A program made the position numbers and the translations under genes. Positions 1-23,899 of a stretch of DNA of 23,899 nucleotides are shown one piece after another. The notes under the pieces were generated by a model. The model was not told where the DNA came from and made no database searches. It saw only the letters and a program-made list of their open reading frames with translations. Source of the stretch: a virus; IMG/VR virus record IMGVR_UViG_3300043313_000399, positions 1 through 23,899 of that record. One strand, given 5' to 3'. How positions within the stretch are numbered: position 1 is the first letter of the stretch; each line of letters begins with the position of its first letter.

Positions 1-235
1 AATCGTGCCACTCCTGCTGCTCGTATGGCTGGCCGTCATCGTAGTCGCAGCCGGTGTAATCCCCGTCATCTTTGGCCCGATTGTGGATGACGGTGTTAGT
101 CAGCTCGTCGGCGTAGGCTTGCGCTGCCTCAGCTGTCGGGTAACGGCGCACCCATTCCTGGGTGCTGCTGTCGATCACGTTCCAGAGCGTGTCTGGGCCG
201 TCCGTGTACATCGCGATGTAATAGAGTGGGGTCAT
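1..235 (-). CDS. Small hypothetical phage protein, 3' end cut off by the window edge
   Basis: Leftward reading frame that starts at ATG (235-233) and runs open to the edge, giving the first 78 residues. The start overlaps the stop of the preceding gene (ATGA), and a GGAGA ribosome site lies about 10 nt upstream. The visible protein is acidic and rich in Tyr, Trp and Asp (YYIAMYTDGPDTLWNV near the start, DDGDYTGCDYDDGQPYEQQEW near the edge), with no membrane segment. It is the last visible member of a leftward operon of very short genes. I do not recognise the family. An accessory early protein is the most that context allows. Confidence 0.6.
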   Translation of the reverse strand, partial: MTPLYYIAMYTDGPDTLWNVIDSSTQEWVRRYPTAEAAQAYADELTNTVIHNRAKDDGDYTGCDYDDGQPYEQQEWHD

Positions 236-447
236 TCCGCGTTCTCCAGCATTCCTGTCTTGACAGTGTAGACGCGCGACCAGAGCTGGCCGGTTTCAAC
301 CGCAAACTGGCGGTAGACATCGGCGACCTCCTTCCTGCAATCCTGGTCTTGCGCGCGCAGGCCGTACACGACAGCCGCGGCATTCAGAGCCGTGATAAGC
401 ATTTTCATCTCAGCCGGCGTAAATTCCATGGTGACCTTCGTTGCCAT
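232..447 (-). CDS. Small hypothetical protein of leftward early operon (71 aa)
   Basis: The ATG at 447-445 overlaps the upstream stop by one base (TGATG), with GGAGA about 8 nt upstream. A GTG one codon earlier is also possible. The protein is predicted helical: residues about 8-30 (TPAEMKMLITALNAAAVVYGLRAQ) and 33-55 (CRKEVADVYRQFAVETGQLWSRV) look like two amphipathic helices. It has one Cys and no recognisable motif. Its ribosome-site context (CTGGAGAACG) is the same as that before the next gene, because both upstream genes end in the same LEN-type codons. Function unknown. Operon position suggests an early regulatory or host-takeover role, which is inference only. Confidence 0.6.
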   Translation of the reverse strand: MATKVTMEFTPAEMKMLITALNAAAVVYGLRAQDQDCRKEVADVYRQFAVETGQLWSRVYTVKTGMLENAE

Positions 448-650
448 CACACGTTCTCCAGTTCGCGGGCGAGGTCGGCGATCGCTGCCAACTCGGTGTC
501 GCCGAGGCCCCAGATCAGGCGGCCATCGTCGGCGTCCCAGTCTTCGCAGATGGCAGAGAATTTGGCGCCGGGGCCGGGCATGATGTTGACGACAACGCGG
601 CGGTCGTTATCGGCGAAATAAACGGTGCGGGGGTAAGTGCGTCTATTCAC
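447..650 (-). CDS. Small hypothetical protein of leftward early operon (67 aa), GTG start
   Basis: Starts with GTG at 650-648 inside the end of the preceding mini-gene (GTGA overlap). AAAGGA lies about 11 nt upstream. The N-terminal half looks beta-rich (TVYFADNDRRVVVNIMPG), followed by a short acidic stretch and a C-terminal helix (TELAAIADLARELENV). No membrane segment or signal peptide is seen. The tightly overlapping frames, each with a plausible ribosome site, are the main support that it is real. I do not recognise the family. Confidence 0.6.
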   Translation of the reverse strand: MNRRTYPRTVYFADNDRRVVVNIMPGPGAKFSAICEDWDADDGRLIWGLGDTELAAIADLARELENV

Positions 651-745
651 AGCGGGGGTGTCCTTTCGGAGATGATCAGGGCGTAGATTGAGACGAGCAG
701 CGCCACGGTGATGGCGGCGGCGAGGACGGCGACGAGGTCGGTCAC
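647..745 (-). CDS. 32-residue single-pass membrane miniprotein
   Basis: GTG start at 745-743, directly after the stop of the upstream gene (TGA then GTG). It ends in a TGA that overlaps the next GTG start. The product begins MTDLVAVLAAAITVALLVSI and ends YALIISERTPPL. Residues about 4-26 form one hydrophobic helix with a short polar tail. Its position, filling exactly the space between two genes with 0 and 4 bp junctions, supports a real gene. No family can be assigned at this length. Roles such as an inner-membrane early protein are possible but unproven. Confidence 0.5.
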   Translation of the reverse strand: MTDLVAVLAAAITVALLVSIYALIISERTPPL

Positions 746-919
746 TCAGGCCTCCACGATCGCGAAGCTGTCGCCGGGTTCCAGAACATTGTTCTTGATC
801 ATGTTCATCAGGGCGTTCTTCAGCTTGGTCTGCTGTTCGCGTTCGCTACCGGCCTCAACGGTCACTTTGTCGATCGCCAGATCGAAGCTGTTACGGTGTT
901 CGACGTGAAGTTTGGTCAT
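746..919 (-). CDS. First gene of the leftward early operon, small hypothetical (57 aa)
   Basis: I chose the ATG at 919-917 because an AGGAA site lies about 9 nt upstream. A longer frame would run back through the operator region and into the divergent gene. The protein has a beta-like N-terminus (MTKLHVEHRNSFDLAIDKVTVE), a helix (REQQTKLKNALMNMIKNN) and a short tail (LEPGDSFAIVEA). No known motif is seen. It is the promoter-proximal gene across from the Cro-like regulator, the place where early phage regulators or anti-host proteins often sit. That role is inference. Confidence 0.65.
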   Translation of the reverse strand: MTKLHVEHRNSFDLAIDKVTVEAGSEREQQTKLKNALMNMIKNNVLEPGDSFAIVEA

Positions 920-967
920 CTGCTTGGTTCCTGTCAGGGTTGGTGTTCGTCTGGTGTGATCAGACCA

Positions 968-986
968 TGTCACCATTCCGGTGACA
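968..986. promoter_or_regulatory. Operator-like palindrome O1 (TGTCACC-N5-GGTGACA)
   Basis: Perfect 7-bp inverted repeat with a 5-bp centre (ATTCC), in the 142-bp gap between divergent genes 746-919 and 1062-1274. It has the same half-site and spacer as the palindrome at 1033-1051. It lies about 50 bp upstream of the leftward start, a plausible place to control the leftward promoter. Binding by the adjacent HTH protein is inference from position and symmetry. Confidence 0.7.
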
Positions 987-1030
987 CCGCAATAGCTATC
1001 TTCGCAAACCTGTGGAAAACTTTTCGTTGA

Positions 1031-1053
1031 CCTGTCACCGAATTGGTGGCAGG
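1031..1053. promoter_or_regulatory. Operator-like palindrome O2 (CCTGTCACC-N5-GGTGGCAGG)
   Basis: Second copy of the same dyad: 9-bp arms with one mismatch around GAATT. It ends 8 bp before the start codon of the Cro-like gene and overlaps a TTGACC hexamer (1027-1032) that could be a -35 element. Occupancy would block transcription of the regulator itself, so autoregulation is likely. No convincing -10 box is seen for that hexamer. Confidence 0.7.
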
Positions 1054-1061
1054 CTTTTCGG

Positions 1062-1274
1062 ATGAAACTTGCATCGTATCTCGACATCAACGGCATGACC
1101 GACGCGGAGTTCGCCCGCAAACTCGGCGTCAGCCGCCACACCGTGGGGCGCTACCGCCTCGGAGAGCGGTTTCCGCATCCCGAGGTCTTAACCAGGATCC
1201 ACAAGGCAACAAACGGGCAGGTGACGGCGAATGACTTCGCCAACCTGCCGCAAACCAACACCGCGCGGGCATAA
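1062..1274 (+). CDS. Cro/CI-type helix-turn-helix DNA-binding protein (70 aa)
   Basis: A short XRE-family regulator. Residues 14-34 (DAEFARKLGVSRHTVGRYRLG) match the helix-turn-helix core: helix 2 DAEFARKLG, turn around VS, recognition helix SRHTVGRYRLG. They are followed by the conserved FPHPEVLTRIHKATNGQVTANDF segment typical of small Cro-like proteins that bind DNA as dimers. There is no protease or multimerisation domain, so it resembles Cro rather than a full CI repressor. The ATG follows AGG about 8 nt upstream. It is divergent from the leftward operon, with two palindromes between them that are its likely operators. It is the probable immunity or early-switch regulator. Family call is strong, role is inferred. 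Confidence 0.88.
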   Translation: MKLASYLDINGMTDAEFARKLGVSRHTVGRYRLGERFPHPEVLTRIHKATNGQVTANDFANLPQTNTARA

Positions 1275-1279
1275 GCCCC

Positions 1280-1336
1280 CTAGCCCATCCGCGCGGCTAG
1301 TCCTCCCGGAACCCCGCTATCCCGCTCGGTTCCGGG
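1280..1336 (+). promoter_or_regulatory. Two consecutive hairpins between the Cro-like gene and the next gene
   Basis: In the 91-bp gap after the HTH gene, CTAGCC (1280-1285) pairs with GGCTAG (1295-1300), and CCCGGAACC (1305-1313) pairs perfectly with GGTTCCGGG (1328-1336) across a 14-nt loop. Neither hairpin is followed by a T run, so this is not a canonical intrinsic terminator. It may be an RNA processing, attenuation or rho-linked element. The following gene starts 30 nt downstream. Confidence 0.45.
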
Positions 1337-1365
1337 GGGCACCACTCCAACCAACGAAGGCACCC

Positions 1366-1623
1366 ATGACCAAACACTCTTTCGCAGACGTCGCTGAAAC
1401 CCTGATAGCGGCGCTAATCAAGGCCGCTGATGATAACCTGACCGAGGCGCAGAACCTCAAGCAGTCGGTCATCGTCCTGACCGAGGGCATTACGGAACAG
1501 GTCGCGGAACACACCCGCCTGCTCAATGACATGGACAGCCGGCTGCGCACTTTCGGCGAGAGCGTGCTGACCGCGCACAAGACCTACATCAACGGCCAGG
1601 CCCATGAGAACCCCTCGCCATGA
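1366..1623 (+). CDS. Small helical hypothetical protein (85 aa)
   Basis: ATG at 1366 with GAAGG 5 nt upstream. The stop overlaps the next gene's start (ATGA). The protein is almost entirely helical with heptad-like spacing: residues 5-70, from FADVAETLIAALIKAADDN through EQVAEHTRLLNDMDSRLRTF to ESVLTAHKTYI. It lacks Cys and membrane segments. No family recognised. The four-base overlap indicates translational coupling to the GcrA homologue, so the two may act together. That is inference from arrangement alone. Confidence 0.65.
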   Translation: MTKHSFADVAETLIAALIKAADDNLTEAQNLKQSVIVLTEGITEQVAEHTRLLNDMDSRLRTFGESVLTAHKTYINGQAHENPSP

Positions 1624-2048
1624 GCTTCTCATTGTGGAACGACACACCGGGCCTGACGCAGCGCCTCCAGCAGTTGCTGGAGGCGCCGGAGAACTATCCG
1701 TTCAGCACGATCGCCCCGATGCTGTCGAAAGAGTTCAACATCCGCCTCACCAAGAACGCCTGTATCGGGAAAAGCAGGAGGCTCAAGATGCCGCCACGGG
1801 AAGCACGACCGCCCAAGATCCGGCAATACGTCTACAAGCCGCGGGTCAAGACCAAGCCGCGCGAGCCGGAGCATGCCGGCCTGATTACGATCTACCAGCT
1901 GCGCGACTTTGTCGACTGCAAGTGGCCGATCGGCGAGTTGCCGGACCTCCTGTACTGCGGCCAGCCACAGGAGGAGGGCCAGGTCTACTGCACCAAGCAT
2001 TGTGATCTCGCCTATCATCCGGGGCGGAAGCACTTACAGCCTGCCTAG
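1620..2048 (+). CDS. gcrA: GcrA-family cell cycle regulator homologue
   Basis: In Caulobacter and relatives, GcrA binds RNA polymerase sigma70 holoenzyme and activates promoters carrying methylated GANTC sites (made by CcrM). This 142-aa protein keeps the family layout. Residues about 10-56 form a helical DNA-binding domain ending in TKNACIGKSRRLKM, which matches the family's TRNAVIGKxHRLGL. A basic linker rich in Pro, Lys and Arg spans 57-85. The C-terminal domain (99-134) has DCKWPIG, LYCGQ and VYCTKHCDLAYHP, with Cys100, 113, 124, 128 and His127, 133. It is slightly shorter than typical cellular GcrA, with a longer insertion before the DNA-recognition segment. It overlaps the upstream gene by 4 bp. 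The final codons merge into the pentamer array. Phage GcrA could retarget host transcription or time phage genes to the cell cycle. Confidence 0.85.
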   Translation: MSFSLWNDTPGLTQRLQQLLEAPENYPFSTIAPMLSKEFNIRLTKNACIGKSRRLKMPPREARPPKIRQYVYKPRVKTKPREPEHAGLITIYQLRDFVDCKWPIGELPDLLYCGQPQEEGQVYCTKHCDLAYHPGRKHLQPA

Positions 2049-2761
2049 CCATTCCCGTCCCTGCCATGCCTCGCCCTACCCGGCCACGCCCCGCCGCGCC
2101 AGTCCGTGCCTCGCCTGCCGCGCCAGGCCCAACCGCGCCTCGTCACGCCTCCCCGCGCCTCGCCTGCCAGGCCGTACCGCGCCAAACCAAATCCAGCCTC
2201 GCGCCGCCTGCCCCGCCAGACCGCGCCTCACCCGGCCGCGCCGAACCCGGCCATGCCTGCCATGCCGCGCCAAGCCCGACCCCACCGGGCCGAACCCGGC
2301 CTCACCCGACCATGCCTGCCTTGCCCGGCCAGGCCGCGCCGCGCGCCGCCACACCTAACCACTCCTTGCCTGCCACGCCGTGCCAGACCACGCCTCGCCA
2401 ATCCAGTCAACGCCAAGCCGGTCCCCGCCTGCCGTGCCCCGCCTGTCCTGACCAGTCCGCGCCAGTCTGAGCCATTCCACGCCACGCCTGCCTCGCCACG
2501 CCCGACCCTGCCGGGCCTATCCCTGTGCCGCCAAGCCTGCCGCGCCCAGCCGGACCTCACCGCGCCAAACCGTGCATGTCCATGCCCCGCCTGCCATTCC
2601 AAGCCAGTCCTCCTCATGCCCGGCCTCACCTTGTCTGCCTTACCCCGCCCAGCCTAGCCCCGCCCGACCTCTCCAAGCCACACCTAGCCCAACCTCGCCT
2701 GCCGTGCCGGACCACGTCAGCCCATGACCGGCCCAGCCCGACCTCGCCTTGCCTGCCGTGC
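2049..2761 (-). repeat. Pentamer array 1: about 140 degenerate GG[C/T]NN units, non-coding
   Basis: For some 700 bp, CC dinucleotides (GG on the minus strand) recur every 5 bases. Examples are CC at 2050, 2055, 2060, 2065 and so on to 2115, and again 2221 to 2280. An occasional 4- or 6-base step shifts the register. The two or three intervening bases vary freely, so hardly any long exact repeat exists. The 12-mer GCCTGCCGTGCC nevertheless appears at 2427, 2697 and 2751. The periodicity begins inside the last codons of the GcrA gene (about 2041) and ends exactly at the stop codon of the leftward gene 2762-3262. On the minus strand the array is therefore the 3' untranslated extension of that operon. 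Frames across it stay open on both strands only because the composition lacks stops. I treat it as non-coding. GG every 5 bases fits two-tetrad G-quadruplex potential. Confidence 0.85.
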
Positions 2762-3262
2762 CTACTCTTCGTCCTCGTCATCCCCGCCGACGTCAGCGAG
2801 AAGATCAGCCACACGCTCGAAGTGAGCCTTGTCGGCTCCAACGTGCAACAGACAACTACCATATCGTTTTAGCCAGGACTGCATCGCAGTCGACGCCTCG
2901 CCGCACAGGTAGGCGACGTGTTCTGGATTGCTCGGGTCCATCACGATATAGCCGCCGCCGTCATTTCGGCCGTCCATCGGAGAGACGATCATAGGCGCTT
3001 GCGTCTCGATTACGCGAATAGTCCCGCCTCGACCAACATGCTCGACTTTGAATTTGACGACCAGGTCGCGGGCGAAAATTCTCGCCTGCCATAATCGATA
3101 TTCGTGAGCGGCGGCGTCATCACTCCAGTTAAACCACGCGAAAGCCGGATGAGCCTCGCCTCTGCGTTTGACCTCAGCCAGAAACGCGGCGGGGTCGTAA
3201 GCCCCGCCGTGTCGCTTGGCAAAGTCGGCGATGATTTGTTGTCGCAGACCTTTGTCGAACAT
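2762..3262 (-). CDS. Conserved-looking phage protein of unknown function (166 aa)
   Basis: Second gene of a leftward pair. Its ATG overlaps the upstream stop by one base (TAATG), so the two are translationally coupled. The N-terminal half contains FAKRHGGAYDPAAFLAEVKRRGEAHPAFAWFNWSDDAAAHEYRLWQARIFARDLVVKF, a helical, aromatic-rich segment resembling a class of uncharacterised proteins from alphaproteobacterial phages. The middle is beta-rich, and the C-terminus is acidic (VGGDDEDEE). No catalytic motif or membrane segment. The stop codon is immediately followed, in the sense direction, by pentamer array 1. Family memory is approximate and function unknown. Confidence 0.8.
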   Translation of the reverse strand: MFDKGLRQQIIADFAKRHGGAYDPAAFLAEVKRRGEAHPAFAWFNWSDDAAAHEYRLWQARIFARDLVVKFKVEHVGRGGTIRVIETQAPMIVSPMDGRNDGGGYIVMDPSNPEHVAYLCGEASTAMQSWLKRYGSCLLHVGADKAHFERVADLLADVGGDDEDEE

Positions 3263-4017
3263 TATGCAGCCCTCCGCCGCACTTCACCGTGGAAAAATGC
3301 CATCAGGTCTTCAGTGTCGCGATCGGCATAGACCGGCTGCTTCAGCGCGGCGAGTTGTACCTTGCGACCGTGCTTGGCCACCAGTTCATCCCACGCCTTG
3401 TCTTCCTCGCCCTCACCGAGCACTCTGAAACTTCCAAATGACCCTTTCCCTTTCTCTTGTCGGAAATCTCCCACGCCGATCAGCACACCGGCATTGCACA
3501 GCAGGTTGACAACCGAGGATGCCGACAACTGCGGGATGATGTAGCGTATCTCAAGTTCAGCGCCCCAGATCGGCAGGTAGCAGCGCGTCCTGACGTCTGG
3601 CGTTCGATTGATGTCGGCGGATCTTACGACATCCATCCGCAGCTGCGGCGTGCCGTAGAGTGGCACGAACGAACCCGGCATAAACAGCAGACGTTGCGCC
3701 GAGGTCTTGGTCAGGCCGGGGGTTTCCAGGGCCGCGGTGGACATCGCCGCCTTTACAGCAATCACGTTCAACCCCAGCGCCGTGGGGCCATCAGAGAGAA
3801 TTTCGGCGCTGTCGCGAAATTCCTGCTCCGGCGAGTGCTTGATGTTGGCACGGTCGGCCTTGCCTTTTTTTTGGCCGCCGACCAGCAACTGCTGCTTGGC
3901 TTTTGATGCCATCCGGTTCTGGAACAGCGGCGTAGTTCCGATAATGCGCAACTTAATGCTGGCCTGCCGCAGCGGCTGAATGCTGATCTCGATCTGGTCG
4001 TCTTTCTTGCTAGCCAT
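3262..4017 (-). CDS. Unknown phage protein with RAMP-like glycine-rich loop (251 aa)
   Basis: Lead gene of the leftward pair. ATG at 4017-4015 with AGGAG 6 nt upstream, both lying within a 10-bp inverted repeat. Residues about 20-42 are IKLRIIGTTPLFQNRMASKAKQQ, a beta strand followed by the TPLFQNRM motif. Near residues 178-200 the sequence reads GVLIGVGDFRQEKGKGSFGSFRVL. The pattern GxGxxRxxKGxGxFG resembles the glycine-rich loop that closes ferredoxin-like folds in RAMP/Cas7-type RNA-binding proteins. That likeness is a motif-level impression, not a family assignment. The protein has no membrane segment. With gene 2762-3262 it forms an operon facing away from the replication genes, and its messenger would carry the pentamer array at its 3' end. 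Confidence 0.8.
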   Translation of the reverse strand: MASKKDDQIEISIQPLRQASIKLRIIGTTPLFQNRMASKAKQQLLVGGQKKGKADRANIKHSPEQEFRDSAEILSDGPTALGLNVIAVKAAMSTAALETPGLTKTSAQRLLFMPGSFVPLYGTPQLRMDVVRSADINRTPDVRTRCYLPIWGAELEIRYIIPQLSASSVVNLLCNAGVLIGVGDFRQEKGKGSFGSFRVLGEGEEDKAWDELVAKHGRKVQLAALKQPVYADRDTEDLMAFFHGEVRRRAA

Positions 4018-4047
4018 TGTAATCTCCTGTTGTTATGGATTACAATG
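4015..4047. promoter_or_regulatory. 10-bp perfect inverted repeat over the start codon of the leftward operon
   Basis: CATTGTAATC (4015-4024) and GATTACAATG (4038-4047) are exact inverse complements separated by 13 bp. On the leftward messenger the second arm ends in the start codon itself (GATTACAATG). The AGGAG ribosome site spans the loop and the first base of that arm. In DNA the repeat overlaps the -35 box of the rightward promoter. It can therefore be an operator for the adjacent ribbon-helix-helix protein, an RNA hairpin gating translation, or both. Confidence 0.65.
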
Positions 4048-4057
4048 TGTGCATAAT
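4030..4057 (+). promoter_or_regulatory. Sigma70-type promoter for the rightward RHH-nuclease operon
   Basis: TTGTTA (4030-4035), a 16-bp spacer, then CATAAT (4052-4057), matching TTGACA at 4 of 6 and TATAAT at 5 of 6. This AT-rich stretch stands out in GC-rich surroundings. The 10-bp palindrome ATGCGCGCAT (4056-4065) abuts the -10 box and would overlap the transcription start region. It sits 37 bp before the RHH start codon. Confidence 0.5.
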
Positions 4058-4093
4058 GCGCGCATGGTGTCAACTGCATACAAGAGCATTCAA

Positions 4094-4243
4094 ATGAAAT
4101 CATCTGCGATTTCGGTTCGCGTCAGTGAGGAAGTAAAGCGAGCGATTGAAAAAGCCGCCGCGGCCGATAACAGGTCGGTGGCGTCGCTGGTCGACAAGCT
4201 GGTGCAAGACTTTCTCAGGAAGCACGGGTTGTTGCGCAAATGA
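4094..4243 (+). CDS. Ribbon-helix-helix (Arc/CopG-like) DNA-binding protein, 49 aa
   Basis: ATG at 4094 with AAGAG about 8 nt upstream. An in-frame ATG at 4064 lacks a ribosome site. The whole protein is one RHH unit: strand SAISVRVSEEV (residues 4-14), helix VKRAIEKAAAADN, turn RSVASLV, and a second helix DKLVQDFLRKHG. RHH dimers insert the paired strand into the major groove and usually repress their own promoter. Here a perfect inverted repeat (4015-4047) and a palindrome (4056-4065) lie just upstream. Its stop overlaps the next gene by ATGA. It is the likely autoregulator of this operon and perhaps of the divergent operon. An antitoxin is less likely, since the partner is a VRR-NUC nuclease. 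Confidence 0.78.
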   Translation: MKSSAISVRVSEEVKRAIEKAAAADNRSVASLVDKLVQDFLRKHGLLRK

Positions 4244-4593
4244 AGCGCGGCGACGAGGAACACAAACTGCAGGTGATGGTGATCGAGCTGCTCGAGATCA
4301 TGGGCAGGAAGGGGGCGTTCTACTGCTTCTCGATCCCCAACGCCGGCATCCGCACTTTGCGGATGGGCGCCCGCATGAAGCGCGAGGGGCTGCGTTCCGG
4401 CCTCGCCGATCTCTGCTTCATGCTGCCCGGCGGGCGTGTCGCCTGGCTGGAAATGAAAACCAAAACCGGCCGGCAGTCGGTCGAGCAGAAGAATTTCCAG
4501 CAGATCTGCCTCGCGCTAGGACATCCATACGCCATTGCTCGATCATTCGAGGAGGCAGAGAAAATTCTGAAATTATGGGGAGTATTGAAGTGA
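4240..4593 (+). CDS. VRR-NUC domain nuclease (PD-(D/E)XK superfamily)
   Basis: A 117-aa stand-alone VRR-NUC protein, the usual size for phage versions. N-terminal Glu6/Glu7 in the first helix (DEEHKLQVMVIELL) is followed by FYCFSIPNAGIRT, GARMKREGLRSGLADLCFMLPGGRVAWLEMKTKTGRQSVEQKNFQQICLALGHPYAIARSFEEA. Catalytic Asp57, Glu71 and Lys73 (LADL...LEMKT) and the Q...F..LGH tail are all present. Members cut branched or structured DNA, and phage forms resolve replication or recombination intermediates. It overlaps the RHH gene by 4 bp and the HNH gene by 4 bp. It belongs with the downstream exonuclease and SSB-like protein in a recombination module. Confidence 0.9.
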   Translation: MKRGDEEHKLQVMVIELLEIMGRKGAFYCFSIPNAGIRTLRMGARMKREGLRSGLADLCFMLPGGRVAWLEMKTKTGRQSVEQKNFQQICLALGHPYAIARSFEEAEKILKLWGVLK

Positions 4594-5075
4594 TTGGAGA
4601 AACTTACGGTCGATACATAGTCATTGATAAGGCGCCGCCATCAAAATACATCAAGTATCTATGCCGGTGTTCTTGCGGGACGGAGAAGATCGTTACCAAA
4701 GACAATCTTCAGCGCGGGCACAGCAAAAGTTGTGGCTGTCTGCGCAATGAACTCAACCGCGTTCGTCACATAACCCATGGGATGCGCCGTAAGCCTGTTT
4801 ATAAATCATGGGGTGGCATGATCCAGCGATGCACTAACCCCAAAAACCCGGACTGGGATTATTATGGAGGTCGCGGCGTTTCTGTCTGTGATCGATGGCT
4901 CACTTTTGAAAACTTCCTTGCTGACATGGGCGAGCCTGCCAATGGGCTGACCATTGATAGAATTAATCCTTATGGAAACTACGAACCGGAGAATTGCAGA
5001 TGGGCTACGCGCAGGCAACAACGGGTAAATCAGCGGAAAAATTTGGATACGAAAGGCACTCCCCTTCGTCCTTAA
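4590..5075 (+). CDS. HNH homing-type endonuclease with N-terminal zinc ribbon
   Basis: 161 aa from GTG 4590, which overlaps the upstream stop (GTGA) and has GGGGAG 7 nt upstream. An ATG at 4575 is an alternative. The N-terminus GETYGRYIVID leads into a Cys4 zinc ribbon (Cys25/27/29 and Cys48/50: LCRCSCG...SCGC). A linker HGMRRKPVYKSWGGMIQRC follows, with the YYGGRGVSVCDRW...F..FLADMG block, and then the nuclease core LTIDRINPYGNYEPENCRWAT (residues 120-140). This is a widespread phage intron-less homing endonuclease architecture. Local sequence is visibly richer in A and T than the flanking genes, suggesting recent transfer. Its last 76 bases overlap the beginning of the exonuclease frame, so it appears to have landed at that gene's 5' end. 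Confidence 0.85.
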   Translation: MIGETYGRYIVIDKAPPSKYIKYLCRCSCGTEKIVTKDNLQRGHSKSCGCLRNELNRVRHITHGMRRKPVYKSWGGMIQRCTNPKNPDWDYYGGRGVSVCDRWLTFENFLADMGEPANGLTIDRINPYGNYEPENCRWATRRQQRVNQRKNLDTKGTPLRP

Positions 5076-5767
5076 ATTTATTCGCAGCCTCACCTTCGAT
5101 GTGGGTTTTGGAGAAAGTCCTCGGCCTCAAGCAGCCGGTCGGCGCCGTGGCGCACCGCGGCGTGGCGGTCGAGGACGGCGTCGCCCACGGCCTCGGCAAC
5201 CCGGATGCCGACGACAAGGACAGCATTAAGATTGCGCTGGCCAAATACGACCTGCTGACCGCGATGTCGGGCGACCACCGCCGCGAAAAGTATCGCGACG
5301 ACATCCCCGACATGGTGAGCCAGGCGCTCGACGAGCTGCGGCCCTACGGCATCCCTACCGACACGCAAGGGTTCATCACCTGGCATCCCGAGGGATTGCG
5401 ACTGCCGATCGTCGGTTACTTTGATTTCAAATGGGAAAACCAGGGCATCATCGTTGATTTGAAAACGACTGACCGTATGCCGAACGAGATCAAAGCAGGT
5501 CACGCGAGACAAGTGAGTTTGTATTCCGGGGATAACCACGAGGGCCGGTTGACTTATTGCACTCCGCGAAAATGCCACACGCTGCAGCTGGAGAACATCC
5601 GCGAGCATCGACAAGCACTGCATAACATCGCGAAGAAGGTTGAAAACTTTCTGGCGCTGAGTGAAGATCCGGCGTTCTTCACAACTGTCGTTGCGCCTGA
5701 TTTGGATAGTTTTTATTGGGGTAACCCAGTTGCACGTCAACTTGCGTTCGAGCATTTCGGCGTGTGA
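5000..5767 (+). CDS. RecB/Cas4-like PD-(D/E)XK exonuclease
   Basis: 255 aa from ATG 5000. A TTG at 4994 is less likely. The fold-specific residues are visible: HSPSSLNLF near 20-28, the HRGVAVEDG helix (His52, Glu58), VGYFDFKW with Asp142, and IVDLKTTDRMP with Asp153-x-Lys155. QVSLYS then gives the conserved Gln after the catalytic centre. Phage proteins of this type are 5'-3' or processive exonucleases that make single-stranded tails for annealing. The first ~20 residues are read from the same DNA as the HNH C-terminus in another frame and look unconserved, so the ancestral start may have been displaced by that insertion. The SSB-like protein downstream fits the role. Pentamer array 2 starts 6 bp after its stop. 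Confidence 0.85.
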   Translation: MGYAQATTGKSAEKFGYERHSPSSLNLFAASPSMWVLEKVLGLKQPVGAVAHRGVAVEDGVAHGLGNPDADDKDSIKIALAKYDLLTAMSGDHRREKYRDDIPDMVSQALDELRPYGIPTDTQGFITWHPEGLRLPIVGYFDFKWENQGIIVDLKTTDRMPNEIKAGHARQVSLYSGDNHEGRLTYCTPRKCHTLQLENIREHRQALHNIAKKVENFLALSEDPAFFTTVVAPDLDSFYWGNPVARQLAFEHFGV

Positions 5768-5773
5768 GACTTT

Positions 5774-5855
5774 GGCACGGCAGGCCCGGTCACGCTAGGC
5801 AAGGTGAGGTTCGGCAGGGTTCGGCGGGGCGCGGCGTGGTATGGCCCGGCAGGCG
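5774..5855 (+). repeat. Pentamer array 2: about 16 GG[C/T]NN units
   Basis: GG recurs at strict 5-base spacing from 5783 through 5849 (one unit reads CG at 5793), with a 4-base step at each end. The start GGCACGGCAGGC (5774-5785) is identical, on the sense strand, to the start of array 1 read from its own upstream gene. The G-rich strand is again the sense strand of the gene that has just ended. Between the arrays only the phase and GG[C/T] are kept while the other bases vary. No reading frame of interest is present. Confidence 0.8.
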
Positions 5856-5936
5856 ACACAAGAATTTATCCGATACCGGGGTTAATCCGGTGTGGCACCG
5901 CGGCTGGCCTGATAGCCGCATTAGGAGAATGTGAAA
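5856..5936 (+). promoter_or_regulatory. Leader of the SSB-like gene with two short hairpins
   Basis: After the pentamer array, ACCGG (5875-5879) can pair with CCGGT (5887-5891), and GCGGCT (5900-5905) pairs perfectly with AGCCGC (5914-5919) over an 8-nt loop. The second hairpin ends just before the AGGAGA ribosome site (5923-5928). No T run follows either, so termination is unlikely. They may influence translation or messenger stability. I see no clear promoter here. Confidence 0.4.
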
Positions 5937-6641
5937 ATGTCTCGTTTTGGTTTCTCGACCGAGCCGTCCGCTGGCGGCGACTTCACTCCTATCGTCAAGT
6001 ATGACGCCCGCGCCGGTCGGGTGTTTCGCATTGATCGCGAGCAGACCGGCGACGGGTTTGCCTCCAACCCGGTCGACATCACCGCAACCTTCAAGGCCGT
6101 TGTCGATTTTGAAAACGTCGAAACCGGGTGGATGGATTTCCCGCCGGGTTCGGCGCCATCGTTCGCGCTGGTGCAACTCTCCTCGCTCGACAAGGGCGGC
6201 TCGCTGCCCGATCGGCCCAGCGCCAAGCACAAGAGCGGAGTGCGTTTTCTCTTGAAGCTGAACAAGGCCTGCGGCGGCGACAAGCCGGTGCGGGAGTTGG
6301 CTGGCACCTCCAAGGCGTTCCTGCAGGGCATCGAGGAGGTCTATACCGAGTACGAGAAGCAGAAGGCACAATACCCCGGCCAATTGCCGGTGATCGAACT
6401 GGCGACGACCACACCGGTCAAGTCTGGCTCCGGAGCGCAGCAGTCGACCAATTATCGACCTGTGTTCAAAATATCCGGCTGGGCGCAGCGCCCGGCAGAC
6501 CTAGTCTACCTGCGGCCCTCGACGGCGCCGGTGGAGCCGCTGAAGCCCACCCCGCCTGCGACCGGCGCGCAGACTGTCCCGCCGCCGAACCAGTATCGGC
6601 AGGCCCCTGCGGCGCAAATGGCGGATGACGACTTCGGCTAA
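5937..6641 (+). CDS. Putative single-stranded DNA-binding protein (phage SSB-like, 234 aa)
   Basis: ATG 5937 is preferred over GTG 5931 because AGGAGA sits 8 nt before it. The protein opens with a beta-rich region (DFTPIVKYDARAGRVFRIDREQ, DITATFKAVVDFENVETGWMDFPPG) followed by FLLKLNKACGG and ELAGTSKAFLQGIEEVYTEYEKQ. The last ~50 residues are Pro, Gln and Thr rich and end in the acidic tip MADDDFG, like the tips through which SSB proteins recruit partners. A C-terminal tail plus OB-like start is the typical organisation, but no family signature is decisive. Position after the exonuclease and before the primase-helicase supports the call. A different annealing or DNA-binding role is possible. 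Confidence 0.6.
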   Translation: MSRFGFSTEPSAGGDFTPIVKYDARAGRVFRIDREQTGDGFASNPVDITATFKAVVDFENVETGWMDFPPGSAPSFALVQLSSLDKGGSLPDRPSAKHKSGVRFLLKLNKACGGDKPVRELAGTSKAFLQGIEEVYTEYEKQKAQYPGQLPVIELATTTPVKSGSGAQQSTNYRPVFKISGWAQRPADLVYLRPSTAPVEPLKPTPPATGAQTVPPPNQYRQAPAAQMADDDFG

Positions 6642-6666
6642 CTAGGTTTATTGTCGGATACCGGAC

Positions 6667-6701
6667 AAAAAAGGCGGGAGGGGTGTCCACCCCCTCCCGC
6701 C
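6667..6701 (-). terminator. Strong rho-independent terminator facing leftward
   Basis: GGCGGGAGGGG (6673-6683) pairs with CCCCTCCCGCC (6691-6701) in an 11-bp GC stem with a 7-nt loop. On the plus strand it is preceded by six A (6667-6672), so read leftward it is followed by TTTTTT. Rightward there is no T run. All genes nearby are on the plus strand, so it would stop only antisense transcription entering the SSB-like gene from the right. Confidence 0.7.
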
Positions 6702-6747
6702 TCAGCCCATGCTTGCAACATTCCCACGCCACAGCACAGGTGACCCT

Positions 6748-7170
6748 ATGGATGTAGCCGATAAGGCCCGCGTTATAAAGCTATTAGGCATGCTAGGTTC
6801 CGCGTTCGACGGCGAACGCGCCAACGCCACCAACATCCTGCAGCGGATGGCCGAGGCCAGGAAGGTGACCCTGACCGAGCTGATCGAGCAGGCCTACAGT
6901 TCTGGCGGCTCGAGCCAGCAGCGCAAGCCACCGCCTCCCCCGCCGCCCCCACAAGATGATTTCGAGGATGTCGACAAGGCTGACGACCTGTTGCGGATGC
7001 TGCAGCAGATTGCCGACAATCCGGCGATCGCCGCCCGCGTGCTAACGCCGTGGGAAATCAACTTTGCCACCGACGTCGCCGGTCGCTACAGCCACGACTA
7101 CGACCTCTCCGAAAAGCAGCTGGTGGTGGTGCAGAAGATCCTCGTCAAGGCCAAGCGGGTGTTCCCATGA
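6748..7170 (+). CDS. Replication-associated small protein (140 aa), unknown
   Basis: ATG 6748 with AGG 7 nt upstream. An upstream in-frame ATG at 6709 lies against the terminator hairpin and has no ribosome site. Residues 9-50 (VIKLLGMLGSAFDGERANATNILQRMAEARKVTLTELIEQAY) resemble the short helical N-terminal unit seen in DUF2786-like phage proteins. A run of eight Pro (61-68) and an acidic stretch form a linker. The C-terminal part LTPWEINFATDVAGRYSHDYDLSEKQLVVVQKILVKA is another helical unit common in phage replication neighbourhoods. Its stop overlaps the primase-helicase start (ATGA), so the two are coupled. A helicase- or primase-accessory role is inferred. Confidence 0.7.
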   Translation: MDVADKARVIKLLGMLGSAFDGERANATNILQRMAEARKVTLTELIEQAYSSGGSSQQRKPPPPPPPPQDDFEDVDKADDLLRMLQQIADNPAIAARVLTPWEINFATDVAGRYSHDYDLSEKQLVVVQKILVKAKRVFP

Positions 7171-9293
7171 TCGACCCGGAATTTGCCTCCGCGGCTGAGT
7201 GGGCGCAGCTGTATCGCACCAAGGCGATCCAGGTGGTGCCGGCCTGTTCTCACGTCGAGGTAAAACCAGGAACGGCCTGGAAGCGGCCTTTGTTCTCGTC
7301 CTGGACCGAGTTCCAAGAGGCGCTGGTCCCCGACGACAAGTTCAACGAATGGTACGGGCCGCATGGCCGATACGTCGCCCGGTTGCAGATGGGCACGATC
7401 TGCGGGCGCGCCTCCGGCGGCATGTTCGTGATCGACCTCGACACCTACAAGAACCCGGCCGCCGCGGCGTGGTGGCAGGGGCTGCTGGCCCTCCATAATA
7501 ACAACATGCCGCTGGAGACGCCCGAGCAGCGCACCGGCGGCGGTGGCCTGCAGAAGCTGTTCAGGGCGCCTGCCGGCTGGACCCCGCCGACCTGCAAGAC
7601 GTCTGTAGGCGTCGACATCCGCGGCCAGGGCGGCTTCGCCATGCTAGCGCCGAGCATGCATGAGAGCGGTCGGGCCTATGAGTGGCTCGACGGCCTGTCC
7701 CCCGACGAGGTCGAGATCGCGGTGGCACCGGACTGGCTGGTTGCGGCGATCGACGCCCTGGTGGTGCAGCACGGTGGTACAACCCAAGGTCGGCAAAATC
7801 CCTCAAATGGAACCGAAAAAATTAACATGCCCCCGCCAGCGGGGTCTTTTGATGGTTTCGGGCATCAGGTCGACGGTCGCGAGGAGTACATGCGCGACAT
7901 GGTCTGGCGCTGTGTGGTGAAGTGGCACCGTGCCTGCCCGATCAGGCCGTCTGAGGCCGAGAGCCAAGCCAAGGCAGCGGAAGAATATGAGATTTATGCG
8001 AGGAGGGTTGGCCCCCAGCAGCCACCCCCGCCGGGGGTGACCCGCGACCAGCAGATGGAACGTGAAGGCAGGGGGCCCACTGAGTGGTGGAGTAAGTGGA
8101 AGCGCGCTATAAAACAGTGGGATGGCAGGGTTCGCGACGACGCCGCCAAGCCTGACCCTCACCCTGACAATGACGCCGGTCAGCGCGGACCTGATTACAC
8201 CGACGAGTTCAAAGCCGAACCCAAAGTCGATCCCGCCACCGGACAGCCGCTGCCGCTAATCCTGACGGCAAAGGAGTTTTTGGCCCACTTTATCCCGCCC
8301 GACTACCTGGTCGACGGGATGCTGCGCAAAAGCTACCTGATCAGCCTCACCGCCCGAACCGGCCACGGCAAGACCGCAGTGGCTATGGCGCTAGGGGCAT
8401 GCGTGGCGCGCGGGACGGCGTTTCACGGGAAACAAGTGGCCCAGGGCGGGGTGCTGTTCTTCGCCGGCGAGAACCCCGACGATATCCGTGCCCGTTACCT
8501 GGCAATGGCCCAACATGAGGGGTTCGACCCGGAGGGTATTCCGTTTCACTTCGTTGATGGGGTCATCAATATCAACACCTCGCTGGCCCAGATCCGACTG
8601 GAGGCGGCCAAGGTTCCGGCTTTGTCCCTGATCATCGTTGACACGCAGGCGGCCTACTTTCCCGGCGACGAGGGCAACAGCAACGAGCAGCAGGGCTGGT
8701 TCGCACGTCTCTTGCGGGAACTAATCTCCCTCCCCGGCAAGCCCACTGTTTTGGTCAACTGTCACCCGGTCAAAAACGCGGCGCAGGACAATCTCATTCC
8801 GATGGGGGGCTCGGCCTTCCTCAACGAAGTCGACGCCAACCTGACGCTGTGGGCCGAGGACAAAACCTGTGAACTGGGGCCACACCCCGACAAGTGGCGG
8901 GGGGTGACTTTTGAGAGCATGTCTTTTGAGCTGCGGGTGGTGACCAGCGACCGACTGAAGGACACCAAGGGGAGGCATATCCCGAGCGTCATTGCAGTCC
9001 CAATCACGGAGGCGGGAGCCGAGCGTCGGGCCGCTGTCGGTGACGAGGATGAGAAAACGGTGTTGCGCTACATGCACGCCAACAAGAACGCCTCGTTCAC
9101 CGTGATCGCCCGCGCCGTCGGTTTTGTCCTGCCTGATGGGGAGCCGGCCAAGGCTAAAGTGCAGCGCATCATCAAGCGGCTCTCTGATAGCAAGTTTGTC
9201 TATAAATATCACAAAAGCAAATACCGCCTCACCAAGAAGGGCTGCAAGCTGATCGGCGTGAAGTGGAAGGACGCCGACGAGGACGAGGAATAG
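7167..9293 (+). CDS. Primase-polymerase / RepA-like helicase fusion (708 aa)
   Basis: An ATG 7167 start overlaps the previous stop. Residues 1-205 form a prim-pol (bifunctional DNA primase/polymerase) domain. It has PLFSSW, then the metal-binding FVIDLD (Asp90, Asp92), TGGGGLQKLF, and VGVDIRGQGGFAMLAPS..SG..YEW. The region about 235-365 is a helical linker. Residues 370-620 are a RecA/RepA-type ATPase: LVDGMLRKSYLISLTARTGHGKTAVA gives Walker A (GHGKT near 399-403), LIIVDTQ gives Walker B (Asp492), and VLVNCHPVKNA and GGSAFLNEVDANLTLW complete the core. A C-terminal winged-helix-like segment (EKTVLRYMHANKNASFTVIARAVG...) follows. It should prime and unwind DNA for phage replication. The candidate origin lies directly 3'. 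Confidence 0.9.
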   Translation: MIDPEFASAAEWAQLYRTKAIQVVPACSHVEVKPGTAWKRPLFSSWTEFQEALVPDDKFNEWYGPHGRYVARLQMGTICGRASGGMFVIDLDTYKNPAAAAWWQGLLALHNNNMPLETPEQRTGGGGLQKLFRAPAGWTPPTCKTSVGVDIRGQGGFAMLAPSMHESGRAYEWLDGLSPDEVEIAVAPDWLVAAIDALVVQHGGTTQGRQNPSNGTEKINMPPPAGSFDGFGHQVDGREEYMRDMVWRCVVKWHRACPIRPSEAESQAKAAEEYEIYARRVGPQQPPPPGVTRDQQMEREGRGPTEWWSKWKRAIKQWDGRVRDDAAKPDPHPDNDAGQRGPDYTDEFKAEPKVDPATGQPLPLILTAKEFLAHFIPPDYLVDGMLRKSYLISLTARTGHGKTAVAMALGACVARGTAFHGKQVAQGGVLFFAGENPDDIRARYLAMAQHEGFDPEGIPFHFVDGVININTSLAQIRLEAAKVPALSLIIVDTQAAYFPGDEGNSNEQQGWFARLLRELISLPGKPTVLVNCHPVKNAAQDNLIPMGGSAFLNEVDANLTLWAEDKTCELGPHPDKWRGVTFESMSFELRVVTSDRLKDTKGRHIPSVIAVPITEAGAERRAAVGDEDEKTVLRYMHANKNASFTVIARAVGFVLPDGEPAKAKVQRIIKRLSDSKFVYKYHKSKYRLTKKGCKLIGVKWKDADEDEE

Positions 9294-9312
9294 GTGCCCT
9301 ATTACCGAAAAA

Positions 9313-9511
9313 ATCGTATCGCGGGCCTCAAAACAGCCGATACGATTTGGGTCATCGTATCGGACCGATACGGCGCCGATACGATGCGATGCGAACGTGG
9401 GGTTAATAGTTTGAAATATAAATAGAAAGCCTGCCGATACGATTGAGATACGAACGGTTGTTTACGACCGTATCGTATCGCTACCTCTCTCTTAGGAGAG
9501 ATGCGATGCGA
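9313..9511. other. Candidate replication origin: iteron cluster around an AT-rich core
   Basis: The 9-mer CGATACGAT or its complement occurs six times: forward at 9338, 9377 and 9435; reverse at 9313, 9354 and 9472. Partial copies are at 9366 (CGATACG) and 9447 (GATACGA). A 12-mer GATGCGATGCGA occurs at 9383 and 9500. Between the two groups lies an AT-rich stretch (9403-9428) that could melt. TCTCTC-TTAG-GAGAGA (9486-9501) forms a perfect 6-bp hairpin. The 249-bp region from 9294 to 9542 has no convincing gene. Iterons plus AT-rich core next to a primase-helicase gene are the classic layout of an origin. A regulatory operator array is the alternative. Confidence 0.7.
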
Positions 9512-9542
9512 TTGAAAAATGGAACCTGAACAGGAGGCGTGG

Positions 9543-9758
9543 ATGCTGAAGGACGATATTGAGAAGTTGAAGGCCGCCATGGACGAGGCCTTGAGAGCTA
9601 ATCTGCGGGTGGGAGCGGCACTGACACCTACCACACGCCGCCTGGGGGTCGAATTGGCGCGTGAGGTGCTGGCTGACTTTGCCATCATCCTCGAAAACGG
9701 CGACGGCGTTAACAGGGTTCGTAATGATTACGCGATGATTGTCGGAGAGGGGTTCTGA
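9543..9758 (+). CDS. Small hypothetical protein (71 aa)
   Basis: ATG 9543 is chosen because AGGAGG lies 5 nt upstream. An ATG at 9519 is in frame but has no ribosome site. The protein is mainly helical: MLKDDIEKLKAAMDEALRAN, then RRLGVELAREVLADFAIIL, then a short tail. It lacks Cys and membrane segments. Its stop overlaps the next ATG (TGATG), indicating coupling. It follows the iteron region directly. I do not recognise it. Confidence 0.7.
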   Translation: MLKDDIEKLKAAMDEALRANLRVGAALTPTTRRLGVELAREVLADFAIILENGDGVNRVRNDYAMIVGEGF

Positions 9759-10360
9759 TGTCGAAGGTCAAGGAGGCCAAACAGATTACCGACCGCCGCT
9801 GGAACTCAAGCTATGGAACCTACCTCTCGGGCCAGGCCGCGATTGACGGCGCAGACGCGGTGGCGATCGAAATGGAACGGCGATGGGGCGCCGGTCGCCT
9901 CCGCCTCCTCGTCGATACCCCCCTCCGGGAAAAATTCGACCGACAAGACTTCCTCTACCGCCAGGCGATCGATCACGGCACCCTCGAGGAGGTCCAGCGC
10001 CAGGCCGCCCGCATGACCACGGCGTACAGGGGCCTCAATCTCGCAGCCGAGACCGTGGGTGCCCCCAAACTGTCCCCCGTGGTCTGGGAGGTCGCGTTGG
10101 CGGACGGCACCGTGGCGGCCATCGTGAGGTCATACGAGGACGGCATCGAGATCAACCGGGAACGCCGCCTAGTGGTCTATACCCTCGAGGAAATCGGACG
10201 CATGCTCGATAACTACCGCCAAGTGGTCGACACCAAGCTGATCTTCCCAGGCGCCGAGGTGGTCGCCATCCGCCGCCAGTCGATCGAAGATCCCCTGCAA
10301 GGCGTCCCGGACGGCGTCTCCCTCGAGGATCCCATCGACGACATTCCGGCGTTCCAGTGA
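9758..10360 (+). CDS. Hypothetical phage protein with SSB-like acidic C-terminal tip (200 aa)
   Basis: Coupled to the preceding gene by TGATG. The first ~90 residues are helical and basic (RRWGAGRLRLLVDTPLREKFDRQDFLYRQAID). The middle, SPVVWEVALADGTVAAIVRSYEDGIEINRERRLVVYTLEEIGRMLDNYRQ, looks like beta strands plus a helix. The C-terminus ends LEDPIDDIPAFQ, close to the DDDIPF tip by which SSB proteins dock partners. That likeness could be chance. No catalytic motif is visible. Its place between the origin-like region and the packaging genes suggests a replication or late-switch role. Function unknown. Confidence 0.8.
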   Translation: MSKVKEAKQITDRRWNSSYGTYLSGQAAIDGADAVAIEMERRWGAGRLRLLVDTPLREKFDRQDFLYRQAIDHGTLEEVQRQAARMTTAYRGLNLAAETVGAPKLSPVVWEVALADGTVAAIVRSYEDGIEINRERRLVVYTLEEIGRMLDNYRQVVDTKLIFPGAEVVAIRRQSIEDPLQGVPDGVSLEDPIDDIPAFQ

Positions 10361-10434
10361 CTTGACGCAAGCCATGCCATAGGCGCATGTTCCATCCCGC
10401 AGGGCGCCCACACGCAAGCCTCGAAGGCCTGCGC

Positions 10435-10602
10435 ATGAGCAACGCTAAAATCATCAGTATCGTCGACGCCGAAATGCGCGAGCTGGAGGCCCGCATCACC
10501 GTGCGCGTTGACGAAAGCGTCCAATTCATCGCCGACGAAATATCACGGCTGCGTGATCGCGTGGCTAAACTGGAGGGGGAGTACCCCAGTACAAGTGGCT
10601 GA
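10435..10602 (+). CDS. Small coiled-coil protein (55 aa)
   Basis: ATG 10435 with AAGG about 8 nt upstream. An in-frame ATG at 10387 would add 16 residues but lacks a ribosome site. Residues 10-48 (EMRELEARITVRVDESVQFIADEISRLRDRVAKLEGE) have a clear heptad pattern of hydrophobic residues, so a dimeric or trimeric coiled coil is expected. It opens the rightward packaging block and overlaps the next gene slightly. TTGACG at 10362 could be a -35 element, but I see no good -10. Function unknown. Confidence 0.6.
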   Translation: MSNAKIISIVDAEMRELEARITVRVDESVQFIADEISRLRDRVAKLEGEYPSTSG

Positions 10603-10837
10603 AGTCAAAAATGAAACATGGCTGAAATCGCTCTGCCGCGCGCATACCGAGGCCAACATCCGAATGCTCGCTGGCTATGCCAATGGCGAGGAGGTCGAAC
10701 CTGAACTCAGGATGCGCGCTGCGGCAATGCTGCTCGAGCGCGGCTGGGGCAAGCCGAGCCAGGAAAATACTCACGAAGTAAAGGGCGAGATCAAAGTGGT
10801 ACTGCGCCAGATGCTCGAGGACGACGACGATGAGTGA
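10595..10837 (+). CDS. Small terminase-like protein (80 aa)
   Basis: GTG 10595 is the only suitable in-frame start before the conserved part. Its ribosome site is poor (GGAGGGGGAG is about 15 nt away). The protein reads KNETWLKSLCRAHTEANIRMLAGYANGEEVEPELRMRAAAMLLERGWGKPSQ...GEIKVVLRQMLEDDDDE. The AAAMLLERGWGKP block is a signature of short phage proteins encoded just before the large terminase and usually annotated as small terminase or DNA-recognition subunit. Helices 1-3 could form a DNA-binding bundle. It precedes TerL by one small gene, fitting a role in genome recognition for packaging. It is shorter than most small terminases, so the role is only probable. Confidence 0.6.
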   Translation: MAEVKNETWLKSLCRAHTEANIRMLAGYANGEEVEPELRMRAAAMLLERGWGKPSQENTHEVKGEIKVVLRQMLEDDDDE

Positions 10838-11024
10838 CGACGAGGTCGAGCGGCTCGCCGACGAAATGAAGCGCAAGCATGCCGGCGTGACGCCGATCAA
10901 TCTGCATATCACCGAGGACGAACTGCGCAACAACTCCGAGCAATCGCTGTTCGAACTAATCGCGCGCCGGCTCAACGAGGCGCGGAAGCAAATCCGCGAG
11001 CGTGACGCGAGGAACGGCGGATGA
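10830..11024 (+). CDS. Small hypothetical protein before the large terminase (64 aa)
   Basis: ATG 10830 overlaps the previous gene by 8 bp and its own stop overlaps the terminase start by 4 bp (ATGA). The N-terminus is acidic (MSDDEVERLADEMKRKHAG), followed by VTPINLHITEDELRNNSEQSLFELIARRLNEARKQIRERD, a helical segment. No family is recognised. The strict overlaps tie it to packaging genes, and it may be an accessory DNA-packaging factor. Confidence 0.65.
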   Translation: MSDDEVERLADEMKRKHAGVTPINLHITEDELRNNSEQSLFELIARRLNEARKQIRERDARNGG

Positions 11025-12403
11025 ACGACCTCGGCACCATCCGCCTACCAACAGACGGATGGCGCCCGCGACCGCATCAGAAAAATCTGTGGCGCTATCT
11101 GATGCGCGGCGGCAAGCGTGCAGTCGCTGTCTGGCATCGCCGAGCCGGCAAGGACGAGGTCGCGCTGCACGCCACAGCGCAGGCGATGATCAAGCGGCCG
11201 GCCAACTACTGGCATATGTTTCCACGCTTCACCGACGCGCGCGGCGCCATATGGAATGCAGTCAATCCACATACTGGACGGAGACGTATCGATGAGGCTT
11301 TCCCGCACGCGCTTAGAGCCAACACCCGAGACGACATCATGCAGCTCCGTCTCCACAACGGATCAACCTGGGCAGTTGCCGGCAGTGACAGTGTCACCCA
11401 GGGCGGTGGCATCGGCTCCTCGGTCGCTGGTATTGTCTTCTCGGAGTGGGCGCTGGCGAACCCATCAGCATGGGGCTACTACCGCCCGATCCTGGAAGAA
11501 AACAACGGCTGGGCGGCGTGGCTCTCTACTCCCCGAGGACGCAATCATTTGCTTCCACTACTACGACACGCCGAGCGAACCGATGGATGGTTCGCAGAGA
11601 TCCTCCCAGCAACAGAAACTTTTGCCCTCTCCCCCGCTGCGCTTGCAGAAGCTCGACTAGAGCTGATCGCACTATACGGCGCCGATCATGGCAACGCGAT
11701 GTACGAGCAGGAGATGCTGTGCTCGTTCAACGCAGCAATCCTCGGTTCGTTCTACTCGCTCGAATGCGCCCAGGTGCGAGCCGAGGGCCGCATCACCGAG
11801 GAGGCGATCGCCCACTACGACAAGCCGGTGAACTACGCCTGGGATCTCGGCGTCGGCGACGACACATCGATCTGGGCGTTTCAAGCGCAAGGCGCGCAGC
11901 TGGTGGTGCTTTGGCACTACAGTTCAAGCGGTGTCGGTGTCGAGCATTACGCCGAGGTGATCGAGAAGAACGAGCGCGAGCATGGCTGGAAGCACGGCAT
12001 CGACTACGTCCCGCACGACGCCAAGGTCAAAGAATGGGGCTCGGGCCGTACTCGCGTTGAGACGATGTCCAGCCTGGGCCTCAAACCAATGCTCGTCCCA
12101 ATGGCCACGATCGATGACGGCATCAACGCCGTCAGGCGGGCGCTGCCTCTATGCGTGTTTCATCCACGAACGGAAGACGGTGGTTTCTCTGCACTAGAGC
12201 AATACAGACGCGAATGGGATGACGATAAAAAAGCCTTCCGCGCATCGGCCGTACATGATTGGACGTCACACCCGAGCGATGCCTTCCGCTACTTGGCGCA
12301 GGCCTGGAAGCCGGCACCGCGGCTGATTGTCAAAGCACCGAAGCAGGAAGGTTGGCGCATCCCGCCGCCGGCAGCGCCCAAGCGGGGAGGGATCATATTT
12401 TGA
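11021..12403 (+). CDS. terL: Terminase large subunit (ATPase-nuclease packaging motor)
   Basis: 460 aa, the normal size. The ATPase domain begins with an adenine-binding Q-like GWRPRPHQKNLWRYL and the atypical Walker A HRRAGKDE (residues 39-46). Walker B with catalytic acid is GIVFSEWA (Glu142), and the coupling motif is WLSTPRG (168-174). The RNase H-like nuclease domain supplies Asp275 (WDLGVGDDT), Asp333 (YVPHDAK) and Asp420 (SHPSDAFRYL). This motor moves DNA into the procapsid and cuts concatemers. The start overlaps the upstream gene by ATGA, and its stop overlaps a membrane miniprotein start. All key residues are present, so it should be functional. Confidence 0.95.
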   Translation: MNDLGTIRLPTDGWRPRPHQKNLWRYLMRGGKRAVAVWHRRAGKDEVALHATAQAMIKRPANYWHMFPRFTDARGAIWNAVNPHTGRRRIDEAFPHALRANTRDDIMQLRLHNGSTWAVAGSDSVTQGGGIGSSVAGIVFSEWALANPSAWGYYRPILEENNGWAAWLSTPRGRNHLLPLLRHAERTDGWFAEILPATETFALSPAALAEARLELIALYGADHGNAMYEQEMLCSFNAAILGSFYSLECAQVRAEGRITEEAIAHYDKPVNYAWDLGVGDDTSIWAFQAQGAQLVVLWHYSSSGVGVEHYAEVIEKNEREHGWKHGIDYVPHDAKVKEWGSGRTRVETMSSLGLKPMLVPMATIDDGINAVRRALPLCVFHPRTEDGGFSALEQYRREWDDDKKAFRASAVHDWTSHPSDAFRYLAQAWKPAPRLIVKAPKQEGWRIPPPAAPKRGGIIF

Positions 12404-12498
12404 GATTTCCCGACAATATCCCGATGAGTTGGTATGTGGCCGGCGCCATCCTGGTGGTCTGTGCTGTTCTCCTGGTGAGGTTTGTGGCCTATGGCTGA
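12400..12498 (+). CDS. 32-residue membrane miniprotein between terminase and portal
   Basis: TTG start at 12400 overlaps the terminase stop. GGGGAGG lies about 9 nt upstream, far better than for the internal ATG at 12424. The product reads MRFPDNIPMSWYVAGAILVV then CAVLLVRFVAYG, so residues about 11-29 span one membrane. It overlaps the portal start by 8 bp. It is too short to classify. Its setting in the virion operon could mean a holin-like, virion-membrane or assembly peptide, none shown by sequence. Confidence 0.5.
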   Translation: MRFPDNIPMSWYVAGAILVVCAVLLVRFVAYG

Positions 12499-14794
12499 CG
12501 ATCGTAAACCGCATGAGATGGACATCCGCTACGACGACGAGGAATTTAATCCGTTGCTCGAGCCGAAATCGGCCAAGGCATGGTTAAACCTCTTGACCGA
12601 GAGCGAGGATGCATTCGAGCAGTGGAACGACCACTGCGACAAGATCGATCGGCAGTACGCCAACATCGAACGGCTGGCGCAGCACGAGCGCGACCGCGAG
12701 TTTCAAATGTTCTGGGCCAATTGCGAGGTCTTGAAACCCTCGATTTATGCCAAACCGCCGATCCCGGTGGTGGTACCGAAATTCAAGGACAGGCGACCGG
12801 TCTACCAGCAGGCAAGCGAGGTGATGGAGCGGTGCTGCAACGTCGCGTTCGATCTGGCCCGCGTCAACGACCTAATGCTGTTGGTGCGTGATGACCTGTC
12901 CATGAACAGCCGCGGCGTGGCGTGGTGCCGTTACGAGCGCGGCAAAGGCGATAGCGACTACGATCATGAGAAGGTCTGCGTCGATTTCAAGGGCCGCAGG
13001 GATTTCCTGCACTCGATCTCACGCAACTGGCGCGAGGTGACGTGGGTCGCGGCTGCCTCCTACCTGACCCGCAGCCAGGCCCGTGAGCGGTTCAAGGAAT
13101 ACTCCGGCGATGCCTACCAGGAGGCCGAGTACAAGGTCGACAAGGACAGCAAGGAGATCGGCGGCGCCGACAACCGCGAGCGGGCAAAGTTCTGGGAGAT
13201 CTGGGACAAGGGCTCGAGGCGCGTGGTGTGGGTCGCCGAGGGCGTCGAGGAGATACTGGACGAGGACGACGCCCACCTCGACCTGCAGAATTTCTTTCCT
13301 TGCCCAAAACCCTGCTATGGCACGGTGCAGCGGGGGTCGCTGATCCCGGTGCCCGACGTCATGCAGTACAAGGATCAGCTGTTCGAGATAAACATGCTGA
13401 CCGGGCGCATCCACGCCCTGAGTGATGCGCTGCAGGTCAAGGGTTTTTATCCTGCGGGAGGCGGCGAGGCGGCCGATGCGATACAGACGGCGCTGCGGCT
13501 CAACTCGCCGGGCGAGGTGATGGTGCCGATCTCAAACTGGGCGGCGTTCGGGCAGAGCAAGGAGATCATCCTGTGGATGCCGATCGACCAGATCGCACAG
13601 ACCATCCTGCACCTGGTGACGCTGCGCAAGCAGATCATCGAGGACATCTACCAGATTATGGGGCTCTCCGACATCATGCGCGGCGCCACTGATCCCAATG
13701 AGACGCTCGGCGCACAACAGTTGAAAACCCAATATGGGTCGACACGCATTCGCGACAAGCAACAGGAGATGGTGCGGTTCGCCAAGGATCTGGTGGAGAT
13801 CACCAGCGAGATCATCACAGAGAAATTTAGCGACGCCACCATCATCGAAATGAGCCAGACGCAACTACCGACCAAGGAGATGCAACTCAAGAAGGCCAAG
13901 CAGCTAAAATTCCAGATCGAGCAGAACATGGCGCAGTTGCAGCAGTTGCAGCAGCAGCCACCGCCGCAGCAGCCACCGCAAGGCGCTACGCCGGCGGCCG
14001 CGCCGCCGCCAGATCCGACCACACAGTTGAACCAGCAGATACAGCAACAGGTCACCGAGCTGCAGCAGCTCGCCGAGGAGCCGACCACCGACCAGGTGCT
14101 CAAGTTTCTCAAGGACAATCGCGCCAAATCGTTCGTCTTGGACATCGAGACGGACAGCACCATCATGGCGGACGAGAACGCCGAGAAGCAGCGCCGCACC
14201 GAGTTCGTGCAGATGCTGGGGCCGCTATTGCAGCAATTGTCGGCGATGATCACAGCAGCGCCGGAAACGGCGCCGTTCTGCGGCGCGGTCCTGAAATTTT
14301 CAGTCGGTCCATATCGTGCCGGGCGCGCACTGGACAGCGAAATTGACGGCCTGACAGATCAGCTGGAAGCCAAGAGTGCACAGGGCAAGGGGGAGGATCC
14401 AACCACGGCGCAGCACCGCATCCTGCTGCAGATCGAGCAGATGAAGCAGGAGACGGCGAAGCAGAAGAACCAGGCCGACGCGCTGCTCAAGGTCAAGGAG
14501 CTGGAGCAGAAAGACACCCACAAGAAGTGGGAACTGGAGGCGCAATTGGCGATGAAGCAGGAAGAGCTGAACGCCAAGGCGCGTGACGGTGAGGGCAAGG
14601 CGGCGGTGCAGAACCTGAAGGCGATGGAGAACCGCGAGGCGCACCAGGCCCACATGATGGAGAACAGCCAGAAGATGGAGCTTGATCGGCAGAAGGCCGA
14701 GGTGGCGATGCGGATCAAGCAGCAGGATCACTCGAATAAGACCGCTGCGGCACAGATGGCGACGCAGCAGCGTAACAGTAGGGGGCTGGTCTGA
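12491..14794 (+). CDS. Portal protein (head-tail connector), podovirus-like
   Basis: 767 aa from ATG 12491 (ATGGCTGACG). The portal core includes MFWANCEVLKPSIYAKPPIPVV near the N-terminus, DLSMNSRGVAWCRYERG, and CPKPCYGTVQRGSLIPVPDVMQYKDQLFEINMLTGRIHALSDAL. The family-typical block IYQIMGLSDIMRGATDPNETLGAQQLKTQYGSTRIRDKQQEMVRFAKDLVEITSEIITEKF follows. A Gln/Pro-rich linker lies around residues 482-525. The last ~130 residues form a long charged coiled coil rich in Lys, Glu and Gln. Twelve subunits form the ring through which DNA enters and leaves. It follows the terminase as expected, and its stop overlaps the next gene by one base. Confidence 0.9.
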   Translation: MADDRKPHEMDIRYDDEEFNPLLEPKSAKAWLNLLTESEDAFEQWNDHCDKIDRQYANIERLAQHERDREFQMFWANCEVLKPSIYAKPPIPVVVPKFKDRRPVYQQASEVMERCCNVAFDLARVNDLMLLVRDDLSMNSRGVAWCRYERGKGDSDYDHEKVCVDFKGRRDFLHSISRNWREVTWVAAASYLTRSQARERFKEYSGDAYQEAEYKVDKDSKEIGGADNRERAKFWEIWDKGSRRVVWVAEGVEEILDEDDAHLDLQNFFPCPKPCYGTVQRGSLIPVPDVMQYKDQLFEINMLTGRIHALSDALQVKGFYPAGGGEAADAIQTALRLNSPGEVMVPISNWAAFGQSKEIILWMPIDQIAQTILHLVTLRKQIIEDIYQIMGLSDIMRGATDPNETLGAQQLKTQYGSTRIRDKQQEMVRFAKDLVEITSEIITEKFSDATIIEMSQTQLPTKEMQLKKAKQLKFQIEQNMAQLQQLQQQPPPQQPPQGATPAAAPPPDPTTQLNQQIQQQVTELQQLAEEPTTDQVLKFLKDNRAKSFVLDIETDSTIMADENAEKQRRTEFVQMLGPLLQQLSAMITAAPETAPFCGAVLKFSVGPYRAGRALDSEIDGLTDQLEAKSAQGKGEDPTTAQHRILLQIEQMKQETAKQKNQADALLKVKELEQKDTHKKWELEAQLAMKQEELNAKARDGEGKAAVQNLKAMENREAHQAHMMENSQKMELDRQKAEVAMRIKQQDHSNKTAAAQMATQQRNSRGLV

Positions 14795-16566
14795 TGCCGA
14801 TGGCAGTAATCAGCACCACGAAGGGGCTGGCGGTTACCAGTGCGCCAAACGGCCTGCCGGTGGTTGTCGCGACCAATGGCTACGGCGTCGGCGTTGTGCC
14901 TGTGGCGTCGGGCGGATTGCCGGTGTTTGACACGTCGGGCACGCTGTTCGGGCCGGCGGTGATACCGGCCAACACGGGCTTGCCTGTTATCACCGGATCT
15001 ACGGTAGTAGGTCAGACGCTGGTCACTACGGTGGGGACGTGGTCGGGGACGATGGCTGCCTACACGTTTCAGTGGAAGCGTGGCGGTGTGGACATCAGCG
15101 GCGCTACGTCTAACACCTACCTGTTGGTTACTGCGGACTTGGGGGTCAATGTCACGGTGACGGTGACGGCGACAAACACGGCGGGCAGCGCCAGCGCCAC
15201 GTCGGCAGCGGTGGGGCCTGTGACGGCGACACTTGATGCGCCGACACTGACCTGGGAAAGCACGCCGGAGATCAACCCGCCGTTGCTGGTGCTTGGCATT
15301 CCCGACAATACGCTGGCAGGTGATCACGGGCGCATCGAGATCAGCAGTGACGGTGGCAGCACCTGGGCACTGTATATTGATGTCACGATTGTCAATCCCG
15401 ACGCAGGCTCGATGAGCGGGACTGCGGCGGCACTGCCGACCGGGGCGTATACGTTGCGGGCGCGGATGGAGCGCGGCGCGGCTTTTTCGGCGTGGAGTAC
15501 CTCGATCAGCATCAACGTCATTCTCGACACGACGGCGCCAACAATTGTGTCGTTCAACCCACCCGATAATACCACCGGCGTTTCACGGTCTACCGATTTT
15601 ATCCTGACGTTCAGCGAGCCGATCGCACTTGGCGCATCCGGGACGGTCACGCTGAAAAAGACATCTGACAACTCGACTATCGAAACGTGGGACATCGCCA
15701 CCGAAGCCGGGTCCGGTCCGGGTCAAATTAAGATCAACGGTCTGACAGGCCTTCAGATGCGGCTAACCAGTTCGCTGGCCCCATCAACGGAATATTACAT
15801 CGTGGCGACGGCAGGTGTTGTCAAAGACGTGGGAAACAACCCATCGAGCGCGATTTCGTCCACCACACAATGGTCGTTCACAACCACCAGCAGCACGGGT
15901 TGGACATCACCGCTTGATGCTTCTACGCCTGCAGTGTTCTGGGTTGATGCGAGCAATACTTCCTCGGTTATCAGAGCCGGGACTGCTGTTTCCGCATGGA
16001 ACGACCTTACCACGGGCGGGCATAATTTAACGTCAAGAGGAGGATCAGCCTTCTATACCGCCAGTGCCATTAACGGACTGCCGGGTGTTGATACCAATGC
16101 CATGAGCGGGCTTGCATCAACCGCGTTTACCGTGGCACAGCCCCTAATGGTGGTTGTGGTTTGGAAACAGAGCGGAGCGGGTCCAGCCACACAGGCATTT
16201 TTGTTCGATGGTGATCTTGCCGGGGCGGCCGCGAACCGGCTCATCATCATAAACAAGTGGACTGGCGGCAATTACAATACGTTTGGCAACAACTTGGTAG
16301 ATCAGGGTGTCGCCGTTGCAGCGGGTACGGCCTATCACACGCGCGCAATATTTAACGGGGCATCATCTTCGTCCAAGTTGAACGCGTCCGTTCTAACCGG
16401 GACTAACCCCGGTCCCGGATCAATACAAAATGGTATCCAACTGAGTTCTTCTTCCACGTTCAAGTCAAACGCGATTTATTGCGAAATCTACGTCATTCCA
16501 AATCCGACTGCCGCCGACATCACCAATTCTGACGCCTACGTCCTCGCGAAGTGGGGTCTGGCATGA
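14794..16566 (+). CDS. Multi-domain Ig-like/ConA-like phage surface protein (590 aa)
   Basis: Begins with GLAV/GLPV repeats every 10-20 residues (1-65). A bacterial Ig-like unit follows at about 64-145 (VVGQTLVTTVGTWSG...YTFQWKRGGVDISGATSNTY...DLGVNVTVTVTATNTAGSASATS). A beta-sandwich region spans 146-245 and a Big_5/SbsA-type Ig unit spans 247-365 (TTAPTIVSFNPPDNTTGVSRSTDFILTFSEPI...). The C-terminus, 378-590, is concanavalin-like lectin (PAVFWVDASNTSSVIRAGTAVSAWNDLTTGGHNLTS). Such proteins decorate capsids or tails and bind carbohydrate. It is probably virion-displayed and helps adhesion. The DNA is visibly richer in T than the portal gene, hinting at separate origin. No signal peptide is seen. 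Confidence 0.8.
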   Translation: MPMAVISTTKGLAVTSAPNGLPVVVATNGYGVGVVPVASGGLPVFDTSGTLFGPAVIPANTGLPVITGSTVVGQTLVTTVGTWSGTMAAYTFQWKRGGVDISGATSNTYLLVTADLGVNVTVTVTATNTAGSASATSAAVGPVTATLDAPTLTWESTPEINPPLLVLGIPDNTLAGDHGRIEISSDGGSTWALYIDVTIVNPDAGSMSGTAAALPTGAYTLRARMERGAAFSAWSTSISINVILDTTAPTIVSFNPPDNTTGVSRSTDFILTFSEPIALGASGTVTLKKTSDNSTIETWDIATEAGSGPGQIKINGLTGLQMRLTSSLAPSTEYYIVATAGVVKDVGNNPSSAISSTTQWSFTTTSSTGWTSPLDASTPAVFWVDASNTSSVIRAGTAVSAWNDLTTGGHNLTSRGGSAFYTASAINGLPGVDTNAMSGLASTAFTVAQPLMVVVVWKQSGAGPATQAFLFDGDLAGAAANRLIIINKWTGGNYNTFGNNLVDQGVAVAAGTAYHTRAIFNGASSSSKLNASVLTGTNPGPGSIQNGIQLSSSSTFKSNAIYCEIYVIPNPTAADITNSDAYVLAKWGLA

Positions 16567-16871
16567 TTACCGACGATAACTTTGACGAGAAGGTGCTTCA
16601 GTCAAAGAAGCTGTCGATCGTCATGTTCTGGCAAGCTGGCTGCGCGTTCTGCAAAGGCCTGTTGCAAGTGCTGATACAGGTGGCACGTGTGTTGCCTGTC
16701 GTGAATTTTGTCGTGATCGATGCCGACACCTGTCCGGTCATCAGGCGTCGTTACGACATTGACGCCTATCCGGCACTGCTCGCGTTCCGCAATGGCGAGG
16801 TCGTCGGGCGCAGAATGGGTGCAGCGTCGATTGGCAGCGTCACCGGCTGGATCAAGGAAAGGATGACATAA
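16563..16871 (+). CDS. Thioredoxin-like protein with CAFC active site
   Basis: 102 aa from ATG 16563, overlapping the previous stop (ATGA). It has the complete thioredoxin fold order: helix, then strand IVMFWQAGCAFCK with redox Cys27 and Cys30, then helix LLQVLIQVARVL, strand VNFVVIDADT, RRRYDIDAYPALLAFRNGEVVGRR with the cis-Pro (Pro70), and a C-terminal helix. The usual WCGPC is here GCAFC, and an extra Cys57 is present. It would reduce or exchange disulfides in the cytosol or help a folding partner. Its place between an adhesin and a Cys-rich DUF1996 protein, rather than in the replication module, suggests assistance to virion-protein folding. That partnership is inference. Confidence 0.88.
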   Translation: MITDDNFDEKVLQSKKLSIVMFWQAGCAFCKGLLQVLIQVARVLPVVNFVVIDADTCPVIRRRYDIDAYPALLAFRNGEVVGRRMGAASIGSVTGWIKERMT

Positions 16872-18085
16872 TGCCGATCACGGGCCTGTCCGACATTCCG
16901 AGCAATTTCACTATCTCGTCCAACATTTCCATTCAGGCTGGCGCGACGGCGGAGTGCCTTCCTAACACTGGCGAAGGTAAGCTTCGCTTTCGTTGCAACA
17001 CCAGCCATGTATCTTACGACGACCCGATCCTTTATCCAGGCCAGCCGGGTGCTGCGCATTTGCATCATTTTTTCGGAAATTCGGGAGCCAGATACGACTC
17101 GACATATGCGAGCCTGCGTGCGGGGACCAGTCTGGCCGGCACGCCGAATACGACTGGCTCCGACAGCACATGCAGCGGCAAGGGGTTGAACCGAACCGGC
17201 TACTGGTTTCCGGCGATGATCAAGCCAGCCGGTTTTGGCTTTCCGGTGCCGAAAGTGGTTCAACCGGAGTTTATTGAACTCTACTACAACATGGAACCGT
17301 GGATGCTGGACGACTACACGCCCGCCACTGGCGCGTATTCGCACAAGACGAATGGAATGCGACCCTTCCCGAACGGGCTACAGATGATCTGGGGCTGGGA
17401 ACACACCATGCCGATGCGGCCTGGACCGGCACTCTGGGGCGTTCCGACGCACCCGGCTTACATAGCTGCTGGCGGGGCTTTTCAAAACACGTTGCAAGGC
17501 GTTCTGGATTACGCACCCGGCATTCTCACGCCGCCGTATCATTCCTTGCAAGCGCGTTTTGACAGTCCGACGTGCTGGGACGGCGACAACTTGCGGGCGG
17601 CAACAACGACGCCGTCGATTGCGGGAGGCGTAAACCAGCCGAGCGGGTACGGGCCCGGGCGCAGCCATATAGCCCGTCATTTCCAGGATGGCAACGGCCG
17701 CCTGATCTGTCCGGCCACGCATTCGTATCGAATACCGCAAGTAACATTCATCTGTGCGTGGCCTGCCTCTGACCCGAACGACTGGAAGAACTGGTATCTG
17801 TCGGTTGATCGGCATAACGGCATGAACATGGCGGGCGGGACCGGATTTCATACGGACTGGTACGGCGCGTGGGACAGCGACATTCAGACCATGTGGGAAA
17901 CCAACCACATGCAGATCGGGTTCAGTTCAGCCACCGCGAACGAGAAAACCTCGAACAGTGGCAACCTCTGTCAGGAAGATAAGACCATGGTGAACAGCCA
18001 CCTGGTACTTAACCCGGCGGGGACGTATCTGGACATTCCTGCGCCGCCGGGCAAAAAACGGCTGAGGCTTAACCTGTCAGTCTAG
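16871..18085 (+). CDS. DUF1996 domain protein, Cys-rich (404 aa)
   Basis: Starts one base into the thioredoxin stop (TAATG), with AAAGGA 7 nt upstream. Hallmarks of DUF1996 are all there: FRCNTSHVSYDDPILYPGQPGAAHLHHFFGN (HLHH at 63-66), TCSGKGLNRTGYWFPAMI, SPTCWDGDNL, HIARHFQDGNGRLICPATHSYRIPQVTFICAW, and FHTDWYGAWDSD. Seven Cys (29, 42, 101, 235, 280, 295, 367) could form three disulfides. DUF1996 proteins are best known as secreted proteins of fungi and bacteria, with unknown biochemistry. This copy lacks a signal peptide, so release by lysis or incorporation into the particle is likely. The invariant His cluster suggests metal binding or catalysis, not proven. Confidence 0.88.
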   Translation: MPITGLSDIPSNFTISSNISIQAGATAECLPNTGEGKLRFRCNTSHVSYDDPILYPGQPGAAHLHHFFGNSGARYDSTYASLRAGTSLAGTPNTTGSDSTCSGKGLNRTGYWFPAMIKPAGFGFPVPKVVQPEFIELYYNMEPWMLDDYTPATGAYSHKTNGMRPFPNGLQMIWGWEHTMPMRPGPALWGVPTHPAYIAAGGAFQNTLQGVLDYAPGILTPPYHSLQARFDSPTCWDGDNLRAATTTPSIAGGVNQPSGYGPGRSHIARHFQDGNGRLICPATHSYRIPQVTFICAWPASDPNDWKNWYLSVDRHNGMNMAGGTGFHTDWYGAWDSDIQTMWETNHMQIGFSSATANEKTSNSGNLCQEDKTMVNSHLVLNPAGTYLDIPAPPGKKRLRLNLSV

Positions 18086-18094
18086 GAGGGTGTG

Positions 18095-20344
18095 ATGGCG
18101 CGGGAGGACTGGATGATGGGCGCGCTGGCCGCGCAGGACTATGACCCGATGACGGGCATTCCGATCGGCGCCGCGAACGTGGTGCCGCCTCGCGTTACTG
18201 ATTACGGCCAGGCTGATCTGCGGCCGTTCGCGATGGGCGCCCTAGCGGCACAGGACCGCTACCAGCCGTTCAAGGGCAGCATGACCACCGGCGACACGCC
18301 GTGGCAGAAGATGGACATCGAGGAACTGAACCGCGATGCTCCGCGCGATCCGACCGGCGGCGACCCGGCCACCACCAGGTGGCTGACGCAGCAGGCCGGC
18401 GATCTGCTGGTGCCGACCGAGCCCTGGGAATACGGCCTAATGGCTGCGGGGCCGGCGGGGCGCATTGCCGGCAAGCTCGGCAAGGCTGCCGTGGCGGCGG
18501 CAGGTGTCTACGGCTCCGGCGTGGACGAGGCGCAGGCGGTGTTTGGTGGCAAGCTGGCAAAGACAGCAGACCTCGGCGCGTTGAAACTGGCAGAGGATAT
18601 GTTCAGCCGAGGAGCGTCGGCTTTCAAGATACGGCAGGCCACCGGGTGGCATCAGGGGCCAGACGCCAAGTGGCGGTTTGAGATCCCGGACACGCTGTCA
18701 CACTTCCGTGGCGACCCCAACAGGCTGCTGGCCGAGGGTGAGAACGTGCTGGGCGAGGCCTTCTACCATCCCGAGTTGTACAAGGCCTACCCCGAACTAT
18801 ACGGCGTCGATCTGCAGAAGGGCACTTGGGGCAACAACACCAAGGGCGCGTACCAGAGCGGCTTCGGCATCGATCCGCCGACCATTTCACTGGCGAGCGG
18901 CAAATCGGCTGACATGCGCTCGACTGCACTGCACGAGATCCAGCACGGCATTCAGGACATCGAAGGGTTTGCAAGAGGCGGAAACACTTTCGGACTGTCG
19001 CCAAACACACCGCAGTGGGGACTTTACCAGGAGCGGCTGAAGGCGATTAAAACACCAGCGTCGAAGAAGGAGTTGGAGGCCAGCGGTATACTTGGCCCGG
19101 AATACACCTATGAAGAATACCTGAAGCAGCACAAGGCCAGCATCAAGGATCCTGATAGCTGGCAACGGCTCGATCGCGCCGCGCAGGAAACGGCAGTCAG
19201 GGAAGGTTATCGCAGGCTTGCAGGCGAGGTCGAGGCGCGCAACGTACAGACGCGCGCCGACATGACGCCGGGGCAGTTGCGTGTTACCACGCCATGGAAA
19301 ACGCAGGAGTTTCCCGACGACAAGCAGTTCGTCAGGATGGGGTCTGTACTGGGGCCGCAAGAGGCCGTTGACCCAAAACTGTGGTCGCCGCTATCCGATG
19401 TTAAATTAGCCAAGCCGCTGTCGGAGATGGAACACCGCTACACCGACGTGCGTGTGCCTGAGAAGCGGATTGTCGACCCCGCCAAGATGGTCGGTGGCAA
19501 TCTGATCCTGACGCCGTGGGATCTGTCGGACGTAGGCAAGACGCTGACGCATGTTGACAATACCAAACTGCAATACCCGGTGCGGCTGCACGGTGGGCCC
19601 GGTTTTCCAGAAGCCAACCGCGGCATGGCGGCGGCGTCAGAGCATGCGTTCGCCAAGCCGCTGGACAATCTGGCAAATGAATATGCGAAAGAAGGGCCTG
19701 TGTATATTGCGCCGATGACGATGGGGCCGCAGGGCATTAACGCTTCGCATCACGTCGCCGATCCCTTGTCGCAACTGGTGCAGACAGCGAAGATAACGAA
19801 GAAGGACGCCAAGGCGTTCGATGACGTGATGCGCAAAAGCGTACCTGACTGGGTCAGCATCAAAGATCCGAACTTCCAGTTCTACATCAACAATCTGCAA
19901 GGCGGCATGACGACCAAGGCACATATGGCTAATCGCATGGGGTTGCGAGAGTGGCAGGACAAAGGTTTTCCTGATCCGACCGCAGTACGCCACGCAACAA
20001 CAGATCCGAACTTGATTGACGTGCCGCGTAATACTTGGGGCATGGCAATATCGGAATATGTCCCCGGCCAAGGGCTGCTTGACACCTCGCACCCGAGCTA
20101 TTCCAAAGGCGTGGCGGGCAACTGGATGGGCCAGTTGGCGCGATTGGCTCCGTATGAGCTAGGCATGCCGGACGCTGCTGCGGGGCTGGCAGCAGCCAAT
20201 GCGCGTAATATGGCGCTGGGTAAGAAGGTCACGATCCAGCCCGCCTACCACGCCGGCAAGCCGATCAAAGGCGTTCCGCGGGTACAGAAGTTGGACGAGC
20301 AGTGGCTTGAAAACCTGATGAAACAGCAAGAGAAAAGGGATTAA
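18095..20344 (+). CDS. Large polyvalent-like virion protein with HEXXH metalloprotease motif (749 aa)
   Basis: ATG 18095 with AGGAGGG ending 4 nt before it. An in-frame GTG at 18092 is too close to that site. N-terminus: repeated MMGALAAQDYDP / AMGALAAQDRYQP (near residues 7 and 46). A small hydrophobic Ala/Gly stretch lies around 110-140. Residues about 170-190 read FKIRQATGWHQGPDAKWRFEIPD, a mark of polyvalent phage proteins. ALHEIQHGIQ gives HEXXH (His280, Glu281, His284), and GYRRLAGEVEARNVQTR downstream gives a possible third ligand. The rest has no assigned fold. Such large proteins are usually packed in the head and injected, with enzyme domains acting on the host. Its place before the scaffold supports virion residence. 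Protease activity is predicted only. Confidence 0.75.
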   Translation: MAREDWMMGALAAQDYDPMTGIPIGAANVVPPRVTDYGQADLRPFAMGALAAQDRYQPFKGSMTTGDTPWQKMDIEELNRDAPRDPTGGDPATTRWLTQQAGDLLVPTEPWEYGLMAAGPAGRIAGKLGKAAVAAAGVYGSGVDEAQAVFGGKLAKTADLGALKLAEDMFSRGASAFKIRQATGWHQGPDAKWRFEIPDTLSHFRGDPNRLLAEGENVLGEAFYHPELYKAYPELYGVDLQKGTWGNNTKGAYQSGFGIDPPTISLASGKSADMRSTALHEIQHGIQDIEGFARGGNTFGLSPNTPQWGLYQERLKAIKTPASKKELEASGILGPEYTYEEYLKQHKASIKDPDSWQRLDRAAQETAVREGYRRLAGEVEARNVQTRADMTPGQLRVTTPWKTQEFPDDKQFVRMGSVLGPQEAVDPKLWSPLSDVKLAKPLSEMEHRYTDVRVPEKRIVDPAKMVGGNLILTPWDLSDVGKTLTHVDNTKLQYPVRLHGGPGFPEANRGMAAASEHAFAKPLDNLANEYAKEGPVYIAPMTMGPQGINASHHVADPLSQLVQTAKITKKDAKAFDDVMRKSVPDWVSIKDPNFQFYINNLQGGMTTKAHMANRMGLREWQDKGFPDPTAVRHATTDPNLIDVPRNTWGMAISEYVPGQGLLDTSHPSYSKGVAGNWMGQLARLAPYELGMPDAAAGLAAANARNMALGKKVTIQPAYHAGKPIKGVPRVQKLDEQWLENLMKQQEKRD

Positions 20345-20526
20345 TCGTCCATGCCGTCGCCAGCGCGAAGCGGTAAATCTTCCGGCAGACCGAGCGCCTT
20401 GCAGGCGGTCTGCTGGATGTCGATCAGCAATTCTGTCGCTGCCTGCGGCGATGGCGTAAGGTCAGCCAGTTTGTGGGCGCTGCCCATGATCTGGTCGAGA
20501 GCGAACATTTTACCGAGTTTGTCCAT
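20341..20526 (-). CDS. Small leftward gene inside the virion operon (61 aa)
   Basis: Runs against all its neighbours, and its stop (TAA) overlaps the stop of the polyvalent gene in TTAA. ATG 20526-20524 has only GAAG close upstream. The protein MDKLGKMFALDQIMGSAHKLADLTPSPQAATELLIDIQQTACKALGLPEDLPLRAGDGMDD reads like a compact helical protein with sensible composition, unlike shadow frames. It would be antisense to the untranslated leader of gene 20562-21143. The rest of the 217-bp gap (20345-20561) holds no rightward gene. Real gene is moderately likely. Function unknown. Confidence 0.5.
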   Translation of the reverse strand: MDKLGKMFALDQIMGSAHKLADLTPSPQAATELLIDIQQTACKALGLPEDLPLRAGDGMDD

Positions 20527-20561
20527 AGCTTCAAAACTACCACTCTAGAGAGGACACCACA

Positions 20562-21143
20562 ATGGCCCAATCTGCAATCACTGTGACACCGCCGAGCCCG
20601 ACCCCGCCAACAAACATGTCGTTCGTCGGCCAGACGCCGCCGAATGCCCCCACCCAGCCAGTCGCCGACGACGGCACGGCAGGGACGCTGACGGTGTTCG
20701 CCACCAAGACGGCGTCGGCCGACAACGCCAACTTCCCGAGCATCGACCACGAAGGCAAGGGGACAGAAGTCACCGTGGTGGCGCCGGGCAGTCGCGCCGA
20801 GGCGCCGACGATCTCGTTCTCGGATCTCGGTAGCTACACCACCAACCCGAACCGCGATCACGCCTCGAGCCTGTCGCCGGCGACGGCGCCGACCTTTGCC
20901 TCGATCTCGCCGACCACGGCAGTGAAGGGCACCTCGGGCACCACAACCATCACCGTCACCGGGACGGGGTTTGTCCCCGGCTGCCGGATCTGGGCCAACA
21001 ATGTCGAGCAGACCACCACCTTCGTCAGTTCGACCACGCTGACGGCGGCGGTCAAGAAGAGCCCCGACGCCGGCGTGTGGAATGTCGAGGTCAAGCTGGG
21101 CGGCACGCCGGTCGGCACCGCCAAGACCTTCACATGGACATAA
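20562..21143 (+). CDS. IPT/TIG-domain phage decoration-like protein (193 aa)
   Basis: ATG 20562 follows AGAGAGGA about 8 nt upstream. Residues 1-50 are Pro/Thr-rich and probably unstructured. The centre contains GTEVTVVAPGSRAEAPTISFSDLGSY. Residues about 108-193 form one IPT/TIG Ig-like fold (APTFASISPTTAVKGTSGTTTITVTGTGFVPGCRIWANNVEQTTTFVSSTTLTAAVKKSPDAGVWNVEVKLGG). Such domains decorate capsids or bind other virion proteins. A homologous unit occurs in gene 21759-22259. Placement among virion genes supports a structural or decoration role. The precise site is unknown. Confidence 0.75.
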   Translation: MAQSAITVTPPSPTPPTNMSFVGQTPPNAPTQPVADDGTAGTLTVFATKTASADNANFPSIDHEGKGTEVTVVAPGSRAEAPTISFSDLGSYTTNPNRDHASSLSPATAPTFASISPTTAVKGTSGTTTITVTGTGFVPGCRIWANNVEQTTTFVSSTTLTAAVKKSPDAGVWNVEVKLGGTPVGTAKTFTWT

Positions 21144-21194
21144 GACTACCCTCGCGCGTTACACCTACGGAGGCGATTTTCTGAGGAGACGACA

Positions 21195-21758
21195 ATGACG
21201 CACCCCAAAAACCAAGGCAATGACGAGCCCGACAGCAAGAACATGGTCAAGCCTGGCTCGACCATCGACCAGTCCAAGGCAGGCGGCCTGCCGCAACAGC
21301 AGCCCGGCCAGCAGCAGGGCCAGCAGGGCCAATTGCAGCCTGCGGTGGGCATCTCCGACCAGGATCGCGAGCGTGAGCACAAGCGCCAGCAGGATGCGTG
21401 GGATCTGGCCGCGCAGCGGGAGAAGGACAACAACCCGGAGACAAAACCGCAGCGCACTTACGACAAGGACGCGCCCGGCATGCATCCGGCCAACCAGCCG
21501 GCGCCCGACACCAAGTTCAACAAGGCGACACGCCTTGACCTTGAGGACATCACCGGCAATCCCGGCCACCGGCAGGTCAATCCCGACGCGCCGGCGGGCA
21601 GCATCAACGGGCCGGGCTTCGACCGCACCGGCCGCTGGGAGAGCATCAACGAGCCCGGCCATATCGACCAGAACCGGCCGGAGCGATCGGCCGAGGGTGG
21701 CGTGCAGCCGGGTCCGAAACCGACCAGCCCGCGTCCAGGCACGAAGGAGGACCGCTAG
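21195..21758 (+). CDS. Disordered Gln/Pro-rich virion-cluster protein (187 aa)
   Basis: ATG 21195 with GAGGAG 7 nt upstream. Low complexity throughout. Residues 32-48 are almost all Gln, Pro and Gly (LPQQQPGQQQGQQGQ), then a charged helix (SDQDREREHKRQQDAWDLAAQREKD). A series of Pro/Asp/Gly-rich turns follows, ending near GRWESINEPGHIDQNRPERSAEGG. No fold or Cys is seen. The WESINEP motif recurs in the next gene through an exact 21-bp DNA repeat. It may be an unstructured structural or internal protein, or an assembly chaperone. Function unknown. Confidence 0.7.
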   Translation: MTHPKNQGNDEPDSKNMVKPGSTIDQSKAGGLPQQQPGQQQGQQGQLQPAVGISDQDREREHKRQQDAWDLAAQREKDNNPETKPQRTYDKDAPGMHPANQPAPDTKFNKATRLDLEDITGNPGHRQVNPDAPAGSINGPGFDRTGRWESINEPGHIDQNRPERSAEGGVQPGPKPTSPRPGTKEDR

Positions 21759-21832
21759 ATGGGAAATCCTGAAAACAAGACCCTGCCCCCCGGCAGCCCG
21801 ACCGGCAGCCCCTGGGAGAGCATCAACGAGCC
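21635..21832 (+). repeat. 21-bp exact direct repeat shared by two adjacent genes
   Basis: Copies at 21635-21655 and 21812-21832 are identical and encode LWESINE-type residues (WESINEP) in the same frame in both genes. They are 177 bp apart and could recombine, deleting the gene junction. They suggest duplication or a shared binding motif. Confidence 0.7.
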
Positions 21833-22259
21833 TCCGGGCTCGCAGGTGATCCCGGAAGGCGCCGGCGAGGGGACCGGGGAAGAGGTCGAGCACCCGCCTG
21901 GCTCGATCCCGGAGGGGCCGACAGGGCCGATCGAGGAAGCACCGACGATCGAGGCCCTGGATCCTGACGAGGCCGAGGTCGGCAGTGCCGACGTCGTCAT
22001 GGAAGTCCACGGCACCGGCTTCACTGAGGAGAGCGTAGTCCAGTTCAACGCGGAGGACCGCCCTACCGAGTTCATCAGTGAAACGGAACTGACTATCACC
22101 GTGCAGCCAAGCCAATGGTCGGACGGTGTTGTGCCGGTGCGGGTCAAGAACGGCGACCAACTGAGTGAGCCGGTTGAGTTTGAGTTCATCGAGGCTGAGG
22201 CGCCGGCCAGCCGCCAGACCAAGCGAACCAAGCCGAAGCCGACCAAAAAGAAGAGATAA
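21759..22259 (+). CDS. IPT/TIG-domain protein with basic tail (166 aa)
   Basis: Starts at the base after the upstream stop (TAG then ATG). Residues 1-60 are Pro/Gly/Glu-rich and carry the WESINEPPG motif at about 19-27. Residues 61-147 are a single IPT/TIG Ig-like unit (APTIEALDPDEAEVGSADVVMEVHGTGFTEESVVQFNAEDRPTEFISETELTITVQPSQWSDGVVPVRVKNGDQLSEPVEFEF). The C-terminus is strongly basic (SRQTKRTKPKPTKKKR), possibly contacting DNA or an acidic partner. It resembles the Ig unit of gene 20562-21143 and probably decorates the capsid or tail. The role is inferred from fold and context. Confidence 0.75.
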   Translation: MGNPENKTLPPGSPTGSPWESINEPPGSQVIPEGAGEGTGEEVEHPPGSIPEGPTGPIEEAPTIEALDPDEAEVGSADVVMEVHGTGFTEESVVQFNAEDRPTEFISETELTITVQPSQWSDGVVPVRVKNGDQLSEPVEFEFIEAEAPASRQTKRTKPKPTKKKR

Positions 22260-22565
22260 ATGCCTGAATTAGTCGAAATAGCGCCAGGTCGGTGGCGCAT
22301 CAAGCGGGCCGAGCTGACCCCAGCTCGGTCCGACCTGCCGACACCGATGGTGATCTCCGACACCATGGAGCCGACAGAGCAGGTTGACGGCAATTTTTAC
22401 ACCTCGAAACGGCAGTACCGCGCAGTTGGCCGATCGCTCGGGCTGATCGAGGTCGGCAATGAAAAACTACCCGCAAAGCCCAAGGGGCAGGGCTCGATGA
22501 CGCCAGCCGCCAAGGCTGCGCGGCGGGAGGCACTACAGAAGGCGCTCGCAAAAGTGCGGACATAG
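22260..22565 (+). CDS. Conserved small phage protein before the scaffold (101 aa)
   Basis: ATG directly follows the upstream TAA. The protein reads MPELVEIAPGRWRIKRAE..., then VISDTMEPTEQVDGNFYTSKRQYRAVGRSLGLIEVGNEKLP. The block DTMEPTxxVDGxFYTSKxxYRAxxRxxGxxEVGNE is familiar from small proteins encoded just ahead of scaffold and coat genes in phages of this type. The C-terminus is Ala/Lys-rich helix (TPAAKAARREALQKALAKVRT). It has no Cys. Function is unknown. A head-assembly accessory role is the natural guess from position. Confidence 0.75.
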   Translation: MPELVEIAPGRWRIKRAELTPARSDLPTPMVISDTMEPTEQVDGNFYTSKRQYRAVGRSLGLIEVGNEKLPAKPKGQGSMTPAAKAARREALQKALAKVRT

Positions 22566-22589
22566 ATCCGCTGAAGGAAGGAACCTACC

Positions 22590-23879
22590 GTGTCTGATAC
22601 CAGCGCCCCCGCTGCGCCGCCTAGTGCTGCGCCAGCCCCCCAACCTGCTTCACAGCCGGCGCCTGCCCGCAGCGAGGTGCCGATCAACCAGAACCCGACA
22701 AACGCGCCCAGGCCCATCCCGCAGCAGGCGGTGCCGGTCCCGGAGAAGAGCGTGCGGGGCAGCCTGCAGGCTGCGTTCGACCGTGCCCAGAACCCGCCGC
22801 CCAAGGGTGAGCGGCCCAAGCCCAAGGAGGCCCCGCCGGCCGCTGAGGCCAAGGCTGGTCACAACCAGCCGCCGGAAGAGACGCCAAAGTTGGATCTCAA
22901 GAAGCGCCCCGACGAGCAGCCGCAGCCGCGCGACAGGGGCCGGTTTGCGCCGCGCGAGCAGGCAAACGGGGAAATTCCGGGAAATTCGGGGGAAATCCCG
23001 GGAAATGCTCAAAACGTTCAAAACGCTCAAAATGCTCAAAATGCTGAAAACGCTCAGACCTACAAGCGCCTGCCGCCGCACGCGCCCTATGCCGAGCCGC
23101 CGCCGCGGATGGCCGAGCACGGCAAGCGAGACTGGGCCGCCACGCCGGAGACGGTGCGCGGCGAGGTCGCCCGCATGCATCAGGAGTTTGGCAAGGCGGT
23201 GCAGCACTATCAGGGCGTTGCCGAGGCGTTCAAGCCGATCGCCCGGTATCACCAGATGGCGCAGCAGCACGGCACCACGCTGGAGAAGGCACTGGACAAT
23301 TTCGTCGGCATCGAAACCAAGCTGCGCAGCGACCCGATCGCCGGCCTCGACCAGATTGTCTACAACCTCGACCTGAAGGATCCGCAGACTGGGCAGCGGC
23401 TCGGCCTGCGTGACATCGCCTATCATGTGCTCAGTTCAAGTCCCGAGCAACTCAAGCAGGTTCAGCAGGGCAACGCCCAGAGCGCCGCCTCCCAGCAGAT
23501 CGGGGCGTTGCATCAGGAAATTAGTGGCTTGAAACAGTACCTGCATCAGATGCATACTCAGCAGCAGTTCGGCCAGGTACGCAGTGCAATCGACCAATTT
23601 GCCGACACGCACCCGCGGCTTGACGAACTAGGAGTGCCTATCGAGCAGGAGCTAAAACTAGGCTTCGACCTCGAGACAGCGTATCGAAGGGCGGAATTAC
23701 TCTACCCCGCCACCCACGCGGCTCAGACCCGCAACCCACCGGCTCAGACCCGACAGACTGATCGCTCTATTTCCGGCAATCCCGATGTGGCTCCCTCAAA
23801 CGGAGCATCGCGAAAGTCCAAACCGAGCGGTTCACCGAGAGAGGCTCTTGAGAACGCCATGCAGCGTCTCAACAGCTGA
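22590..23879 (+). CDS. Putative capsid scaffolding protein (429 aa)
   Basis: GTG 22590 with AAGGAAGG about 9 nt upstream. Residues 1-125 are disordered and Pro/Ala/Lys-rich, with RDRGRFAPRE at about 114-123. A repetitive GEIPGN and NAQ segment follows (127-156). The central part (165-330) is helical and includes RDWAATPETVRGEVARMHQEFGKAVQHYQGVAEAFKPIARYHQMAQQHG and LDNFVGIETKLRSDPIAGLDQIVYNLDL. The rest is coiled coil and ends in a basic tail (SRKSKPSGSPREALENAMQRLNS). A mobile N-terminus, helical centre and basic C-terminal helix are typical of scaffolds, which bind coat protein through the tail. The coat gene is expected right after this window. The 20 bases after its stop hold nothing further. 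Confidence 0.75.
   Translation: MSDTSAPAAPPSAAPAPQPASQPAPARSEVPINQNPTNAPRPIPQQAVPVPEKSVRGSLQAAFDRAQNPPPKGERPKPKEAPPAAEAKAGHNQPPEETPKLDLKKRPDEQPQPRDRGRFAPREQANGEIPGNSGEIPGNAQNVQNAQNAQNAENAQTYKRLPPHAPYAEPPPRMAEHGKRDWAATPETVRGEVARMHQEFGKAVQHYQGVAEAFKPIARYHQMAQQHGTTLEKALDNFVGIETKLRSDPIAGLDQIVYNLDLKDPQTGQRLGLRDIAYHVLSSSPEQLKQVQQGNAQSAASQQIGALHQEISGLKQYLHQMHTQQQFGQVRSAIDQFADTHPRLDELGVPIEQELKLGFDLETAYRRAELLYPATHAAQTRNPPAQTRQTDRSISGNPDVAPSNGASRKSKPSGSPREALENAMQRLNS
23007..23057 (+). repeat. 9-bp tandem repeat coding NAQ units in the scaffold
   Basis: Five 9-bp units close to GCTCAAAAC, plus a partial sixth, encode AQN-VQN-AQN-AQN-AEN-AQ (residues 140-156). They are richer in A than the gene around them. 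An imperfect repeat coding GEIPGN lies just upstream (about 22969-23006). Replication slippage in a disordered linker is the likely source. Confidence 0.75.
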
Positions 23880-23899
23880 CCTTTGTCTTTAATCTGAAC

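Follow-up and report, generated by a model that had tools for sequence, protein, structure and literature searches.

The tract of regularly spaced GG dinucleotides on the minus strand at positions 2040 to 2762 of the window (the whole 23,899-nucleotide stretch of viral DNA analysed, IMG/VR record IMGVR_UViG_3300043313_000399) is very probably the guide-RNA array of a VIPR (Viral Interference Programmable Repeat) system. The VIPR kind itself has been known since April 2026. As described in the preprint (PMC13142463, bioRxiv 2026.04.26.720920), it consists of a RAMP protein, with an RRM core and a glycine-rich loop, and of vrRNAs of 9-16 YNNGG repeats that are aimed at competing phages; their NN bases recognize DNA while skipping one base, in most cases that at the wobble position. 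According to the text, Vipr binds RNA, and the system recognizes DNA, represses transcription, and affects phage growth; seven types are distinguished. The system was described in Escherichia phage SUSP1 and in a P. fulva prophage (PMC13142463; PDB 36pp). A conserved, structured 3' vrRNA tail is reported there for one (SUSP1) clade, with other array forms elsewhere and a mention of staggered arrays (fig. S18). A literature search for the names of the system returned PMC13142463 only. An earlier, sequence-only reading of this DNA had stated that such arrays have no described function in phages, which was true until April 2026 and is superseded by the preprint. The features of the window discussed below are as follows.

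2040..2762, minus strand: vrRNA array of 13 guide blocks with 8-14 GGYNN units each, a GGCA tetramer closing each block
2321..2370, minus strand: guide 8 of the array (AA GT TA GT GG GC GC CT CG AA), predicted target the primase-like gene of the related phage L315 (19/20)
2762..3262, minus strand: vap-like accessory gene (166 aa, phrog_15946), following vipr, with the array starting at its stop codon
3262..4017, minus strand: vipr gene, predicted to encode a Cas7-like RAMP protein (251 aa, phrog_4652) from a profile match to SUSP1 Vipr and the predicted fold
4994..5767, plus strand: PD-(D/E)XK nuclease gene, own copy 18/26 to the solitary guide, homologues in related phages the predicted target
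5774..5853, plus strand: solitary vrRNA consisting of a single guide of 13 units with GGCA on either side, starting immediately past the nuclease stop codon

Read on the plus strand, the array is a chain of CC dinucleotides, mainly in 5-base steps. The G-rich minus strand is the sense strand; there, the repeating unit reads GGYNN and the 4-base unit GGCA (TGCC on the plus strand), and the 5' end at 2762 immediately follows the vap-like gene's stop codon. At the other end, the array overlaps by 9 bases with a convergent GcrA-like cell-cycle regulator gene (Pfam PF07750, 1620-2048). Between 2049 and 2761, a second CC follows exactly 5 bases on at 117 of 179 CC dinucleotides, compared to a mean of 44 and a maximum of 60 in 1000 dinucleotide-preserving shuffles; the corresponding fraction is 0.65 in the array and 0.08-0.11 in the window's three longest genes. 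When up to one mismatch was allowed, a CCN3 pattern of 9 units was matched 49 times, versus 0 in 100 whole-window shuffles. The spacing of five bases reported by the sequence-only reading is therefore real. However, the strict phase that it claimed over ∼140 units is present within blocks only. Over its full length, the array shows a random mod-5 phase (resultant 0.079, p ∼0.32), whereas the mean resultant in 50-base windows is 0.69. The steps between CC anchors are five bases (110 times), four (13), ten (11, which are single damaged units), and nine (once), and the phase falls by one base at each 4-base unit, approximately every 60 bases or ∼11 units, so that GGCA resets it. The two NN positions have near-maximal entropies of 1.99 and 1.93 bits, and the third base is mainly C. 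The second, small array at 5774-5853 on the opposite strand was absent from the earlier account.

The tetramers are a regular punctuation. Of 125 tetramers, 118 are GGCA, and in 20 arrays the mean GGCA spacing is 11.5 units with a coefficient of variation of 0.37; random placement gave 0.85, and none of 2000 random trials reached a value this low. GGCA also lies at or near both ends in most arrays. Based on this regular spacing and the position at the array ends, each GGCA-bounded block was read as one guide. A profile of 117 junctions revealed that GGC follows GGCA in 88% of them and that the preceding dinucleotide is biased, with A/G and then T/C. The spacing of ∼11 units agrees with the 9-16 repeats given in PMC13142463, as do the counts in the window, with 8-14 GGYNN units per main-array block and 13 in the solitary guide. 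Within the continuous main array, no separate structured tail was found between guides besides GGCAGGC. Among mycobacteriophages, gain or loss affects entire guides, block by block.

The gene at 3262-4017 encodes a protein that, by profile comparison and structure prediction, is a member of the SUSP1 Vipr family. A family profile including the window protein matched PDB 36pp (SUSP1 Vipr) with an E of 1e-35, the next match being CRISPR Csm5; the window protein alone gave an E of 0.077. All 27 family members match phrog_4652, and glycines G177, G181, and G195 are invariant in the family. The best solved matches to an AlphaFold model of the protein (pLDDT 89) are CRISPR RAMP/Cas7-like proteins (Csm3/Cas7), with Z up to 10.2. 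The vap-like protein matches no Pfam family, its model has no convincing fold match, and peptide patterns recovered no relatives; a profile search did. Among viral or phage-related loci with vipr, this accessory family is present at 26 of 29 with punctuated arrays versus 4 of 71 with unpunctuated arrays.

Equivalent arrays are present in related and unrelated phages. A distant DNA search matched mycobacteriophages of the genus Cheoctovirus, which carry GCCNN arrays with the same TGCC units, and a DNA pattern scan alone placed the array pattern at at least 120 viral contig loci. Among the viral matches listed, 105 are degenerate arrays, with two near-maximal-entropy positions and a third that is mostly one base. 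A profile detected the RAMP (Vipr) family at 83 of these 105 loci, compared to 0 of the 117 ordinary pentamer-repeat loci from genomes; some of the 22 listed viral loci with no detected vipr are cut contigs. In bacterial genome contigs, 117 of 120 GCCNN loci are plain pentamer repeats, and these were rejected as the same element because both entropy and gene context differ. Around the degenerate arrays, again among the matches listed, the nearest upstream gene is co-directional with the G-rich strand in 108 cases versus 28, the array often starts no more than 20 bases from the stop codon of that gene, and when the flanking proteins were clustered, a single family, with 71 of the 275 proteins, predominated. 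Conversely, a search with the window Vipr matched 32 phage records, all of them Mycobacterium or Gordonia phages, and the array adjoins the vipr gene in all 14 distinct loci examined from these matches. Among portal-related contigs, vipr was found only in the window phage and in its sister phage L286. VIPR is thus a sporadic accessory system among portal-related phages, which suits a weapon against siblings that lack vipr.

Several variants of the array were observed among these loci. At 7100-8326 of L114, short GCCNN arrays, at least nine in number, alternate with a conserved spacer of ∼30-40 bases. On the reverse complement stands TGATGACGAAAC, a sequence that resembles a hammerhead core; Rfam gave no match up to an E of 0.5. 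Ribozyme-interspersed arrays are mentioned in the text of PMC13142463. The third base on the G strand is A instead of Y (GGANN) in L129 (1183-1399), L132, and L093, and GGTNN predominates over GGCNN in L036, L040, L056, and L135. L112 (6042-6592) contains multi-unit internal duplications, e.g., GGCCCAGCCTTGCCACACCGGCCGTGCC twice, which are a possible trace of guide origin. Very long unpunctuated arrays, several per locus and often on both sides of vipr, occur in L028, L037, L039, L060, L062, and L115.

L286 resembles the window phage in the location of its main array and of its lone guides. Its vipr and vap-like genes are 76% identical to those of the window in DNA, i.e., 24% different. Eight main-array guides are common to the two phages, and five in the window and three in L286 are unshared. 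In the shared guides, the differences amount to 3.6% at N1 and 7.1% at N2, 3.6% and 2.4% at the two G positions, and 17.9% of units at Y. It should be noted that the shared pairs were picked by NN similarity of >60%, which somewhat favors the NN value; the gap to the 24% of the genes is still large. The comparison shows NN bases that are under selection and as conserved as GG. The sequence-only reading was right that GG spacing is kept in a selected non-coding element, which is not a drifting simple repeat; its assumption that the other positions are free is contradicted by these figures, the NN bases being the ones that hold the guide sequence.

The predicted targets support recognition of DNA by NN pairs with one base skipped. 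The 9-unit core of the solitary guide, at a skip of one base, matched two viral contigs only, in both cases within homologues of the adjoining nuclease gene. For scoring of the full guide, 80 portal-related loci were added. At a skip of 1, the matches were 24/26 in L287, 23 in L281, 22 in L282 and L301, and 21 in L315, compared to 18/26 in the own nuclease gene and 20 in L286. Skips of 0, 2, and 3 gave the null level only, and 0 of 700 order-shuffled guides reached 24. Guide 8 matched the L315 gene at 19/20 with a 1-nt skip, in sense, and 0 of 700 order shuffles equalled this score; by reading of its sequence, the product of that gene resembles a primase. A guide of the mycobacteriophage array in Quico matched Che8 gp14 in antisense at a skip of 1, wobble-aligned, at 18/18 without its last unit and 19/20 with it. 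The uncorrected chance of this match is ∼3e-4 by base counting, and such match figures need care, as the same guide also reaches 17/18 at a skip of 2 in Tweety. With up to three mismatches, the Quico guide had no match in eleven VIPR-carrying phage records, Quico included. Che8 gp14 is annotated as a hypothetical protein, and homologues at the same place are annotated as tape measure protein. In all three pairs, including that of the solitary guide with the nuclease gene, the base that is skipped lies at the codon wobble position, and neither guide 8 nor the Quico guide has an own-genome site at a comparable level.

Convincing targets were found in the sequences searched for just 2 of 14 window guides. 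The guide 14 core had no match in viral contigs, the F1 guide core had two chance-like matches there, and guides 9 and 7 gave chance-like matches that did not extend. A guide-target scan of all collected loci led nowhere, as did a target scan of 200 genomes from one actinobacterial order. In 5067 units, NN frequencies lie closer to codon positions 1-2 (KL 0.06 bits) than to positions 2-3 or 3-1 (0.11-0.34), with independent base use fitting slightly better (0.05) than codon positions 1-2.

The lone guides that the window phage and L286 carry in one and the same place differ, and each is closer to the nuclease of relatives than to that of its own phage. The first lone guide of L286 scores 16/18 against the nuclease genes of the window, L301, and L282, compared to 14/18 against that of L286 itself; taken alone, this guide is not significant (30 of 700 shuffles). 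The comparisons show predicted guides matching rival alleles better than the own allele. Self-escape through the Ser AGT and Leu TTG codons of the own nuclease was considered and dropped because L287 also has Ser AGT, which limits the claim for the own copy to its lower overall match. Our tentative proposal, to which we give slightly less than an even chance, is that lone guides beside a gene attack the alleles of rivals while the own allele is mismatched, forming a linked allele-exclusion cassette within a GGCA-punctuated VIPR that has its own accessory family. If so, this would point to guide acquisition from, or against, a rival's homologous gene.

An alternative for the same guides is that they act on the phage's own genes, e.g., in antisense regulation of its own nuclease. 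The solitary guide does adjoin that gene and is complementary to its family, but five relatives match better than the own copy (21-24 versus 18/26), the L286 guide fits other alleles at up to 16/18 and its own at 14/18, and comparable own-genome sites are lacking for guide 8 and the Quico guide; we consider this alternative unlikely. A structural role, in which the array forms two-tetrad G-quadruplexes or phases GG by half a helical turn for a DNA-binding or packaging protein and the other bases are free, would fit the GG-N3 formula and a 5-base signal far above chance. However, the long-range phase is broken by GGCA units, NN is conserved like GG between sister phages, matches to rival genes occur in one register only, and the arrays go with one RAMP protein family. 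In addition, when five 60-base pieces were folded with quadruplexes enabled, ordinary helices resulted in four and a quadruplex in one. The structural role is thus very unlikely, and the quadruplex and half-turn functions that the sequence-only reading had offered are unneeded to account for arrays that accompany one RAMP family and whose NN match rivals' genes under a 1-nt skip only.

That the array is a decaying simple sequence repeat or a functionless mutational by-product might be argued from the plain repeats at most bacterial GCCNN loci and from the local duplications in some arrays (L112). This explanation does not account for high NN entropy beside a third base that is mostly C, nor for the regular punctuation, the block turnover of guides, and the target matches, and it is refuted by NN conservation that exceeds that of neighboring genes; we regard its probability as negligible. 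Equally hard to credit is a low-complexity protein-coding region. Open reading frames of 92-183 aa do cross the array, on both strands, and in one mycobacteriophage a gene is annotated over it, but the frame shifts with each unit, since neither 5 nor 4 is a multiple of 3, relatives do not share it, and the conservation of NN and GGY is not codon-like.

For the VIPR reading, the following mechanism is proposed. The minus strand would be transcribed together with the vipr and vap-like genes, and the transcript, presumably processed at GGCA, would be used as ∼13 guides corresponding to the GGCA-closed blocks of 8-14 GGYNN units. Judging from the preprint and the predicted fold, Vipr, as a single-domain Cas7-like RAMP, may coat the RNA, each subunit covering five bases, holding GGY, and exposing NN. 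The NN pairs would then read double-stranded DNA under the one-base-skip rule, consistent with the matches described above, with the skipped base on the wobble positions of rivals' genes. Since the skipped base falls on the codon wobble, synonymous third-base changes would give the target no escape. By analogy to PMC13142463, binding probably represses transcription of the rival gene, and the guides would be used against related phages.

This work amounts to an independent finding of VIPR from raw sequence. Its sequence matches support the one-base-skip code computationally in groups of phages for which the main text of PMC13142463 names no targets, namely mycobacteriophages and the window phage, the nearest known relatives of which infect Rhizobium and Bradyrhizobium. 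It also yields named, testable guide-target pairs in phages used in the laboratory, e.g., the Quico guide and the Che8 tape-measure gene in M. smegmatis. As far as the text of PMC13142463 goes, the GGCA punctuation, its link to this accessory family, the conservation of NN between sister phages, and lone guides beside a targeted gene family with a mismatched own allele are new. Selection on NN, block turnover, and the preference for rival alleles bear on the origin of guide RNAs before CRISPR-like memory.

Compared to VIPR in SUSP1 and the P. fulva prophage, as the preprint describes them, the window has a RAMP of the same family, adjoining GGY/NN repeats, and a small accessory gene; by sequence matching alone, it also has the 1-nt-skip code, targets in competing phages, and the skip at the wobble base. 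It differs from the described ∼100-nt vrRNAs with a structured tail in that 13 guides lie in one tract with GGCA as sole punctuation, possibly in its accessory family, which is unmatched to the vap1-6 of the preprint, and from VIPR as described there in its lone guide beside the gene family that it targets. Bacterial pentanucleotide simple repeats share the five-base period; unlike these, which consist of one or a few unit types, the window array has near-maximally diverse NN that are conserved between sister phages. No CRISPR repeats appeared in the tandem-repeat listing of the window, and none of the window proteins compared to PHROGs and Pfam corresponded to cas1/cas2 or other cas genes. 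With the RAMPs of Class 1 CRISPR systems (Csm3, Cas7), Vipr shares the predicted fold, a glycine-rich loop, and probably a repeating RNA register, whereas the Class 1 period of 6 bases is replaced in the window by a period of 5, with two bases read per unit.

Follow-up and report, generated by a model that had tools for sequence, protein, structure and literature searches.

A detached pentamer array beside a phage exonuclease gene is very probably a VIPR guide RNA locus, likely repressing the exonuclease of rival phages

What is a short run of five-base units, nearly all opening with GG, doing directly behind an exonuclease gene in a virus, and do its variable bases carry a message? The question is raised by one locus in IMG/VR record IMGVR_UViG_3300043313_000399, of which positions 1 to 23,899, the whole stretch analysed, are referred to here as the window. 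Below, we set out why this locus, array 2, is very probably a guide RNA (vrRNA) locus of a phage VIPR system, with the exonuclease of rival phages as the likely object of repression. The features immediately concerned are as follows.

4994–5767, plus strand: PD-(D/E)XK exonuclease-like gene (Pfam PF12705, E 6.3e-6), just upstream of array 2
5774–5856, plus strand: array 2, 15 GGYNN pentamers and two GGCA anchors, six bases past the exonuclease stop codon (5765–5767)
5779–5782, plus strand: GGCA anchor that borders guide A2.1 on its 5' side and precedes GGC
5783–5847, plus strand: guide A2.1, 13 pentamers between two GGCA anchors, with 26 specifying bases, antisense to the exonuclease 3' end
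5848–5851, plus strand: GGCA anchor, the 3' border of guide A2.1
5931–6641, plus strand: SSB-like gene, 3' of array 2 and adjoining the exonuclease gene in relatives; the name is that of a first-pass annotation of this DNA and has no profile basis

The first-pass annotation had reported a pentamer array in constant five-base phase that starts 6 bp past the exonuclease stop codon, and both the array and its start are borne out. The phase is not continuous, since four-base GGCA units interrupt it near each end, the order being GGCAC, GGCA, thirteen pentamers, GGCA and GGCGA. Array 2 thus has 17 units, namely two four-base units, both GGCA, and 15 pentamers, 14 of which begin with GG; every pentamer has C (10 of 15) or T (5 of 15) as its third base. 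A chance low-complexity stretch, which the annotation had considered unlikely, is a poor description of a segmentation score of 32.7, given that 200 dinucleotide shuffles of the 500 bases around it reach at most 8.8 and 25 such shuffles of the whole window at most 9.0. The annotation was also right that this array and a longer one elsewhere in the window, array 1, are the same kind of element, both being built of GGYNN units and GGCA anchors. As to the further arrays for which it had proposed a search, the segmentation scan of the whole window finds no third array above threshold; each of the two is preceded by a gene on its own strand, the GGYNN strand being the coding strand of the gene immediately upstream in both cases. 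Tandem repeat scanning and segmentation found nothing but degenerate pentamers in the two arrays, with no near-identical direct repeats and unique spacers of the CRISPR type, and no Rfam family reached its gathering threshold in the window.

Arrays of this kind have been described in a 2026 bioRxiv preprint (PMC13142463), the sole paper on VIPR or vrRNA found by term search. VIPR systems are carried by phages and have three parts: the RAMP protein Vipr, the accessory gene vap and guide RNAs built of GGY/NN pentamers, of which only the NN pairs read DNA, with one base skipped per pair (PMC13142463). A vrRNA consists of 9–16 GGY/NN repeats, the skipped base lies mostly at the wobble position and the targets are in competing phages; besides the type II system of SUSP1, six further types are described, type II vrRNAs have a conserved structured 3' tail, and VIPR binds double-stranded DNA and represses from either strand (PMC13142463). 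The window contains counterparts of each component, encoded on the strand opposite to array 2.

3262–4017, minus strand: vipr, a predicted RAMP-fold protein of 251 aa with a glycine-rich loop GVGDFRQEKGKGSFG
2762–3262, minus strand: vap candidate, a conserved accessory gene between vipr and array 1
2037–2762, minus strand: array 1, 13 GGCA-separated guides of 8–14 pentamers each, beginning at the vap stop codon
2542–2591, minus strand: guide A1.4, with an exact 20/20 match in a phage DNA methyltransferase gene (L233)
2434–2488, minus strand: guide A1.6, with a 20/22 match in L236, in a phage gene lying upstream of a primase-helicase-like one

For the vipr open reading frame, 80 relatives were kept from IMG/VR, and the residues of the glycine-rich loop are invariant in all 28 aligned homologues. 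A profile of these 28 matched SUSP1 Vipr (36pp_D) among the PDB sequences with an E of 1.8e-4, over only 48 profile positions; the single window sequence gave an E of 0.077 against the same protein. The AF2 model of Vipr (pLDDT 85) is predicted to have the Csm3/Cas7 RAMP fold: all 50 Foldseek matches listed come from CRISPR effectors, the majority being Csm3/Cas7-type chains (best E 8.5e-5), and the model gave a VIA Z of 9.7 over 138 residues at 3.3 A. The neighbouring frame at 2762–3262 is a vap candidate because a homologue is present in 70 of the 80 vipr loci; its model (pLDDT 90) had no Foldseek match below E 0.78, and its best structural likeness, a weak one, is to PadR-like winged helices (VIA Z 5.5 at most). 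Neither protein is matched by Pfam or PADLOC.

Array 1 has a segmentation score of 250.5 and 148 units, including 14 GGCA anchors; here too the five-base phase is interrupted at regular intervals, and GGCA is always the interrupting unit. With guide lengths of 8–14 repeats, 12 of the 14 guides in the window fall within the published range of 9–16 and two have 8. There is no structured tail between the array 1 guides, and the 3' flank of array 2, which is common to the window and to the syntenic relative L134, has no structure beyond that of shuffles. Open frames of up to 183 aa run within 2037–2762 (for example 2106–2657, plus strand); these arise from the repeat itself and do not merit annotation as genes.

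The relative L134, with 76–91% DNA identity in the main blocks, allows the parts of a pentamer to be compared by descent. Eight of the 13 array 1 guides have a counterpart there with NN identity of 0.90–1.0, and the other five reach 0.60 at most. In the eight orthologous guides the third base has changed at 14 of 83 positions, NN at 7 of 166 and GG at 5 of 166, and the difference between third base and NN is significant (Fisher p 0.0013); counterparts were picked at NN identity of at least 0.75, which favours NN, and no pair lies between 0.60 and 0.90. The NN bases vary between guides yet are conserved by descent, as expected if they carry the message.

The association of arrays with Vipr holds in both directions. 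When loci were fetched by the Vipr protein alone, an array was present in 66 of 80, and when they were fetched by the array pattern alone, Vipr was detected by profile in 63 of the 120 matches listed; in every one of these 66 and 63 linked loci, Vipr has an array on its own strand no more than 2 kb away. The generic pattern used (GG every five bases, ten times) occurs in at least 120 IMG/VR stretches, which agrees with the earlier idea of an element maintained in genomes; the alternative half of that idea, an element that spreads for its own sake, was wrong: the variable bases of the arrays are the information. Among the 120 matches listed, 108 are true arrays, the rest being G-runs, other repeats and arrays below the score used, and the third base across the IMG/VR arrays listed is C in 4298 cases, T in 1412, A in 355 and G in 47. 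Over the 147 loci with Vipr, 187 of 192 arrays lie on the Vipr strand, the flanks analysed being about 4 kb at the median, so that distant arrays may be missed; the five exceptions are in the window, in L134 and L221 (one contig), in L056 and in L019. Two arrays are of divergent build: that at 5837–6211 of L018 is divided by GGAC-TTTAG every 12 or so pentamers, and that at 3081–3641 of L017 (reverse strand) has a recurring insert of about 60 bases, which might be the preprint's ribozyme-interspersed type (PMC13142463).

Homologues of vipr are also encoded by 27 Mycobacterium and five Gordonia phage records, and in all three phage records opened (UmaThurman, ODay and Brocalys) a GGCA-divided array adjoins the homologue. 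In Gordonia phage UmaThurman (L237, NC_031249.1) the array occupies 3613–3936 beside the vipr homologue gp39, and annotated gene 40 (3625–3948), which lies almost wholly inside it, probably does not encode a protein. Bacterial genomes with a close Vipr homologue include Microvirga, Bradyrhizobium and Aureimonas (seven loci), from which we would guess that the host is probably alphaproteobacterial. Further homologues are on the plasmid records NZ_CP136687.1, NZ_CP040759.1 and NZ_LR026982.1 (Sulfitobacter, Paracoccus and Rhodoplanes).

Read by the one-base-skip code, guide A2.1 is the antisense of GGn ATn ACn GCn CCn GAn CTn GAn TCn TTn TAn TGn GGn, codons that spell G[IM]TAP[DE]L[DE]S[FL]YWG, in which Y and W are chosen where the alternative would be stop codons or C. 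This peptide is that of an exonuclease near its 3' end, where the proteins read TVVAPDLDSFYWG in the window, GITAPDLDSFYWG in L231 and GIVAPDLESFYWG in L232.

5684–5721, plus strand: the window's own exonuclease site homologous to the guide target, matching at 18/26, the best relatives matching at 24/26

Across homologous sites the guide matches 24 of 26 bases in L231 and L232, 22 in L223 and L224, 21 in L222, 20 in L221 and L225/L226, and 18 in L227–L230 and the window itself. The sole mismatched codon in L231 is a serine AGT in place of TCn, and L232 has valine for threonine. At the L231 site the best match is 24/26 with one base skipped, as against 19, 18 and 19 with a skip of 0, 2 or 3; this site is the best match of A2.1 over 4.68 million positions, on which one shuffle of the guide reached 19. 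A blind exact scan of IMG/VR with 20 A2.1 bases returned a single match, in L232, which was the exonuclease homologue at the same site. Out of 420 guides tested, A2.1 exceeds its shuffled control by more than any other, and in a scan of the window and L134 just two guides, A2.1 and A2a of L134, outscored every one of 60 shuffles, which the 13 array 1 guides of the window failed to do. In all four assigned guide/target pairs the skipped base lies at the codon wobble position. The best targets are exonuclease genes of related phage contigs with no Vipr in the flanks analysed, and genes in phage replication regions; the phages that bear them presumably compete with this one.

The slot that holds array 2 is variable among these relatives. 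Of 12 loci with an exonuclease homologue (query beginning at 5093, the open reading frame being 4994–5767), only L221, from the same contig as L134, has an array; ten exonuclease-homologue loci have neither Vipr nor an array. In L222 and L224 the slot is empty, the exonuclease stop being followed by a short spacer and then by the next-gene leader that is also found after array 2. The first-pass annotation had tied its reading to the array being conserved wherever relatives keep the exonuclease and SSB-like genes; 11 of the 12 exonuclease loci lack one, which formally counts against that reading, but we take it to mean that VIPR is an accessory weapon, and it is in the relatives lacking an array that target sites for the guide occur. 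L134 retains the slot, starting with GGCACGGCAGGC after a T-run and ending with GGCAGGCGACACAAGAATTTATCC, both as in the window, and fills it with two guides, A2a and A2b, that are quite different from A2.1. A2a matches the exonucleases of the window, L222 and L223 at 16/18 bases and that of L134 itself at 14/18, and A2b matches no exonuclease. L222, L223 and L134 bear one IMG sample number.

Named phages offer one weak match to the exonuclease (25% identity) and no blastn match to 5684–5935. A match of the exonuclease to Cas4 (PADLOC, E 0.02) was disregarded. The upstream end of its frame is overlapped by a presumably HNH-like open reading frame (RINPYGNYEPENCRWATRRQQ; 4568–5075, plus strand), most of which is missing from L134, where the alignment jumps from 4586 to 5048. 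Farther away, 16551–18085 (plus strand) encodes Thioredoxin (PF00085, E 2.9e-15) and then a DUF1996 protein (E 9.1e-20), a pair flanked by a Big_5 protein and an LPD23 polyvalent protein.

Since the guide lies within the exonuclease operon, it might serve to tune the phage's own exonuclease gene and not to attack rivals, and the own gene, at 18/26, still scores above all 200 pair shuffles of the guide within that gene. We consider self-tuning very improbable: the own allele is the lowest scoring of six close homologues for the exonuclease guides of both phages, the L134 slot carries different guides, and the window's own site is mismatched at five of thirteen codons, through three amino-acid changes and two alternative leucine/serine codons.

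It is also very improbable that the guide acts as an antisense RNA on the exonuclease mRNA and not on DNA, although A2.1 and L134 A2a are indeed both antisense to that mRNA. Binding of double-stranded DNA and repression from either strand have been shown for VIPR (PMC13142463). The array 1 guides point the same way. The A1.4 target encodes GIHTFAEPCA of a DNA methyltransferase (phrog_799, E 8.9e-30) in L233 and that of A1.6 encodes VVISLALQHG upstream of the primase-helicase-like gene in L236, where the eleventh pair of A1.6 is a mismatch; both are in frame, with the skip at the wobble position for A1.4. Both of these guides correspond to the sense strand of their targets, whose mRNAs they would be unable to pair with; set against the antisense orientation of the exonuclease guides, this fits DNA and not mRNA as the target. 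Least credible is a 3'-UTR element acting in cis, such as a G-quadruplex, RNA stabiliser or terminator, whose periodic GG would matter and whose NN would be filler. GG every five bases could give two-tier G-quadruplexes and both arrays lie directly past stop codons on the coding strand, but NN has changed about as rarely as GG and the third base more often, the predicted fold of the RNA of 5768–5935 is no better than that of shuffles (z +1.38), the occurrence of arrays follows that of a RAMP protein, and filler would not spell an exonuclease gene.

No perfect 26/26 exonuclease target for A2.1 was found, and a set of 397 genomes of the order, sampled evenly from a larger group, contained no site for A2.1 at three or fewer mismatches or for A1.4 at one or none. 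Scans of IMG/VR with four of the 14 window guides gave one match each for A2.1, A1.4 and A1.6 and no exact match for A1.1, and a control scan with the A1.6 pairs in reversed order gave none. With about 0.1 chance matches expected per 20-base pattern, on the assumption that IMG/VR holds 5e10 bases, the A1.4 and A1.6 matches are suggestive and that of A2.1 is not chance. When 420 of 481 guides are pooled and compared with the loci analysed at two or fewer mismatches, 48 guides find a match with a skip of 1 as against 42, 32 and 32 with skips of 0, 2 and 3 and 33 for shuffled guides, so the excess at skip 1 is small.

Targeting of adjacent genes was considered as a general rule and rejected: of 539 guides compared with their own loci, nine outscored each of 100 shuffles, against an expectation of about 5.3. 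A2.1 is not among the nine because shuffles reach 18/26 across the whole 23.9 kb. The strongest of them, the guide at 9584–9648 of L161, matches the SSB-like gene of its own contig at 21/26, and was set aside since the skipped base lies off the wobble position.

Taken as a VIPR guide locus, array 2 would work as follows. Transcription of the exonuclease operon would yield the guide, a detached single unit inserted between the exonuclease and SSB-like genes, and Vipr, by homology, would coat the transcript, gripping the GGY of every pentamer and exposing its NN to DNA, so that the NN pairs jointly read the target with one base skipped per pair, as in the published mechanism. The resulting complex would then most likely bind the exonuclease gene of a rival near its conserved 3' end and block expression, as published for SUSP1, during co-infection or against a prophage. 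Skipping the wobble base would blind the guide to most synonymous changes, and the own allele would escape through its three amino-acid changes and the alternative leucine and serine codons at two positions. More tentatively, and with somewhat more doubt than confidence, we suggest that array 2 is an RNA-guided allele-exclusion module, in which the guide shares an operon with a resistant exonuclease allele, so that guide and immunity are inherited together, foreign alleles are repressed, and relatives swap whole guides and aim them reciprocally. As there is no general trend towards self-adjacent targets, this wider reading rests on the one slot in two phages.

Several known systems bear comparison. 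Class 1 CRISPR effectors (Csm3/Cas7) share the fold predicted for Vipr and a RAMP-coated guide with periodic unpaired bases, a property of CRISPR guides stated in PMC13142463. They differ in that the window has no direct-repeat/spacer array and its guide is noncontiguous; among the five window open reading frames tested there is no cas gene, bar the exonuclease as a low-scoring Cas4. In the marker exclusion of T-even phages, a homing endonuclease gene beside a resistant allele disfavours the rival's allele of the neighbouring gene. The likeness is a functional analogy only, a weapon linked to a resistant allele; here recognition would be by an RNA-guided RAMP protein, and no nuclease is seen.

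The closest relative is VIPR itself, with which the window shares a Vipr of predicted RAMP fold with its glycine loop, a vap gene, GGY/NN vrRNAs, the one-base skip at the wobble position, carriage by a phage and targets in other phages; the kind of system is already published (PMC13142463). The window differs in a Vipr of 251 aa as against 202 aa in 36pp, in a head-to-tail order of guides with nothing but GGCA tetramers between them, which may be what the preprint calls 'staggered arrays' (fig. S18, PMC13142463), and in a second, detached array that lies on the opposite strand, within the operon of the targeted gene. The main text of PMC13142463 has neither a guide set apart from vipr and next to the resistant allele of the gene it targets, nor two relatives whose guides aim at each other's version of one gene; its supplement may describe such arrays. 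To that work the window adds an independent confirmation of the VIPR code, from sequence only, with decoded targets in phages of probably alphaproteobacteria, in which a guide names the adjacent gene and a blind scan of a collection lands on the same gene. It further suggests how guides may be deployed, beside a resistant allele and with whole modules swapped between relatives, an idea made testable by the vipr homologues and arrays of three cultured phages with laboratory hosts, UmaThurman, ODay and Brocalys.
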